From contig NZ_SLZR01000009.1 in assembly GCF_004341165.1 (NCBI RefSeq), positions 62,001 through 126,000 on the forward strand: a stretch of 64,000 nucleotides of DNA. Direction: 5' to 3'. This DNA is from Reinekea marinisedimentorum. Its GTDB lineage: Bacteria; Pseudomonadota; Gammaproteobacteria; Pseudomonadales; Natronospirillaceae. This document shows, piece after piece, positions 1 to 64,000 of this stretch (positions are counted from its first letter, which is position 1; the number at the start of each line of letters is the position of its first letter). A program made the position numbers and the translations under genes. Under the pieces are notes generated by a model. That model did no database searches. It was given only the letters and a program-made list of their open reading frames with translations, and was not told the origin of the DNA.

Positions 1-639
1 CTGCTGGCCTCACTGGGCAGCAGCGGTACGATATATGACTATATCTATTCAAATACCCGGGTCAGTAGCGATCTCGATGAGCTATACCCGTTGAGTTCAG
101 ATCTGGTTATGGAAGCTGCTGACGTTTACTACAACGAATCTGAAGCTTCGGCAGGGTTGATCGCTTCAACCGGAGAAGACATTGGCTTAGAGTTTGAGGA
201 CGATGGCGCGAGCTATTTTTACAGTTACACCAACAGCCGTGAAGATCTGGCCACACTGGTCGAGATTTCCATGATGTATTTGAAGTATGGGGCGGTTCTC
301 GATGTTGGTTTTACTAATATTCCGGACGTTGAAAGCCCTGAATGTGATGATTACCTTATTGAATGGGGGCAGCGTCATCGACTGGCAGATGCCGATGTCA
401 ACAACCGAGCAGCCTATGTGGCAGGCCGAATTATTTCAGCAGACTATGCGTTGGAAATATCCTCGATAACCGATGAAACCATCGCTATTGAAGCCGGGTC
501 CGGCTGGTGCTCATCCCGCTACGATACTGACGTTGCCGTTTCCAGCGCTCGCAGCATTCAGTCAAGGAGCCGGTCAACGGTTGTTCATGATTTTCAGGAC
601 GATTTTGTTGTTGAGGGCGTAATGCCGGAATGGCCCTGA
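1..639 (+). CDS. Hypothetical protein, 5' end outside window
   Basis: The frame is open from the first base of the window, so about 212 residues of the C-terminal part are visible and the true start lies upstream. A TTG at 91 is the first possible start inside the window but need not be used. The visible protein is acidic, has few cysteines (one in a PECDDY context, one in GWCSSR), and shows no membrane segment or motif I can assign. The opening residues (LLASLGSSG) could be the end of a hydrophobic helix or signal sequence, but this is not decidable here. It is convergent with cpdB and ends just before a bidirectional terminator. I do not recognise the family. Confidence 0.7.
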   Translation: MLASLGSSGTIYDYIYSNTRVSSDLDELYPLSSDLVMEAADVYYNESEASAGLIASTGEDIGLEFEDDGASYFYSYTNSREDLATLVEISMMYLKYGAVLDVGFTNIPDVESPECDDYLIEWGQRHRLADADVNNRAAYVAGRIISADYALEISSITDETIAIEAGSGWCSSRYDTDVAVSSARSIQSRSRSTVVHDFQDDFVVEGVMPEWP

Positions 640-650
640 GGCTATACCAA

Positions 651-674
651 AAAACCGCCTGTTCAGGCGGTTTT
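651..674. terminator. Bidirectional Rho-independent terminator
   Basis: A GC-rich stem (ACCGCC paired with GGCGGT) is flanked by A-tract and T-tract in both directions, with a short loop around TGTTCA. It sits between the ends of two convergent genes, so it can terminate both transcripts. Confidence 0.9.
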
Positions 675-694
675 CTGCATTAAGGCATCAGCGT

Positions 695-2635
695 CTATTT
701 AAATTCAAACAACGCAAAACCATCCTCTTCTACAGCCACAAACTCCAGATTATCACCAGCAAAGGTTCGCGCCTTGGGAGATGTGCGTATCGTTACCCTG
801 GCATTGCCCCAGTCGGCAAATGACCAGTTGTTGTCTGCTGCCGGGTTGATCTCATTCTGGCTGAGCAGGTAGTTGGCGATGACGTCGCGGTTTTTATCCG
901 GTGCATCGATAACCGTTGCGCTACCATCCAGCGCCGGGAAGCTGCCACCGCCGCCTGCGCGGTAGTTGTTGGTCACCACCAGAAACTCCTGCGCCGGGTC
1001 GATGGCTTTGCCCTGATAAGTGACATCCAGAATGCGCCGGGCATCGGCGTTTTCCAGTTCGCCTTTGGCGCCAAACTTACTGGGCTGAGTAACGTCAATC
1101 TTGTACTCAATGCCGTCGATTACATCAAAGTTGTAAGAAGGAAAGGCTTCATTAACCAGAGTCTGGGTGTCTTTTTTGTTGTTCGGATCAATCTGATTGA
1201 ACTGCCCGGCAGAGCGTTCCAGCCAGTCGATAACCTGCGCGCCATTCAGTTTTACAACCTTCAGGTCGTTCGGGTAGATGTATAGATCGGACACATTTTT
1301 CAGTGCAATGTCGCCGGCGGGAACATCGGTGTAGTAGTCGGCACCGCCACGACCGCCTGCTTTAAACGGGGCGGCCGCTGAAATGATCGGCAGGCCATCG
1401 TATTCGGTGCCGCGCACGATATTCTCAACATACCAGACCTGCGCGTTGTTCACGATCTGAACCGACGGGTCGTCCTGAATCTGTGAGAAGTAGCTGTAAA
1501 TCGGTGCCGTGGTTTCACCCACCTTTTGGCGCATGTACGCCAGCGTACCCTCGTGATCGGCTTTAATGGCGTCGTTAATGGTTTTATCGGCTTCTACCAG
1601 AGCAATGGTTTCGCGGCCTTCGCGTTTGGAGATGGCGCGCACCTCGGTATTCGCGCTGGCCACCTGCCATTCACCGTCAGTCATTTCCAGCGTTAAATCG
1701 ATAACGCCCAGGTGGCTGCCCCAGAAGCCCGGCATCACCGAGGGCACGCCAAACACAGTGCCTTTTTCGTTATCGACACCGTCCATGTTGTTGAACAAGT
1801 CACCGCCCGGGAATACCTGATGCGAATGGCCGAACAGGATGGCATCGATGCCTTCCACCTTAGCCAGGTGATAGACCGCATGCTCTTCATTGGTGGTGCG
1901 CGGGTTGGCATAAAGGCCGCTGTGCGGGATGGCAATGACGATGTCAGCGCCTTCGGCTTTCATCATCGGTACGTATTTTTCGGCACTGGCAATAATGTCT
2001 TTGGCGGTGACCAGGCCGGTCAGGTTGTCTTTATCCCAGTTCATTATTTGCGGCGGTGTAAAACCAATGTAGCCGACCTTCACGTCGTGCGGCTGACCGC
2101 TGGTATCGGTCATGGTTTCGGTTTTGATGACGTAAGGCATGAAGTAGGGCTGGTCGTTTTCCGGGTTGTTATCGCCATCGTCGGCATAGACGTTGGCTGA
2201 AACATAGGGGAAGTTGGCGCCCGCCAGTGACTTGGCGAGGAAATCCAGCCCGTAGTTGAATTCGTGGTTGCCGACGTTACCAACATCGTAATCGAGCAGG
2301 TTCATGGCTTTAAACGCCGGGTGTGTTTCACCGAAGCGCAGCACCCGCCCTTTGGCAACGAAGTCGCCCAGCGGGTTGCCCTGAATTAGGTCACCATTAT
2401 CAACCAGAACAGAATTGGTGGCTTCTTTTCGTGCCTGTTTGATCAGCGTGGCCACCTTGGAAAGGCCGACAGAATCGCTTTCGGCATCCCGGTAATAATC
2501 GTAGTTGGCGATGTGCATATGGATATCAGTCGTTTCCATTATGCGCAGTTGAATTGTCGGTGAAACAGCCAGTGCAAGGGGGGATAGCGCTGCCAGGGTG
2601 ATAGCAGCCGGCAGCAGACAGATGGATTTTTTCAC
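695..2635 (-). CDS. cpdB: 2',3'-cyclic-nucleotide 2'-phosphodiesterase/3'-nucleotidase, periplasmic
   Basis: CpdB hydrolyses 2',3'-cyclic nucleotides and 3'-nucleotides in the periplasm, which lets cells use exogenous RNA breakdown products. The 646-residue length matches the family. A signal peptide covers about residues 1-23 (positive MKK start, hydrophobic core, ALA end). The calcineurin-like metallophosphatase motifs are complete: D37-x-H39, the GD motif near 81-82, GNHE at 122-125 and GHSH at 269-272. A C-terminal 5'-nucleotidase domain follows, with GGRGG near the substrate pocket. The gene stands alone on the minus strand, convergent with the unknown gene to its left. The family assignment is secure; the exact substrate preference is inferred from homology. 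Confidence 0.93.
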   Translation of the reverse strand: MKKSICLLPAAITLAALSPLALAVSPTIQLRIMETTDIHMHIANYDYYRDAESDSVGLSKVATLIKQARKEATNSVLVDNGDLIQGNPLGDFVAKGRVLRFGETHPAFKAMNLLDYDVGNVGNHEFNYGLDFLAKSLAGANFPYVSANVYADDGDNNPENDQPYFMPYVIKTETMTDTSGQPHDVKVGYIGFTPPQIMNWDKDNLTGLVTAKDIIASAEKYVPMMKAEGADIVIAIPHSGLYANPRTTNEEHAVYHLAKVEGIDAILFGHSHQVFPGGDLFNNMDGVDNEKGTVFGVPSVMPGFWGSHLGVIDLTLEMTDGEWQVASANTEVRAISKREGRETIALVEADKTINDAIKADHEGTLAYMRQKVGETTAPIYSYFSQIQDDPSVQIVNNAQVWYVENIVRGTEYDGLPIISAAAPFKAGGRGGADYYTDVPAGDIALKNVSDLYIYPNDLKVVKLNGAQVIDWLERSAGQFNQIDPNNKKDTQTLVNEAFPSYNFDVIDGIEYKIDVTQPSKFGAKGELENADARRILDVTYQGKAIDPAQEFLVVTNNYRAGGGGSFPALDGSATVIDAPDKNRDVIANYLLSQNEINPAADNNWSFADWGNARVTIRTSPKARTFAGDNLEFVAVEEDGFALFEFK

Positions 2636-2842
2636 AGGAAAACCTCTTCTTTATGTCGCATGATTGCGGTTATGTGGGTTGTGATCGGCAATGTTACGGG
2701 CAAAAACTGTACCGATCGGTCAGGAGTAGCCTAGCAGGCAATATTGAAGGGTGTGTGAATCCGGCCCTTTGTCAGGGGGTATTTACGGCGTGTAGGTGAA
2801 AAAGAGATGAAGCCGCCAGACGCAGCGGCTTTGCTGGAGATG

Positions 2843-2872
2843 AGTGACCTAACTTTACACATGGCCCACTAG
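2843..2872. mobile_element. Remnant end of the 164-bp MITE
   Basis: These 30 bases closely match the right terminal inverted repeat of the two full MITE copies (15491-15654 and 47542-47705), ending in the same CCCACTAG. The rest of the element is absent. On the minus strand the terminal CTAG supplies the TAG stop codon of the adjacent zinc-ribbon gene. Confidence 0.75.
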
Positions 2873-3189
2873 GGTAATTCATCACCATATTTTTCGTGGG
2901 TGCGTTTCAGGGTTTCATCAAAGCCGGCCTTGGCCGATTCTGAAACCTCTTTAAACACCGTCTTCAGATCGCGCCCGGAAGAGAAGCCCCGGTCGAGCAT
3001 CTGGGTACGTAAAAAGCTTTCGTAGTCGCGGCCTTCATGGAAGTATCCGCCGGGCGCAATCACATAGCGGGCGACAAAACTGCCGCAATCGTGGCACTGC
3101 ACGAATACCCGCTGGGCATCATCACGGGCGATGATGTTGCGTAGGTTGGTGGAGTTGCATTTCTGGCATTTCTGAATGTGAACCTGCAT
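2869..3189 (-). CDS. Small zinc-ribbon protein of unknown function
   Basis: A 106-residue protein with two CxxC pairs in its N-terminal half (KCQKCNS near residues 8-12 and QCHDCGS near 32-35), spaced as in a treble-clef or rubredoxin-like zinc ribbon. The rest is charged and probably helical and ends in DELP. No partner or reaction can be named from the sequence. The stop codon falls inside the MITE remnant, so the natural C-terminus may have been altered by the insertion or by later decay. It lies between cpdB and the anion transporter in the same direction but with gaps, so co-transcription is uncertain. Confidence 0.75.
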   Translation of the reverse strand: MQVHIQKCQKCNSTNLRNIIARDDAQRVFVQCHDCGSFVARYVIAPGGYFHEGRDYESFLRTQMLDRGFSSGRDLKTVFKEVSESAKAGFDETLKRTHEKYGDELP

Positions 3190-3267
3190 GAGCGCCTCTC
3201 AGATCTTGGTCTGTAGCCAGATATTAAAGCAGATTTGGCAGCAAAGCAGAATCATCCGCCTGCTGCT

Positions 3268-4647
3268 TTATAACACCAGGAACCAGTAAATCGGGCCGAT
3301 GGTGATGGCCAGTATGATACCGAGTACGTTCATCAGTATACCCATGCGGGCAATGTCTTTTACGCCGATCATGCCGGAACCGAAGGCAATGGCGTTGGGG
3401 GGTGTACTGATCGGCAGGATCATCGCCGTTGAGCAGTTCAATGTAATGGCCAGCACCATAACCAGCAGCTGGTTTGTGGGTAAGGCCAGCGAGACCACGA
3501 TAGGAATCAGCAAACCGGCGGTTGCCGTATTACTCATCACCGTACCCAGTACCGCACCCACCATGACCATCAGCGCGACCAGCATTTCAAAGCTGCCGGT
3601 TGCCGGCAGGAATGACAGAATGACCTGGCCCAGATCGGAAATATCGATGGCTACACCCAGGGCGATACCGCCGGAGACCATAAACAGCACATCCCACGGC
3701 AGGGCCCGGAAGTCGGACTGATCCAACAGCCCCAGCCAAAAGGAGGCAATGATCGGGAACAGGGCGATGGTGCCGGTCTTCAGGCCAAACTGACCGCCAA
3801 TGAGCCAGCCGATAACGGTAAATACGAAGATGAACAGAGTGAACCACTGGCGCGCGCGAAACGGTTCAATCTTCGCTTCGCTCATTTCCAGCACGTCATT
3901 ACCCGGCGGGTACACCTTGAGAATGCCCAGCCAAAGCACGCCGGCAGTGATCAGCAGGAACGGCATGGTGAGGATAATCCATTCCAGAAAGCTGACATCA
4001 ATGCCCTTGGCCGTCAGGTAGCTCATGGCAATGGCATTTGGCGGCGTGCCGATGGGTGTGCCCATGCCACCGAGGTTACACGACAGCGGAATCGCCAAAA
4101 TCAGACCGACACGAAAGGGCGAGTCGAAGCGCAGCTGCTTGGTGAGCGGCAGAATCATGGTCAGCATCATGGCCGCAGTGGCGGTGTTGCTCATCCACAT
4201 CGAAAGGAAGATGCAGCCGGCAATAATGCCGAGCAGGGTAATCTTGGGTTCGCCCTTGGTGAGCTTCAGTATCCAGAACGCCAGGCGCGAGTCGAGTGCC
4301 GCCTTCTGCATGATGCTGGAAAGCACAAAGCCACCCATAAACAGCAGAATGATGTTGGAGAAAAACGGCGAGAAAAACAGACTGTCGGACGCGGCGATAT
4401 CCAGCGCCTGAACCGAGGGCATCAGCCAGATCAGCTCCAGTGCCAGAATAATAAAGCTGACCACAAACAGCGGTACCCACTCCGTGACCCAAAGCACCGC
4501 GGCCAGCAATAGAATGGCGACGGTTTTTGTCTGTGCATCGTTTAAGTGAGAGAGCTCAGCGAGGCCGGTACTGGGAAGAATGAGAGCAATAATTAAAGCG
4601 AGCGTGGCGAAGATTTTATAGCGGTGAGGCAGTAGTTGGGCAAGCAT
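3268..4647 (-). CDS. DASS (SLC13) family sodium:anion symporter
   Basis: An inner-membrane carrier of the divalent anion:sodium symporter family, which imports dicarboxylates or sulfate with sodium. The 459-residue protein is very hydrophobic and has the internal two-fold repeat typical of VcINDY: an SNT motif at 153-155 with TPPNA at 201-205, repeated as SNT at 372-374 with TPPNA at 415-419. These loops form the sodium and carboxylate site in characterised members, so both halves look functional. The substrate (succinate, malate, citrate or sulfate) cannot be told from the sequence. It is transcribed alone or loosely with its neighbours on the minus strand. Confidence 0.9.
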   Translation of the reverse strand: MLAQLLPHRYKIFATLALIIALILPSTGLAELSHLNDAQTKTVAILLLAAVLWVTEWVPLFVVSFIILALELIWLMPSVQALDIAASDSLFFSPFFSNIILLFMGGFVLSSIMQKAALDSRLAFWILKLTKGEPKITLLGIIAGCIFLSMWMSNTATAAMMLTMILPLTKQLRFDSPFRVGLILAIPLSCNLGGMGTPIGTPPNAIAMSYLTAKGIDVSFLEWIILTMPFLLITAGVLWLGILKVYPPGNDVLEMSEAKIEPFRARQWFTLFIFVFTVIGWLIGGQFGLKTGTIALFPIIASFWLGLLDQSDFRALPWDVLFMVSGGIALGVAIDISDLGQVILSFLPATGSFEMLVALMVMVGAVLGTVMSNTATAGLLIPIVVSLALPTNQLLVMVLAITLNCSTAMILPISTPPNAIAFGSGMIGVKDIARMGILMNVLGIILAITIGPIYWFLVL

Positions 4648-4787
4648 GGCACGTCATCAGGTCGTTGATGGCAGGCATTGTATGTGAATCAGCAGACCTA
4701 ATCAGCTCATATATTGCGCAGTAGATGCGACAGGGTTGCATTATAGATTGCAGTTATATGAGCGATAGCTTTTATCTATGTCAGCGA

Positions 4788-6110
4788 TTAGCTCGGTGAT
4801 GAAAACTGTTTGGCCAGATAGAGCGCGTAGTTATCGGTCATGCCGGCAATGTTATCGACCATGCGCTGGTAAATTTCGTACTGCCCCATCTTTTCACTCG
4901 GCGCTTCGCCGGCCATCAGGTCGAACACGCGCTTGGTACGGTAGCTCAGGCTTCGGCGGTCGCGCCGCTGGTGGTATTCAAAGCCGGCTTCAATGTAGGT
5001 TTCCAGCAGAATGGACAGCACGGTGTAGGCACCGATCTCGGTTTCGGTTTTCTGTGCATCCATAAATACCTTGTTGCGCGCCAGCGTTTTGGCCCGTTGA
5101 ATGCCTTGGTAAATGGCGGTCGGGCAGGCGGCGATCAGGTCGCCTTCAAAGCTACCGTTAAGAATGTCGCCCTTGTTTTTGACAAAGGTATCGACCACCG
5201 CATCGACAATACAGCCAATGGTTTTACTGCGCAGTGCCGAAAGCTGCCGTGCGGGTGAGATGTTGCCGCTGTTATCCAGCGCCAGCACCTTGGTGCCCTG
5301 AATATCGAGGAAGATCTCTTCCACTTCTTCGAAATCGATGATGGAAAGCTCGACAGCATCTTCTAAATCGATCAGTGCATAGCAGATGTCATCGGCCGCC
5401 TCCATCAGGTAACTCAGTGGGTGGCGCGCAAAGCGACCGCTTTCCAGGCGAATCAGCCCCAGTTTATTGGCCAGTGCTTCCAGAATGCGGTGCTCGCTCT
5501 GGAAGCAGCTGAATTTACCGTTTGACCCGGCGAGTTCGGCGGTCCAAGGGTATTTCAGTGACGCGCCCAGCGTCGGGTAGGTTAGGCGCAGGCCGCCGTT
5601 GTTCAGGTGGTACTCAATTTGTGTCAGCGTGCGAAAGCCTTGCGCGTTGCCTTCAAAGCTTTGCAGATCGAGCTTTTCTTTATCGGTCAGCCCGGAAAGA
5701 TAGTGCTGATTGCCGGCGCGCTTGAACCAATCCTGAATGGCGTACTCACCGGCATGCCCAAACGGTGGGTTGCCGATATCGTGCGCCAGGCAGGCGGCCT
5801 GTACGATAATGCCCAAATCGTCCGGCTGAATGCCTTTGGGCAGCTCTTTCTTCAGTTCTTCACCGATGCGAATGCCCAGCGACCGACCGACACTGCCCAC
5901 TTCCATCGAGTGGATCAGCCGGTTGTGAATGTGGTCGTACTTGGCCAGCGGATGAACCTGCGTTTTACCACCAAGCTTGCGGAAGGCACCGGAAAAGACA
6001 ATACGGTCATGATCTTTGTGGAAATGGCTTCGGCCCATATCGGCGGGCTCGAGTGCATCGTGTCCTTCGCGGGCGGTGGTTAAAAGCTGTTGCCAGTTCA
6101 TGCCTGTCAT
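4788..6110 (-). CDS. dgt: Deoxyguanosinetriphosphate triphosphohydrolase (dGTPase)
   Basis: Cytoplasmic HD-domain enzyme that cleaves dGTP (or other dNTPs in this subfamily) to the deoxynucleoside and tripolyphosphate, influencing dNTP pools and phage defence. The HD metal ligands are visible as H67 in NRLIHSMEV and HD at 110-111, followed by GNPPFGHAGE, which is diagnostic for dGTPases. The N-terminal RSHFHKDHDRIVFSGAFRKL stretch is also conserved. Length is 440 residues. The first ATG (6110) has an AAGAG-type ribosome site; a second ATG three codons later is possible. It stands alone on the minus strand. Confidence 0.92.
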   Translation of the reverse strand: MTGMNWQQLLTTAREGHDALEPADMGRSHFHKDHDRIVFSGAFRKLGGKTQVHPLAKYDHIHNRLIHSMEVGSVGRSLGIRIGEELKKELPKGIQPDDLGIIVQAACLAHDIGNPPFGHAGEYAIQDWFKRAGNQHYLSGLTDKEKLDLQSFEGNAQGFRTLTQIEYHLNNGGLRLTYPTLGASLKYPWTAELAGSNGKFSCFQSEHRILEALANKLGLIRLESGRFARHPLSYLMEAADDICYALIDLEDAVELSIIDFEEVEEIFLDIQGTKVLALDNSGNISPARQLSALRSKTIGCIVDAVVDTFVKNKGDILNGSFEGDLIAACPTAIYQGIQRAKTLARNKVFMDAQKTETEIGAYTVLSILLETYIEAGFEYHQRRDRRSLSYRTKRVFDLMAGEAPSEKMGQYEIYQRMVDNIAGMTDNYALYLAKQFSSPS

Positions 6111-6262
6111 TTTTGGGCTCTTTTAAATGCGTGTTATTTGCATCATGGTTGCCCGTGAACGAGGAATCAAGGGCTAGCTGCCTTTAACTCCATAATCCGG
6201 CCGGGCTTTTCCGCAGAGGGTAATGGCTTGCGGACACAATCTAAAAAGAGGGGTAGCGCTGC

Positions 6263-6925
6263 TTACGCCTGTGCGGAGGCGCCCTGCGCTTCAGCGTTAA
6301 TCTGCGTCAGCGCATCGATAAACGCCTCGCTGGGCTGACCGCCACTGATGCCGTACTTCTTATTTATGATGAAGGTCGGCACACTCTGAATACCCATCTG
6401 GTGCATGCGGTTCTGCTCTGCACGAACCTCGGCTGCGTATTCATCGCTGTCCAGAATTTGCCGGGCTCGGGCCTCATCCAGGCCAATACTCACCGCTACG
6501 GCCAGCAGCTGCGCATCATCATTCAGCTGTTTGCCCTCGGTAAAGTGCGCACTGAACAGCGCCAGCTTCAGCTCGGTTTGCTTACCGTGCTCCTTTGCCC
6601 ACGTCAGCAGCCGGTGGCAATTGAACGAGTTGATAATCTTTGAGTCATCCGAGAAGTTGAACTGAAAACCTGAATCCAGGCCGCGTTGGGCAATCATCTT
6701 GCGGTTCTCCACGCTCTGCTCTTTGGTGGAGCCGTACTTTTCAATCACGTGCTCAACCAAGTCCTGACCTTCCGGTGGCATCTGAGGGTTCAGCTCAAAC
6801 GCGTGCCAGCTGATGTCGGCCTCGATATCCGGTAGCTGCTGCAATGCCTTCTCTAGATTTTTATAGCCAATAATGCACCAAGGGCACATCACGTCAGACA
6901 CAATTTCGATGCTCATCTTACTCAT
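6263..6925 (-). CDS. DsbA family oxidoreductase, FrnE-like
   Basis: A 220-residue thioredoxin-fold protein of the DsbA/FrnE group. The active-site CPWC is at residues 14-17 (DVMCPWCIIG). A helical insertion follows, then the cis-proline loop GIQSVPTFIIN near 180-190. There is no signal peptide, so it acts in the cytoplasm, where FrnE-like proteins serve as disulfide oxidoreductases or isomerases, often in oxidative stress. It lies 98 bp downstream of a second DsbA-family gene in the same direction, so the pair may be one transcript. The substrate is unknown. Confidence 0.88.
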   Translation of the reverse strand: MSKMSIEIVSDVMCPWCIIGYKNLEKALQQLPDIEADISWHAFELNPQMPPEGQDLVEHVIEKYGSTKEQSVENRKMIAQRGLDSGFQFNFSDDSKIINSFNCHRLLTWAKEHGKQTELKLALFSAHFTEGKQLNDDAQLLAVAVSIGLDEARARQILDSDEYAAEVRAEQNRMHQMGIQSVPTFIINKKYGISGGQPSEAFIDALTQINAEAQGASAQA

Positions 6926-7023
6926 ATAGGGCGATTCCTGATTCGTTGGCGTATTTGCCTGCTCTATAGAGTGGCGGCGACCGGGTTTAGTTCAAGGTGG
7001 CTGGTACTTACTTCCGATATTGC

Positions 7024-7671
7024 TTATTCGCCTTCACCGGAAAGTTGCCGCATGCCCAGCTCAATAGTCTGCAGCATGTTCTTCGCGCTCTTATAATCCA
7101 GCTCGATGTGCGCAATGCGATTACCCACGATCAGGCCCAGCGACGGGAATGAGTTCAGCTGCAGCTGGCGTGCCTGTGCGAGTTCTTTTTCCAGACTCTG
7201 CGTTTGTTGCACCTGAGCGATCGCGTCGATGAATTCAGCTTTATTCAGGCCAATGTTTTCAGCGCATTGCGCGAGCGTGTCGATATCGGACGGGTTCTGC
7301 GCCTTCAAATAGTAGGCCTGCTGGATTTCGGTGATCATTTTTTCTTCCAACCCGGCTTCGCGGGCCACCAGGCAGGCGCGGCAGGCCGGGTAGGTCGAGC
7401 GGCGGGGCTGGCACTCCTGCCAGAAGGCGTGGTTAAACTCGGTGCCTAAGTGCGCGCTGATTTGCTGCCAAACGCCCTGCAGCTTGGTTTGCATCTCTGG
7501 CGGCATCGGTTGGTCGGAATCCGGCGCCAGGCCGCCGAGCAGGTAGTGGATTTCCAGTTTTTGTTGCTCAACCAGTGGGGCAAGCAGTGTGCGCAGTTCA
7601 TACCAGGTGGGTTTGAAGCCCCAGCACCAGCTGCACATTGGGTCGTAGCAGTAAATTAGCTTTGCGGTCAT
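7024..7671 (-). CDS. DsbA family protein with CSWC active site
   Basis: A 215-residue cytoplasmic thioredoxin-fold protein of the predicted disulfide-isomerase group within the DsbA superfamily, marked by CSWCWGF at residues 13-19 and a cis-proline region NSFPSLGLIVG near 173-183. An internal CRAC pair (PACRACLVA) is also present. It has no signal peptide. The start is supported by GGAAA eight bases upstream. It is divergent from the LacI gene and precedes the FrnE-like gene. Part of this gene and its promoter occur again as a deleted copy at 15147-15300, on the far side of the sugar module. Confidence 0.87.
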   Translation of the reverse strand: MTAKLIYCYDPMCSWCWGFKPTWYELRTLLAPLVEQQKLEIHYLLGGLAPDSDQPMPPEMQTKLQGVWQQISAHLGTEFNHAFWQECQPRRSTYPACRACLVAREAGLEEKMITEIQQAYYLKAQNPSDIDTLAQCAENIGLNKAEFIDAIAQVQQTQSLEKELAQARQLQLNSFPSLGLIVGNRIAHIELDYKSAKNMLQTIELGMRQLSGEGE

Positions 7672-7875
7672 TCGGTGTTTCCATGGGTCAAATAGTGAAT
7701 GGGTGTTCTAGGGGCTGGTTGCCCGCTGCCATGAGCCTAGAGTGCCAGTAAATGATACTGATTTCGATGTGGGAGACCTGATTCGCCACACACAATTTCA
7801 GTAGGCGGCTGATTTTCGGGTCCGTGCAGTGAATGCGCGTTAACGAATCATTTGTTAAGGTAGGCAATCGAGAAA

Positions 7876-7889
7876 TGACAATGTTGACA
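7876..7889. promoter_or_regulatory. Putative LacI-family operator in front of the repressor gene
   Basis: TGACAATGTTGACA is a one-base variant of the perfect palindrome TGACAATGTTGTCA found twice before the sugar-transport genes. It lies 11 bases before the chosen start of the repressor gene, consistent with autoregulation. It overlaps the ATG at 7889, which argues against that codon being the real start. Confidence 0.6.
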
Positions 7890-7900
7890 TGGGTGCGGGT

Positions 7901-8890
7901 ATGACCACCATTAAGGACGTCGCCAAGGCGGCAGGAACATCGTTCAAGACGGTTTCCAGAGTGATCAATAACGATGATAACGTCACACCTGAAACCCGGA
8001 AAAAGGTTCAGGACGCAATTAAAGCCCTGGGCTACCGGCCAAATACCGGTGCGCGGATGATTCGCAGCAAAAAAAGTGGTGTGATCGGCCTGATTGCTGA
8101 CCAGGCCGGTATGTCGGTGCACTCGGTTAATCTGATTCGTGGTGCACAGGAAGAAGCCTGGGCGCAAGGCAAGTTTCTGATGGTGATCAATATTGACGAT
8201 AACCATCAGAACATGGATGCCGCCATTGATAAGCTACTGGAGCGTCGTGTTGAAGGCATTATCTACGCCGCCATGTATCATCACGCTGTTAATCCATCGG
8301 ATGAGCTGCGCGCGGTGCCTCTGGTACTGGCCAACTGCTATGACGAACGCGGCGAGCTGCCCTGCGTCGTTCCGGATGAATACGCCGCCGCTTGCGATGT
8401 TACCCGGCATCTGATTAATACCGGCCATCGACGAATTGCCTACCTTAACCTGAATCCACGCATTATCGCTGGCCGTGAGCGCAGCCGCGGATTTTTGGAC
8501 ACCATCCACCAGCATCCCGCTGTGGACGGCTGGACTGAAAAGGCTATTTCCGGCGAAATCGGGCAGGAAGTCTCGCGTGTAGATGAAGTCATGTCGAATC
8601 TGCTGAACTCGGATAGGCGCCCGGATGCCATTCTTTGTGGTAAAGATGAGATTGCCATGTCCGTTTACTTCAGTCTGGTGGAGCACAGCCTTCAGCCGGG
8701 CCACGATATGGCGGTGGCCAGCTTTGATAATCTGGAGATCATTGCCGAGTCGCTAAAGCCAGGCTTGTCGACGATGGCGTTGCCGCATTATGAAATGGGG
8801 CAGTGGGCAATCAGGCACCTGCTTTCTGAAAACCTGGAAATCAGCCACGAGCGCCTGAGCTGCGATTTTATCCGGCGGGCATCGGCCTGA
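7901..8890 (+). CDS. LacI family transcriptional regulator of the fructan/sucrose module
   Basis: A 330-residue repressor with an N-terminal LacI helix-turn-helix (MTTIKDVAKAAGTSFKTVSRV, then the hinge around GYRPNTGARMIRSK) and a C-terminal periplasmic-binding-like effector domain. I place the start at MTTIKDV, where LacI proteins normally begin; the ATG four codons earlier lies in a likely operator. The adjacent transport, GH32 and fructokinase genes imply that sucrose, fructose or a fructo-oligosaccharide derivative is the effector. Its probable binding sites are the TGACAA-N2-TTGTCA palindromes at 8971-8984 and 9004-9017 and the variant at 7876-7889. Effector and sites are inferred. Confidence 0.88.
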   Translation: MTTIKDVAKAAGTSFKTVSRVINNDDNVTPETRKKVQDAIKALGYRPNTGARMIRSKKSGVIGLIADQAGMSVHSVNLIRGAQEEAWAQGKFLMVINIDDNHQNMDAAIDKLLERRVEGIIYAAMYHHAVNPSDELRAVPLVLANCYDERGELPCVVPDEYAAACDVTRHLINTGHRRIAYLNLNPRIIAGRERSRGFLDTIHQHPAVDGWTEKAISGEIGQEVSRVDEVMSNLLNSDRRPDAILCGKDEIAMSVYFSLVEHSLQPGHDMAVASFDNLEIIAESLKPGLSTMALPHYEMGQWAIRHLLSENLEISHERLSCDFIRRASA

Positions 8891-8969
8891 TGCCGATAGC
8901 CGCAGCGTTGGCAAAACTGCGCTGGGTCAATTCAGATTACATCTTGAAACAAAAACTTTTTATGTGAAA

Positions 8970-9017
8970 TTGACAATGTTGTCATAATCGCTATCCTATC
9001 TGATGACAACATTGTCA
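8970..9017 (+). promoter_or_regulatory. Sugar operon promoter with two palindromic operators
   Basis: Two perfect 14-bp palindromes, TGACAATGTTGTCA at 8971-8984 and its complement at 9004-9017, have centres 33 bp apart, about three DNA turns. A TTGACA -35 at 8970-8975 lies within the first, and a TATCCT -10 at 8992-8997 sits between them with a 16-bp spacer. Repressor binding would cover -35 and the start site at once. Confidence 0.8.
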
Positions 9018-9050
9018 ATAGGCCCAAAACAAAAACACGAGAGGCATAAG

Positions 9051-10310
9051 ATGAACGTCAATACCCCAATGAAAACGCTGGTAGCCGCGTTGCTGCTTGC
9101 AAACTCCTCACTCGCTCTGGCTGCACCAACAGAAGTCACCATGTGGCGCCATGAGACTGGCGACGCCGAGATGCAAGCCAGCGAGGCCGCCGTAAACCGC
9201 TTTAATGCCTCTCAGGATCGCTGGGAAATCTTGGTAGAAAAGTTGCCTGAAGGCTCTTACACCGAATCCATTACTGCTGCTGCATTGGCGAATACGCTTC
9301 CCTGTGTATTCGATATGGATCAGCCGACCGTGCCTAACTTTGCCTGGTCCGGTTACCTCCGCCCGATCAGTGACTACCTTAGCCAGGATTTTCTCGACGG
9401 TTTGAATACCGGCGCGAAGGGGCAGTATAAAGGCCAAGTTTATTCTGTTGGTCAGTTCGATGTTGCACTGACCCTGTTTACCCGAAAGTCCATATTGGAA
9501 CGGTTTGATATTCGCTATCCGACTTTGGAAGCGCCCTGGACAAAAGACGAACTGATGGCCGCCATCAAGAAGATTAAAGCGTCCGGTGAGTTTGCCTATC
9601 CTTTCGATGTGAATACCAACTGGACCGGCGAATGGTCCTCTTACGGCTATGGGCCTTTATTGCAGTCATTTGGGGCGGATCTGATTGATCGCGACAACTA
9701 TTTAGAAGCGGAAGGTACGCTCAATGGCGACGCTGCTGTGCAGTGGGGCGAATGGTTCCAGTCGCTTTTTGAGCAGGAATTTGCCGATCGTAAACCGGCC
9801 GACGACAAGCGTTTTCAGAATGGAAAAATTGCCATTCACTATACCGGTTCCTGGTCTGCTAAAGACTACACCGATGCCTTCGGTGACGACCTGGCCATTT
9901 TGCCTCCGCCAGATCTGGGTCACGGCCCGGTTGTGGGTGGTGGTTCATGGCAGTGGGGTATTTCCAGCTCATGTAAGCACCCGGAAGGCGCAGCCGAATT
10001 CGTTCAGTTCCTGATGAGCGATGAAGAAGTGGCCGAAATGTCTGAAAAGACCTCCCTGATTCCAACCTCATCCGGCGGCGCGGCGCTGACTGAACAATAC
10101 AGTGAGGGTGGCGAGTGGCGCATTTTCTATGAGTTTTCAGAACAGTATACGGTCATGCGCCCTGAAACACCGGCCTATCCAGTTATTTCCAGTGCTTTTG
10201 ATAAGGCCGCGCAGGACATTATTGACGGCGTGGATCCGCAAGACGCTCTCGACAATGCCGTTGACACTATTGAGTTAAACATCGAAGACAATGGTGGTTA
10301 CGGGTTCTGA
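9051..10310 (+). CDS. ABC transporter sugar-binding protein (family 1)
   Basis: Periplasmic binding component that delivers the sugar to the two permeases downstream. The start at 9051 follows a GAGAGG ribosome site and gives a clean signal peptide of about 24 residues (MKTLVAALLLANSSLALA). Starting at 9003 would put the start codon inside the operator. The 419-residue protein has the WRHETGDAEMQASEAAVNRFNAS opening typical of MalE/UgpB-type extracellular binding proteins and a tryptophan-rich sugar-binding region (GSWQWGIS). With GH32 and fructokinase in the same operon, the ligand is probably sucrose or a short fructan, though this is inference. Confidence 0.88.
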   Translation: MNVNTPMKTLVAALLLANSSLALAAPTEVTMWRHETGDAEMQASEAAVNRFNASQDRWEILVEKLPEGSYTESITAAALANTLPCVFDMDQPTVPNFAWSGYLRPISDYLSQDFLDGLNTGAKGQYKGQVYSVGQFDVALTLFTRKSILERFDIRYPTLEAPWTKDELMAAIKKIKASGEFAYPFDVNTNWTGEWSSYGYGPLLQSFGADLIDRDNYLEAEGTLNGDAAVQWGEWFQSLFEQEFADRKPADDKRFQNGKIAIHYTGSWSAKDYTDAFGDDLAILPPPDLGHGPVVGGGSWQWGISSSCKHPEGAAEFVQFLMSDEEVAEMSEKTSLIPTSSGGAALTEQYSEGGEWRIFYEFSEQYTVMRPETPAYPVISSAFDKAAQDIIDGVDPQDALDNAVDTIELNIEDNGGYGF

Positions 10311-10320
10311 ACCCAGCCAT

Positions 10321-10350
10321 GAACGACTGCACCACTCGGCGCAGTCGTTC
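10321..10350 (+). promoter_or_regulatory. Intercistronic hairpin between binding protein and permease
   Basis: A perfect 10-bp stem (GAACGACTGC with GCAGTCGTTC) and 10-base loop lies 10 bp after the binding-protein stop. No T-tract follows. Such hairpins stabilise the upstream message, giving more binding protein than permease, as in the malE-malF spacer. Confidence 0.6.
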
Positions 10351-10385
10351 GATAAGTCATTCACTCACAGATACTGGTTGTACTT

Positions 10386-11504
10386 ATGACGCTTTCCACT
10401 ACCCAAGCACAAGCAGCGCCCATTAAGAAGAATTATCGTGGTCCGATGTCGCGTTTGCAGTCGCGTTATGGGCTGCTGATGATCGCCCCGGCCGTCTTTT
10501 TCTTATTGATGTTTCTGGTCACGCCTACTCTGATGGCCTTTTATATGTCGTTCACCAACCAACGGCTAATATCCCCGAACCCGACGGAATTTGTCGGGCT
10601 TCGGAACTATGACCGGGCGCTGGCGCTGAGTGTCATCCGGTTGCCGGCTGAACGGGACGAACAAGGCAATATCCAGGTTGATGACGATGGCAATACAGAA
10701 TTTCCGCGCCTGCGCACCGTGACCCGCAAGGATGAAAAATATAAAGGCTTTCGTGAGCTTTACAGCTGGGAAAGCGATGACACAAAAACGGTGCTGGTCG
10801 CCAAAGACCCCATTTTCTATAAATCATTCTATAACACCTTTCGTTTTGCCTTCATGGTTGTTCCGCTGCAGGTGGCAATGGCATTGGGGCTGGCCTTACT
10901 GATCAACCGCCAGATGAAGGGGGTTAACTTTTTTAGGTCGGTTTATTTCGCGCCTGTCGTTACCTCGATGGTGGTGGTTTCCATTGTCTGGTCTTTCTTC
11001 TTCAACAAAGACATGGGGTTGTTTAACCGCTACCTGGAGGTGTTCTCGTTCGGACTCATAGAAGGGCCTAACTGGCTCGGTGATCCGGCCTATGCCATGA
11101 AATCGATCGTCATCATGTCGGCCTGGCAGGGCGCCGGTGTTCAGATGCTGATATTTCTGGCCGGACTGCAGGGTATTTCAAAAGACCTGTATGAAGCCGC
11201 ATCTATTGATGGTGCTAATGGCTGGCATAAATTCCGCTTCATTACCCTTCCCGGGCTGAGGAATACCTTTGTCTTTGTGGTTATTGCAACAACGATCGCA
11301 GCATTCGGCCTCTATACCCAGGTTGCCGTAATGACGGCCGGAGGGCCGGTCGACAGCACCACAACCGTTATGTATCACGCTGTTCGCAAAGGACAGACAG
11401 AGCAGGACATGGGCTATGGCTCGACCATTACCGTGATCTACTTTGCGGTCATTCTGATCATAGCGCTGCTTCAGAAACTGTATTTTGAACGTAAGGGAGA
11501 CTGA
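10386..11504 (+). CDS. Sugar ABC transporter permease, MalF-like
   Basis: Inner-membrane permease of the CUT1 type. A first membrane helix (about residues 30-55) is followed by an unusually long polar insertion of about 80 residues (charged, with DEQGNIQVDDDGNTEF), then five further helices. The EAA loop that contacts the ATPase is visible as YEAASIDGANGWHKFRFITLP. The 372-residue length exceeds the usual 290-310 because of this insertion, which would lie on the periplasmic side between helices 1 and 2, as the large MalF loop does. It pairs with the next permease. Confidence 0.88.
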   Translation: MTLSTTQAQAAPIKKNYRGPMSRLQSRYGLLMIAPAVFFLLMFLVTPTLMAFYMSFTNQRLISPNPTEFVGLRNYDRALALSVIRLPAERDEQGNIQVDDDGNTEFPRLRTVTRKDEKYKGFRELYSWESDDTKTVLVAKDPIFYKSFYNTFRFAFMVVPLQVAMALGLALLINRQMKGVNFFRSVYFAPVVTSMVVVSIVWSFFFNKDMGLFNRYLEVFSFGLIEGPNWLGDPAYAMKSIVIMSAWQGAGVQMLIFLAGLQGISKDLYEAASIDGANGWHKFRFITLPGLRNTFVFVVIATTIAAFGLYTQVAVMTAGGPVDSTTTVMYHAVRKGQTEQDMGYGSTITVIYFAVILIIALLQKLYFERKGD

Positions 11505-11507
11505 CCC

Positions 11508-12401
11508 ATGATCGAAACGAATGTAGATGCCATGCGCCCCTATAAAACCCTGTTGCGATACGCCGTGATGATCTTCCTGGCATACATCTTTGCGTTTCCA
11601 TTGCTGTTTATGGTGATGTCATCGTTTAAAACCGAGAATGCGATGTTCGCTGATATGTACTCATTGCGAGCAGTATTACCGGTCGGCGACCTGATGCTCG
11701 ATAACTACCAGAACGTGTTCCGGAAATCGAACATCGAGTTATTCTTTTTTAACTCCGTGATTATCACCACACTGAATGTACTGTTGGGTCTGATCGTCAA
11801 CAGCATGGCGGCATTTTCGATGGCACGTTTAAAGTGGAAAGGGCAGGAGTTCGTGCTAATCGCCATTGTCTCGCTGCTGATTGTGCCTTTTGAAGCCATT
11901 GCCATTCCGCTATTGATGCTGGTGGCCAAGCTGCCCTGGATTGCGTTTGAAGGCGGCGAGCTGGTGGTTCAAAGCTCATGGCTGAACACCCTGCATGTGC
12001 AGATTATTCCGGGAATTGCCAATGCTTTTCAGATCTTCCTGTTTTATCAGTTCTTCAGAGACATTCCGAAAGACTTTGACGAAGCGGCCGCCATCGACGG
12101 TGCCTCGCCGCTGCGTACTTTCTGGTCACTGATCGTTCCCATGTCCGGCCCGGTATTCGCTACGGCCACCATCCTGGCGTTTCTGGCCAACTGGAATAAC
12201 TACCTTTGGCCAATTCTCACCACTCAAAGTGAGAGCGCCCGGCCGATCATGGTTGGTATTCAGATGTTTTTCAGCAACAACACAGACTGGGGAGAAATTA
12301 TGGCCTACTCGACCTTGACCACCATTCCCGTGTTCATCGTCTTTATTGCTTTCCAGAAAAAATTCGTCGCATCGCTGGCAGGCACCGGCATCAAAGGCTG
12401 A
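11508..12401 (+). CDS. Sugar ABC transporter permease, MalG-like
   Basis: The second CUT1 permease, 297 residues with six predicted helices and the EAA loop FDEAAAIDGASPLRTFWSLIVP. It starts three bases after the first permease stop, so translation is probably coupled. It forms the heterodimeric channel with the upstream gene. No nucleotide-binding subunit is encoded in the operon, so the transporter must use an ATPase encoded elsewhere, as with MsmX/MsmK-type shared ATPases. Confidence 0.88.
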   Translation: MIETNVDAMRPYKTLLRYAVMIFLAYIFAFPLLFMVMSSFKTENAMFADMYSLRAVLPVGDLMLDNYQNVFRKSNIELFFFNSVIITTLNVLLGLIVNSMAAFSMARLKWKGQEFVLIAIVSLLIVPFEAIAIPLLMLVAKLPWIAFEGGELVVQSSWLNTLHVQIIPGIANAFQIFLFYQFFRDIPKDFDEAAAIDGASPLRTFWSLIVPMSGPVFATATILAFLANWNNYLWPILTTQSESARPIMVGIQMFFSNNTDWGEIMAYSTLTTIPVFIVFIAFQKKFVASLAGTGIKG

Positions 12402-12442
12402 TCCTTTAATCCGCGACAACTTATCCGTGGCAGTATGGCTTT

Positions 12443-12463
12443 GCCTGCCCTTCGGGGGCGGGC
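12443..12463 (+). promoter_or_regulatory. GC-rich hairpin, possible partial terminator before GH32
   Basis: GCCTGCCC pairs with GGGCGGGC (one G-T pair) around a TTCGG loop, followed by CCCGTTTT. It lies between the permease and GH32 genes and could act as a leaky terminator that lowers expression of the last two genes. Confidence 0.5.
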
Positions 12464-12503
12464 CCGTTTTGCCTGCATTCAGGTTTTGTTACAGGTAATT
12501 TAT

Positions 12504-13991
12504 ATGAGTTCTAATGATCGTTTTCGTCCACAGGTCCATTTCACTCCACCGTCTAACTGGATGAACGACCCTAACGGATGCCTATACCATAACGGCGTCT
12601 ACCATCTTTTCTATCAATATCATCCGGGGAGTACTCAATGGGGCCCTATGCACTGGGGGCACGCGACCAGCGCGGATCTGCTGCATTGGCAGCATCATGC
12701 AGTTGCTTTGCAGCCGGATGCGGCCTTGGGCGCAGCTTTTTCCGGTTCAGCGATACACGACCGGGACAACCTCAGCGGTCTGTTTACGGATGATCAGGGA
12801 CTGTTGGCGTTCTATACCACTCATCTCGATCGGGGCCCAGAACAGGACCCGCTGCAGCAGCAATGCATGGCCTATAGCCGTGATGGCGGCAACAGCTGGC
12901 AGCCTATTGCAGATAACCCGGTCGTAGCCAACCCGGGAATTAAAGACTTTCGTGACCCCAAGGTTTTCTATCATCAGCCCAGCCAACACTGGATCATGGT
13001 GGTGGTTGCTGGCCAACAGGTGAACTTTTATCGTTCCCGAAACCTTCTGCAATGGGAGTATTGCGGTGAATTTGGTAAGTATCAGGGGCACGACGAGGTG
13101 GTCTGGGAATGTCCTGACCTGGTTGAAATGACCGACGATAGCGGCCGGTCGCATTGGGTGTTGTTCATCAGCGGCGTGACACCGGCAGAGAAACCGTTCC
13201 CGCCGATGCAGTATTTCATCGGTCACTTTGATGGTCTTACCTTTGCTGAAACCGCCCCCGGCGAAATGGTCAACATCGTTGATTTCGGGGCCGATTTTTA
13301 TGCCGCCCAAAGCTTCCACGGTACCTTCGATAACGACGGTCGACATATCTGGATTGCCTGGGCGAACTATTGGCCCTACGCCAATGTGACGCCGGCTGAT
13401 CACTGGCGCGGAATGATGTCATTGCCCAGAGAGTTGTCATTGGTCACGGTTAATGGCCTGCCCCGGTTGCAACAACGCGTTGTGCGTGAGTTTGATGCCC
13501 GGCTGAGTGAGCCTTACCGGGTTCAGTCACCGCAAGCCTGGGCGATCCAAAATCCGGAGCTGGCGCAATCCATTGAATTTAAAGTCACCGGGGCGAAACA
13601 TACGGATGCCACTTTGCGACTCAACAACGCAAAGGGTGATGAACTGTGTCTGAGCTGGTCCGCTCAGGCCCAAACACTGACCCTCGACCGAACGGGCATT
13701 GCTTCTTCTGACTTTCATCCGATATTCAATCAGATTAAAACCGTTTCACTTCTGCATGAGCTGGGCGATGACAGTGTCTTAGATCTTCGCATCATTGTGG
13801 ATCGCTGCAGTGTGGAAGTCTTTGCTCTTAATGGTCGTGTGGTGCTCACCAGTCAACTGTTTCCGGAGCAACCGTTTGCTCTTGCGTCATTAGAGTGCGT
13901 CGGACCAGTTGAGGTGACACAGGCTTACCTGCCGGATCAGACTGAGGATTGCGCCCGTTCTGATGAGCCGGTCTCCCTGGCGGCCGATTAA
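12504..13991 (+). CDS. GH32 beta-fructofuranosidase
   Basis: Glycoside hydrolase family 32 enzyme that releases fructose from sucrose or fructo-oligosaccharides. Catalytic motifs are intact: WMNDPNG at 19-25 (nucleophile D22), RDP at 150-152 (transition-state stabiliser) and WECPD with acid/base E202. A C-terminal beta-sandwich domain completes the 495-residue protein. I start at MSSNDRF, close after an ACAGG site; an earlier in-frame TTG would add a non-conserved tail spanning the upstream hairpin. There is no signal peptide, so the enzyme works in the cytoplasm on substrate imported by the ABC system. Sucrose versus fructan versus sucrose-6-phosphate cannot be separated, but ABC import suggests an unphosphorylated substrate. 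Confidence 0.92.
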   Translation: MSSNDRFRPQVHFTPPSNWMNDPNGCLYHNGVYHLFYQYHPGSTQWGPMHWGHATSADLLHWQHHAVALQPDAALGAAFSGSAIHDRDNLSGLFTDDQGLLAFYTTHLDRGPEQDPLQQQCMAYSRDGGNSWQPIADNPVVANPGIKDFRDPKVFYHQPSQHWIMVVVAGQQVNFYRSRNLLQWEYCGEFGKYQGHDEVVWECPDLVEMTDDSGRSHWVLFISGVTPAEKPFPPMQYFIGHFDGLTFAETAPGEMVNIVDFGADFYAAQSFHGTFDNDGRHIWIAWANYWPYANVTPADHWRGMMSLPRELSLVTVNGLPRLQQRVVREFDARLSEPYRVQSPQAWAIQNPELAQSIEFKVTGAKHTDATLRLNNAKGDELCLSWSAQAQTLTLDRTGIASSDFHPIFNQIKTVSLLHELGDDSVLDLRIIVDRCSVEVFALNGRVVLTSQLFPEQPFALASLECVGPVEVTQAYLPDQTEDCARSDEPVSLAAD

Positions 13992-14023
13992 CCGTATCGC
14001 ACGTTGAAGAGTTGGACGATGTT

Positions 14024-14953
14024 ATGATGAACAAACCGATTTATGCCTTTGGTGAGCTACTGATCGATTTTTTACAGGTGGGTCAGACGGTCTCCGGTGC
14101 ATTAGCGCTGCCGGTATTTAATCAATTTCCGGGCGGAGCTCCGGCAAACGCGGCTGTCGCCGCCGCGAAACTGGGAGCGGAGTCTTACATGATCGGCCAG
14201 GTGGGCGATGATCAGTTCGGCCGCTTCTGCCGCGACGCACTCGAGAAATATTCGGTCAATACTGAGTATTTGAAGACGACCGATCAGGGCAAAACACCAC
14301 TGGCCTTTGTCTCTCTGGACGACCAGGGTGAGCGTAGTTTTGAGTTTTACCGGGACCGAAGTGCGGATCTTCTGATTGAGCTGGGTGACTTGCCAAAGGC
14401 TGAGGATTTAAGGCCCGGCATTATTCATGTGTGCTCTAACACCCTAACTGATTCACATATTGCCGCGGTGCATCTGGAGTGGATTGAGCAGTTGAGTCAC
14501 AGCGGAAAGTTTACCGTCAGTTTCGACGTGAACCTGCGTAAAAACTTGTGGCCGGAGGGCAGCAACTATAAGGCCCCGATTTTGAAAATGCTGCAACTCG
14601 CAAACATCATCAAAATCAGCCGGGAAGAACTCGACGAGATCTTTTCTGTAAATGCTGATACGGCGCTGACCGAGCATTGTTTTGACGGCAATGCTGAGGC
14701 TATTTACATTACGGACGGAGGCCATCGCCTTAAGGCGGTGAGTCGATTTGCCTCCGTTGAGATTCAGCCACCCAGTGTTAACGTTGTAGACACGACCGCT
14801 GCGGGTGATGCTTTTTCAGGTGGATTACTGTACCAAGCGTCAATGGGCGTCACAGATTGCAGTGCTGTTGCCGGGTTTGCGACCCGCTGTGGCGCTTATG
14901 CTGTTCAGCATGCCGGTGCGTTTACCTCGCTACCGTCAATGGCGGACATTTGA
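14024..14953 (+). CDS. Fructokinase (PfkB family)
   Basis: Ribokinase/PfkB-family kinase that phosphorylates the fructose released by GH32. The N-terminal FGELLIDF and GGAPANAAVAAAKLG motifs (sugar binding) and C-terminal DTTAAGDAFSGG (anion hole, catalytic Asp near residue 262) are complete. Length is about 309 residues from ATG 14024; the adjacent ATG at 14027 is equally possible. It is the last gene of the sugar operon. A clear paralogue with very similar motifs lies at 52752-53705 outside any sugar operon, so this copy is probably the inducible one. Confidence 0.9.
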   Translation: MMNKPIYAFGELLIDFLQVGQTVSGALALPVFNQFPGGAPANAAVAAAKLGAESYMIGQVGDDQFGRFCRDALEKYSVNTEYLKTTDQGKTPLAFVSLDDQGERSFEFYRDRSADLLIELGDLPKAEDLRPGIIHVCSNTLTDSHIAAVHLEWIEQLSHSGKFTVSFDVNLRKNLWPEGSNYKAPILKMLQLANIIKISREELDEIFSVNADTALTEHCFDGNAEAIYITDGGHRLKAVSRFASVEIQPPSVNVVDTTAAGDAFSGGLLYQASMGVTDCSAVAGFATRCGAYAVQHAGAFTSLPSMADI

Positions 14954-14988
14954 AATTAGAGGTGGCGAGGCATTGTAGCGGTGCCTGA

Positions 14989-15021
14989 AGCCAGCCCCAC
15001 GTTACGTTCTCGAAGCTGGCT
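14989..15021 (+). terminator. Possible terminator of the sugar operon
   Basis: AGCCAGC (14989-14995) pairs with GCTGGCT (15015-15021), followed by TTCTCT. The loop is long (19 bases) and the T-tract weak, so this is tentative. Confidence 0.4.
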
Positions 15022-15090
15022 TTCTCTGCTGGCTGATCGGATTCGCATGAGAGCGCCAGCAGAAACGATCAATGTGCAGCGTCTTCAATC

Positions 15091-15139
15091 AATACTTTCC
15101 AGTCGACAACCGCGATTCTAAAATCCTGCAGGCCGCATT
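15091..15139 (-). pseudogene. Fragment of the yacL 3' end
   Basis: These 49 bases match 18641-18689, the end of the intact yacL gene, with one mismatch and in the same orientation. No reading frame remains. The match stops abruptly at 15139, eight bases before a fragment of a different gene begins. Together they look like the joint of an old tandem duplication. The rest of the 754-bp gene-free stretch (14954-15707) holds the DsbA-like fragment, a MITE and otherwise nothing recognisable. Confidence 0.85.
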
Positions 15140-15146
15140 GGAAATT

Positions 15147-15300
15147 AGTTCAGCTGGAGCTGGCATGCCTGCGTGAGTTCTTTTTTCAGACTCTGCGTTT
15201 ATTGAGCCTGCGCGGTCATTCGGTGTTTCTTTTGGTCAAATTGTGAATGGGTGTTCTAGGGGCGAGTTGCCCGCGGTCATGAGCCTAGAGTGCCAGTAAA
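15147..15300 (-). pseudogene. Internally deleted copy of the CSWC DsbA-family gene and its promoter
   Basis: Bases 15147-15213 match 7152-7218 (part of the C-terminal coding region) with about nine mismatches in 67. Bases 15212-15300 continue directly with 7664-7750 (start codon and upstream region) with about eight mismatches in 91. Roughly 445 bp of coding sequence between them is missing, so no protein can be made. Weaker similarity runs to about 15325. The orientation equals that of the intact gene at 7024-7671. Confidence 0.88.
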
Positions 15301-15490
15301 TGGAATTTAATTCGAGGTGGGCTGCTTTGAAACACCGGCGCTTGCAATGTGAACGCTCTTAAATTGATGACGGCCGTTAAAAGCGACTTTGCCACTCATT
15401 CAGATCAATAAAATCATGGCCAAACTGCGTTAAATTTCTGCAAATAAAAACAATAAAAGAGCAGCACTGACGCTTGCCTGACAGAGTTAT

Positions 15491-15654
15491 CTAGTGGGCC
15501 ATGCGCAAAGTTAGGTAATTGTTCGCTTCGCAGTTCAGCGAAGATATTCGTTGAAAAACCTTGAAATAGCGCCACTATTCCAGCGCTTTTTCGCCTTGAT
15601 CTTCACTGAACTACTGTGCTCCTTAGTGACCGAACTTTACGCATAGCCCACTAG
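15491..15654. mobile_element. Foldback MITE, copy 1
   Basis: A 164-bp element beginning and ending in CTAG, with terminal inverted repeats starting CTAGTGGGC. The inverted similarity continues across most of both halves, so the element is nearly one long imperfect palindrome around a small central hairpin near AATAGCGCCACTATT. It encodes no transposase. The copy at 47542-47705 has the same length and differs at about eight positions. Confidence 0.88.
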
Positions 15655-15707
15655 CTGAGAACCTTCTCGCAAAACCATCGTGTCTATTACTGTAAAAAGG
15701 ACTTGTT

Positions 15708-18572
15708 TTGAAAACCACCTATTCCTCTGTTGGCCTTGTCAGGGCGGCAATCGTTGCTGCCTCCTTCTTTGTCACTGGGTTTGCCTTTGCCGGGCACCTT
15801 GATGATCGCCTGGAGCCCTCCACTGCGTTAGTTACGGGTAAATTGGAGAACGGTCTGTCCTACGCCGTAGAGCATATCGGTCGCCCGGAAAATCTCGGTG
15901 TTATCTGGCTGGTGGTGAATGTTGGCTCTGTCCATGAAAGTGAAAAACAGCAAGGTCTTGCGCATTTCGTTGAGCATATGGCGTTTAATGGCACCGAGGA
16001 TTTTCCAAAGAACGAGCTGATTAAGTATTTCGCATCTGTTGGTATGAGTTTTGGGGGTGACGTAAGTGCAATTACAGATTTTGATCGCACAACCTATTGG
16101 TTGAAGGTGCCCACGGATGATCCGGCTGTTCTGGAAGAAAGCTTCAGAGTGCTGGAAAACTGGGCACATAAGGTGAGCTTTGATGCGCAGGAAGTCGATA
16201 AGGAACGGGGCGTTATCCTGGAGGAGTGGCGCATAAAGCAGTCACCAGACTATCGCCTTCTGCAACAGGAGTTTGCCGTTAACTATAAAGATACGCTCTA
16301 TGCTCAGCGAGCGCCTATCGGCCAGCCTGACGTTATTCAGAATGGCTCTCGTGAAGACTTAATCCGGTTTTATAAAGACTGGTACCAGCCTCAGAATATG
16401 ATGGTTCTGGCGGTGGGAGATTTTAATAAGGCGCACATTGAAAGTCTTATTAAGAAATACTTCTCCGCTTTGCCGGCAGCGGAGAGCCCCCGAACTGCCG
16501 CCTATTTGAGTATTCCGGATCATCATGAAACCCTGGTTAGCATCGCAACCGACCCGGAAGCTCAGGCTGCCAGCATTACTCTTAAAATTGATCAAAAGCG
16601 AAAACCCGAAACGACCTTAAAGAGCAAGGTTGAACAGTTAAAAAACCAGCTGTTCTATAGTCTTTTGGCGCAGCGCCTTGTCGAGGTTCAAAGGACTGCA
16701 GACTTTGATGCCGCTTCAACCGGTGTCCAGCTTGCTCATGGCTTAGGTTTAAGAACGAATCTGACTATTCAGGCGACCGCGAACAGCAGTCAGCTGGAGC
16801 AGGTGATGAAAAAGCTGCTAAGTGAAACCTATCGGGTTGCACAACATGGCTTTGGCGCAGAAGAATTTAAGCGCGTCAGTGGCCACTACCGAAATACCCT
16901 TCAGAGCCAGGCCAATGGGCAGTCGACATTCAAGCAAAAGCATAACGCTATGCTCGACCAACTGATACTGGAGGCGCCCTACGCCGGTGAGAAAAATCTG
17001 GCAACCATGCTGTTGGCGCAGTTGGATGACATCACTGTTGAAGATATCAATGATGTTGCCAAAGAATGGCTCTACCACAACGATAACCGATCGGTCTTTT
17101 TGCGGGCCCCGGATGACCAGGCGGATGCAATACCCTCAAAAAAACAGATCATAAAAGCCTGGAAGAAAGCGGTGGCAGCGTCGTATGAGCCCTATACCGA
17201 GTCAGAAACCATTGATCAGCTTATCAGCGAAATACCGGAACCGGGCAAGGTCATTAACTACTTTTATGAAAAGCGTTATGACGCACACCTTTGGCGTCTG
17301 AGTAATGGTGCCAGAGTTATTCTGAAAGATCGTAAGTTTGCCGAATATGGTATTTGGATGAAGGCAAGCAGCGAGGGTGGTCAATCCAAATTGGATGACA
17401 AGCTGTACCGAGCCTCTCCTTACGCCGGGGCGATCATCGACTATATGGGCGTTGGCGATTTCAGCAGCGCGCAACTGCAGCGCTTTTTACTTGATAAAAA
17501 CGTTAACTTGAAAACCTCTTTAACAGAAACGCATGAGGTTTTGTCCGGGTCGACCACAAATGAAGACCTGGAAACCTTCTTTCAACTCTTACACCTTAAA
17601 TTCACGCAACCAAGAGTCAACGCTCAGGATTATAATTTTATTAAGGATCAGCTGAGGGCTGCTTTGAATAGCCAGCAAATGAAGGCGTCCTGGCGGTTTC
17701 TGGAGGCCGTTTACTTAGCCAGCAATAAACATAACCCTCGCTCGGTAAATGTATTTTCCCCAACGGCGCTGAACTTCAACAGCCTGGATGACACTGTAGA
17801 AATTTATCAGGATCGTTTTAGCGATGTGGGTGACTTCACCTTTGTTTTTGTGGGCGACATTGATAAAGCCAGCATCGAAAGCCTGTTGAAAACCTATATT
17901 GCCTCGATTCCGGGTGAGCCCTTTGCCGAAAAGGAAACCTGGCAATATCGGGAAGATCAGCAAACCAAAGGCCACCTTGAAGTCCACCTGAAAGAAGGTA
18001 CAGAGAACAAAGCGTCTGTTCGTATGGAGCTTCGTGGTCAGCATGCCTGGAAGAGTTACAGCAGGGAGGTCTTCAAGGCTGGCACATCCGCTTTGCAAAT
18101 TTTACTGACGGAAGAAATTCGGGAGAATTTAAGTGGCACCTATGCAATTACAGTGGGCCAGTCGATATCGGAGTTTCCTGAGGGTAATTACACCATTGCT
18201 ATTTCATTTGATTGTGAGCCTGAACGGGTCAATGAACTGGTCACAGCGGTACGGAGAGCCTTAACCAAGGCGGCAGAACAGGGATTTTCAACAGAAGTTA
18301 TTACCAGTGCGATACAGCAAGTGGTTGAGCAGCGAGATCGGGACATGAACCGAAATAAGATATGGCTGGATAACCTGGCAGATATCAGTTTGCATGAGCG
18401 ATCTTATATCTTAGAAGACTACAAGTACCGTATTGCAATGACCAATGTGAAGGTGAGTAAAGTGAATGATGCCTTTAAGGTTTTTTTGCGAACGCCCGAT
18501 ACGCTCTATGCAACCTTGCTGCCCGAAGGCTCCGAGGTTGAGGTAGAAGAGCAGGGTGCTCTTCTGTATTAG
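15708..18572 (+). CDS. M16 family zinc metallopeptidase (pitrilysin-like)
   Basis: A 954-residue exported peptidase of the insulinase/pitrilysin family. Signal peptide about residues 1-28 (FFVTGFAFA), then the inverted zinc motif HFVEH at 86-90, with a KERGVILEEWR segment at 165-175 supplying the third ligand. The length fits a protein with four M16 repeats, the second pair catalytically inactive, as in PqqL-like periplasmic proteases. The TTG start is supported by AAGGA eight bases upstream and no in-frame ATG is nearby. Its substrate is unknown. It lies between a yacL fragment on the left and intact yacL on the right, so its neighbourhood was rearranged. Confidence 0.9.
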   Translation: MKTTYSSVGLVRAAIVAASFFVTGFAFAGHLDDRLEPSTALVTGKLENGLSYAVEHIGRPENLGVIWLVVNVGSVHESEKQQGLAHFVEHMAFNGTEDFPKNELIKYFASVGMSFGGDVSAITDFDRTTYWLKVPTDDPAVLEESFRVLENWAHKVSFDAQEVDKERGVILEEWRIKQSPDYRLLQQEFAVNYKDTLYAQRAPIGQPDVIQNGSREDLIRFYKDWYQPQNMMVLAVGDFNKAHIESLIKKYFSALPAAESPRTAAYLSIPDHHETLVSIATDPEAQAASITLKIDQKRKPETTLKSKVEQLKNQLFYSLLAQRLVEVQRTADFDAASTGVQLAHGLGLRTNLTIQATANSSQLEQVMKKLLSETYRVAQHGFGAEEFKRVSGHYRNTLQSQANGQSTFKQKHNAMLDQLILEAPYAGEKNLATMLLAQLDDITVEDINDVAKEWLYHNDNRSVFLRAPDDQADAIPSKKQIIKAWKKAVAASYEPYTESETIDQLISEIPEPGKVINYFYEKRYDAHLWRLSNGARVILKDRKFAEYGIWMKASSEGGQSKLDDKLYRASPYAGAIIDYMGVGDFSSAQLQRFLLDKNVNLKTSLTETHEVLSGSTTNEDLETFFQLLHLKFTQPRVNAQDYNFIKDQLRAALNSQQMKASWRFLEAVYLASNKHNPRSVNVFSPTALNFNSLDDTVEIYQDRFSDVGDFTFVFVGDIDKASIESLLKTYIASIPGEPFAEKETWQYREDQQTKGHLEVHLKEGTENKASVRMELRGQHAWKSYSREVFKAGTSALQILLTEEIRENLSGTYAITVGQSISEFPEGNYTIAISFDCEPERVNELVTAVRRALTKAAEQGFSTEVITSAIQQVVEQRDRDMNRNKIWLDNLADISLHERSYILEDYKYRIAMTNVKVSKVNDAFKVFLRTPDTLYATLLPEGSEVEVEEQGALLY

Positions 18573-18627
18573 CAAGCCTTTAGCCGTATTTGCGCGGGCA
18601 GATAATGCTGTACACCTGGGCGGGGCG

Positions 18628-18990
18628 CTACTCGCCAATAAATACTTTCCAGTCGACAACCGCGATTTTAAAATCCTGCAGGCCGCATTCAGCCTGCAGC
18701 TCCTGTTGCTCCAGACCATTGTCTTGCAGGAATGTCTGGTCGGCATCATCGTATTCTTCACCCACAATCATTGCATCCTGCGGGCTGAGCGTCAGCGTCA
18801 GCCGCTGGCCAAACAGGGTTTTCTCACCGAGGTTATTGAATTCCAGCTGCTCTATTTCATGGATTAAGGCCGTACAGCGTTCTGTACTGCTGCCAATTTC
18901 ATCGCTTAACCATTGACCAAACAATTCATGGCCCATTGAAAACTCGGCTAACGGCTGGCCAAAGTCATCGAAACTGAACTCGTAATCCAT
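18628..18990 (-). CDS. yacL: UPF0231 family protein YacL
   Basis: A 120-residue acidic protein matching the YacL/UPF0231 family of gammaproteobacteria, recognised from the opening MDYEFSFDDFGQPLAEFSMGHE, where MDYEF and the SMGHE turn are conserved. An upstream ATG would add seven residues, but family members begin at MDYEF. The cellular function is not established. It is convergent with the M16 gene and divergent from radA. Its last 49 coding bases are duplicated at 15091-15139. Confidence 0.88.
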   Translation of the reverse strand: MDYEFSFDDFGQPLAEFSMGHELFGQWLSDEIGSSTERCTALIHEIEQLEFNNLGEKTLFGQRLTLTLSPQDAMIVGEEYDDADQTFLQDNGLEQQELQAECGLQDFKIAVVDWKVFIGE

Positions 18991-19120
18991 TGTGTAAACT
19001 TCGCTGTGCATGAAAAGCCGGCATAGTAACCGATTCGCCGCCGGTGCTGAACGCTACCTTGTGTTGAATGAGCGCATTCGGTATAAAGATCACTCGATAA
19101 AATAACTGGATATAATTACA

Positions 19121-20506
19121 GTGGCGAAAGCGAAGATTCAATTTGTCTGCACCAGCTGCGGCGCGGACTACAGCAAGTGGCAGGGTCAGTGCGGTGAGTG
19201 CAAGGATTGGAACACGCTGAAGGAATTTCGCGAGTCCAAAGCTCCGGCTGGCCGGCCCGATTTTTCGCAGGGCGATCGCTTTGCCGGCTATGCCGGTGCC
19301 AAGGCGAGCATTAAAGCGTTGAGCGAGGTCGACCTGAACGAGCAGGCACGGCTGGAAACCGGCATCAGCGAGTTCGACCGTGTGCTTGGTGGTGGCCTGG
19401 TGGCGGGCAGTGCGGTGCTCATCGGTGGTCACCCCGGTGCCGGTAAAAGTACGTTGCTGCTGCAAACCCTGTGCGTGATGGCGAAGCAGTTTTCGGTGCT
19501 GTATGTGACCGGTGAGGAATCCATGCAGCAGGTGGCGATGCGCGCCCAGCGTTTAAACCTGCCGCGCGATGATCTGAAAATTCTCTCCGAAACCAGTGTT
19601 GAAACCATTACTGAAGTGGCTAAAGAGGTGCAGCCGAAGATTCTGGTGATCGACTCCATTCAGGTGATGCACGCGCCGGGGATCGAATCGGCCCCCGGCA
19701 GTGTCGCCCAGGTGCGTGAATCGGCCGCCTGGCTGACGCGCTTTGCCAAGCAGACCGGCACCATTCTGATTCTGGTCGGGCACGTCACCAAAGACGGCTC
19801 TCTGGCCGGCCCCAAGGTGCTTGAACACATGATCGATGCCTCGGTGATGCTGGAAAGTTCGGGTGATTCCCGCTTCCGTACCCTGCGTGCCATTAAAAAC
19901 CGCTTTGGTGCGGTGAACGAGCTGGGCGTGTTTGCCATGCTCGACAGTGGCCTGAAGGAAGTGAAGAACCCCAGTTCCATCTTTCTGAACCGTTCCGGTG
20001 AGGATTCGCCCGGCTCGGTGGTGACCGTGGTTTGGGAAGGTACGCGACCGATGCTGATCGAGTTCCAGTCACTGGTCGACAGCGCCACCATGGGCCATCC
20101 GCGTCGGGTCGCTGTAGGTTTGGATACCAACCGGCTGAACATGATGCTGGCCATCCTCAATCGTCATGGCGGTATTTTTACCGGCGATCAGGATGTGTTC
20201 ATCAATGTGGTGGGTGGCGTGCGGGTTAATGAAACCGCCGCCGACCTCGCCAGTACGCTGGCGATTCTTTCCAGCCTGCGCGATAAGCCGATTTCATCGA
20301 ACTGGGTGGTGTTTGGCGAGATTGGCCTGAACGGCGAGGTTCGCCCGGTGCCGAATGGTCAGGAGCGCATTGTTGAAGCCGCCAAGCATGGCTTTACCCG
20401 CGCTATTGTGCCCATTGGCAATAAACCGCGTAAGAATATTGAGGGTATTCAGGTGGTGCCGGTGAAGAATTTGGCCGAGGCGCTGGAGCAGATTCGGGAG
20501 GGGTAG
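19121..20506 (+). CDS. radA: DNA repair protein RadA (Sms)
   Basis: RadA is a RecA-like ATPase that drives branch migration during recombination and repair. The 461-residue protein shows the full architecture: a C4 zinc finger (C10, C13, C24, C27), Walker A GGHPGAGKST at 102-111, the RadA-specific KNRFG motif at 259-263, and a C-terminal Lon-like domain (EIGLNGEVRPV). The GTG start at 19121 begins MAKAKIQFVC, as expected for the family. It is divergent from yacL and followed by a CTAG-rich repeat. Confidence 0.95.
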   Translation: MAKAKIQFVCTSCGADYSKWQGQCGECKDWNTLKEFRESKAPAGRPDFSQGDRFAGYAGAKASIKALSEVDLNEQARLETGISEFDRVLGGGLVAGSAVLIGGHPGAGKSTLLLQTLCVMAKQFSVLYVTGEESMQQVAMRAQRLNLPRDDLKILSETSVETITEVAKEVQPKILVIDSIQVMHAPGIESAPGSVAQVRESAAWLTRFAKQTGTILILVGHVTKDGSLAGPKVLEHMIDASVMLESSGDSRFRTLRAIKNRFGAVNELGVFAMLDSGLKEVKNPSSIFLNRSGEDSPGSVVTVVWEGTRPMLIEFQSLVDSATMGHPRRVAVGLDTNRLNMMLAILNRHGGIFTGDQDVFINVVGGVRVNETAADLASTLAILSSLRDKPISSNWVVFGEIGLNGEVRPVPNGQERIVEAAKHGFTRAIVPIGNKPRKNIEGIQVVPVKNLAEALEQIREG

Positions 20507-20510
20507 TATT

Positions 20511-20630
20511 AGATTCTAGATGCTAGATAGTTAGATGCGAGAGTTGAGCCGCATCTAGCATCTAGTAACTAGAATCCAGCATCTAGTAACTAGCATCTAG
20601 TAACTAGCATCTAGAATCTAGAATCTAACT
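20511..20630. repeat. CTAG-rich degenerate repeat array
   Basis: About 120 bp built from variations of the words ATCTAGCATCTAG, TAGTAACTAG and AGAATCTAG, with CTAG many times. The left half (from GATTCTAG) can pair with the inverted right half (ending CTAGAATC) over about 27 bp with mismatches. It lies between the convergent ends of radA and the PA4642-type gene. A related array lies at 27495-27561. Confidence 0.85.
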
Positions 20631-20639
20631 ATCCAGCCC

Positions 20640-20915
20640 CTACCCCAACACCGCCAAATAATCCCCACCCTTGGCATGCGTCGCCACGATCTGTGCCAGC
20701 GTTTTGCCTTCCAGGTTGGTGGCATGGATATTCCGGTTCTCGGATTTAAACAGTTCAACAAACGCTTCAAAGGCCGCGGCATCCATCCGTGTATAGGCTC
20801 GGTACAGGCAGTGAAAATCTCGGTCGGTACCGTCATATGTGTTAAAGTTCAGGTATTCACGAAGCTGCTCATCGCCCCATTGTACATCCTCAACTCTGGA
20901 CTTATCTTTTTTCAT
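20640..20915 (-). CDS. PA4642-type protein of unknown function
   Basis: A small soluble protein of about 91 residues, beginning MKKDKSRVEDVQWGDEQLREYLNF. The pattern (short lysine-rich start, a GDEQL motif, a TYDGTDRDFHCLYRAYTRM core, then FVELFKSENRNIHATNLEGKTLAQIV) resembles the family represented by Pseudomonas PA4642. No enzyme motif is visible and no role is known to me. The frame stays open upstream to 20993, but the extension is hydrophobic, unlike the family, so I start at MKKDK. It is divergent from tamA. Confidence 0.75.
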   Translation of the reverse strand: MKKDKSRVEDVQWGDEQLREYLNFNTYDGTDRDFHCLYRAYTRMDAAAFEAFVELFKSENRNIHATNLEGKTLAQIVATHAKGGDYLAVLG

Positions 20916-21066
20916 TGTGAGTAAGTATCCGTTGATAAAATTGAAGGTCATAATAATGACGGTCTTCTTTCGGGTAAAATGAACAAATAGCATAGTGACT
21001 GTTCAAAGCAGAATAAGATGGCGCATTCAGCCGGTGTTAAGGGTTACAACGAGAATATCTGTATTC

Positions 21067-22830
21067 ATGAAAAACTTGCTTGTTTGCATATTCTGTTTTG
21101 CAGCTGTGTCCGTTGCCGCGGAAGAACTTGCTTCCGCCAGCCGTTGGAACACCTCGGTTAAACCCTACAAGTTCGAGCTGCAGGGCGAGCTGGTGCGTAC
21201 GCTCAACGAATATCGCGATTCGGTAAACCTGTCTGGCATCAGCCTGGAAAAAAGCCGCCAGATCCGCGCGGAAACAGAACGCCTGCGCCTGCTGCTGAGA
21301 AGCCGCGGCTATTATCAGGCCAGCATCGAATCCGAATGGCCGGAAGGCGAGGCCAGGCCCGACTATCAGATTATCCTCGGTGACCGCTTCACCATCAGTT
21401 CTATCGAGCTGGAAGGTAACTTCCAGCCGGTGGATGATAAATGGCAAACGCTGAAGGTTGGCGACGATCTGTCTGCCACCGATGTGGTCAGCCAGCAGAC
21501 CAAGCTGAAAAGCTACATTGAAGATCAGGCCTGTTATTACAACATCAATGTATCCCATAAGGTGGTTCTCGATGAGGCTCAGCGCAGTGGCGCTTTAACG
21601 CTGGTCGCCTATGTTGCCGACCCGGCCGAATTCGGTACCGTCAGCTTCACCGGTGAAGATGAAGACAAACAGTCGTTTCTGCTGCGCTCCAGTGGTATTA
21701 AACCCGGTCAGTGCTACAAGGCCAGCTCGGTGGATTCAGCGGTTATTTCGCTGCTCGATGTCGGCCTGTACAGCCGGGTGAAGCCCACCTCCATTCGCAC
21801 CGCAGATGGCAATGTCGATGTAAACTTCCGGCTCACCAAGAAGAAAAAGCGCACGCTTTCTGCCTCGATCGGCTGGGAAACCGAAGCCGGCCCTATTGCC
21901 GGTGCCGGCTGGTTGCACCGCGACCTCTTCTCCAGTGCCCAAAGCCTGGAGCTGGAGCTGTCGGTGCAGGAAACCAACCAGACCGCCAGCGCCACAGTCA
22001 TCATTCCCAGCTTTTTTGACCGCCGTAACCGTCTGAACTGGGAGAATACCGTCGAGCACGACACTTCCGACTACGAGACCTACACCCTTTCCAGCACTAC
22101 CACGCTGGAGCGTCAGGCCTCCAGCACATCCTATTACGAGTACGGTATTGGCTTCAGTCAGGAGAACGAGAATGTCGATGGCGACTGGGATAACTACCAC
22201 CAGATCCGTCTGCCGCTGCTGTACCGCTACGATACCGTCGAAGACCCGTTCGACCCGGAAACCGGCTATCGCCTGTCGTTCGAGCTGGAGCCGGTCTGGG
22301 ATATCGACGATAACTTCACCCCCTTCCTGCTGACCGGTATTGGTGTGCAAACCTTTTACGAGCTTGACCCGCGCCTGACCATTGCCAACCGCGTGAAGTG
22401 GAGCTCGCTCTGGTACGGCGATTACTTTGGCTCCACGCAGGAAAACATTCCGGAGTCGGAATGGCTAACCGCCGGTGGCAGCACCTCGATTCGCGGCTAT
22501 GCCTACGAATCCATCGAGCTTGCAGAAAAGTACGAGGCCGACGATGACGATGCCGGTGATATCGCCGGTGCCACCCAACGCTGGATCTCCAACAACGAGC
22601 TGCGCTTTCGCTTGAGTGAATCCTGGGGCTTGGTGACCTTCTTTGATGTCGGCTCGGTCAGCGAGGAGATTAACCCGCTGAATCAGGATATCTGGTATGC
22701 CGGCGCCGGCGCGGGCATTCGCTTCTACACCAGCTTCACGCCGATCCGCCTGGATGTGGCGTTTCCGCTCAATCCGCGTGACGAAGACGAATCCTTTATC
22801 GTCTATGTCAGTTTGGGGCAGGCGTTCTGA
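21067..22830 (+). CDS. tamA: Translocation and assembly module outer-membrane protein TamA
   Basis: Omp85-family outer-membrane protein that works with TamB in autotransporter assembly or lipid transport to the outer membrane. From ATG 21067 it is 587 residues, close to the usual TamA length, with a signal peptide (MKNLLVCIFCFAAVSVAA). POTRA repeats occupy about the first 260 residues, and a 16-strand barrel follows, including the lid-loop motif GGSTSIRGY of Omp85 proteins. An in-frame ATG at 20995 would put 24 charged residues before the signal peptide, so I prefer 21067. The stop overlaps the tamB start by one base. Confidence 0.92.
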   Translation: MKNLLVCIFCFAAVSVAAEELASASRWNTSVKPYKFELQGELVRTLNEYRDSVNLSGISLEKSRQIRAETERLRLLLRSRGYYQASIESEWPEGEARPDYQIILGDRFTISSIELEGNFQPVDDKWQTLKVGDDLSATDVVSQQTKLKSYIEDQACYYNINVSHKVVLDEAQRSGALTLVAYVADPAEFGTVSFTGEDEDKQSFLLRSSGIKPGQCYKASSVDSAVISLLDVGLYSRVKPTSIRTADGNVDVNFRLTKKKKRTLSASIGWETEAGPIAGAGWLHRDLFSSAQSLELELSVQETNQTASATVIIPSFFDRRNRLNWENTVEHDTSDYETYTLSSTTTLERQASSTSYYEYGIGFSQENENVDGDWDNYHQIRLPLLYRYDTVEDPFDPETGYRLSFELEPVWDIDDNFTPFLLTGIGVQTFYELDPRLTIANRVKWSSLWYGDYFGSTQENIPESEWLTAGGSTSIRGYAYESIELAEKYEADDDDAGDIAGATQRWISNNELRFRLSESWGLVTFFDVGSVSEEINPLNQDIWYAGAGAGIRFYTSFTPIRLDVAFPLNPRDEDESFIVYVSLGQAF

Positions 22831-25800
22831 TGCTACGGAAAATTGCCCGCCAAACCTGGACTACGACGCTTCGAATTCTGCTGATTCTGCTGGTTTTGAT
22901 GACGCTGGCGTTGGTGGTTGCCTTTGGTACCGAAGGCGGCCGTATTACGGTGGTGAAGCAATCGCTGCAGCTGATCAATGTTGCCACCGCTAACGATATT
23001 GAGCTGAAGGGCATCCGCTCGCCCTCTATGCGCCAGTGGCGGGTAGAGCAGGTACTGATTCGTGACGCCGATAACCAGCCGAAGCTGCGGGTGCGCGACC
23101 TGCAAATTGACTGGAACTGGCGCTACGCACTGCAGCATCGCTGGTGGTTCAACCAGATTCAGCTCGATGCGTTAACGGTGTACAAGAGCACCGGTGAATC
23201 CAACGCCACGCCGGCCGAAACGCTGGCCGAGCTGTACCGCGCCTGGCCGCAGATTCCGGCGGTGCGTATCGATGCCGTCAGCGTCGACCAGCTGCGTATT
23301 GAACACACCGAGCTGCCGCCGTTTCAGTCGGAACTGAGCGGTCAGCTGGAGCTCAACTGGGGGGCCATACCGGCCCGTTTTCTGCTGGCGCTGACCGATA
23401 ATTTGAACGGCAACTACTTTGCGGCAGAGCTCTCTGCTGATGCCATCGACTACTTCCGGCTCAGCGGTAGCCTGAGTGCCAATGCCGGCAGTGCATGGTC
23501 GCAGTGGCTGCAGTGGGACTTATCCGAGCCGGTCGACGCACGCTGGAGCCTGCGTATCGATTACAGCGAACCGGGCTTTCTCAGTGTGCTGATCGACGAT
23601 TGGGCGATGCCCTGGAAGAGCCACCAGATCACTTCCAGTGGTGAGCTGAAATACGATATTGAGCAGGCGCAGATGCAGTTCCTGCCGCTGAATGTTGAGC
23701 TTGATGAAAAGCCGGCAAGCCTTGATGGCTGGATCAGCCACGATAACGCCGACCTGAGTGTGACCGTCATCGAATGGAACATTGAGCCTTTTGCTGAGTT
23801 TATCGGGGTCAGTGATCTGCAGGGCCAGGCTTCGGTCAAGGCGCGGGTACAGGGCGGCTGGCGGCGTCCGCTGGTGGATGCGCAGCTCGATGCCAGCGGT
23901 CAGTGGCGTCAACAGCCGTTTGATTTGCAGGTCACCAGTAGCCGCACGGCGCAGAAGGTGACGCTGAAACAGGCCGAACTGACACTGGCCAATAATCAGA
24001 TTTCGGCAACCGGCGTGGTTGACTGGATAACCGATGAACTGGAACTGAGCTACAACGCCGAGCTGAGTACCGATCCGGTGTTCCGCTCGGTACTGCCGGC
24101 CGCGCTGGCCGGGGTTCAGGCCAGTGGCACGCTCAGTGGTGAAATTACCGGCGCTATTGAAAACCCGAGCGTGACCGCCGATGCCCGGCTGGAAGGCTTC
24201 TGGCAGCAGGATGCAATGCAGGCCAACATTCAGGCGCTCTGGCAGGATGGCACGTTGGCGTTGAGTGATGTCTCCCTGAATTTGCCGGTACTGAAGACGC
24301 AGGGCGACTTAACCTGGCAGGTCGCAGATAACCGCTGGAATGCACGGCTGGATATCGCAGAATGGCATACCGATATCTTTGACCGGCTGAACATTAACTT
24401 CCCGGTTACGGTCGATGGCGCCGGCGATGGCCAGCTGAATATCAGTGGCGTTGGCGAGCAATTCTCGATCGCGGGCCTGTTGAACTTTAACGGCGTCTGG
24501 CAGCGCTGGCCGATTGAGGCCGAGGTGAATCTGGATGAAATCAACGCCCGGCACATCCGCTTCAGTGACAGCCGCATTAAACTGGCCAGCAGCCAGCTGA
24601 TTGCTAACGGCGGTGTCGATTGGTCAGCGCAAGAGCTGGATCTGCACCTGGATCACACCCAGCTGCCGCTCGATGTGTTGCCGCAATGGTTCCCGGTCTG
24701 GCCATCCATATTGCAAACCCTGCACGGCAATATGACCGGCCATACCGATGTTACCGGCCCCTGGACCCGGCCGGCGGTGGCGACCGAGAGCAAGTTTGTT
24801 GGCCGCTGGTTTGATGAATACCTGGAGCTGGATCTGGCGGTTGAGCCGACCACCAACCTTGAGTGGAACATCACAAAATTTGATGCCAGCTGGCTTACCG
24901 GTCGCTGGCAATACACGGGGTTATTTGAGCCTTACGCGCTGCAGCTCGACGGCCGCGTGCAGGCCGATTCCATCAACAACCGCTACCTGCCGTTGCTGAC
25001 GCGTGAATTCACCGGCAATGAAAGGCAGCTGCCGGAGAACATGGATCTCGACTTCAGCGCCGATATGGCCATTTCCGGCAGCATTGTCGAGCCGGTGCTG
25101 GTGGGTAACCTCAGCTCGCGCGGGCAGATTGATCAGCAGCCGTTTGTGCTCGATGCCGATCTCAATTATCTGGATACCCATCACATGGTCATCAGCGAGG
25201 CTCAGGGCGTCTGGGCCGCCGGTGACTGGGTGCTTTCCGGCCGCTACGACTGGCATGATAACGAGATCATCATGACCATCGAAACCAACACCCCGGATGC
25301 CAAGCACCTGGTGCCCTGGGTGCAACTGGTTGTCGGCACCGACCCGAATTTCCGCTGGCTCGATGCCTGGCAGGGTTCGCTCAATGGCACTCTGCAGCTC
25401 GATAACCGCTTCGACAGCTGGAAGGTTCAGGGTGAGCTCGACAGCCAGGGCCTGTTGCAACAGCAACCCTACGAACTGCGCTGGCTGGGTGAAGGTGAAC
25501 TGCAGACCCAGCTTAACCATCAGTTTGAAGGCGAGTGGGGCGATGCCAGCATCAGCGCCAGCCTGATTAGTGGCAACCAGCTGCTGACCGGCAATGTTGA
25601 TGTGACGGCGTTGCAGTTTGCGCAGATTGATCTGTTTGTGGATATCTTCCCGGATCAGATGAGTGGCGAGCTGAATGCCGATATTCTGCTCTCCGGCGAG
25701 GTCAGCAAGCCCACGGTGAACGCGCAGATTAACGCCCGGGGCCGCTATCTGGCGCATGATTTTACGTCTGGCCTGCTGTTGCAGAGTGATGCCGATGGCT

Positions 25801-27491
25801 GGCGTATCTCGGATACCAATGTTGCCATTCCCGGCGCACTGACGCTGACCGTTGCCGGTGAAGGGAAAGACACAAACGGCACCGTGCGGCTGGTGGCCGA
25901 CTTCACCGATACCCGCTATTGGTGGCCAGATTCTGCACTGGGCAACGGTCAGGCCAGGGTAGAGCTGACCGCCAGTGGTGATCTGACCGCGCCGGATCTC
26001 AACGGCCGCTTGAACTGGCAAACCAGCAGCTGGCCGATCAGCCTGCAATCGACACTGGTGACGAAAAACAATGAATACCAGCTGGAAGCCAGCCTGCTCA
26101 GCCGTGGTCAGGTAAGGGTCAAAGCCGGAGCCAAAAGCCCGGTGGCCAGCCTCAGCAGCTGGAAGGATGAACTGCTGAGCAAGCCCATGGAAATGCGCCT
26201 GGCGGTGAACACTCCGCTGACCGTGCTCGACCCGTTCTTTATCAACCAGCCGGATCAGAAAGTCAGTGGCACCCTGGGCGGTGATATTACGCTGACCGGT
26301 TCACTGAACAATCCGTATCTCGACGGTGAAATCGCCTGGATCAAGGGCGCATACGAACACGCCAGCTATGGCACCCGTATTTCAGATATCGGCCTGGTGC
26401 TGCATGCTGAAGATAAGCAGCTGAAGGTATCGGGCAGTGCCACCGATGCCGCCAATGGCCTGATGCTGATAGCCGGCACCGTTGATTTCTTCCAGAGTGA
26501 ATCCGACATGCTGGCGCACGCCATTTCGGTGACCGCCTCGCTGGATAACGCCAAGCTGATTAATCAGGCGCAGATGGACGCCATTCTTTCCGGCGACATT
26601 AAGGTGATTGGGTCCTACCACAGCCTGCTGGTGTCCGGTGATCTGGTGGTGCCGCAATTCAATATGCAAACCGACACGCTGTTGTGGGATGGCGCGCCGC
26701 AGCTGAATATTGTGACCGCTGAACAATACGGTGACGACCTCAATACGCAGCGCTTCTATTGGCCGCAGGGCGAGTGGGATGTCACTCTGCAGGCCGATCA
26801 GCGCGCCAACCTTTACGGGCAGGGCATTAATGCTGAGCTTTCCGGTGAATTTTCCGTTTCCGGCGATCTCTATAACCCGGTGCTGGCCGGTCAGTTTGAG
26901 CTGGTGCGCGGTACCTATGTCGGCTTCGGCAAGGTGTTTACCCTGACCGAGGGCCAGGTGCAGCTGCAGAACAACCTGATTACGCTGGACATTCAGGGTG
27001 AATACAGCAGCGATGATCTCGATGTGACGCTTGAGATCACCGGCAATCAGAATGAGCTGTCGCTGTCGCTGACCTCCGATACCACCGACGGTCAGGATGA
27101 GCTGCTGGCGCTGTTGCTGTTCGGGGAAAGTATTGAGGAGATGAGCGTGGTGCAGGCCATTCAGCTGGCCAACGCACTGAATAAGTTACGCACCGGTGAT
27201 TCCGGGCTGGATATCGTCGCTCAGGCGCGTGATGACCTGTCGCTGGATACGCTGGTGATCGATACCGACTCTGATGACGATGGCAACCTCACCTTTAACG
27301 TCAGCGCCGGTAAGTACATCAATGATTTTCTCTATCTGGAAATTGAACAGGGTGTGGGCTCTGATCAGGAGTTCCGCAGCAGCCTGCAATATAAGCTGAC
27401 CAAAAAGGTTTATCTGGAATTCTATACCCAGGGAGAGTTTGGTCAGTTCGATGAAAACGGGATTGAGCTGAATTGGTCTTGGGATTATTGA
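22830..27491 (+). CDS. tamB: Translocation and assembly module protein TamB (AsmA-like)
   Basis: A 1553-residue inner-membrane-anchored periplasmic protein. An N-terminal signal anchor (LRILLILLVLMTLALVVAFG) precedes a very long run of repeating beta-strand segments, the lipid-groove structure shared by TamB, YhdP and VPS13-like proteins. The C-terminal DUF490 domain contains the conserved FGESIEEMSVVQAIQLANAL-type segment and ends in an aromatic strand (LNWSWDY) that contacts TamA. It overlaps tamA by one base (TGATG), so they are co-translated. It is somewhat longer than the E. coli protein (about 1260 residues). Confidence 0.93.
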   Translation: MLRKIARQTWTTTLRILLILLVLMTLALVVAFGTEGGRITVVKQSLQLINVATANDIELKGIRSPSMRQWRVEQVLIRDADNQPKLRVRDLQIDWNWRYALQHRWWFNQIQLDALTVYKSTGESNATPAETLAELYRAWPQIPAVRIDAVSVDQLRIEHTELPPFQSELSGQLELNWGAIPARFLLALTDNLNGNYFAAELSADAIDYFRLSGSLSANAGSAWSQWLQWDLSEPVDARWSLRIDYSEPGFLSVLIDDWAMPWKSHQITSSGELKYDIEQAQMQFLPLNVELDEKPASLDGWISHDNADLSVTVIEWNIEPFAEFIGVSDLQGQASVKARVQGGWRRPLVDAQLDASGQWRQQPFDLQVTSSRTAQKVTLKQAELTLANNQISATGVVDWITDELELSYNAELSTDPVFRSVLPAALAGVQASGTLSGEITGAIENPSVTADARLEGFWQQDAMQANIQALWQDGTLALSDVSLNLPVLKTQGDLTWQVADNRWNARLDIAEWHTDIFDRLNINFPVTVDGAGDGQLNISGVGEQFSIAGLLNFNGVWQRWPIEAEVNLDEINARHIRFSDSRIKLASSQLIANGGVDWSAQELDLHLDHTQLPLDVLPQWFPVWPSILQTLHGNMTGHTDVTGPWTRPAVATESKFVGRWFDEYLELDLAVEPTTNLEWNITKFDASWLTGRWQYTGLFEPYALQLDGRVQADSINNRYLPLLTREFTGNERQLPENMDLDFSADMAISGSIVEPVLVGNLSSRGQIDQQPFVLDADLNYLDTHHMVISEAQGVWAAGDWVLSGRYDWHDNEIIMTIETNTPDAKHLVPWVQLVVGTDPNFRWLDAWQGSLNGTLQLDNRFDSWKVQGELDSQGLLQQQPYELRWLGEGELQTQLNHQFEGEWGDASISASLISGNQLLTGNVDVTALQFAQIDLFVDIFPDQMSGELNADILLSGEVSKPTVNAQINARGRYLAHDFTSGLLLQSDADGWRISDTNVAIPGALTLTVAGEGKDTNGTVRLVADFTDTRYWWPDSALGNGQARVELTASGDLTAPDLNGRLNWQTSSWPISLQSTLVTKNNEYQLEASLLSRGQVRVKAGAKSPVASLSSWKDELLSKPMEMRLAVNTPLTVLDPFFINQPDQKVSGTLGGDITLTGSLNNPYLDGEIAWIKGAYEHASYGTRISDIGLVLHAEDKQLKVSGSATDAANGLMLIAGTVDFFQSESDMLAHAISVTASLDNAKLINQAQMDAILSGDIKVIGSYHSLLVSGDLVVPQFNMQTDTLLWDGAPQLNIVTAEQYGDDLNTQRFYWPQGEWDVTLQADQRANLYGQGINAELSGEFSVSGDLYNPVLAGQFELVRGTYVGFGKVFTLTEGQVQLQNNLITLDIQGEYSSDDLDVTLEITGNQNELSLSLTSDTTDGQDELLALLLFGESIEEMSVVQAIQLANALNKLRTGDSGLDIVAQARDDLSLDTLVIDTDSDDDGNLTFNVSAGKYINDFLYLEIEQGVGSDQEFRSSLQYKLTKKVYLEFYTQGEFGQFDENGIELNWSWDY

Positions 27492-27494
27492 AGG

Positions 27495-27561
27495 ATGTGA
27501 GATGTGAGATGCTAGATACTAGATACTAGATACTAGATACTAGTTGCTAGTTGTTAGATGC
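27495..27561. repeat. Second CTAG-rich repeat array
   Basis: About 67 bp: two GATGTGA units, then four repeats of the 8-mer ACTAGATA, then TAGTTGCTAGTTGTTAGATGC. It uses the same CTAG vocabulary as 20511-20630 and again lies between convergent genes. It runs into the stop codon and last two codons of the diguanylate cyclase gene. Confidence 0.85.
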
Positions 27562-28630
27562 TTTTCGCAACCACCTGATTCTTGCCCTGATCTTTGGCCT
27601 GATAAAGGCAGTCATCGGCCAGCTTGTAGAAATCTTCCTGATCAAAGCCCTGGCGTGGCTGAGCGTAGGCCAGACCGATGCTGACCGTAACACTGGCCGG
27701 GCCCTGATCGGTATCAATACTGTTATCGGCAATCTGCCGGCAGATCGATTCGGCCAGTTCGCGGGTTTGTTCAAAGCTGGTTTCCTGCACCAGCACGGCG
27801 AACTCTTCACCACCAATGCGCGCGATGATGTCGATCTCGCGCTGGAAATTCTTGCCAATGGTTGCAGCGACCTTCCTGATAACTTCGTCACCCACCGGGT
27901 GGCCGTAGATATCGTTGATGCTTTTGAAGTTGTCGATATCGAGTATCAGCAGCGCCAGCGATGCTTGCCTGCGCTGATGCTTGGCCCAGCACAGGTGCAT
28001 GGTTTCATCAAAGAAGCGGCGGTTAAACAGGCCGGTCAGGCTGTCTTTGCGGGCCAGCTCTTCCAGCGACTTTTTCTGGGCAATCCGTTCCTGGTATTCC
28101 TTATTGAGCAGTCGGATCATGTGCAAGTTAAAAAACATATACAGCACCATCATCATGCCTTCCACGCCGCGCTCCTGTGGCCGGGTTAAGGCCACCACCA
28201 GTGCCGGCAGGGCTATGGCCAACAGGTAATAGTTAGCCAGTAAGCGGTTTGGCGAGTAGGTTACGGTGCCGCCACTGAGCAGGGCGATGTTGATCATAAA
28301 CAGGTAAATGAACAGCTCATGGTGCTCGATATGCAGCATGGCAAAGGCGAACAGAATGCCATACACCAGTGCCGGGCCGATGGCATTGGCAATCAGCAGT
28401 CGCTGCCAGCCGGGTTTGTCGTAATGAGTCTGCTTGCCGCTGGAAAGCTTGGCCCATAAGCGGCTGAGTGAAAAGCCCAGCAGCATGGCCATGGCCACAC
28501 TGTAGATAATCGGGTGTTCGTCAATATAGTCGGTCATCAGGCCGATAATCAGCCAGGCCAGAACGTAAAGGTAGCCGCCGGATACTGAGCGTTTTTCCAG
28601 ATTTTGCTCCGGTAAAATTATCGGGATCAT
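27554..28630 (-). CDS. Membrane-bound diguanylate cyclase
   Basis: A 358-residue protein with an N-terminal membrane region of about six helices (residues 20-170) and a C-terminal GGDEF domain that makes cyclic di-GMP from GTP. The active site is GGEEF at 273-277. R264-x-x-D267 sits five residues before it, the standard inhibitory site, so the enzyme is expected to be active and product-inhibited. The membrane part has no named sensor domain that I recognise. It overlaps the upstream stress-protein gene by four bases (ATGA), so the two form an operon. Its last codons and stop lie inside the CTAG-rich repeat. Confidence 0.92.
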   Translation of the reverse strand: MIPIILPEQNLEKRSVSGGYLYVLAWLIIGLMTDYIDEHPIIYSVAMAMLLGFSLSRLWAKLSSGKQTHYDKPGWQRLLIANAIGPALVYGILFAFAMLHIEHHELFIYLFMINIALLSGGTVTYSPNRLLANYYLLAIALPALVVALTRPQERGVEGMMMVLYMFFNLHMIRLLNKEYQERIAQKKSLEELARKDSLTGLFNRRFFDETMHLCWAKHQRRQASLALLILDIDNFKSINDIYGHPVGDEVIRKVAATIGKNFQREIDIIARIGGEEFAVLVQETSFEQTRELAESICRQIADNSIDTDQGPASVTVSIGLAYAQPRQGFDQEDFYKLADDCLYQAKDQGKNQVVAKSI

Positions 28631-29046
28631 TCCACCTTCTTAATTATGCTGATGTCTGCTTCTGCCTGGCTGGAAACCTTAACCGTCGTGCTACCCAGAG
28701 CGGGCCTGCCGAGCTGGCTTCCTGCGGTGCGGTGTCTGCCCAGAATAATCAGGTCTGCATTAACCTCGCGTGAATAGGCCAGAATCTGATCGGCCGGGGC
28801 GCCTTTTTTAACCACCAGCTTAACGTGATCTTCTTTTCCCGCATGGGCGGCGATGTGTTCAGCCACAAAGCCCATCAGTGCAATGGAAAGCTCGTCTGTC
28901 TGTTCTGCGCCGGTGCTTTCAGGTGCAATCGCCAACAGGTGAACAATGCAATCACTGTACTGCAAATGGAACAGTGCTTTTGCTAGTATGCGCTCGCTCA
29001 TCGGCACTTCGCTAATATCGACAGGTGCCACTATTGTTTTGTACAT
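28627..29046 (-). CDS. Universal stress protein (UspA family)
   Basis: A 139-residue UspA-fold protein starting MYKTIVAPVDISEVPMSERIL; the frame is open further upstream but family members begin here. The C-terminal part contains ADLIILGRHR followed by LGSTTVKV, which approximates the ATP-binding pattern of nucleotide-binding Usp proteins. It is the first gene of a two-gene operon with the diguanylate cyclase (ATGA overlap), which hints that the stress protein could modulate c-di-GMP signalling, though that is inference. It is divergent from the ABC exporter genes. Confidence 0.85.
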   Translation of the reverse strand: MYKTIVAPVDISEVPMSERILAKALFHLQYSDCIVHLLAIAPESTGAEQTDELSIALMGFVAEHIAAHAGKEDHVKLVVKKGAPADQILAYSREVNADLIILGRHRTAGSQLGRPALGSTTVKVSSQAEADISIIKKVE

Positions 29047-29130
29047 GATGTATTCCACCATCGACCCGGTTGTAAGCTTCAGTTTAGCAACAGCCGGTAT
29101 TTCTGCCATATCGCGCACCGAGGGGGCCCT

Positions 29131-30876
29131 TTGCGTATTTTCTTGGATTTAATGTGGTTCTTCCGCCAGGAGTATCGGCGCTATGGTTTAGCCGTGCTTG
29201 CGTTGATCGGCGTTGGCTTTGCCACCATGGTGCCGCCGTGGATGATCGGTAAGATTGTTGATGCTCTGGCTGATGGCAGCCTGACCCGCGAGTTCCTGCT
29301 GCAGCATGTCGGTATTATTGCCGGTGTAGCGCTGGCCAGCTACCTGCTGCGCGTGCTCTGGCGGGTAGCGCTGTTTGGGGCCAGCTATACCCTGGCCAAT
29401 GAGCTGCGCCAGAAGATTTTCCGCCATCTAACCCGGCAGTCTCCGGCGTTTTATCAACAGATGACCACTGGCGATCTAATGGCCCGCGCCACCAACGATA
29501 TTCAGGCCGTGGAGCAAACCGCCGGAGAGGCGGTGCTGGCGCTGTTCGACGGGGCCCTGACCGGTATTCTGGTGCTGTGCGTGATGACGCTGTTTATCTC
29601 TCTGCCGCTGACGCTGGTGGCGCTGATCCCGTGGCCGATTGTCGGCTACTTCATGTGGCGCTTTGGTAAAGAGCTGCATCATTCCTTTGCCGATGCCCAG
29701 GCGCGCTTTTCAGATTTAAACGACGATGTGCAGGAGAGTATTTCTGCGCTGCGCCTGACCCGTGCCTATGGCCGCGAGGCGGTTGAGCAGGGGCAGTTCA
29801 ACGCCATCGCCAGGCAGGCCAATCTGGCCAACCAGCGCGTGGCCCGCACCGATAGCAAGTACGACCCGGCCATTCAGCTCGGCGTCGGTTTTTCGTTTCT
29901 GCTGAGCGTTGCCGGTGGCGCCTATCTGATTTATCTGCAGCGGCTCACGCTGGGTCAGCTGACCAGCTTTACGCTCTATCTGGGTTATATGATCTGGCCG
30001 ATGTTTGCCATTGGCTGGTTACTGAACTTGGTGGAGCGGGGTCAGGCGGCCTATGCGCGCATCAAGGAACTGCTCGCCATAGCGCCGGATATTGCCGATA
30101 CCGGCTCCTTCAGCCAACAGGCCTTTCCGAGCATTACCTTTGCTATTCACCGCTTCAGCTATGGTGAAGGCCAGCCGCCGGTGCTGGAAGATATTAACCT
30201 GTCGCTCGAAGCCGGGCAGATGCTGGGCATTGTCGGCCATACCGGTGCCGGTAAATCGACCCTGATCAGCCTGCTGCTGCGTCAGCTGGAGGGTGACGAG
30301 GCGAAAATCCTGATTGATGAGCGCGACATTCGCCACTTTACGCTCGATAACCTGCGCCGCCATATTGCCACGGTGCCGCAAACGCCGTTTCTGTTTTCAG
30401 CCACCATCGCTGAGAACATTGCACTGGCCCGGCCAGAGGCCACGCAGGCAGAGATCGAAGCGGTGGCGAAGATTGCCCAGGTGCACGACGACATTGCCGG
30501 CTTTAAAGATGGCTATTTAACCGAAGTCGGCGAGCGCGGCATTACCCTTTCCGGCGGTCAGAAACAGCGCATCGCCATTGCCCGGGCGCTGTTGCAGAAC
30601 GCGCCCATTCTGGTGCTCGACGATGCGCTTTCGGCGGTCGATGTGAAAACCGAAGCCGCCATCCTGGCGCACCTGCAACAGGCGCGTGCCGATAAAACCA
30701 CGCTGGTGGTCTGCCACCGCTTGTCGGCTGTCGAGCAGGCCGATAAAACCATTGTGCTGCAGCACGGGCACATCATTGAACGCGGTACACACACCAGCCT
30801 GCTGGCCGAAAGCGGCTGGTACCGGCAGATGTTTGATTATCAGCAACTCGAACGCGCGGTGGAGGAAGGCCGATGA
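29131..30876 (+). CDS. mdlA: ABC exporter half-transporter, MdlA-like
   Basis: A 581-residue half-transporter with six transmembrane helices (about residues 15-310) fused to an ATPase domain. Walker A is GHTGAGKST, the signature LSGGQKQ, and Walker B reads LVLDDALSAVD, with Asp where the catalytic Glu normally stands. MdlA-type subunits and other asymmetric exporters share this substitution, giving one degenerate ATP site in the heterodimer. The TTG start follows a GAGGGG site. It overlaps the next gene by four bases, and the two make one exporter. The substrate (drug, lipid or peptide) is unknown. Confidence 0.88.
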   Translation: MRIFLDLMWFFRQEYRRYGLAVLALIGVGFATMVPPWMIGKIVDALADGSLTREFLLQHVGIIAGVALASYLLRVLWRVALFGASYTLANELRQKIFRHLTRQSPAFYQQMTTGDLMARATNDIQAVEQTAGEAVLALFDGALTGILVLCVMTLFISLPLTLVALIPWPIVGYFMWRFGKELHHSFADAQARFSDLNDDVQESISALRLTRAYGREAVEQGQFNAIARQANLANQRVARTDSKYDPAIQLGVGFSFLLSVAGGAYLIYLQRLTLGQLTSFTLYLGYMIWPMFAIGWLLNLVERGQAAYARIKELLAIAPDIADTGSFSQQAFPSITFAIHRFSYGEGQPPVLEDINLSLEAGQMLGIVGHTGAGKSTLISLLLRQLEGDEAKILIDERDIRHFTLDNLRRHIATVPQTPFLFSATIAENIALARPEATQAEIEAVAKIAQVHDDIAGFKDGYLTEVGERGITLSGGQKQRIAIARALLQNAPILVLDDALSAVDVKTEAAILAHLQQARADKTTLVVCHRLSAVEQADKTIVLQHGHIIERGTHTSLLAESGWYRQMFDYQQLERAVEEGR

Positions 30877-32633
30877 AACAGACTTTTACCCGCCTGCTCG
30901 GCTATGCCGCCGTCTACCGCCGCACCCTGATCCAGGCCTTTTTGCTGCTGTTGCTGGCCACCGTGGCCAGTGTGCTCGGGCCGTATCTGATCAAGGTGTT
31001 TATCGACAGCTACCTGACGCCGGGCAACTGGGTTGCCGCTGACATCGGCCTGCTGGCACTGGCCTACGTGGTCAGCCAGCTGGTGGGTGCAACCGCGTTC
31101 TTCATGCAGGCGCTGCGCTTTAACCGGGTGGCACTGAACGTGATTCAGACGCTGCGTGAAGAGGTGTTTGAGCGGGTACTGCAATTGCCCATGGCGTACT
31201 TCGACAAGATCGCCACCGGCAGCCTGATCAGCCGTATCACCAACGATACCGAAGCCATTAAAGACCTGTACGTCAACGTGATTTCGGTGTTCGCGCAGAA
31301 TACCGTTCGGGTGATCGGTATTCTTATCGCCATGGCGTTTCTAGACCTGCGCCTCATGTGGATCTGCGCCATGCTCATTCCGGTGGTGCTGGTGCTGATG
31401 TTTACCTACCAGAAGCTGTCGACGCCGGTGTTCCAGCGCGTGCGAAGCCTGCTCAGCGACATCAACGCCCGTCTGAATGAAAGCATTGAAGGCATGTCGG
31501 TGATTCAGCTGATGAACCAGCAACAGGCGTTCAGCAAGGCGTTCAGTAAAACCAGCACCGATCATTACCGGGCGAAGATCCAGAACATCATCATCGATGG
31601 CTTTTTGCTGCGCGCACTGGTCGACTTCATCTACATGCTGTTGTTGGCGGCGCTGCTGTTCAGCTTTGGTCTGATTGAACTGAACAGCCACGGCGCGGTG
31701 GAAATTGGTGTCATCTACGCCTTCATCAATTATCTGGGCAATGTCACCGAGCCGCTGATCGACATGACCTCGCGCCTGAACATGGCGCAGCAGGCGCTGG
31801 TTTCGGCCAGTCGGGTGTTCAAACTGCTCGATGAAACGCCAGAGCCGGTGCCAGCCGAGCCGCTGCAGCCCGCATCCACGCGGATCGAGTTTGATATCGA
31901 CCGGTTCAGCTACAACGGTAAGAATGACGTCTTGCACGACATTCACTTTGCCATTGAGCCCGGCAAATTCATCGGCATTGTCGGTCATACCGGTTCCGGC
32001 AAAAGCTCGCTGATGGCGCTGCTGATGAACTTCTACCGGCTGGAGTTCGGCAGCATTCAAATCGGCGGTGTCGATATTCGCGACATCAGCAAAACTGACC
32101 GTACCCGAATGATTGGTATGGTGCAGCAAGACCCGTTCATCTTCGGCGGCAGCATTGCCGACAACATCCGTCTGGAGCTGGATATCTCCGATGCCGAAGT
32201 CGAGCAAGCCGCAAAACAGGCGCAGTTGCATGAGTCGATTCTGAACATGCCGCAGGGCTACCAGACCGTACTGGCCGAGCGCGGCAAAAACCTGAGTGCC
32301 GGTCAGCGTCAGCTGCTCAGCCTGGCACGAACGCTGGCGCGTAAACCGCAGATTCTGATTCTCGATGAAGCCACCGCCAACATCGACAGCCACACCGAGG
32401 CACTGATTCAGAAATCGCTGATGACGCTGCGCGGCAAGATCACCATGATCGCCATCGCTCACCGCTTAAGTACGGTGATCGATGCCGATCAGCTGGTGGT
32501 GCTGCATCAGGGTGAAATTAAGCAGCGTGGTACACACCGTGAACTGCTGCGAGAGGAAGGGCTGTACAAGCACATGTATCAGTTGCAACAGCAGCAGGAC
32601 CCTTGCGAAGCCATGGAGCACAGCGACAGTTAA
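30873..32633 (+). CDS. mdlB: ABC exporter half-transporter, MdlB-like
   Basis: The partner of the preceding half-transporter, 586 residues. Six membrane helices precede an ATPase domain with Walker A GHTGSGKSS, signature LSAGQRQ and a canonical Walker B ILILDEATANID with the catalytic Glu. Glu here and Asp in the partner indicate an asymmetric heterodimer, with one hydrolytic site formed mainly by this subunit's Walker B. Translation is coupled by ATGA overlap. Confidence 0.88.
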   Translation: MKQTFTRLLGYAAVYRRTLIQAFLLLLLATVASVLGPYLIKVFIDSYLTPGNWVAADIGLLALAYVVSQLVGATAFFMQALRFNRVALNVIQTLREEVFERVLQLPMAYFDKIATGSLISRITNDTEAIKDLYVNVISVFAQNTVRVIGILIAMAFLDLRLMWICAMLIPVVLVLMFTYQKLSTPVFQRVRSLLSDINARLNESIEGMSVIQLMNQQQAFSKAFSKTSTDHYRAKIQNIIIDGFLLRALVDFIYMLLLAALLFSFGLIELNSHGAVEIGVIYAFINYLGNVTEPLIDMTSRLNMAQQALVSASRVFKLLDETPEPVPAEPLQPASTRIEFDIDRFSYNGKNDVLHDIHFAIEPGKFIGIVGHTGSGKSSLMALLMNFYRLEFGSIQIGGVDIRDISKTDRTRMIGMVQQDPFIFGGSIADNIRLELDISDAEVEQAAKQAQLHESILNMPQGYQTVLAERGKNLSAGQRQLLSLARTLARKPQILILDEATANIDSHTEALIQKSLMTLRGKITMIAIAHRLSTVIDADQLVVLHQGEIKQRGTHRELLREEGLYKHMYQLQQQQDPCEAMEHSDS

Positions 32634-32695
32634 ACGTCGCTTGAATTACGCGCCGGGCTTTTGCATTGTGGAATGGGTAAACGGAGCCTCAGATT

Positions 32696-34060
32696 ATGAC
32701 TGCACATTCTTCAACACTACCGGCCGCAACCATGACCGAGGCAATTCTGGAAAGTATTTCCGAGGGTGTGTTCACGGTCGATAATCAGTGGCGCATCACC
32801 TCTTTTAATCGGGCTGCAGAGCAGATCACCGGTGTCACCCGCGCCGAGGCGCTGCAGCAGCGCTGCTACGAAGTGTTCAAGTCGAGCATGTGCGAAGGCA
32901 ATTGCCCGTTGCGTGCCACCCTTACCAACAACCAACCCATCATCAATCGCGCCGGTTATTTTATTAACGCCGCCGGTGAACGCGTTGCAGTCTCGGTTTC
33001 AACTGCGGTGCTGAAAGATGCCGAAGGCCGGGTCATTGGCGGTGCAGAAACCTTTCGTGACTTAAGCGAGGTAGAAACGCTACGCAGTGCACTGAATAAC
33101 CCGGCTCAAGCCGGTCGAATGCTCAGTCACAGTCCGGCCATGCAGCCGGTCATCAATCTCGTGCCGGATGTTGCAGCCAGTAACAGTACGGTACTCATCC
33201 AGGGTGAAACCGGCACCGGCAAAGAGTTGCTGGCGAAAACCATTCACGAACTCAGCCCGCGCGCCGGTGCGCCCTTTGTCGCGGTCAACTGCGGCGCACT
33301 GCCAGATAACCTGCTGGAATCGGAACTGTTCGGCTACAAAAAAGGTGCCTTTACCGGCGCCACGCAGGATAAGCCGGGACGCTTCGCACTGGCCGGAAAC
33401 GGTACCTTGTTCCTGGACGAAATAGGTGAGGTCAGCCCGGCGCTGCAGGTTCGCCTGCTGCGGGTTCTGCAGGAGCAAACCTTTGAGCCCTTAGGCTCAA
33501 CCAAATCGGAACAGTGCCATGCGCGCATCATTGCCGCTACGCATCGGGATTTAACCGAGCTGGTGGCTGCCGGCAGCTTCAGGCAGGATCTGTTCTACCG
33601 CATTCATGTGGTCGATTTAACCATGCCGCCGCTGCGCGAGCGCAGTGAAGATATCGATTTGCTGGTGAATCAGTTTATTCATCATTTTAATCAGCAGCAG
33701 GGCCGCAGTATTACCGGCATTCACTCTCAGGCACTGGCTGTGCTTCGGGCGTACCGCTGGCCGGGAAATATTCGGGAGCTTGAAAACGTCATTGAGCGCG
33801 CCTTTGTGCTTTGTCGCGAGGGCGATATTGAGCTCCGCCACTTACCGGCCGGATTAAACCAGCCGCTTTCCGGTTCGCCCGCAGCAAGCAGCGGCAGCGG
33901 AACGATTACAGACAGCCGTCGCTCGGCTGAAAGACAGCGCATCGTCGAGTCGCTCGAGCGCCATCAGTACAACCGCAAGGCAACAGCCGATGAGCTGGGT
34001 ATCCATAAAACAACGCTGTACCGCAAGATGAAAGCGCTCGCTATTGACCCTCAGCGCTAA
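32696..34060 (+). CDS. PAS-containing sigma54-dependent activator of the metal-cluster operon
   Basis: A 454-residue bacterial enhancer-binding protein. An N-terminal PAS domain (about 15-125) carries three cysteines, C57, C66 and C70 (C-x8-C-x3-C), which could bind a metal or Fe-S cluster or sense redox. The AAA+ domain has Walker A GETGTGKE at 170-177 and GAFTGA at 217-222, the loop that contacts sigma54. A Fis-type helix-turn-helix ([20 protein letters not shown]) ends the protein. There is no response-regulator receiver domain, so it senses its signal directly. It lies immediately upstream of twin inverted repeats and a sigma54 promoter in front of the NifX/MinD-like operon. A sigma54 activator likewise accompanies the ORP genes of Desulfovibrio. 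Confidence 0.9.
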
Positions 34061-34088
34061 CGGACCTCAATAATAAGAATCGGTCTGG

Positions 34089-34127
34089 GGTTGCAGTTTT
34101 GCAACCTATTGCAACTAAAAGGTTGCA
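34089..34127. promoter_or_regulatory. Twin inverted repeats, putative enhancer sites for the sigma54 activator
   Basis: Site 1 is GGTTGCA-N4-TGCAACC (34089-34106) and site 2 is TGCAAC-N6-GTTGCA (34110-34127). Their centres are 21 bp apart, two helical turns. They lie about 100-120 bp upstream of the sigma54 promoter and just after the activator gene, the usual place for enhancer sites. Confidence 0.8.
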
Positions 34128-34215
34128 TCTTTGCATTCTCCGAGCGTTCTTCATGCTCACCCCTATTTCGTAATAAATCCATTAAAAACAATCACTTATA
34201 TCCGATTGCCAAGGT

Positions 34216-34232
34216 TGGTTTCGTTTTTGCTA
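34216..34232 (+). promoter_or_regulatory. Sigma54 (-24/-12) promoter
   Basis: TTGG, ten bases, then GCTA: GG at 34217-34218 and GC at 34229-34230 with the exact spacing required by sigma54, and TTTGCT around -12. Transcription would start near 34242, just ahead of the first NifX-like gene. Confidence 0.82.
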
Positions 34233-34264
34233 TCTGACAGATAAGGGATGCAGCGGAGCGGAGC

Positions 34265-34708
34265 ATGAAGGTTGCGATAACAGTCTGGCAACAACGGGTT
34301 TCACCGGTTTTTGATGTCTCCGCGAATTTACTCATGTTGAGCCTGCACGACGGAAAGATCGCTGATGAGCAGGCTATTCCATTGCCCACATCAGGCCCGG
34401 CAGCGAAGCTTGCCTTCATTGCAGCGCTGCAACCCGATGTATTGATCTGTGGTGCGATGTCGGCGCAGATTCAGCACGTGGCAGAAACGCATCCATGGCA
34501 GCTGTACGCCTTTATGAAGGGTAGCGTACGCCGGGTGATGCGAGCGCTGATTGCCGGGGGTGTGCTGGCGGATGATTTCAGCTTACCCGGTTGCACGGCC
34601 CGAAACCGATGCTGCACCGGTAACAAATGGGCTCAGTGTGTTGCGCAAGAGCCGCACGAAAAACGATTCGGGAGGCCGTTATGCCAATCAGAGAAAAACG
34701 AAAATTAA
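34265..34708 (+). CDS. NifX/ORP-like metal-cluster-binding protein with cysteine-rich tail
   Basis: A 147-residue protein opening MKVAITVWQQRVSPVFDVSANLL, the characteristic start of the dinitrogenase iron-molybdenum cofactor (NifX/NafY/ORP) fold; members bind Mo- or Fe-containing clusters. After this domain comes FSLPGCTARNRCCTGNKWAQC, a tail with four cysteines in 16 residues that could hold metal. It is the first gene after the sigma54 promoter, with GGAG six bases upstream of the start. It overlaps the next gene by 28 bases. Nitrogenase genes are absent here, so a nitrogenase role is unlikely. Confidence 0.85.
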   Translation: MKVAITVWQQRVSPVFDVSANLLMLSLHDGKIADEQAIPLPTSGPAAKLAFIAALQPDVLICGAMSAQIQHVAETHPWQLYAFMKGSVRRVMRALIAGGVLADDFSLPGCTARNRCCTGNKWAQCVAQEPHEKRFGRPLCQSEKNEN

Positions 34709-35220
34709 ATCGTTCAGGCCGTCCGGGGCGTGGCGAAGGCCGCTGCGAAAGTGAGCCACAACAAGACATGCGCCGCGGTGCGGGTGATCGTGGTAAGGGT
34801 TTTGGCCCAGGTCGCAGACAAGCAGCAATACCGGTAAGTCCGGTCAATCAGGTTACACAAGTAAAAATAGAGAAGCCCTTTATGAAGATAGCCATTTCAA
34901 CCACCGAAAACTCTAGTGATGCACTCATGGATGAACGGTTCGGCAGAGCGCCGGGGTTTCTGTTATTCGATACCGGCACGTCGAAAAATGAGTTTATTAA
35001 TAATCAAACCAATGTGGCAGCACGCCAAAGTGCAGGCATTCAATCGGCACAGGCACTGGTGAATAAAGGGGTCGAGGCGGTTATCAGCGGTCACTGCGGC
35101 CCTAAGGCTTTCCGGGTGTTAAACGATGCCGGTGTGAAGGTGTTTATGAGTGCACCTGTAAAAGTTTCAGAAGCGGTCTCCAGACTCCAGGCCGGTGAAC
35201 TTGAACAGCAACTGAGCTAA
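34681..35220 (+). CDS. Gly/Arg-rich domain fused to a NifX/ORP-like domain
   Basis: About 179 residues from ATG 34681, which has a GGGAGG ribosome site. The first 45 residues are rich in Arg and Gly (SGRPGRGEGR, GDRGKGFGPGRR), resembling short RG-rich proteins that often sit beside NifX-like genes in anaerobes. A linker follows, then a complete NifX/ORP fold starting MKIAISTTENSSDALMDERFGRAPGFLLFD. An internal ATG at 34882 could yield the NifX domain alone. Whether the fusion is translated whole is not certain. The likely role is carrying or scaffolding a metal cluster for the following ATPases. Confidence 0.82.
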   Translation: MPIREKRKLNRSGRPGRGEGRCESEPQQDMRRGAGDRGKGFGPGRRQAAIPVSPVNQVTQVKIEKPFMKIAISTTENSSDALMDERFGRAPGFLLFDTGTSKNEFINNQTNVAARQSAGIQSAQALVNKGVEAVISGHCGPKAFRVLNDAGVKVFMSAPVKVSEAVSRLQAGELEQQLS

Positions 35221-35238
35221 GTAAACGAGGGTAGTACG

Positions 35239-36093
35239 GTGAAAATAGCTATTGCCTCCGGTAAAGGTGGCACCGGTAAAACAACCTTATCTGTAGCGTT
35301 GGCGCTCTCTGCAGATGAACCGGTGCAGTACCTCGATTGTGATGTGGAAGCTCCTAATGGCGCGCTCTTTCTGAAGCCGGAAAGGTGCGCTCAGGAATAC
35401 GTTAATGTCATGGTGCCGGTGGTGAATGCAGAGCTGTGTAATGGTTGTGGCAAGTGTGCCCGTGTTTGCCAGTTTGGCGCCATCATCGCCAACAGGGCAG
35501 CGCGCAGTGCTACGGTGTTTCCGGAAATGTGTCACGCCTGTGGTGGCTGTGCGCTGGCCTGCCGAATGAACGCCATTACTGAACAAGCCAGATGTGTAGG
35601 CGTTGTGGAGCAGGGCAAGTCTGGCCGTATTGAATTCATTCAGGGGCGCTTGAACATTGGTGAAACCATGGCGCCTACAGTGATTCGCGCGGTGAAAGAT
35701 AAAATTGATCCACAAAAACTAGCCATTATCGACAGCCCGCCGGGCACTTCCTGCCCAATGATTATGACCACTAAGGATGCCGATTTTGTATTGCTGGTGA
35801 CCGAGCCCACACCCTTTGGCTTGCACGACCTAACCCTGGCTGTTGACACGGTGCGACAACTGAAGCGGCCGTTCGCTGTGGTTATCAATCGCAGCGACAG
35901 TGGCGATGCGCGTGTCGAAGACTATTGTCGTCAGCAGAATATTGATGTGCTGTTGCGCATTCCTGAGAGTCGCCGTGCGGCACAGCACTATTCGCGTGGT
36001 GACAGTGTGCTGGCGGCCTTTCCGGGTCTTTCTGCACAGCTGCGCAGCCTGTTGAATGACATTCGTCAGCGTATACAGAGGGCTGCGGCATGA
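35239..36093 (+). CDS. MinD/Mrp-like ATPase with two [4Fe-4S] motifs (first)
   Basis: A 284-residue P-loop ATPase with the deviant Walker A SGKGGTGKTT at 7-16 and, inserted after the first strands, a two-cluster ferredoxin domain: C67-x2-C70-x2-C73-x3-C77 and C98-x2-C101-x2-C104-x3-C108. This ParA/MinD plus ferredoxin layout is that of the paired ATPases in the Desulfovibrio ORP complex. It probably couples ATP hydrolysis to assembly, loading or electron transfer to the metal cluster on the NifX-like proteins, but the reaction is not known. GTG start; it overlaps the next gene by four bases (ATGA). Confidence 0.9.
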   Translation: MKIAIASGKGGTGKTTLSVALALSADEPVQYLDCDVEAPNGALFLKPERCAQEYVNVMVPVVNAELCNGCGKCARVCQFGAIIANRAARSATVFPEMCHACGGCALACRMNAITEQARCVGVVEQGKSGRIEFIQGRLNIGETMAPTVIRAVKDKIDPQKLAIIDSPPGTSCPMIMTTKDADFVLLVTEPTPFGLHDLTLAVDTVRQLKRPFAVVINRSDSGDARVEDYCRQQNIDVLLRIPESRRAAQHYSRGDSVLAAFPGLSAQLRSLLNDIRQRIQRAAA

Positions 36094-37001
36094 AAGAACT
36101 GGTCATTCTCAGCGGCAAAGGCGGTACCGGTAAAACCACACTGACATCGGCGTTTGCGTCGCTCGCGAACAATGCCGTACTTGCAGATTGTGATGTCGAT
36201 GCGGCCGATCTGCACTTGATTCTCTCGCCGGATGTTCAGCAAGCCACACAGTTCTACAGTGGCAACGAAGCCCTGATCGATCCGGATTTATGCACAGATT
36301 GCGGTAAATGCCTGGAAGTTTGCCGGTTCGATGCCATTGCGCGCGATGTGCAATCCGGCCTGCCGGTTGTCGACCCGGTTTCCTGTGAAGGTTGTGGTGT
36401 GTGTCGACTGGTGTGTCGCCAGCGCGCCATTGAATTCCCCGAAACGCTCTGTGGCCAGTGGTTTAAATCACAAACCCGATTCGGGCCGATGGTGCATGCA
36501 CGGCTGGGGATTGGTGCTGAAAATTCAGGGCGTCTGGTCAGCCTGGTCCGAAAAGAGGCCCGGGCGTGTGCGCAACAAATACAGGCCGATCTGATTCTGG
36601 TTGACGGGCCTCCGGGCATTGGCTGCCCGGTTATTGCTTCTATTACCGGAGCCAGTGATCTGTTTGTGATTACCGAACCTACGCTGTCCGGAATGCATGA
36701 TATGCAGCGAGTGTTGGAACTGGCACAGCATTTCCGTGTTCCCGCTTACTGCTGTGTCAACAAGTGGGATTTAAACGAACAGATTACTGAACAGATTGAG
36801 TCGCTGGCGATGCAGTTCGGTGCGGTGCCACTGGGCCGCATCTGTTATGACCCGACAGCCACCCGGGCACAAATGCAGGCGCAAACCCTAATCGAAGCCG
36901 GAAACAGTCCGGCTGCAGCTGAAATAAAAGCCATTTGGCAGCAGTTGCAAAAGGCCATTTCACTACCGACAGATCACGCCTCGGCTGCCGAGGTTGTCTG
37001 A
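36090..37001 (+). CDS. MinD/Mrp-like ATPase with two [4Fe-4S] motifs (second)
   Basis: A 303-residue paralogue of the preceding protein: Walker A SGKGGTGKTT at 8-17, clusters from C68, C71, C74, C78 and C99, C102, C105, C109, and a DGPPGIGCP switch region near 192-200. MinD-like proteins dimerise across the ATP, so two adjacent, co-translated paralogues suggest a heterodimer. In Desulfovibrio the equivalent pair belongs to the ORP complex, which has been linked to cell division. Here the gene sits between NifX-like genes in one operon. Confidence 0.9.
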   Translation: MKELVILSGKGGTGKTTLTSAFASLANNAVLADCDVDAADLHLILSPDVQQATQFYSGNEALIDPDLCTDCGKCLEVCRFDAIARDVQSGLPVVDPVSCEGCGVCRLVCRQRAIEFPETLCGQWFKSQTRFGPMVHARLGIGAENSGRLVSLVRKEARACAQQIQADLILVDGPPGIGCPVIASITGASDLFVITEPTLSGMHDMQRVLELAQHFRVPAYCCVNKWDLNEQITEQIESLAMQFGAVPLGRICYDPTATRAQMQAQTLIEAGNSPAAAEIKAIWQQLQKAISLPTDHASAAEVV

Positions 37002-37046
37002 TCAAACAAGACCACTAACAACCAACAACTGAAGAAGAGTGAAACA

Positions 37047-37385
37047 ATGAAAATAGCAATCCCTGTTACCGATGGTGTTTTGGACCCACATTTTGGCCAC
37101 TGCAAAAATTTTGCGATGTTTGATGTGGATAAAGACAACAATCAGGTGACTAAGGTGACCAGCGTAGAAGCCCCGCCACATGAGCCCGGCCTGTTACCGA
37201 AATGGTTGGGTGATCATCACGTTTCTATGGTCATCACCGGTGGCATGGGGCAGCGAGCGATTAGCCTTTGTAATGACAATGGCATCAATGTGGTTTTAGG
37301 TGCACAGCCGCAACCGGCAGCCGTGTTGATTGATGATTTCTTAGCCGGCCGTTTACAGGCTGGGGGTAATGCTTGCGACCACTAG
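37047..37385 (+). CDS. Orange-protein/NifX-like metal-cluster-binding protein
   Basis: A 112-residue single-domain protein starting MKIAIPVTDGVLDPHFGHCKNF and ending GGNACDH, both hallmarks of the stand-alone NifX/ORP group. Desulfovibrio gigas ORP, of similar size, binds a Mo-Cu-Mo sulfide cluster. The conserved HFGHC and C-terminal CDH provide possible ligands. It follows the ATPase genes by 45 bp and is probably in the same transcript. The metal bound here is inferred from homology and from the molybdate-type transporter downstream. Confidence 0.88.
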   Translation: MKIAIPVTDGVLDPHFGHCKNFAMFDVDKDNNQVTKVTSVEAPPHEPGLLPKWLGDHHVSMVITGGMGQRAISLCNDNGINVVLGAQPQPAAVLIDDFLAGRLQAGGNACDH

Positions 37386-37491
37386 TCGTTCTTGCATTCG
37401 TTGCAGAGTGTGCCGTTTTTACCGGTAGTCAGGAGCGGTACGCTCAATACTTAAATACAGAAAGCAGCTTTGCTGAGCAATAAGGAAGATT

Positions 37492-38388
37492 ATGACTGCA
37501 CACTCCACCGTTACTGCCATTGCTCCGGCATGTCAGGTTTGTGTTAGAAACCAGGCTCAATCAGCAGCTCGCTTTGCCAGATTAAACAAACAGCAAACTG
37601 AACATGTTATGGCCGTTGTTGCGCAGCAAATTGAACAATCCAGAACCAAACCAATCATCGTACAAAACATTGTACGCACGGTGGCAGATGCCATTATAAA
37701 TGAGCTTTGTGCCGCAGAAGACTTTGATATTTATGGCAGTGTAAAAGAGCTATCGAATAAAATAGCTTGTCAATATATCAATACCTTCAAAAAACAGATT
37801 GAGCAAAGTGACTCGCCGCTGGAAAAAGCCATTCAGATAGCTGCGGCGGGTAATATTATTGATTTTGGTGCGAAGAGCCATGGCGAAATCGATATCGAAA
37901 AAGAACTGGAGAACCTCAATAAAACCGGCTTTAACCGTTACGACATTAATCCCTTTCGTGCCGCATTAGAACGAGCAAAAAGCTTGCTTTATATATGTGA
38001 TAACAGCGGCGAAATTGTCTGTGACATGCTGTTTATTACTCAACTGAAAAAACAATACCCAAGATTAACCATTACAGCCGCTGTGCGTGAAAAACCAATT
38101 ATTAATGATGCCACCATGCAGGATGCAAGAAGCATTGGCCTGACAGATGTGGTTTCGGTTATCTCCAGTGGCAGTATATACCCTGGCACTATTCTGAATG
38201 AAACCTGCTCTGAGTTTAAGAGTTTATATAAGTCTTCGGATGTTGTTTTATCTAAGGGGCAGGGAAATTATGAAACCCTGCTGCCAACCTCAGATAAGCG
38301 CCTGTTCTTTTTACTGCGCATAAAATGTGAAGCGATGGCTGCACTTTCCTCTGTCGAGATTGGTAGCCTGGTTTTACTGCAGGGTTAA
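37492..38388 (+). CDS. DUF89 (ARMT1-like) family protein
   Basis: A 298-residue protein of the DUF89 group, seen from the N-terminal CQVCVRNQA cysteine pair, the CDNSGEIVCDMLFI motif and VVLSKGQGNYETL near the C-terminus; these Asp and Asn residues bind a divalent metal in characterised members. DUF89 enzymes are metal-dependent phosphatases thought to remove damaged metabolites. The compact form with an N-terminal CxxC is typical of archaea and anaerobes. It lies 106 bp after the ORP-like gene. Its role in the cluster is unknown. Confidence 0.82.
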   Translation: MTAHSTVTAIAPACQVCVRNQAQSAARFARLNKQQTEHVMAVVAQQIEQSRTKPIIVQNIVRTVADAIINELCAAEDFDIYGSVKELSNKIACQYINTFKKQIEQSDSPLEKAIQIAAAGNIIDFGAKSHGEIDIEKELENLNKTGFNRYDINPFRAALERAKSLLYICDNSGEIVCDMLFITQLKKQYPRLTITAAVREKPIINDATMQDARSIGLTDVVSVISSGSIYPGTILNETCSEFKSLYKSSDVVLSKGQGNYETLLPTSDKRLFFLLRIKCEAMAALSSVEIGSLVLLQG

Positions 38389-38608
38389 CGGTTACGTTAA
38401 AGTGAGCGTTATAGGCCAACGCCTTTTTATAATCTGGTTTCGTTGAATGCTCTATTAGCTTGTCGGCTTCATTACAACACTTTGTCACCTTTAAAGGTTT
38501 TTTCAAAATTTTCTGAAATTCTACGTGCTTTATATGTGTATTTTATAGGTGTGTATTTTGCAGGTTAAGTTTTGTTTTGTTTTTTTCATTACAAGAGGCC
38601 GCGTTGGT

Positions 38609-39418
38609 ATGTTTAAAATTATTTCTTGCTATTGGTTTCAGGTTTCGGCTCGGTACGTAATTTGTTTTTGTTCGGGTTTTATCTTTTTTACGGGCAACTG
38701 TTTTGCTGAGCAGGTTTTATTCGTGCATGCAGGTGCTGGTTTGAGACCCGCACTCGATATTATCGCTGCGGATTTTGAAGCTGAAACGTCAATAAAAGTA
38801 TTGATTGATTATGCAGGTTCCGGGCAATCGCTGGCTCGTATCGGTACCAGTCAAAAAGGTGATGTGTTTATTCCCGGCTCTGAAGTTTATTTAGACAAAC
38901 TTAAGCAGACTATGGCGGTTAAGTCTGTCTATAGGGTTGCCTTACACACACCGGTGATTGGTGTGAATGTAAATAGAGCTGATCAAATTCATGAATTCAG
39001 TGATTTAACAAAGAGTGGTGTTCGGATAGGGCTGGGTGATCCGGCATCCATGGCCCTTGGGCGCACTGCGGTCTCCATTCTGGAGGCTTCGGGTATGGGT
39101 GAAGGCGTGAAAGAAAACACAGTAGTGTATGCTGCAACGATAAAGCAATTGGCTCTGTACTTAACACGCGGCGATATAGACGCAGCCATCATCGGCCGTT
39201 CGGATGCTATACAAAACAAAGATAGCGTTGTTTTGTTGGATATTAACCCCGCATGGTATAACCCTGAAGTTATCGCAGTAGGCGTATTGGGTTGTGCTAA
39301 AGAGCCTGAACTCGCCTTACTATTTGCCCGCTATGTTGCTTCAGGCAGGGGTGTACAAGCCTTTGCTGATGTTGGTTTTCTGCCTTATACAGATATTCAG
39401 GCAACGGCTGAACATTAA
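38609..39418 (+). CDS. Molybdate/tungstate-type ABC binding protein
   Basis: Periplasmic oxyanion-binding protein of the ModA/WtpA kind: after a signal peptide (about residues 1-33, ending NCFA) comes VHAGAGLRPALDIIAADFEAET, then DYAGSGQSLARI and GDVFIPGSEVYLDK, the pattern of archaeal-type molybdate/tungstate binders. Length is 269 residues. ATG 38609 is preceded by AAGAGG; an upstream GTG would spoil the signal peptide. Its stop overlaps the permease start by one base. The surrounding DNA is very AT-rich (37 G+C of 120 bases at 38521-38640). Molybdate is the likely ligand, tungstate possible. Confidence 0.82.
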   Translation: MFKIISCYWFQVSARYVICFCSGFIFFTGNCFAEQVLFVHAGAGLRPALDIIAADFEAETSIKVLIDYAGSGQSLARIGTSQKGDVFIPGSEVYLDKLKQTMAVKSVYRVALHTPVIGVNVNRADQIHEFSDLTKSGVRIGLGDPASMALGRTAVSILEASGMGEGVKENTVVYAATIKQLALYLTRGDIDAAIIGRSDAIQNKDSVVLLDINPAWYNPEVIAVGVLGCAKEPELALLFARYVASGRGVQAFADVGFLPYTDIQATAEH

Positions 39419-40230
39419 TGCCAGCTATGTTTATCGCTTTTTTGTTCCCTTTGGTGTTGTTCAGTTCTGTCATTATTGGCGCTGTAGCTTCTCTATTATT
39501 TTATTTGTCGCCAAACGAACTCTTACAGGCATTTACGTCGGCTGAGACATGGTTTGCTCTGCGCTTAACGTTGAGTTCGTCACTGATCTCATTAATTGCC
39601 TCTCTGTTTTTGGGTATACCCAGCGCTTATGTGCTTGCCCGTTATAGGTTTGCCGGTAAGGTTGTTTTAGAAACGTTGTTGGATCTACCAATGGTAACTC
39701 CGCCACTGGTAGCTGGGCTGGGCTTGTTATTTTTGTTGGGGCGTAATAATCCGGTTGGCCATACCCTGAACAACCTGGGTGTTGAAGTACTGTTTACCCC
39801 GCTTGCCATTATTGTAGCTCAAACGTACGTCGCGACCTCTGTTATTGCTCGCAGTGCTCAGGCAACTTTTAGTCAACAAGACACTGAGTACCGACATATG
39901 GCAATGACCTTGGGGTTATCGTCTGGATGGACATTTATTTTGGTGGAGTTGCCTATGGCTGCTAAGGGTCTGGTGGCCGCAATAATTCTGGGTTGGGCGA
40001 GAGCACTGGGAGAGTTCGGTGCAACGCTAATGATTGCCGGTGCAACTCGCATGTATATCGAAACCCTGCCAGTTGCTGTTTATTTGAGTATATCGAGCGG
40101 TGAATCAGAGCTGGCCGTAGCGTGTGCTGTTATTTTGCTGGCGCTTGCTTTCCTTTTACTCATCGGAATACGGCTGGTCAATACTGCTTATTCAACAGTA
40201 AGGATTCGTCATGTCGAATATTCAGTTTGA
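39418..40230 (+). CDS. Molybdate-type ABC transporter permease
   Basis: A 270-residue inner-membrane permease with about six helices. ASLFLGIPSAYVLARYRFAGK and the EAA loop around AAIILGWARALGEFGATLMIAG are typical of ModB and CysT/W permeases. It is coupled to the binding protein by a one-base overlap and overlaps the ATPase gene by 20 bases, so the three make a single transporter. Substrate assignment follows the binding protein. Confidence 0.85.
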   Translation: MPAMFIAFLFPLVLFSSVIIGAVASLLFYLSPNELLQAFTSAETWFALRLTLSSSLISLIASLFLGIPSAYVLARYRFAGKVVLETLLDLPMVTPPLVAGLGLLFLLGRNNPVGHTLNNLGVEVLFTPLAIIVAQTYVATSVIARSAQATFSQQDTEYRHMAMTLGLSSGWTFILVELPMAAKGLVAAIILGWARALGEFGATLMIAGATRMYIETLPVAVYLSISSGESELAVACAVILLALAFLLLIGIRLVNTAYSTVRIRHVEYSV

Positions 40231-40915
40231 ATCGGTTCAGTGCCGGTTGTTAAAGAATATAAGCTTTTCTATTGAACAGGGGGAGTCAGTTGCGCTTATG
40301 GGGCCTTCGGGGTCCGGAAAGAGCACATTGCTAAAAGTTGCAGCTGGATTACTGGCTTACAAAGGCCGGGCTCAGATTGGTGGAGCATCTATTGATAAGC
40401 TTCCCAGGCATAAGGCAGGGATAGGTTATCTGAGCCAGGACTTACATCTGTTTCCTCATCTGAATGTAGAAAATAATATTCGTTTAGCGCTGTTGTTCGG
40501 TATGGGTCGAAAGATTTCCTGTTCAGATCGTATTGCTCAATCCTTAGCGCTGGCCAGAGCGACGCATTTGGCAAAACTTAAGCCGGCAGAGCTTTCCGGG
40601 GGTGAACGTCAACGAGCTGCGCTAGCCCGGACTATTGCTCGCCAGCCAAATCTACTATTGCTGGATGAACCCTTTTCAAGCCTGGACGCAGTCAATAAAA
40701 AAGATCTCTGGTTTGAATTAAAGCAACTGCAAACTGCTCATTGCATGACCATGATTGTGGTAAGCCACGATATAGAAGAGGCGTCATTTCTTGCGGATCG
40801 TATTCTTTATCTGCGTGGCGGTGAACTGACAGTTGAGCAGGCTAGCCGTTATAGAAATAGCGCTAATGAAATTCAATCACTGGCGGTCTCACAGCCGTCG
40901 AACTATTACATTTGA
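40211..40915 (+). CDS. Molybdate-type ABC transporter ATPase, short form
   Basis: A 234-residue ATPase with Walker A GPSGSGKST, signature LSGGERQ and Walker B LLLLDEPFSSLD. Standard ModC proteins are about 350 residues because of a C-terminal MOP/TOBE domain that binds molybdate and shuts the transporter; this protein ends right after the ATPase core, so that feedback domain is missing. Transport may instead be limited through the sigma54 circuit or downstream proteins. It overlaps the permease gene by 20 bases. Confidence 0.83.
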   Translation: MSNIQFESVQCRLLKNISFSIEQGESVALMGPSGSGKSTLLKVAAGLLAYKGRAQIGGASIDKLPRHKAGIGYLSQDLHLFPHLNVENNIRLALLFGMGRKISCSDRIAQSLALARATHLAKLKPAELSGGERQRAALARTIARQPNLLLLDEPFSSLDAVNKKDLWFELKQLQTAHCMTMIVVSHDIEEASFLADRILYLRGGELTVEQASRYRNSANEIQSLAVSQPSNYYI

Positions 40916-40924
40916 GGTAAAGCA

Positions 40925-41677
40925 ATGGATTTACTGATACAGGCGAAAGAAAAATTAATTAAGTTGCTTCAACAGCAAGCTATCCGTGAGATAAGTATTC
41001 AGGTTTCTGCCAGAGGGTTGACACCAGAAGAAGCGATTGGTCTGCCCGGGAGAACAGACTACCCGATAATGAACGGCAAGGAAGTCATGATCGAAGCCAA
41101 TTGCGATGGTGCATTTGGTCAGGCATTTACCGATGCGCCTGCTTTTTTTAACGGTACCTTAACTGAAGTGTTACAAATGCCTTTAGAAAAAACATCCGAT
41201 CGAGCCTTACTGGTGGCAACACTTAATGCCGTGCTGAGAAAGCATCAATTGGCTGAAAAAACTGTGCATTGTAAAAACGAAGAACCCGAGCAGTGCTCTC
41301 AGTCACTCATGCCCTGGCTGGAAAGTAAGCTGACTGAAGGCCGTAAGATTGGTCTGATAGGCTTACAGCCTGCCATGCTTGAAAGCCTGAGTGAGACCTT
41401 TGGCCCACAGAATATTATGGCTTCAGATTTAAACCCAAATACCATTGGCACAGTAAAATGGTCAGTGACTATCCTTGATGGCAGTTGTGACAACGAGCGA
41501 ATTATTGAGGCGTCAGATTTTATATTGGTAACAGGGTCTTCGATCGTAAATGGTTCCTTTAATGAACTGTATAAGTCTTTGCGTACCAAGACTAAATCGT
41601 TTGCGGCCTTTGGGAATACTATTTCCGGTGTAGCATCTTTGCTGTCCATTCCTCATGTTTGTTTTTATGGGCGCTAA
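40925..41677 (+). CDS. DUF364/DUF4213 putative heavy-metal chelation protein
   Basis: A 250-residue protein beginning nine bases after the ATPase gene. It has an N-terminal DUF4213-like part (IQVSARGLTPEEAIGLPGR) and a C-terminal Rossmann-like DUF364 part (KIGLIGLQPAMLESL, then DFILVTGSSIVNGSF), a family annotated as putative heavy-metal chelators from structural work. Cysteines near the middle (HCKNEEPEQC) could contact metal. Members often lie beside metal or corrinoid transporters, which fits here. Function is not known; I infer handling of the imported metal. It appears to close the operon. Confidence 0.78.
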   Translation: MDLLIQAKEKLIKLLQQQAIREISIQVSARGLTPEEAIGLPGRTDYPIMNGKEVMIEANCDGAFGQAFTDAPAFFNGTLTEVLQMPLEKTSDRALLVATLNAVLRKHQLAEKTVHCKNEEPEQCSQSLMPWLESKLTEGRKIGLIGLQPAMLESLSETFGPQNIMASDLNPNTIGTVKWSVTILDGSCDNERIIEASDFILVTGSSIVNGSFNELYKSLRTKTKSFAAFGNTISGVASLLSIPHVCFYGR

Positions 41678-41753
41678 GTAAAGGGTTCGAGAGTCGAAAG
41701 CTGCATATGTCGTGCTACGCTTACAAGCAAAGCACCCTGGATAATGAGGACCT

Positions 41754-44288
41754 ATGCCAGACAACACCCTCTTCTCGAGTATCTTCACTCAAACCCTGGA
41801 ACAGGCAATAGATGCCGTCGTGGTTATTGATGCAAACAACGTGGTGATGTTGTTTAACCGGGCGGCGGAACAGCTTTGGGATATTCCCAGAGAACAGGTT
41901 ATAGGTGAGAACGTTAAGGTATTGGTTCCGGATGAGATAAAGGCCAGTCACGATGGCTACGTAAACCGGAACCGGGAGACCGGCGAAAACAAAATTGTAG
42001 GCTCCAGCAGAGACATCGAAATTGTCCGCAAGGATGGCTCGATAAGGTGGGGCTCGTTTTCAATATCCAAGGTAGAGGTCGGCGATCAGGTTTTATATAC
42101 CGCCTTTGTTAAAGATGTAACGGCGGCGGTTGCCGAGCGCGAGCGAACTCAAATGCTGTCGCTGGTGACGGACCGTTCAGACAATGCCATCTTTATCACC
42201 GACAACCAGTGGAACATTATTTACATCAACAGCGGGTTTACCCAGTTGTTAGGCTATACCGAGGGTGAAGTTTATGGAAAAACACCCATATCCGTCATCG
42301 CGCCCTATTTCAGCCTTGAAGATGTCAACAGCATGCGGGCCAACCTGGCCTCCGGGAGTGCCGTGCACTCGGATCAACGGGTAGTCACTAAAGGCGGCGA
42401 GGAGTTCTGGTGCTCCGTTATGGCCAACCCTGTATTCGATGAAGCCGGTACTCTCACTAACATCGTTGCCATCCTTTCCGAGATAACGGCCACAAAACTG
42501 CATGAAATACTGCATGCCCAGGTGATTCATGCGATCGCCAGTGATCGGTCACTGGAAGTGGTCATGGATATTGCCAGCAGAGAGCTGAAAGCCTTCAGTA
42601 AAGAGGTATTGCCGTGCATCTTCAGCTTGGCCGAAGACGATCATCTGCAGGTTTTGTCTGCCCTCGATTTTCCGCCGGAGTTCAAACGCCTGAGCAATCA
42701 GCTGCAGCTCTGCGGCGAATACAGCGCGCTGAAGAAAGCCGTTCATTTCAACCGGGATGTGCAAAACACCGGGTTCTTGCAAGGCTTAAAACCGCTGTTT
42801 GTCAGCATGGGTATTCGGGCGTGCTGGACCAGCCCGGTGGTGGGTGATCATGGCGAGAGCATCGGTCTGATTGCGTTTTTCAAAAGAGAAAGCACCGGTC
42901 TGACGGCCATAGAAAAGACCCTGGGCAGCATTCTTGAGTCGCTCTGCAGTTTGGCGATAAACCGGGAAAACCAGCGTCAGCAAATTCGCCAGCTGGCCTA
43001 TTACGACACCCTCACCGATTTGCCCAACCGAAGCCTGTTGTTTGCAGAGGCCGAAAGCGCATTAAGAGAGGCGAAATCTCATGGCCAGAGCCTGGCGGTT
43101 CTGTATTTGGATGTTGACCAGTTTAAGCAGTTTAACGATAGCCATGGCCATTCATCCGGCGATTTTCTTCTGAAGGAATTAGCCTCCAGGCTGAATAAAC
43201 TCTGCATCAACGGTGATTTTTGCGGCCGCTTATCCGCGGATGAGTTTGTCATTATCGCTAAAAACAAATCGACGCCAGAGCTGGGCAATTTCGTTGATGA
43301 AATCCGTCAGTCGGTGGCTAAAAAGATTCATATGCCGGCATTGACGGTTGTGCCTTCCGTTTCTGTGGGTATTAGTGTTTACCCGGATGACGGGCACGAC
43401 ATCAGTACGTTGGTCCATCGTGCCGATGTTGCCATGAATCAGGCTAAGTCTTCAGCACCGGGGCACTGTTCTTACTTCAGCCATGAGCTCAACCAGGCGG
43501 TCATGGCGCGCCAGAAGCTTGAGCGTGCGTTGCAGGAAGCGATAGAAACCAATCAGCTCAATCTGGTCTATCAGCCACAGGTGAATATTGACGATGGCAG
43601 CCTGTACGGTGTTGAGGCGCTTGCCCGTTGGCAGCACCCCGAGCTGGGCTTTGTTTCGCCGGGAGAATTCATTCCGCTGGCGGAAGAGTCTGGCTTAATC
43701 GGCCGGCTAACCCAGTGGGCGCTGACGACGGCCTGTCAGCAGATGGCGCAATGGCGTGCTAATCAGGTGGCCGTTCCGGTGGTTTCCATCAACCTGTCTC
43801 CGGATAATTTTCACAGCCGTGATCTGTGCCAAACTATTTTGGCAGAGCTCAGCGCCTTTAATCTGCAGCCTTCCGATATTCTGTTGGAACTGACCGAAGG
43901 TGTGCTGCTCGATACCAACCCCAACACCATGAAAACGCTGCACGAGATTCACAGCCATGGCATTGGCTTCTCTCTTGATGACTTTGGTACCGGCTATTCG
44001 AGTTTGAGCTATCTGAGGCAGCTGCCGATTAAAGAGCTAAAGCTCGACAAGAGCTTTGTGAAGGACCTGGAGCTCAGCAAAACCGACCAGGCGCTCAGCC
44101 ATGCAGTGATACAGATTGGCCAAAGTCTGAATTTAAAGGTCGTGGCAGAAGGCGTTGAAAATCAGGCGCAGCTTGCTGTGCTCAGGGAGCAGGGTTACCC
44201 GATTGCACAAGGGTATTTGTTTGCCCGGCCTTTAGCCCCTGCAGAGCTTGAAGCCTGGCTGGAGCGCTCCCCGGTGAATGCCGGTTGA
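41754..44288 (+). CDS. PAS-PAS-GGDEF-EAL c-di-GMP phosphodiesterase
   Basis: An 844-residue cytoplasmic signalling protein: two PAS domains (about 10-125 and 135-245), a GAF-like region (about 260-410), a GGDEF domain and an EAL domain. The GGDEF signature reads SADEF near residue 492, so cyclase activity is unlikely; it may bind GTP as an allosteric site. The EAL domain is intact (VEALARW near 620 and DDFGTGYSSLSYL), so the net activity should be c-di-GMP hydrolysis. It follows the metal operon by 76 bp and is convergent with another c-di-GMP gene; a link to the metal system is possible but unproven. Confidence 0.9.
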   Translation: MPDNTLFSSIFTQTLEQAIDAVVVIDANNVVMLFNRAAEQLWDIPREQVIGENVKVLVPDEIKASHDGYVNRNRETGENKIVGSSRDIEIVRKDGSIRWGSFSISKVEVGDQVLYTAFVKDVTAAVAERERTQMLSLVTDRSDNAIFITDNQWNIIYINSGFTQLLGYTEGEVYGKTPISVIAPYFSLEDVNSMRANLASGSAVHSDQRVVTKGGEEFWCSVMANPVFDEAGTLTNIVAILSEITATKLHEILHAQVIHAIASDRSLEVVMDIASRELKAFSKEVLPCIFSLAEDDHLQVLSALDFPPEFKRLSNQLQLCGEYSALKKAVHFNRDVQNTGFLQGLKPLFVSMGIRACWTSPVVGDHGESIGLIAFFKRESTGLTAIEKTLGSILESLCSLAINRENQRQQIRQLAYYDTLTDLPNRSLLFAEAESALREAKSHGQSLAVLYLDVDQFKQFNDSHGHSSGDFLLKELASRLNKLCINGDFCGRLSADEFVIIAKNKSTPELGNFVDEIRQSVAKKIHMPALTVVPSVSVGISVYPDDGHDISTLVHRADVAMNQAKSSAPGHCSYFSHELNQAVMARQKLERALQEAIETNQLNLVYQPQVNIDDGSLYGVEALARWQHPELGFVSPGEFIPLAEESGLIGRLTQWALTTACQQMAQWRANQVAVPVVSINLSPDNFHSRDLCQTILAELSAFNLQPSDILLELTEGVLLDTNPNTMKTLHEIHSHGIGFSLDDFGTGYSSLSYLRQLPIKELKLDKSFVKDLELSKTDQALSHAVIQIGQSLNLKVVAEGVENQAQLAVLREQGYPIAQGYLFARPLAPAELEAWLERSPVNAG

Positions 44289-44328
44289 GGGTTTCAGAAC
44301 CACGGGCATTGTGGTCAGATTAACCCCG

Positions 44329-47300
44329 TCAGCTCGTCTCCGTTGTGCGCGGCGCACTGTGCATTGCGATAAAATCCGCCATCTGTTCGGCCGGTAGCGG
44401 CCTGGCAATCAGATAGCCCTGAATTTCATCGCAGCCAAAGCTGCTCAGAAACGCCAGTTGACCCTTGGTTTCCACACCTTCGGCAATGACCTTCAGGTTC
44501 AGCCCCCTGGCCATCATGATAATGGCGGCAATGATGCTGGAGCTGTCGTTGTCACTGTCGCAGCCATGCACAAAAGATTGATCAATCTTCAGTGTATCGA
44601 CCGGTATTTTGTGCAGGCCACTCAGCGAAGCGTAACCGGTACCAAAGTCATCGATGGCGATGCTCAGGCCGTAGTCTGACAGCTTCTGCAGCGCAGCGCG
44701 GGCACTGCCCTCATCGTTGATCACCGCATTCTCGGTGATTTCGATAGCCATCATCGCCGGGTTTACACCGGTGCGTTCAATCGCGTTGATAAAGTCATCA
44801 GCCATCCTTGGGTTACGCAGCTGTCTGGCCGAGACGTTGACAGAACAGCGCAGCGGCAGGCCAGCATCGGCCCACTTGCGTTGCTGCAGGCAGGTATTCT
44901 TGAATACCCACAGGCCAACCTGATCGATCAGGCCGATCTCTTCGGCGAGCGGGATAAATTCCGTCGGGCCTGTCGCCTGAGCTTGCGGGTCACCAAAGCG
45001 GATCAGTGCCTCGGCTGCAATCACCTGCCGGGTGCGCTCATGGATGATTGGCTGGAACAGCAGTTTAAAGCTGTCTTCGAGCAGGGCGTTGTGCAGGTGG
45101 TTGGTGATTGTCACGGTGCGGGACGTCGCCAATTCCTGTTCGGCCTGATAAAAGCCGTAACGGTTCTTGCCATTCTGTTTGGAGCGGTACATGGCCTTAT
45201 CGGCATTGATCAGCAGGCTGTCGGCGCTGAGGCCATCGCCAGGGTACAGCGCAATGCCGATACTGGCGGTGATAAAGACCGACTGTTTGTGTATGCGGAT
45301 CGGGCCATCGAGCGCCTTAATCATTCGGTCGGCTATCTTGGCGGCATCGCTGCTGCACTCAATGTTGGGCAGTACGACGACAAACTCGTCGCCACCGAAG
45401 CGGCCCAGGGTATCGCCTTCGCGCATGCAGTCGGAAAACAGCTTGGCGACATGGCTGAGCAATATATCGCCGGCCTTGTGGCCCAGAGAGTCGTTGACCA
45501 GCTTAAACCCATCCAGATCGATAAACAGCACAGCAAACTCTGTTTTGGTGCGCTGTGCCGCTGCGACGGTGCTGTTCAGGCGGTCGTTAATCATCGAGCG
45601 GTTGGGCAGGTTGGTGAGCAGGTCGCTGTAGGCCAGCGTTCGGATTCTGGCTTCCTTGGCTTTTAAATCGCGCACATGAAGCTGGTTTTTCAACGCGGAC
45701 GAAAACAGCGTCAGCAGGCTTTCATACACCACGCCCTTGCGTTCATTGAGGTTGAGTACACACATGCCGAACAGGTCTTCCTTAAAGGACAGCGGCATAA
45801 TCACCAGCGCATAGGTGTCTTCATAATCCGCAACCTCGGGCGGCATTAACTCTTCTGCACTGTAGGGCTTACCGGACAGTTGCAGGCGGTGGCCGTCGCG
45901 CATGGCCATAACGCAGCTGGCCGGGTCTTTTTGCCAGTTTTCGCCTTCAAACAGGCTGATGTAGCAATCAGAAATGTTCAGGCCATAAGCCAGTAACTGG
46001 CCGATTTCATCGAGATTGAATTCCGAGTTCAGCTGAATACCGATCTCACGCAGGATGCCAACGTATCGCTTGGCTTCCAGCCTGCGGTAGCGCCCGGCCT
46101 TTTCGTTGCTGGTCTGTACCACCTGAAACAGCTCAGCCGCCAAGGTCTGGCCAGCCTGGCCGGAGCTGTAGCTCTGCATCAGTGCCCAGTGAATGCACAG
46201 CGCGAGTTGCCCCCAAAGGTAGACTTCTTCAGATTTGAGCGTGGTTTCCAGCTGGTGGTGAAAGTAGCTGACCAGAGCGGATGTTTGCTCGCCGGCCAGC
46301 TCTGCAAAGGTCAGCTGCACCAGTTTTTCCGGTGTTCCCGGTGACATGCCTGCCCAGGTTTCCGGCGGTGCGTTATTCAGGGCTTGCTGCAGGTTGGTGA
46401 GCAGCTGTTGCCGGGTCAGGGGCCTGCCATAGGTGTATTGCATGGGCCTGGCGACGAGTTTGTCGACACGCTCCCCGGGCCGGTTGCAGCCGCACGAGCG
46501 GCGCACGGCCAGAGAGGTGGGAATGATCAGGCTCTCGGCCTCCGGTCGGCCTTCGATGGCGGCAATGACCCGTTCGGCGGCGTGCCAGCCCAGTTCATAG
46601 GTGGGCTCAACAATGCTGGTCAGCGGAGGCTCGGCAAACAGGCTGTCGACATTGCCGGTACTGCCGGTAACGATGACATCATCCGGGACGCGTATGCCCA
46701 TGCGCTGCAGCGAGGCCACCAGCGATTGCGCCTGACTGTCGGTGCTGGCAACCATGGCCTGCGGCCATTCATCGCGGTTGTCGGTGAACAGCCTTTCCAG
46801 GCCCTGAACCGGGGTGCCGCGGCGCATCTCACAGGCCAGTTCCAGTTGTTCGTTATAGCGCAGACCGTGTGCGCTCATGGCCTCGATCAGCGCTTGTTTT
46901 TTTATTTCCGATGCCCGGTGTCGGCCGGTTGCCCGGGCGTAGGCTATCCGCTCCACCCGGTGCTCTTTATGCAGATGCTCAACAAGCTCAAACATGCCCT
47001 GACGCGGGCTGTAGCCAACGTTTTTATAGCCGGGAATGTCACTGGCCACCGTAATGACCGGAATGGAATCGAAGCGCTTCAGAAACGCCAGTTGTTCATC
47101 CTGCGTGATGTAGCGGCTGAGCGCGCCCATAGGAATGATCAGGCCGCGAATGTGGCCGGTATCAACCAAATCAAAAATACGGTCGCGTGACATATTCACT
47201 TCAACCGGTTTATTGAACTCCGATCCGGCGAAACACAGCACGTTGTAGTTGTGCACCCGGGCATAGTCGCTGGCGCCGAAGATAATGCCTTCGGAAAAGG

Positions 47301-47367
47301 GCGTAGCAATCATGTTGGTGAGAACGGCAATCGTCGGCTTGTTGTTATTGAGTTGGTTGGGCGTCAT
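44329..47367 (-). CDS. LacI-type ligand-binding domain fused to GGDEF-EAL
   Basis: A 1012-residue protein with no signal peptide. Residues about 10-290 form a LacI/periplasmic-binding-type sensor (TIAVLTNMIATPFSEGIIFGASDYA, then PDDVIVTGSTGNVDS), but the helix-turn-helix of LacI is absent. A SCGCN motif ends this part. A linker of about 280 residues with GAF-like features leads to an intact GGDEF domain (GGDEF near 656) and an intact EAL domain (AEALIRF near 785, DDFGTGYASLSGL). It should therefore sense a small ligand, probably a sugar, in the cytoplasm and set c-di-GMP level in either direction. It is convergent with the PAS-GGDEF-EAL gene. Confidence 0.9.
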   Translation of the reverse strand: MTPNQLNNNKPTIAVLTNMIATPFSEGIIFGASDYARVHNYNVLCFAGSEFNKPVEVNMSRDRIFDLVDTGHIRGLIIPMGALSRYITQDEQLAFLKRFDSIPVITVASDIPGYKNVGYSPRQGMFELVEHLHKEHRVERIAYARATGRHRASEIKKQALIEAMSAHGLRYNEQLELACEMRRGTPVQGLERLFTDNRDEWPQAMVASTDSQAQSLVASLQRMGIRVPDDVIVTGSTGNVDSLFAEPPLTSIVEPTYELGWHAAERVIAAIEGRPEAESLIIPTSLAVRRSCGCNRPGERVDKLVARPMQYTYGRPLTRQQLLTNLQQALNNAPPETWAGMSPGTPEKLVQLTFAELAGEQTSALVSYFHHQLETTLKSEEVYLWGQLALCIHWALMQSYSSGQAGQTLAAELFQVVQTSNEKAGRYRRLEAKRYVGILREIGIQLNSEFNLDEIGQLLAYGLNISDCYISLFEGENWQKDPASCVMAMRDGHRLQLSGKPYSAEELMPPEVADYEDTYALVIMPLSFKEDLFGMCVLNLNERKGVVYESLLTLFSSALKNQLHVRDLKAKEARIRTLAYSDLLTNLPNRSMINDRLNSTVAAAQRTKTEFAVLFIDLDGFKLVNDSLGHKAGDILLSHVAKLFSDCMREGDTLGRFGGDEFVVVLPNIECSSDAAKIADRMIKALDGPIRIHKQSVFITASIGIALYPGDGLSADSLLINADKAMYRSKQNGKNRYGFYQAEQELATSRTVTITNHLHNALLEDSFKLLFQPIIHERTRQVIAAEALIRFGDPQAQATGPTEFIPLAEEIGLIDQVGLWVFKNTCLQQRKWADAGLPLRCSVNVSARQLRNPRMADDFINAIERTGVNPAMMAIEITENAVINDEGSARAALQKLSDYGLSIAIDDFGTGYASLSGLHKIPVDTLKIDQSFVHGCDSDNDSSSIIAAIIMMARGLNLKVIAEGVETKGQLAFLSSFGCDEIQGYLIARPLPAEQMADFIAMHSAPRTTETS

Positions 47368-47541
47368 GGTGGCGAATCGAACTGCTCCTTATCAGCATCT
47401 GTGGTTCAGGCATCGAATAACCAAAGGTTCTTTTTGAACAGTTTAGGCTTTTGTCATACAAAAAGCATAATTACGGAGCTGTTTTATGTCGCTGGGTGTT
47501 CAATCCGTTGCTGTATATCAGCATTACTGAAAGTAAGTTGA

Positions 47542-47705
47542 CTAGTGGGCCATGCGCAAAGTTAGGTAACGGTTCGCTTCGCAGTTCAGCGAATATCTTC
47601 GTTGAAAAACCTTGAAATAGCGCCACTATTACTGCGCTTTTTCGTCTTGATCTTCACTGAACTACTGTGCTCCTTAGTGACCGAACTTTACGCATGGCCC
47701 ACTAG
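47542..47705. mobile_element. Foldback MITE, copy 2
   Basis: A 164-bp copy with CTAG at both ends, about 95 percent identical (some eight differences) to 15491-15654. It lies between the GGDEF-EAL gene and the DUF3530 gene, 11 bp after the latter's stop. The rest of the gene-free stretch 47368-47716 holds only the AT-rich upstream region of the GGDEF-EAL gene. Confidence 0.88.
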
Positions 47706-47716
47706 CCTGGCGAGAT

Positions 47717-48649
47717 TTACCGGCGCTTGTCTGCCAGTTGCGCCTCCAGACCGGCAGCATGATTACGCAGCCAGCCCCATACCCGGCGAGTGGTGCGGTC
47801 GATGTCGGGAATGCTGTAAAAGCCCTGGCGCGGAGCATCGTTGATCAACAGGTAGTCGGGGTGTTGTTGTTTTGCTGCCGCTGCTTTGCGCAGGTCGGCC
47901 TGCTGATGTGCCAGCCGGCCTTCGGTCATGTACAGATCGAGCGTGGAGATACTCAGCGCCCCGACGATTGCCGGCAGATCCGGGTAGGTGGATGGCGCGT
48001 TGATCATGATCAGCGCGTAGCCGTCTTGTTCCAGCGGGTTGAGTCGCTCACTCAGATACCGCGCTGCCTGGTAGGCACTGTCGCCTATGCCGATGACTGC
48101 GATGTTGAAAAAACCACGTTCATTCAGTTCCGCCAGGGCCGCCGCTATATGGTTGTTCATGCGCGCCTGCCACTGCTCCGGGCTTTGCGGGGTGTAGGTG
48201 ATGCTCTGTTCGCTACGCACTTCATTGAGCGCGGCCTGTGGTGGTGGCAGGCTGATCGCCAGCGTTGACCAGCCCACCTCCGGCAGATAACGGTGCAACT
48301 GTCGCTGCAGGTAGGGCCAGTCCGGGCTGGTGCCGGCATCGTGCAGGATCAGTACTGCACCCTGTGGGCTGGCAGTTAATTGGTCGTAGAACAGGCCGAG
48401 AAACGGCTCGTTTTCAGCGTTCAGCTGCACCACCTCCAGTGGCGTGAGCGCCTGCTGATAGTGCTGGGCAAGGTTCTGCTGCAGCGTTGCCGAAGGGGTT
48501 GGCAGGGTCGCGGCGTAAACCGGCAGTAGGCAGAGGGCTAACAGGCCGGTACAGGCCGTCAAAAAACGGCGGCCAAATTGACCTTGGCCGGGGCGGCCGC
48601 AACCCCTAGAATAGCGCCTCCATTTGAAGCTGCCGGATCTTTTCAACAT
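47717..48649 (-). CDS. DUF3530 family exported alpha/beta-hydrolase-like protein
   Basis: A protein of about 310 residues with a signal peptide ([20 protein letters not shown]) and an alpha/beta-hydrolase-like body: [18 protein letters not shown] near the start and [13 protein letters not shown] as a probable nucleophile elbow. This matches the DUF3530 family of gammaproteobacteria, whose function is unknown. The start is uncertain: the ATG at 48649 overlaps the rpe start codon on the other strand (the site is the palindrome ACATGT), and later TTG codons are possible. It is divergent from rpe. Confidence 0.75.
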
Positions 48650-49319
48650 GTCGAATTTTGTCATTGCCCCTTCCATTCTTTCCGCTGACTTTGCCCGCCT
48701 GGGGGAGGAAGTCGATAACGTTCTGGCCGCTGGTGCCGACTGGGTCCACTTCGATGTGATGGACAATCACTATGTGCCTAACCTGACCATCGGGCCGATG
48801 GTCTGCAAGGCGCTGCGTAATCATGGCGTGACCGCACCCATCGATGTACACCTGATGGTCTCTCCGGTAGATCGGCTGATTGGTGATTTTATTGAGGCCG
48901 GCGCATCAATTATTACCTTCCATCCGGAGTCGAGTGACCATATCGACCGCTCCCTGCAGCTGATCAAGAATGCGGGCCTTAAGGCCGGCCTGGTGTTTAA
49001 CCCGGCGACGCCTTTGCACTATCTCGACTATGTGATGGATAAGATTGATGTCATCCTGATTATGTCGGTTAACCCGGGCTTTGGTGGCCAGGCATTTTTG
49101 CCGTCCGCGCTGGAAAAACTGAAGGAAGCGCGTAAGCGCATCGATGACAGTGGCCTGGATATCCGTCTGGAGATCGATGGTGGCGTTAAGGCCAGCAATA
49201 TTGCTGAGATTGCTGCCGCCGGTGCCGATGCCTTTGTTGCCGGCTCTGCGATCTTCAATGCCGATGATTACGCCGCTGAGATCGCTGAATTCCGTGCTCA
49301 GCTGGCAACCGTGAAATAG
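48648..49319 (+). CDS. rpe: Ribulose-phosphate 3-epimerase
   Basis: Cytoplasmic pentose-phosphate enzyme interconverting ribulose-5-phosphate and xylulose-5-phosphate. The 223-residue TIM barrel shows the conserved [16 protein letters not shown] start, [17 protein letters not shown] with catalytic His and Asp, [12 protein letters not shown] for phosphate binding and [10 protein letters not shown] with the second catalytic Asp. ATG 48648 gives the usual N-terminus [11 protein letters not shown]; an upstream in-frame ATG adds eight unconserved residues. The HAD hydrolase follows by 89 bp in the same direction, where phosphoglycolate phosphatase often stands. Confidence 0.95.
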
Positions 49320-49408
49320 CTGGCAACCCGCTTGTACCCGGGCTTCATTCGCAGCCGCTGTTATGGCCCTGTGAATGGCCCTTTATCCGTAAATTAAGGA
49401 ATCCTTTT

Positions 49409-50245
49409 TTGGAAGAGTTATTAGTTTTTGATCTGGATGGCACGCTGCTGAACGAGCATGAAGCGCTGTCACCGGTAACGCGTGAAGCCCTGGCGCATCT
49501 GGACCGTCTGGGTGTGAACTGGACAGTCGCCACCGGCCGTATGCCGCACGGCGCGCGTGAAGCCCTGCCTAACCTGGTATTCAAACACCCGCAGGCGTAT
49601 AAGAACGGTGTTTTGTTGTGGGATCTGAACGAGGATACCGTGTTCAGTAAGCTGCCGATGAACAAAGACGACACCATCGAAATTTGCGCCCGTCTGTACG
49701 AGAAAGACATCAAACCATGGGTAAACACCATCGACCATGAAGATAATGTCGGTGCCATCATCACCGGGCTGACCTCAGCGCGCGAGCGCGAGTGGGCCGG
49801 TTATCTGGAAAGTCAGGGCATCCGGGTTCAGCAGCAATCCGACTACTCAAGCCTGCCGGATCTGGTATTGAACGTTTTTGCTGTTACCACCAACCCGGCG
49901 GTGCTGGATATGGCTGAAGAGCTGGCGCACATGCAGGAAGTAGCGGTCTTTGCCGGGCACGATATGTATAACCCGGGCGGTTACTGGCTGGATATTCACC
50001 ACGCCGCCGGCACCAAAGGCGACGCAGTGAAGCTTATTCAGAAGCAGCTCGGGGCGAAAAAGCTGATTTGCTTCGGTGATTCCGATAACGACATCTCCAT
50101 GTTTGAGCTGGCCGATGAAAGTTATGCCATGGGGCAGGGGCTGGATGAACTGAAGGCTATCGCCACCGATACCATCGGTAAGAACACCGATGACGGTATC
50201 GCTCACTTCCTGGCGGCCCGATACGGCTTCACGCTAAGCGCCTGA
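49409..50245 (+). CDS. Cof-type HAD superfamily phosphatase
   Basis: A 278-residue HAD hydrolase with motif I FDLDGTLL at 7-14 (nucleophile D8), motif II VATGR, a Cof-type (C2B) cap, and motif IV GDSDNDISMF. Enzymes of this type dephosphorylate sugar phosphates or cofactors such as flavin mononucleotide or pyridoxal phosphate; the substrate is not readable from the sequence. TTG start with AAGGAA seven bases upstream. It follows rpe in the position occupied by gph in many gammaproteobacteria but is a different HAD subfamily. Confidence 0.88.
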   Translation: MEELLVFDLDGTLLNEHEALSPVTREALAHLDRLGVNWTVATGRMPHGAREALPNLVFKHPQAYKNGVLLWDLNEDTVFSKLPMNKDDTIEICARLYEKDIKPWVNTIDHEDNVGAIITGLTSAREREWAGYLESQGIRVQQQSDYSSLPDLVLNVFAVTTNPAVLDMAEELAHMQEVAVFAGHDMYNPGGYWLDIHHAAGTKGDAVKLIQKQLGAKKLICFGDSDNDISMFELADESYAMGQGLDELKAIATDTIGKNTDDGIAHFLAARYGFTLSA

Positions 50246-50268
50246 ACAGCCGAAAGGAACCTGACTGA

Positions 50269-51180
50269 ATGAACACAGTGTTATTAAAAGCGCACCTGGC
50301 CGTATTGACGGCGGTGGTGATCTGGGCGACCTCCTTCATTGCCCTGAAGGTGGCCGTCGGCGAGGTCGCACCGATGGTGGTGATCTTCCTGCGAATGATC
50401 GTTGGCTCGCTGGCCTTTATCGCCGCCTGGCCGTGGATTCGGCACGGTATTAATTATCAGCCCGGGGACTGGAAGTACCTGGTCGGCATGGCGCTGTTTG
50501 AGCCCTGCTTCTACTTCATTTTTGAAGCTCAGGCGATGCTTTATACCAGCGCCGGTCAGGCCGGTATGATCACCTCGATGCTGCCGCTGATGGTGGCTGC
50601 CGCCGCCTACTTTATTTTTAAAGAGCGTAACTCGCTGCGCCAGTGGTCTGGCTTTATTATCGCGGTGATCGGTGTCGTCTGGATGACGCTGAGCAGCACC
50701 GAGAGCGAGCAGGCTCCCAACCCTATACTGGGTAACTTCCTTGAATTTGGCGCCATGGTGATGGCCGTGGGTTATACGCTGTTCGTGAAACACCTGACAC
50801 GCCGTTATTCGGCCTTTGTGCTGACCGCCATTCAGAGTTTTGTCGGGGTCGTCTTCTTTTTGCCACTGGCACTGGTGTCGGATTGGCCGTCTCATGTTTC
50901 GCTGAATGCCGTTGGCTGCATTGTGTACCTGGGGCTGGTGGTGTCACTGGGAGGCTATGGCCTGTACAACTATTCTCTGTCGCACATTAAGGCCTCGACA
51001 TCGGCCGGTTACATTAATCTGCTGCCTGCCTTTACGCTGGTGTTTTCGATGCTGCTGCTCGGTGAGCGGCTGATCTCGGCGCAGTGGATAGCGATTGGCA
51101 TTGTCTTCTTTGGTGTGCTGCTGAGTCAGGAGCGCAACCCGCCGATACCGAAAGAGGTGCCACCCGGCGCAACCGGCTAA
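50269..51180 (+). CDS. EamA/DMT family exporter
   Basis: A 303-residue inner-membrane protein with ten predicted helices in two EamA repeats (first starting LTAVVIWATSFIALKVAVGEV, second near GNFLEFGAMVMAVGYTLFVK). Such proteins export metabolites, amino acids or drugs; the substrate is unknown. An AAGGAA site precedes ATG 50269. It lies 23 bp after the HAD gene and may share its transcript. Confidence 0.87.
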   Translation: MNTVLLKAHLAVLTAVVIWATSFIALKVAVGEVAPMVVIFLRMIVGSLAFIAAWPWIRHGINYQPGDWKYLVGMALFEPCFYFIFEAQAMLYTSAGQAGMITSMLPLMVAAAAYFIFKERNSLRQWSGFIIAVIGVVWMTLSSTESEQAPNPILGNFLEFGAMVMAVGYTLFVKHLTRRYSAFVLTAIQSFVGVVFFLPLALVSDWPSHVSLNAVGCIVYLGLVVSLGGYGLYNYSLSHIKASTSAGYINLLPAFTLVFSMLLLGERLISAQWIAIGIVFFGVLLSQERNPPIPKEVPPGATG

Positions 51181-51204
51181 CATCGGCTGAAAGCATGCTG
51201 GACC

Positions 51205-51222
51205 GCGGGCGTCCCCGCCCGC
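51205..51222. repeat. Short GC palindrome
   Basis: GCGGGCG pairs with CGCCCGC around TCCC, 25 bp after the EamA stop. There is no T-tract, so termination is doubtful. Another weak hairpin (ACCCC...GGGGT) lies about 40 bp further. It may be a dispersed intergenic repeat. Confidence 0.4.
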
Positions 51223-51454
51223 ACCTCACTTCAGAACCCTAATCTTCCGCTCAACCCCCGTCATCCGCGGGGTTCGTTGCCACTCGTCAATTATTTTCAA
51301 TTTGAACAGTCATAGATGCTTGCCTTTTTCATACGCTAAGCCATACGAGATCTATACTAAGTGTGTCAGGCAAGTGTGCTGCACGCATCTGTTCTGAGCT
51401 GTGCCCATCTCACTTTGTCTGCGGCCTTGGTAGCTGATAGATAAGGAGGACGAT

Positions 51455-51874
51455 ATGTCTTATAAGCACATAGTCGTTGCTGTCGACCTGAAAGACGCCA
51501 GTGAGACGGTGACCAAAAAAGCGGTTGCGCTGGCAAAGAGCTTGGGTGCAGAAATATCCCTGATCCACGTTGATATCACTCACCCGGATGGCGATGTCCG
51601 CGAATACGATAAAGCGGAAACCCAATTGCTGGAAAGCGAACACAAAATGCTCAACGATGCTCTGACAACAATGGCAGGTTCATTAGGTGTTCCAATTGCC
51701 CATTCAATGGTCGTTGATGGTGATGTCGAGAAAAAACTGATGGAAACCGTTAGCGATTTGGGGGCAGACCTGCTGGTCAGCGGGCACCACCACGGCTTCT
51801 GGAAGCGTTGGTGGTCCTCAGCGCGTAAATTAGTGGATGTAGCAACGGTCGATCTGTTATTGGTTAGACTGTAA
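51455..51874 (+). CDS. Universal stress protein (UspA type, non-ATP-binding form)
   Basis: A 139-residue UspA-fold protein starting MSYKHIVVAVDLKDASETV, behind a strong AAGGAGG ribosome site. The C-terminal segment GADLLVSGHHHGFWKRWWSS lacks the glycine-rich ATP-binding pattern, so it belongs with E. coli UspA-like members that do not bind ATP. It is monocistronic, followed by a structured 3' region. Confidence 0.9.
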   Translation: MSYKHIVVAVDLKDASETVTKKAVALAKSLGAEISLIHVDITHPDGDVREYDKAETQLLESEHKMLNDALTTMAGSLGVPIAHSMVVDGDVEKKLMETVSDLGADLLVSGHHHGFWKRWWSSARKLVDVATVDLLLVRL

Positions 51875-51886
51875 CCGTTGCTAAAA

Positions 51887-51940
51887 AGGCATGGTGGTGC
51901 GGCCTGCACCGAAAAAGCCATAAGGATGGGCACCATGCCT
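51887..51940 (+). other. Structured 3' region after the stress-protein gene
   Basis: AGGCATGGTG (51887-51896) pairs perfectly with CACCATGCCT (51931-51940), enclosing a second small hairpin GTGC-N5-GCAC. It may act as terminator or 3' stabiliser; there is no strong T-tract. Confidence 0.45.
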
Positions 51941-51971
51941 GTACCACCGATAGCCGGCGGTTAATAACGCG

Positions 51972-52532
51972 CTAGATTGCACCGTGCAGTTCGCGCTTTT
52001 CACTGGTGGCGCTGGCTAACACTTCATCCAGCGGAATGAACGGGTTTTTAGGCTTGTAAGTAATCGCTTCGCTGTAGAGTGTTTCTACTTTCTCAGCGGA
52101 TGACTGGCCCTTGAAGTCGCTCTTTTCAAGACGCATCTCTTCTGAAACCTGGCTCCAGACCATGGCATCCCAGCGCAGCAGTTCGCATTTCACCCCTTCA
52201 ATTTCAGTCTGGCAGTCGTTTGCCAGGTTAGGTGCCAGCAGGATGACCGGCGCGCTTTCGCCGATGTCTTTACCGTAGCGTTCCAGCAGTTTTGGTGCAT
52301 CGGCAATATCATCGATGCCGCCGACCATCATGGACAGTTTATCGGCATCGGATAGCAGGATCGCATCGCGCAGTACGGCAACTGGCGGTTTACGGCGACC
52401 AGAATCATCGGCAACCTCGCCTTCTTTAATAATCAGCTCGCCACGGTAAGCAAAGCTTTCCGGTTTGCTGGCAGGCTCTAAAAAGTTAGGCGTGAAAAAC
52501 AGGCTTTGCTCGTCGTAAGTTTTTAAAGGCAT
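51972..52532 (-). CDS. Hypothetical protein
   Basis: A 186-residue soluble, acidic protein with a good start (AGGAA before ATG). It has no membrane segment or signal peptide. Visible features are a YRGELIIKEGEVADDSG segment near residues 29-45, a central LLSDADKLSMMVGGIDDIADAPKLLERYGKDIG and a single cysteine pair (NDCQTEIEGVKCELL). I do not recognise the family. It lies alone between the stress-protein gene and the second fructokinase. Confidence 0.75.
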   Translation of the reverse strand: MPLKTYDEQSLFFTPNFLEPASKPESFAYRGELIIKEGEVADDSGRRKPPVAVLRDAILLSDADKLSMMVGGIDDIADAPKLLERYGKDIGESAPVILLAPNLANDCQTEIEGVKCELLRWDAMVWSQVSEEMRLEKSDFKGQSSAEKVETLYSEAITYKPKNPFIPLDEVLASATSEKRELHGAI

Positions 52533-52751
52533 AAAAAGTTCCTGGTAAGTGAATTCCCAGTAAGCTTATTGCAATTATTAATCCGCCCGGTGAGGGCGAT
52601 TCAGCCGGCTGTAAAACCTTTAAGATCAATCAGTTAGCGCGATGCAGCGGCGCCGGGTTTTGTTTGAAAGGCAACATTGTCTGATGTTTTGGAAGGAAGC
52701 GTGCGATGCCTGAGTGTTATTTAGGGAGCCGTAGCTCCCCGGTATTAGGCG

Positions 52752-53705
52752 TTAATCGCGGGCGATGTCGTCAAACTCTGGCAGTGCGGTAAAGGCGCCC
52801 GGCTTAGAAACCGTGAAGGCACCGCAGCGGCTGGCAAACAGGGTGATCTCTTCCAGCGTTTGCTGATCCTGCAGGGCCTTGTTCAGGTCGCCCTGCTCAG
52901 CCAGCGCATACAGGAAACCACCGGTGAAGGCATCGCCGGCGGCGGTGGTATCAACCACGGTGGTTTGCGGCGGGGTAATCTCAGAATAGATGCCCTTGGC
53001 GATGACCTTAATCGGGTTGCCACCATCCGTGACCAGCACCAGCTTCACACCTTCGGCGACGGCCGCTTTCACGAAGGCAATCTCGCCTTCGGGTTCCAGG
53101 TAATCCAGCTCTTCTTTAGAGACCTTGATGATGTCGACAAACTTAAAACAGCTTTTCACCACCTCGATATCGGCCTTGCCGCCCTGCCACAGGTTATGGC
53201 GCAGGTTGATATCAAAGCTCACCAGGTTGCCCTGTTTTTTTGCCTTTTCGATGGCGAACAGGGTGGTTTCAGCAATGGCGCTTTCAGTCAGGGTATTAGA
53301 GCAGAAGTGAAAAATATCGCTGTTGATAAACCACTGGTCTTTCACATCAAACTGGGTCAGCAGCATGTCGGCGGTGTGATCGCGGAAGAACTCAAACGAG
53401 CGCTCGCCGCTGTCATCCAGAAATACAAACGCCAGTGCTGTTTTGGCGCTGTCGTGTTGTTTTACCAGTGAGGTATCGACGTTATAGGTATCCAGAGCGG
53501 ATATTAAAAAGTCACCAAAGCGATCTTTGCCAACCTGACCGGCAAAGCGTGCCGCGCCGCCAAGCTTGGCAATGGCGACCGCCACATTGGCCGGTGCGCC
53601 ACCGGGAAACTGACGGAAATTCTGTATTGCAATGGGGCCTTCCATACGGTGGTTGTCGTTGAGGAAGTCGATGAGCGCTTCGCCGAAGCAAGTGATGTAA
53701 GCCAT
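52752..53705 (-). CDS. Fructokinase paralogue (PfkB family)
   Basis: A 317-residue PfkB kinase closely similar to the operon fructokinase at 14024-14953: FGEALIDF near the start, GGAPANVAVAIAKLGG, DINLRHNLW and DTTAAGDAFTGGFLYA with the catalytic Asp. ATG 53705 (MAYITCFGEAL) matches the family start and has CAGG upstream; the longer frame adds 23 unconserved residues. It stands alone, without sugar genes or the LacI operator motif upstream, so it is probably expressed constitutively or by another signal. Fructose is the likely substrate, other sugars possible. Confidence 0.88.
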   Translation of the reverse strand: MAYITCFGEALIDFLNDNHRMEGPIAIQNFRQFPGGAPANVAVAIAKLGGAARFAGQVGKDRFGDFLISALDTYNVDTSLVKQHDSAKTALAFVFLDDSGERSFEFFRDHTADMLLTQFDVKDQWFINSDIFHFCSNTLTESAIAETTLFAIEKAKKQGNLVSFDINLRHNLWQGGKADIEVVKSCFKFVDIIKVSKEELDYLEPEGEIAFVKAAVAEGVKLVLVTDGGNPIKVIAKGIYSEITPPQTTVVDTTAAGDAFTGGFLYALAEQGDLNKALQDQQTLEEITLFASRCGAFTVSKPGAFTALPEFDDIARD

Positions 53706-53958
53706 GTTTAACCTGCGTTTTAGTTGTGATTCTGATAGGTGCACAGTGTACCGGCAGACCCGCAAGCTGTACAAAAAATGAATGTGTCGACATAGCCGCT
53801 TGTTATGTGCAGGGCGGGCGTCTAAATTTTAGTGACTAATTGATCCGAATCAGTGCTGAGTGCATACAGAGAACAAGGTGGTATGTTCGTCGCGCCGTCT
53901 ATTGGGCTACATTCGGGAGGTTGCTTCCCGCACCGTGAATATAATCTGGAGAATAACA

Positions 53959-54276
53959 ATGAAGAAAATTGCTCTTACCCTTGCCTGCAGCCTGTTAACG
54001 GTTGCGGCCTATGCCGGTGATGCTGCCGCAGGTAAAGCGAGGTCGGCCGTCTGTGTTGCCTGCCATACGGAATCGGGCATTTCCGTGGTACCTATCTACC
54101 CGAATCTGGCTGGCCAGAAAGAGGCCTATCTGGTGTCGTCTATGAAGGCTTATAAGTCGCAGGAGCGAAAAGGCGGTAACGCGGCCATTATGTGGGCCAT
54201 TGCCGGAGCGCTTTCTGATGAGGATATCAACAACCTGGCGGCCTATTACGCCAGCCTGCCAGCGGGCGGAAACTGA
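53959..54276 (+). CDS. Monohaem c-type cytochrome
   Basis: A 105-residue periplasmic electron carrier. A signal peptide (about 1-19, ending AYA) precedes one haem site CVACH at 32-36. The downstream methionine in AAIMWAIAG is the probable sixth ligand, as in cytochrome c4/c5-like proteins, where IYPNLAGQ is also conserved. ATG 53959 follows CTGGAG; the frame extends upstream without a signal-peptide-like start. A strong terminator follows, so it is monocistronic. The redox partner is unknown. Confidence 0.9.
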
Positions 54277-54296
54277 TCCCCTACTAAATTGAATAG

Positions 54297-54320
54297 AAAA
54301 GCGCGTTACAGCGCTTTTTT
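54297..54320 (+). terminator. Rho-independent terminator after cytochrome c
   Basis: AAAAGCGC pairs with GCGCTTTT around GTTACA, followed by further T residues. Confidence 0.9.
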
Positions 54321-54339
54321 ATTGCCGTTTTTTCTTCAA

Positions 54340-54378
54340 TTATCCCCATCGCTGTTGATCCACAGAATCTGTGGATAA
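54340..54378. promoter_or_regulatory. Cluster of DnaA-box-like sites upstream of nrdR
   Basis: Within 39 bp are TTATCCCCA (54340-54348, one mismatch), TGATCCACA (54356-54364, one mismatch) and the perfect box TGTGGATAA on the other strand (54370-54378). The rest of the 400-bp gene-free stretch up to 54721 is AT-rich and shows no gene I can support. Confidence 0.55.
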
Positions 54379-54721
54379 CTTTGGGTGTAACCTTTGAGTA
54401 CTCTCCGCCAAAGCCCGTAGTTACTCGCTTCCCGGTAGTTGTCTGTTTTCTGATCTCTGTGAGAAAGGCTATATAAATCAATAGTTTAAGAGATGTCTTC
54501 GGAACGACCGCCATTTCAGATTGCAAGCGTTTTGTGAACGTGATCATAAAAAAATCAGTGTGTATAACTGATGCCGCTGAAGGCTCGATTCTGGCTGGGC
54601 TGGTGGAAAGTCAATAGCTTAATAATTCAATTTTTAAAATAATGTCCGTGTTCAGGCTATAGGAACTGCAACGCTCAGCTATTACACTGCACTCAAGCTA
54701 TTTTTACCTCTGGAGACCCCT

Positions 54722-55180
54722 ATGCATTGTCCTTTCTGCAACGCTCAGGATACAAAAGTGATCGACTCGCGCCTTGTCGCAGAAGGTGAGCAGGTTCGCC
54801 GCAGACGGGAGTGCATCAGTTGTGGTGAGCGCTATACCACTTACGAAACCGCAGAGCTGGTGATGCCGAGAATTATCAAGCAGAACGGTAACCGCGAGCC
54901 CTTTAACGAAGATAAGCTGCGTGCAGGTCTGTTACGCGCGCTGGAAAAACGCCCGGTTTCCGTAGAAGCCATCGAAACCGCCATTACCCGTATTAAGCAG
55001 TCACTGCGCGCCACCGGTGAGCGCGAGCTGCCTTCGCGTCATTTGGGCGAATGTGTGATGAGCGAATTGAAAGACCTCGATCAGGTTGCCTACGTGCGCT
55101 TTGCCTCGGTATACCGCAGCTTCCAGGACATCAGCGAATTTATTAACGAGATTGGTCGTCTGGAAAAAGCCGATGATTAA
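54722..55180 (+). CDS. nrdR: Transcriptional repressor NrdR
   Basis: NrdR represses ribonucleotide reductase genes in response to ATP and dATP. The 152-residue protein has the N-terminal zinc ribbon (C3, C6, C31, C34) and an ATP-cone (from about residue 49, [16 protein letters not shown]). The MHCPFC start is invariant in the family. It heads the riboflavin gene group and overlaps ribD by eight bases, the usual proteobacterial arrangement. Confidence 0.96.
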
Positions 55181-56282
55181 CCCTCAGACCGATGCTGTTT
55201 GGATGTCTCGCGCCATTGCCCTGGCCGAAAAAGGCCGGCTGACAACCACGCCCAACCCGAACGTGGGCTGCGTTCTGGTGAAAGATAATCAGCTGATCGG
55301 TGAGGGTTACCATATAAAGGCGGGGACCGCGCATGCTGAAGTTCATGCCCTGGCCAACGCCGGTGCCGAAGCCCGGGGGGCCACGGCCTATGTCACGCTG
55401 GAGCCCTGCAGTCATTTCGGCCGCACCCCGCCCTGTGCGGAAGCCTTAATAAAGGCCGGCGTTGCCCGCGTGGTTTGCGCCGGGCTCGACCCGAACCCGC
55501 AGGTGGCAGGCAAGGGTGTCGAAATGCTCAGGCAAGCGGGCATTGATGTCACCGTGGGTGTGCTGGCAGAGCAGGCCAAACTGCTGAACCTGGGTTTTTT
55601 AAAGCGTATGCGCACCGGCCGGCCTTATGTCACGGTGAAAATGGCCGCCAGCCTGGATGGCGCGACCGCGATGAAAAGCGGCGAAAGCCAGTGGATAACC
55701 GGGCCGCAGGCACGGGAAGATGTGCAGCAGGGGCGAGCCATCAGCTGTGCAGTCGTCACCGGTGTGGGCACGGTGCTGGCCGATGACCCTTCGCTGAATG
55801 TGCGCCTGCCGGAATGCAGCCGGCAGCCGGTGCGCATTATTCTGGATACCCACGCCAGCACCCCCGCGAGCGCCACCATTGTGCAAAACCCCGGCGAAAC
55901 CTTTGTTATACACAGCGATCAGGCTGCGCCGGAAAGGCTTGCCGCGCTTAAGCAGGCGGGCTTTCGGTGTGTGTCCCTGCCGGTGAGCGGTGGGCAGATT
56001 GATTTGTCTGCGTTTCTGGCATGGGCCGGTGAGCAGCAGTTTAACCAGCTTTGGGTTGAGGCCGGTGCCACTCTGGCCGGTGCCTTGCTGACGCAGGGGC
56101 TGGCGGATGAGGTCATTCTGTATCAGGCGTTGATGATGATGGGCAGCCAAACACGGCCGCTGCTGAGCACAACGTTCACAGAACTGAAAGATTCCATTGC
56201 CTTCGATTGTCTCGATTTCGGTATGATTGGCGCAGACACCCGATGGCGCCTGAAGCCGCGTAACTATGGCGAAACAGAATAA
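55173..56282 (+). CDS. ribD: Bifunctional diaminohydroxyphosphoribosylaminopyrimidine deaminase/reductase
   Basis: RibD catalyses the second and third steps of riboflavin synthesis. The 369-residue protein has an N-terminal deaminase with zinc ligands H54 (HAE), C79 and C88 ([11 protein letters not shown]), and a C-terminal NADPH-dependent reductase domain from about residue 147 ([17 protein letters not shown]). The start at 55173 overlaps the nrdR end (ATGATTAA). Confidence 0.95.
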
Positions 56283-56377
56283 AGCGCCTTTTTCTTTGCA
56301 CAAAGACTACTAAACTTCATAATTCGGCCCAATAATAGGCCCCGAAACTGACAAGCGAAAAGAGAAGAGAGAATACA

Positions 56378-57487
56378 GTGGCCCTGAACAGCACTGAGGA
56401 AATAATTGCGGATATCCGTGCCGGTAAAATGGTGATTTTGCTGGATGATGAAGATCGTGAAAACGAAGGCGATCTGATTGTTGCAGCAGAAAAGGTCACG
56501 CCGGAGATTATCAATTTCATGGCCTCTAAGGCGCGGGGCTTAATTTGTTTAACTCTGACCGGCGAGCGCTGTGATTTTCTTGGCTTGCCGCCGATGGTGC
56601 AGAGCAATCAGGCAGCGCATGGTACGCCCTTTACCGTCTCTATTGAGGCCAGTGAAGGCGTAACCACCGGTATTTCAGCGGCAGACCGTGCCCGTACCAT
56701 CCGGGTTGCGGTAGATCCTGAATCCAAGGCAGAAGATATTTGCCAGCCCGGCCATATCTTCCCGCTGCGCGCACAGCCCGGTGGTGTACTGAGCCGTGCC
56801 GGCCACACCGAAGCCGGTTGTGACCTGGCGCGTATGGCAGGCCTGCTGCCGGCCGCGGCGATCGTTGAGATTATGAACGAAGACGGCACCATGGCGCGTC
56901 TGCCCGATCTGCAGAAGTTTGCCAAAGAGCATGACCTGAAGATTGGCACCATTGCCGATCTGATCCATTACCGCATCCTTAACGAGCGCACGGTCAAAGA
57001 AGTGGATACCCAACTGCTGCCGACCAAAGCCGGTGAGTTTGAGGTAAAGGTCTACCACGACCGGATTACCAACGGCACACACCTGGCCCTGATTAAGGGT
57101 GGCGAGTTCAGTGAAGACGACCCGGTGATGGTGCGTGTGCACGTTACCTCAACCCTGAAAGATCTGCTCGGCGTGCAGCCGGAGCGCCCAAGCTGGACGC
57201 TGGAAAACGCCATGCAAGCGGTTGCCGATGAAGGCGCCGGCGTGGTGGTACTGCTCGATGTTCAGCAATCGCTGGAGGTTGAAACCGAACTGGCGATGCT
57301 CAGCGGTAAAGGTAAGCGCGCGCAAAACCCGAATCTCGATAAGCACGGCAGCTACAACACCATCGGCACCGGCTCGCAAATACTGCGGGCGCTGGGCGTG
57401 CGTAAAATGCGCCTGCTGAGTTCGCCTATCCGCTTTGGCGGCATTTCCGGCTTCGACCTGGAAGTGGTTGAGTTTGTAGAGCCTTAA
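56378..57487 (+). CDS. ribBA: 3,4-dihydroxy-2-butanone-4-phosphate synthase with degenerate GTP cyclohydrolase II domain
   Basis: A 369-residue fusion. The N-terminal RibB domain is complete, with the [11 protein letters not shown] acidic loop at 23-33 and [14 protein letters not shown], and makes the four-carbon riboflavin precursor. The C-terminal half follows the GTP cyclohydrolase II fold, but the zinc cysteine cluster (C-x10-C-x-C in active enzymes) is missing: the region reads [12 protein letters not shown]. The protein therefore probably has only RibB activity, as in the RibBX form common in proteobacteria, and a separate ribA is expected elsewhere. It starts 95 bp after ribD, with no riboflavin synthase gene between them. 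Confidence 0.9.
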
Positions 57488-57514
57488 AACCTAACCGAAA
57501 ACCCGAATAACTCA

Positions 57515-57534
57515 GCCGCCGGTGCGCCGGCGGC
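57515..57534 (+). promoter_or_regulatory. Intercistronic GC hairpin between ribBA and ribH
   Basis: GCCGCCGG pairs perfectly with CCGGCGGC around TGCG. There is no T-tract, so it is more likely a message stabiliser or pause site than a terminator. Confidence 0.5.
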
Positions 57535-57557
57535 ACAGAATTTAAACAGGAAATAAC

Positions 57558-58046
57558 ATGACGATTAGAACGATAGAAGGCGATTTCTCCGCCAATGACG
57601 CCCAATACGCGATTGTAGTAACCCGCTGGAACAGCTTTGTAGTTGATCACCTGCAGGAAGGTGCCATTGATGCGCTGAAGCGCCACGGAATTAAAGACGA
57701 ACAGATCACGGTGATTAAAGCACCGGGTGCTTACGAGTTGCCGTTGGTATGTCAGCGTCTGGCAGAATCGGGCGCTTATGATGCTGTGGTTGCGCTGGGT
57801 GCGGTCATTCGTGGTGGCACGCCACACTTTGATTACGTGGCCGGTGAAGCTGCCGGTGGCCTGAATGGCGTTGCCTTAAACACCGATACCCCAGTGGTTT
57901 TCGGTGTACTCACGGTGGATTCCATTGAGCAGGCTATTGAGCGCAGTGGCACCAAGGCCGGTAACAAAGGCAGCGAAGCCGCACTGGTTGCACTGGAAAT
58001 GGTAAACTTACTGGCGCAGATCCCGTCCGGAGTAGAAGACCTATGA
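57558..58046 (+). CDS. ribH: 6,7-dimethyl-8-ribityllumazine synthase
   Basis: RibH condenses the RibB and RibD pathway products to lumazine, the direct precursor of riboflavin. The 162-residue protein shows the conserved [26 protein letters not shown] with the catalytic His, and [13 protein letters not shown]. An AGGAAA site precedes the ATG. It overlaps nusB by four bases (ATGA). Confidence 0.95.
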
Positions 58047-58486
58047 GCAGTATGAAAAAACCCAACCCGGCTCAGCGCAAAAAGGCGCGTAAGCTGGCAT
58101 TGCAGGCACTGTACCAGTGGCATGTCGCTGAACAGCCTGTCACTCAGATTGAAGCTGAGTTTCTGGCGGATAACAACATGGAGAAGGTCGATCAGGAGTA
58201 CTTCTCTGAGGTGCTGCGTGGCGTGCCGCGTTCCAAGTCTGAGCTGGACGGCTACATCGGCAAGCATACCGACCGCAAGGTTGAAGAGATGACGCCAATT
58301 GAACTGGCCATTCTGCGTATGGGGACTTATGAGTTTATCCACCGCATTGATGTGCCTTATAAGGTGATCATCAACGAAGGTGTGGAGCTTTCTAAAACCT
58401 TCGGTGCCAACGAAGCTCACCGCTTTGTGAATGGCGTGCTTGATAAGCTGGCGCAGGAGCTGCGCATTACTGAGGTGAAGAGTTAG
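58043..58486 (+). CDS. nusB: Transcription antitermination factor NusB
   Basis: NusB with NusE (S10) binds boxA RNA in rRNA antitermination. The 147-residue all-helical protein starts [23 protein letters not shown] and contains [12 protein letters not shown] and [14 protein letters not shown], all family-typical. It is translationally coupled to ribH. The genes that often follow (thiL, pgpA) are absent; a REP array and the converging dpp operon come instead. Confidence 0.95.
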
Positions 58487-58492
58487 TAGTTT

Positions 58493-58728
58493 GTCGGGCT
58501 AAAGCCCGACCTACGAAGCCTCGCATTACTGTAGGTTGGTCTTCAGGCCAACAAAGATGGGTGCTGATGACCAGTGCCTTGTCGGGCTAAAGCCCGACCT
58601 ACAAACCCTCGTATTACTGTAGGTTGGCCTTCAGGCCAACAAAGATGGGTGCTGATGACCAGTGTCTTGTCGGGCTAAAGCCCGACCTACAAACCCTCGC
58701 TTTACTGTAGTTTGGCCTTCAGGCCAAC
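58493..58728. repeat. Tandem REPIN array, 88-bp period
   Basis: Three units with an exact 88-bp period; the third is cut off after about 60 bp. Each holds two palindromes: GTCGGGCTAAAGCCCGAC ending in CTAC (58493, 58581, 58669) and GTAG followed by GTTGGCCTTCAGGCCAAC or a variant (58531, 58619, 58707). Their GTAG ends face each other, the arrangement of REP doublets mobilised by REP-associated transposases. The last palindrome contains the stop codon of dppF. Confidence 0.9.
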
Positions 58729-59732
58729 ACCGCCTGCAGATAATCCAGCCGGTCTTCCTCAACCCCATAACAGCGTGCCAGCGTGCCGTTTGGCGTTTCC
58801 AGCAGTTGCGGCCGTTCGCCTTTGCAGCGCTCATTGGCATAAGGGCAGCGCCCGTGGAATGCGCAGCCGGAGGGCGGGTTCAGCGGCGATGGCAGCTCAC
58901 CTTCCAGGCGAATCTTTTCGATGCGGTGCTCCGGGTCGATACGCGGCGTGGAAGAAAGCAGCGCCCGGGTATAGGGATGCTGTGGGTTGGCAAAGATTTT
59001 CTCCGCCGGGCCCTGTTCCACCACCAGCCCCAGGTACATCACCATAACCTCGTCGGCAATGTGTTCCACCACACTTAAATCGTGCGAGATAAACACGTAG
59101 GCGAGGTCGAGCTCCTGCTGTAAATCCATCATCAGGTTCAGTACCTGCGCCTGAACCGATACATCCAATGCCGACACTGGCTCATCGGCCACCACCACTT
59201 TCGGGTTCATCATCAAACCACGGGCAATGGCAATACGCTGGCGCTGACCGCCAGAGAACATGTGCGGGTAGCGGTCGTAGTGCTCGGTTTTCAGGCCAAC
59301 CTTTTCCAGCAGATACAGCGCGCGTTCCTTGCGTTCGGCGGCGCTCATATCGGAATTGATCTTCAGCGGCTCTTCCAGAATATGGCCGATCTTTTTACGC
59401 GGGTTCAGCGAGCCATAAGGGTTCTGGAAAATAATCTGAATGCGCTGGCGGGCCTTGCGTTTTTCTTCCGCGCTCAATGTCAGCAGGTTGCTGCCTTCAA
59501 AGCTGAGTTCGCCCTCGGTCGGGGTTTCAATCATGGTCAGCTGGCGCGCCAGTGTTGATTTGCCGCAGCCGGATTCGCCGACAATGGCCAGCGTTTTACC
59601 GGCCTGCACCGTGAAGCTGACACCATCGACAGCCTTCACCAGGCCCTTGGGTTTAAAGAAACCCTGGCTCACCTCATAGTGCTGCTTTAGGTGGGTGCCC
59701 TGCATGATGGTCTTGGATTCTTGTACGCTCAT
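58719..59732 (-). CDS. dppF: Dipeptide ABC transporter ATPase DppF-like
   Basis: A 337-residue ATPase of the Opp/Dpp family with Walker A GESGCGKST, signature FSGGQRQ, Walker B VVADEPVSALD and the cysteine-bearing C-terminal oligopeptide domain (GCAFHGRCPYANERC). It energises uptake together with DppD. Its start overlaps the DppD stop by one base. Its last three codons and stop lie within a REP palindrome, so the C-terminus may have been reshaped by the repeat. Confidence 0.9.
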   Translation of the reverse strand: MSVQESKTIMQGTHLKQHYEVSQGFFKPKGLVKAVDGVSFTVQAGKTLAIVGESGCGKSTLARQLTMIETPTEGELSFEGSNLLTLSAEEKRKARQRIQIIFQNPYGSLNPRKKIGHILEEPLKINSDMSAAERKERALYLLEKVGLKTEHYDRYPHMFSGGQRQRIAIARGLMMNPKVVVADEPVSALDVSVQAQVLNLMMDLQQELDLAYVFISHDLSVVEHIADEVMVMYLGLVVEQGPAEKIFANPQHPYTRALLSSTPRIDPEHRIEKIRLEGELPSPLNPPSGCAFHGRCPYANERCKGERPQLLETPNGTLARCYGVEEDRLDYLQAVLA

Positions 59733-60709
59733 CAGGCAGCGTCCTCACGGTTAGTCAGCGGAAAAAAGCAGCGCACAGAGCGATTGCCCTGTTCGGTTAG
59801 CTCTGGCTCCTGCGCGCGACACTGGTCGGTCGCGTAGGGGCAGCGCGGGTTGAGCAGGCAGCCGTTGGGGCGGTCGTTGGCGCCGGGTACCACACCGGGC
59901 AGGGCATCGAGCCGGTCTTTGCCTTCAGAGGATTCCGGCAGCGATTTCATCAGCGCCTCGGTATAGGGGTGGCTCGGGTTGTGGAACACTTCTTCGGCCG
60001 GGCCGGATTCGACCACCTGACCGGCATACATGACCACAACGCGGTCAGCGGCTTCGGCGACCAGGGCGAGATCGTGAGTAATCAGGATCAGCCCCATGTT
60101 TTTCTTGCGCTGCAGCTCCAGTAGCAGGTCGATAATTTGCGCCTGAATGGTGACATCCAGCGCGGTCGTCGGCTCGTCGGCAATCAGCAGTTTTGGATCA
60201 CAGGCAATGGCCATCGCGATCATCACGCGCTGGCTCATACCGCCGGAAAGCTGATGCGGGTAAGCGCTGATGCGGGTTTCCGGCGCCGGGATGCCCACCT
60301 GACGCAGCAGCTCAATGGCCTTGGCTTTGCGCTCTTTTTTGCTGCCGCCCTGATGCACGGCGATGGCTTCCATAATCTGGTTGCCTACCGTGAAGCAGGG
60401 GTTCAGTGCGGTCATCGGGTCCTGAAAGATCATGGCGATTTCATCACCGGTGATCTTGCGGCGTTCTTTTTCTTTCATCGCCAGCAGTTTTTTGCCTTCA
60501 AAGGCCAGCTCGTCGGCGCTGACCTTGCCGGGAAAATCAATCAGGCCCATCAGGGCCAGCGAACTGACCGATTTACCGGAACCGGATTCGCCGACAATAC
60601 CCAGTACTTCACCGGCGTTGACGTCGTAGCTTAAACGGTCGACGGCGCGAAACGGGTTTTCCCCGGTGCCGAAGGTGACCGACAGATTTTTAATGGATAA
60701 CAAGCTCAT
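59732..60709 (-). CDS. dppD: Dipeptide ABC transporter ATPase DppD-like
   Basis: A 325-residue ATPase with Walker [10 protein letters not shown], signature LSGGMSQR, Walker [13 protein letters not shown] and a C-terminal [15 protein letters not shown] segment. In Opp/Dpp systems the C-terminal cysteines can bind an Fe-S cluster. It pairs with DppF and follows dppC by 10 bp. Confidence 0.9.
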
Positions 60710-60719
60710 TAGCGGCCTC

Positions 60720-61592
60720 CTATTGCTTCAGTTTCGGGTCAAGAGCATCGCGCAAGCCATCACCCATCAGGTTAAAGGCCAGTACGGTGGTCAGAATGGC
60801 CAGGCCGGGGAAGGTCACCACCCACCAGGCGCTCTGAATAAATTCACGCGCGGTGGCCAGCATGGTGCCCCATTCCGGCGACGGTGGCTGTGCGCCCAAG
60901 CCTAAGAAGCCCAGTGCCGCCATATCCAGAATGGCGTTAGAAAAGCCCAGAGTGGCCTGCACGATCAGCGGTGCCAGGCAGTTCGGCAGAATGGTGATGA
61001 ACATTAAGCGGAATGAATTAGCCCCGGCGACGCGTGAAGACACCACGTAATCGCGGTTCTTTTCCGCCAGTACCGAGGCCCGGGTTAAGCGAATGTAGTG
61101 CGGCAGATACACCAGCGACAGCGCAAAACAGGCATTCATCAGGCTGGGGCCCAAAACCGCCACCAGGGCAATGGCCAGCAGCAGAGCCGGCAGCGATTGC
61201 AAAATATCGCTGATGCGCATGATGGAGGTATCGATCAGGCCGCCAAAGTAACCGGCGAACAGGCCCAGGCAAATGCCCATAGCCAGCGAGATCAACACGA
61301 TGATCAGGCCGATCAGCAGCGACAGCCGCGCGCCATACATCAACCGGGACAGAATATCGCGGCCGACACCGTCGGTTCCCAACAGAAAGCCCTCGGTACC
61401 CGGTGGTACCAGAATAAACTCGCGGAACTGCTCGGTGGGCGAATAGGGTGCCAGCACGTTGGCCAGCAGCGCCAGCACGACAATGAAGGTGACATAACAA
61501 AGGCCGATGACCGCACCCTTGTTCTGCTTAAAATAAAACCAGAATTCGGCCAGTGGTGACGGGCTGGCAGACGTTACTTTTGCTTCAGTCAT
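60720..61592 (-). CDS. dppC: Dipeptide ABC transporter permease DppC-like
   Basis: A 290-residue inner-membrane permease with about six helices and an N-terminal soluble stretch typical of DppC/OppC. The [21 protein letters not shown] motif and the EAA-like loop around [17 protein letters not shown] are diagnostic. It starts 9 bp after dppB and forms the channel with it. Confidence 0.9.
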
Positions 61593-61601
61593 AAAGCCTC
61601 C

Positions 61602-62609
61602 TTACCGGTGACGAACGCGTGGATTAATCACACCGTAGGTGAGATCAACCAGCAGGTTAGTAATGATAATGATCACCGCGATCATCAGCAGACCGCCCTG
61701 AACCACCGGGTAGTCGCGGCGGCCAATGGCTTCGATCAGCCACTTGCCAATGCCCGGCCAGGCAAAGATGGTCTCGGTAAGAATGGCACCGGAAAGCAAG
61801 GTGCCAATTTGCAGGCCGATCACGGTAATCACCGGGATCAGCGCATTGCGCAACGCGTGCTTCATAACCACACGGATGGGCGAAAGCCCCTTGGCGCGCG
61901 CGGTACGAATGTAATCTTCGCCCAGCACTTCCAGCATGGAGGAACGGGTCATGCGGGCAATCACCGCCATAGGAATGGTGCCGAGCACCACAGATGGCAG
62001 AATTAAATGATGCAGCGCTGAGGCCACTGCGCCTTCTTCGCCGGAAAGCCAGGCGTCGATAATCATAAAGCCGGTCACTTCATCAACCCAGAACATCACG
62101 TCGATACGCCCGGAAACCGGGGTGAGATCGAGCTGGATCGACATAAACAGAATGAGCAGTAAGCCCCACCAGAAGATGGGCATCGAATAGCCGGTGAGTG
62201 AAATCGTCATCACCGTGTGGTCGAGCACGCTGCCGCGTTTTACGGCCGCCAGAATGCCCAGTGGCAGACCTACCAGAGCCGCAAAAACAGCGGCAAAAAA
62301 CGCCAGCTCAATGGTCGCCGGGAATAGGGTTAAAAATTCGTCCATGACCGGTTCGCGGGTGACGAACGAGGTACCTAAGTCGCCTTTCAGTACGTTGCCG
62401 GTATAGACCAGATATTGCTGGATGATGGGTTTATCCAACCCCAGTGTCTTTTCCATCTCGGCGCGTTGTTCTGCCGATACGCCACGTTCGCCGCCCATAA
62501 TGGTGACCGGGTCGCCGGGGATCAGGTGAATCAGGGAAAAGGTCAGAATTGAGACGCCAATGAAGGTCGGTATCACCATACCCAGGCGTTTTAGAATGTA
62601 TTGGATCAT
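61602..62609 (-). CDS. dppB: Dipeptide ABC transporter permease DppB-like
   Basis: A 335-residue permease with the family opening MIQYILKRLGMVIPTFIGVSILTF, then HLIPGDPV, and the loop YIRTARAKGLSPIRVVMKHALRNALIPV that docks the ATPase. Six helices are expected. A hairpin with T-tract in the spacer upstream probably reduces its expression relative to the binding protein. Confidence 0.92.
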   Translation of the reverse strand: MIQYILKRLGMVIPTFIGVSILTFSLIHLIPGDPVTIMGGERGVSAEQRAEMEKTLGLDKPIIQQYLVYTGNVLKGDLGTSFVTREPVMDEFLTLFPATIELAFFAAVFAALVGLPLGILAAVKRGSVLDHTVMTISLTGYSMPIFWWGLLLILFMSIQLDLTPVSGRIDVMFWVDEVTGFMIIDAWLSGEEGAVASALHHLILPSVVLGTIPMAVIARMTRSSMLEVLGEDYIRTARAKGLSPIRVVMKHALRNALIPVITVIGLQIGTLLSGAILTETIFAWPGIGKWLIEAIGRRDYPVVQGGLLMIAVIIIITNLLVDLTYGVINPRVRHR

Positions 62610-62621
62610 GTCAGGGCCTAA

Positions 62622-62653
62622 TAAAAATTCGGCGCAACCATTAAGGTTGCGCC
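62622..62653 (-). terminator. Partial terminator between dppA and dppB
   Basis: On the minus strand GGCGCAACC pairs perfectly with GGTTGCGCC around TTAAT, followed by GAATTTTT. Its place after the binding-protein gene fits attenuation that keeps dppA expression above the rest of the operon. Confidence 0.8.
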
Positions 62654-62681
62654 GCTTATTACATCGTTTTATTTCGCCTGG

Positions 62682-64000
62682 TTAGTCGGCAAGGGTTACT
62701 TCGTAGAAGTCGTGCTTACCGAACGGGCTCATCTTGTAGCCAGACACTTCTTTACGCATCGGTTCAAACACAACGGAGTGGGCCACAGTAATCCACGGCG
62801 CCTGATCTTTGAAGATCACCTGAGCTTCTTCATAGAGCTTGGTGCGCTCGCTGATATCCGCAGTCACCTTCGCCGTTTCGAGCAGGCTGTTAAACTCGTT
62901 GTCACACCAGAACGCACGGTTACCGCCCGATTCAGCCGCAGGGCAACCCAGCAATACGTACAGGAAGTTATCCGGATCGCCATTGTCGCCGGTCCAGCCT
63001 AACAGTACGGTATCGTGTTCGCCTTCTTTTGAACGCTGCAGGTATTCACCCCACTCGTAGGAAACGATTTCCGCTTCAACGCCCACTTTCGCCCAGTCTG
63101 CCTGCATCAGCTCAGCCATGCGCTTTGCATTCGGGTTGTACGGGCGCTGTACCGGCATGGCCCAGATGTTGGTTTTAAAACCATCCGGATAGCCTGCGTC
63201 GGCCAGCATTTTCTTGGCGATTTCAGGGTTGTAGTCGTAGTCGATTACATTCTCGTTGTAAGACCACATTGTGGGTGGGATCGGGTTCTTAGCCACTTCA
63301 CCGGCACCCTGGAAGACGGCATCCAAGATGGCATTTTTATCGGTTGCCATGTTCAGCGCCTGACGCACCAGCTGGTTATCGAACGGAGCTTTCTGAGTGT
63401 TGAATGCCAGGTAACCGACGTTCAAACCGTTAGACTGCATGACGTTGATGTCGTCATCGGCTTTCATCTGTTCAATATCGGCCGGGTTCGGGTAAGGCAT
63501 GTGGTGACACTCGCCCTTCTTCAGCTTGGCATAACGTACGGAGGCGTCCGGAGTGATGGAGAATACCAGACGGTCGATGTCTGCCCTGCCTTCCCAGTAA
63601 GCGTTGTGCGCCTCATAGCGAACAACCGAGTCTTTCTGATAGTAAGCCAGAATGAACGGACCGGTACCGATAGGGGTTTTATCAACCTGTTCCGGCGTAC
63701 CGGCATCCATCATGGCATCGCCGTATTCGGCCGACATGATGGACGCGAAATCCATCGCCATATTGGCCAGGAAGGTAGCATCGGCCTTGGTCAGGTTAAA
63801 GCGAACGGTCATGTCATCCACTTTTTCGATGCTGTCGATGATGTTGGCCATATCCATGTAACCGAAGTATTTGTACTCCTGATTACTGACGCTATGGTAC
63901 GGGTGGTCTTCCAGTAGCTGACGGTTAATGCTGAATAGTACGTCATCGGCATTGAAGTTACGGCTCGGGCGGAAGTCTGTGCGCTGGTGGAACTTAACGC
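62682..64000 (-). CDS. dppA: Dipeptide ABC transporter binding protein DppA-like, N-terminus outside window
   Basis: About 439 C-terminal residues of a family 5 solute-binding protein; the frame runs through the window edge, so the signal peptide is not seen. Early visible motifs RPSRNFNADDVLFSINRQ and later YNPNAKRMAELMQADWAKVG are typical of DppA/SapA, as is QSNGLNVGYLAFNTQKAPFDN. It captures dipeptides, and in some species haem or aminolevulinate, in the periplasm. It is the first gene of the dpp operon in this window. Confidence 0.92.
   Translation of the reverse strand, partial: VKFHQRTDFRPSRNFNADDVLFSINRQLLEDHPYHSVSNQEYKYFGYMDMANIIDSIEKVDDMTVRFNLTKADATFLANMAMDFASIMSAEYGDAMMDAGTPEQVDKTPIGTGPFILAYYQKDSVVRYEAHNAYWEGRADIDRLVFSITPDASVRYAKLKKGECHHMPYPNPADIEQMKADDDINVMQSNGLNVGYLAFNTQKAPFDNQLVRQALNMATDKNAILDAVFQGAGEVAKNPIPPTMWSYNENVIDYDYNPEIAKKMLADAGYPDGFKTNIWAMPVQRPYNPNAKRMAELMQADWAKVGVEAEIVSYEWGEYLQRSKEGEHDTVLLGWTGDNGDPDNFLYVLLGCPAAESGGNRAFWCDNEFNSLLETAKVTADISERTKLYEEAQVIFKDQAPWITVAHSVVFEPMRKEVSGYKMSPFGKHDFYEVTLAD

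Follow-up and report, generated by a model that had tools for sequence, protein, structure and literature searches.

Closest described systems

The closest described systems are built around the orange protein (ORP). In Desulfovibrio vulgaris the orp genes (Orp3, Orp4, Orp5, Orp8 and Orp9; DVU2103-2109) form two divergent operons, controlled in the Desulfovibrio scheme by sigma54, an activator and palindromic sites (PMC3897727); the Desulfovibrio proteins show polar localisation and have been proposed to act in cell division (PMC3897727, PMC6345978). Orp9 contains an Mrp ATPase domain, and this MrpORP fusion has been described for Desulfovibrio plus 98 other proteins, with Fe-S cluster binding reported for the MrpORP domain (PMC6345978). 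The D. gigas orange protein (2wfb) is reported to carry a Mo-Cu-S cluster (cited in PMC6345978).

A similar series occurs in the gammaproteobacterium Allochromatium vinosum, where Alvin_1737-1741 are annotated as NifX-like, two CbiA-like ATPases, NifX-like and hypothetical, the same gene series as the ORP core; relative to dissolved sulfide, pyrite lowers their expression 8-75-fold (PMC11267869). We know this locus from the published table, and its identity as an ORP locus is presumed from annotation and gene order; ModABC and DUF364 are not reported alongside it. Linkage between DUF364 and ModABC genes has already been reported (PMC2954201). We found no literature joining ORP with DUF89 or DUF364 in a search that left most subscription journals outside its reach.

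Gene content of the locus

The window analysed here is a stretch of 64,000 nt from Reinekea marinisedimentorum, in which a first-pass annotation had read ten open reading frames on the + strand (34265-41677) as a single ORP-type system. All ten are present as listed and their assignments hold, while the system itself starts upstream of that left limit, with a sigma54 activator. The features are as follows.

32696-34060 (+): PAS + sigma54-activator + Fis-HTH regulator (EBP), from domain matches; its place 5' of the ORP genes is conserved
34089-34106 (no strand): likely activator binding site, 18-bp palindrome GGTTGCAgtttTGCAACC, from sequence only
34110-34127: second inverted pair, beside the 18-bp palindrome
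34217-34231 (+): putative sigma54 -24/-12 element GGTTTCGTTTTTGCT, with form and place as in seven homologous loci
34265-34708 (+): NifX1, divergent NifX/ORP-fold protein with invariant C62 and PGC110, from profile-profile comparison
34681-35220 (+): NifX2, ORP-type protein (PF02579); best solved relative D. gigas ORP (2wfb)
35239-36093 (+): minD1, a MinD-like ATPase that carries two 4Fe-4S motifs plus an extra invariant C172
36090-37001 (+): minD2, a MinD-like ATPase that carries two 4Fe-4S motifs plus an extra invariant C179
37047-37385 (+): NifX3, protein of the MrpORP Di-Nase type that has HFGHC and a C-terminal CDH but no Mrp ATPase domain
37492-38388 (+): phosphatase-type protein (DUF89 / ARMT1-like) that retains the conserved residues
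38609-39418 (+): ModA-like binding protein (AGAG type), TIGR01256
39418-40230 (+): Mo-type ABC permease, TIGR01581
40211-40915 (+): importer ABC ATPase, from a domain match
40925-41677 (+): DUF364 protein, His-Cys/Cys/Cys subfamily, from PF04016 and a model match
41754-44288 (+): PAS-PAS-GAF-GGDEF-EAL protein, within the segment absent from congeners; no demonstrated link to the system
44329-47367 (-): LacI-type periplasmic-binding-like + GGDEF-EAL protein, within the same absent segment; no demonstrated link

With D. vulgaris the locus shares paired MinD-like ATPases, each with two 4Fe-4S motifs, an ORP-type protein, a cognate sigma54 activator and palindromes 5' of a sigma54 promoter. It differs in being one collinear run, in showing no Orp5-like gene, and in lacking the MrpORP fusion, NifX3 corresponding to the Di-Nase half alone; we treat the fusion as a trait of the Desulfovibrio branch and not of every ORP locus. 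DUF89, ModABC and DUF364 are extras relative to D. vulgaris. Judged by their sequences, the activator, the three NifX/ORP-fold proteins and the two ATPases are the known ORP system.

The proteins of the ORP core

The three NifX/ORP-fold proteins proposed in the first-pass annotation were recovered by two routes. PF02579 matches NifX2 (3e-21) and NifX3 (1e-18); NifX1 falls below the Pfam cut-off (E 0.045), but a profile of 23 NifX1 homologues matched those of NifX2 and NifX3 with a probability of 97.6-98.8%, indicating the same fold. NifX2, a single-domain protein, finds D. gigas ORP as its top solved relative (E 7e-17), from which it differs by an extra N-terminal basic/Gly-rich stretch.

The two ATPases likewise have the expected MinD/CbiA domains and eight ferredoxin cysteines apiece, near-invariant among homologues (0.99-1.00). 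One further invariant cysteine in each, C172 of minD1 and C179 of minD2, lies at +7 from the switch-II Asp, the spacing of the cluster cysteine in the host's own NifH. One alignment row, from a plasmid record, was excluded from the input for structure prediction. In a Foldseek search with the minD2 model (pLDDT 93), MinD ranked first and the nitrogenase Fe protein a close second. Both observations would fit a NifH-like, ATP-driven reductase, in which a minD1-minD2 heterodimer would be bridged by a cluster on the extra switch-II cysteines and pass low-potential electrons to a NifX metal centre. We consider this unlikely, since MinD-type structures score higher, a counterpart of the second NifH cluster cysteine was not identified, and the spacing match rests on one residue. 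The MinD fold of the model also agrees with the part in cell division or polar positioning put forward for the Desulfovibrio complex, with the metal proteins acting as sensors, but such a role would leave the linkage to DUF89, importer and DUF364 unexplained and sits poorly with the retention of eight ferredoxin cysteines per ATPase; it seems to us very improbable.

Regulatory signals

Control of the core by sigma54, which the first-pass annotation noted for Desulfovibrio, is supported here by a candidate promoter, a palindrome and the activator gene. The element GGTTTCGTTTTTGCT at 34217 lies between activator and NifX1, 157 nt past the activator stop, and in seven homologous loci a GG-N8-TTGCW motif follows the activator stop at a distance of 120-168 nt. 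GGTTGCAgtttTGCAACC directly follows the activator stop, and kindred palindromes (e.g. AGTCGCA-N4-TGCGACT) occur at the equivalent position in L022, L033, L045 and other loci, a layout that agrees with the Desulfovibrio scheme (PMC3897727). Three PAS cysteines of the activator (57, 66 and 70) are invariant among 15 homologues, which suggests that the domain may sense redox state or Fe-S.

The copy before NifX1 is the sole perfect activator palindrome in the window, with none near ModA. Elsewhere in the genome the 16-bp palindrome core has one more perfect copy, which we rejected as a link to nif because it lies inside an hflK-like coding gene. A GG-N8-TTGCA at 38548 was dropped as a ModA promoter, its -24 half being poor and no palindrome accompanying it. 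No ModE box was found near the window ModA or near the host's own modABC.

The same-strand run described in the first-pass annotation is real, but it is not one tight operon: 106 nt separate the NifX3 and DUF89 genes, and a gap of ~220 nt 5' of ModA holds a weak terminator-like hairpin (38406-38422). A single transcription unit is not supported, and ModABC is probably transcribed separately from the ORP genes. ATG 38609 is a likelier ModA start than the listed GTG 38549, which sits within a short direct repeat.

Distribution and probable acquisition

We identified 80 ORP loci, most of them with a homologous minD pair, by scanning genome contigs with an alignment of minD2. Across anaerobic phyla the order activator-NifX1-NifX2-minD1-minD2-NifX3 is repeated in full or almost in full: it occurs in Desulfuromonadales, Hydrogenedentota, Planctomycetes, Acidobacteria and others, and also once more within the host's class (L148). 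The ORP core is already known from gammaproteobacteria, by annotation in A. vinosum and in other members of the class, where its occurrence is sporadic: minD2 turned up in a single genome among 390 from the host's order and in six among 369 from the class. A search of plasmids for minD2 gave three matches, all distant.

The left neighbour, mdlB, was located in five of six congeners, and in those five the next window gene after it is the 47.7 kb gene or its neighbours; the window genes between 32696 and 47367, both GGDEF-EAL genes included, are all missing from this interval. At this site some congeners have two or three unrelated genes. With the stretch missing from this site in five genomes of the genus, ~15 kb (32.65-47.6 kb) appears to have been acquired; loss of the segment in all five congeners is possible but less likely. 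GC content steps from 50-57% in the ORP genes to 42-46% from DUF89 through DUF364, so the ORP half and the importer half may differ in origin.

DUF89 and its link to ORP

The DUF89 protein is confirmed by its family score (PF01937, 7e-65) and its conserved site residues. It matches the ARMT1-like / DUF89 damage-control phosphatases 2g8l and 2ffj over its whole length and shares their DN.GE, KGQGN and CxxC motifs. It is a putative metal-dependent phosphatase and, unlike those comparators, recurs in ORP loci. The neighbourhood comparison proposed in the first-pass annotation bears this out, with a DUF89 gene in 13 of the 80 loci. In the host's class, DUF89 also comes after the ATPases in L150. 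Among 50 ORP-bearing genomes, 12 of the 40 DUF89 genes lie inside ORP loci against 0.18 expected, given that these loci make up 0.46% of the DNA (binomial 4e-19, ignoring relatedness; the 12 span several phyla).

The importer and DUF364

Family matches agree with a ModA-type binding protein, permease and ATPase: ModA scores 76.3 against a TIGR01256 cut-off of 62.5, and the permease 242.8 against 210.3 for TIGR01581, though it misses the modB model TIGR02141 (177.5 vs 182.6). Two canonical molybdate ligands expected of ModA are missing. In alignments to solved ModA proteins and in our own alignment, both the Ser in AAxS and the Tyr near VYxSD, which bind molybdate in E. coli ModA, are replaced by Gly, and the protein may take a different anion. 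It is 16% identical to its paralogue in the same genome. The host also has a canonical modABC (C9:29950-32557; same contig, ~66 kb away), with a ModE-like gene. No nitrogenase gene is nearby, as first noted; the host genome nonetheless has nifDK/nifEN/nifH on contig C12, and by gene content the host is predicted to fix nitrogen.

The DUF364 assignment also stands (PF04016, 32.3 bits; cut-off 23), and the model (pLDDT 90), with a predicted enolase-N/Rossmann fold, is best matched by the DUF364 crystal structures 3npg and 3l5o. Within its subfamily (11 sequences) H115, C116, C124 and C246 are invariant, while, in an alignment that is partly poor, the remaining DUF364 proteins from these genomes for the most part have no Cys in those columns. 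The subfamily is absent from 397 other Pseudomonadota genomes. ModABC-type genes adjoin five of nine subfamily homologues from ORP-bearing genomes (L132, L135-L138); in these modules, from Pelotomaculum and other anaerobes, the order modA-modB-modC-DUF364 is the same as here, but they lie away from ORP genes and some have a canonical ModA. A TrmO-FmdE protein is encoded near two ModABC-DUF364 modules. One subfamily member occurs within a Granulicella ORP locus (L140), and a tenth homologue, on a Dongshaea plasmid, lies near NifX and DUF134 genes. The proposed linkage of DUF364 thus holds elsewhere for ModABC and, in two other lineages, for NifX/ORP, although in the 50-genome set alone the single case within ORP loci (0.14 expected) is not significant.

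One system or two modules

The first-pass annotation had read all these genes as one system. The ORP-DUF89, DUF364-ModABC and DUF364-NifX/ORP links and the single segment favour that reading, which is not supported as regards a single transcript, canonical molybdate ligands in ModA, or a link between transporter and ORP elsewhere: ModA/ModB adjoins ORP in none of the 80 loci. The ORP-DUF89 and DUF364 links recur, so the pairing of ModABC with ORP is the part seen only here, and with it the complete set of ORP core, ModABC, DUF89 and DUF364; the parts pair elsewhere.

The same absence from the 80 loci could mean that two independent modules have come to lie side by side through joint or successive transfer, ORP (with DUF89) serving iron-sulfur trafficking or storage and ModABC-DUF364 ordinary Mo/W supply. 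The GC step, the likely separate transcription, the occurrence of ModABC-DUF364 alone in other anaerobes and the likeness of NifX3 to the Fe-S-binding MrpORP domain (PMC6345978) all point that way. Yet DUF89, linked to ORP, matches the importer half in its low GC, the His-Cys DUF364 subfamily accompanies NifX/ORP in two other lineages, and one continuous segment is missing from the five congeners; we regard independent modules as a serious but somewhat doubtful possibility.

Our preferred reading, to which we give a probability of roughly 0.4, is that an acquired island unites a sigma54-controlled ORP operon with an importer and that its products import or handle Mo as thio-clusters under sulfide and low oxygen. 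The genes, their regulatory signals, the pairwise linkages and the single segment are observed directly. Molybdate reacts with sulfide to give thiomolybdate, and thiomolybdate is the building block of the D. gigas ORP cluster; it is this formation of thiomolybdate, together with the sulfide expression of the A. vinosum genes, the one expression clue we came across, that leads us to propose Mo handling under sulfide.

In such a route, for which we infer the identity of the metal, the direction of traffic and all catalytic steps, low oxygen and/or sulfide would cause the activator, through its PAS domain with three invariant cysteines, to start transcription of the ORP operon at the sigma54 promoter. 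ModABC would import molybdate or a related (thio)oxyanion, and the DUF364 protein would receive or condition the metal with its His-Cys/Cys/Cys set. The ORP-fold proteins, NifX2 being the most like D. gigas ORP, would bind it in a cluster bridged by sulfur (Mo-S, perhaps also Cu or Fe), while NifX3 may carry Fe-S. minD1 and minD2, with their ferredoxin clusters and extra switch-II cysteines, would spend ATP on loading, reducing or releasing the cluster, and DUF89 would repair a phosphorylated by-product or cofactor intermediate. A nitrogen fixer would thereby be able to handle Mo safely and keep itself supplied where sulfide makes thiomolybdate.

It is a long shot, but the locus might even encode a complete Mo route apart from Moco and FeMo-co, with an importer of its own, a Cys-rich DUF364 chaperone and orange-type proteins on which a heterometal Mo-S cluster is formed at the expense of ATP, serving a nitrogen fixer's acquisition or storage of Mo under sulfide. 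What the orange-protein cluster does has been a standing question ever since it was discovered, and the three linkages (ORP-DUF89, ORP/NifX-Cys-type DUF364 and DUF364-ModABC) supply concrete partners and predictions. A diazotroph with the combined set would, if cultivable, allow knock-outs to be read as Mo-dependent growth, a simpler readout than sulfate reducers offer.

The island and its NifX-type proteins

The right edge of the island carries one copy of a MITE-like repeat of about 164 nt with inverted ends of 29 nt each (CTAGTGGGCCATGCG...). Two genes for GGDEF-EAL proteins, one of which has a LacI-type periplasmic-binding-like domain, lie within the segment absent from congeners.

about 2847-2867: MITE-like repeat, partial copy
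15491-15654: MITE-like repeat, full copy
41754-44288: GGDEF-EAL protein gene
44329-47367: GGDEF-EAL protein gene
47542-47705: MITE-like repeat, full copy

The N-terminal stretch of NifX2 (window 34681-34890), which is not part of the orange-protein (ORP) fold, is basic and rich in Gly and Arg, reminiscent of the DUF5320 proteins of other ORP loci. The host encodes an additional, solitary NifX-type gene (G000 contig C11:69879-70391), away from both the nif and ORP loci.

Neighbours in other genomes

Genes recurring beside ORP loci (L052, L040, L056, L061, L076 and others) encode radical SAM, MBL-fold, NifU-like, CoA-disulfide-reductase-like, methyltransferase, DUF5320, DUF134 and Fur-type proteins. 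On the mobilizable Dongshaea marina plasmid NZ_CP028898.1, DUF134, NifX-type, thioesterase, DUF364, TauE/SafE and TrmO genes are grouped (L153:13578-17023), with no minD gene annotated near the group. TrmO_N-FmdE fusion proteins, encoded at L132:12659-13501 and L136:2976-3779 close to ModABC-DUF364 modules, are an additional Mo-linked neighbour of these modules.
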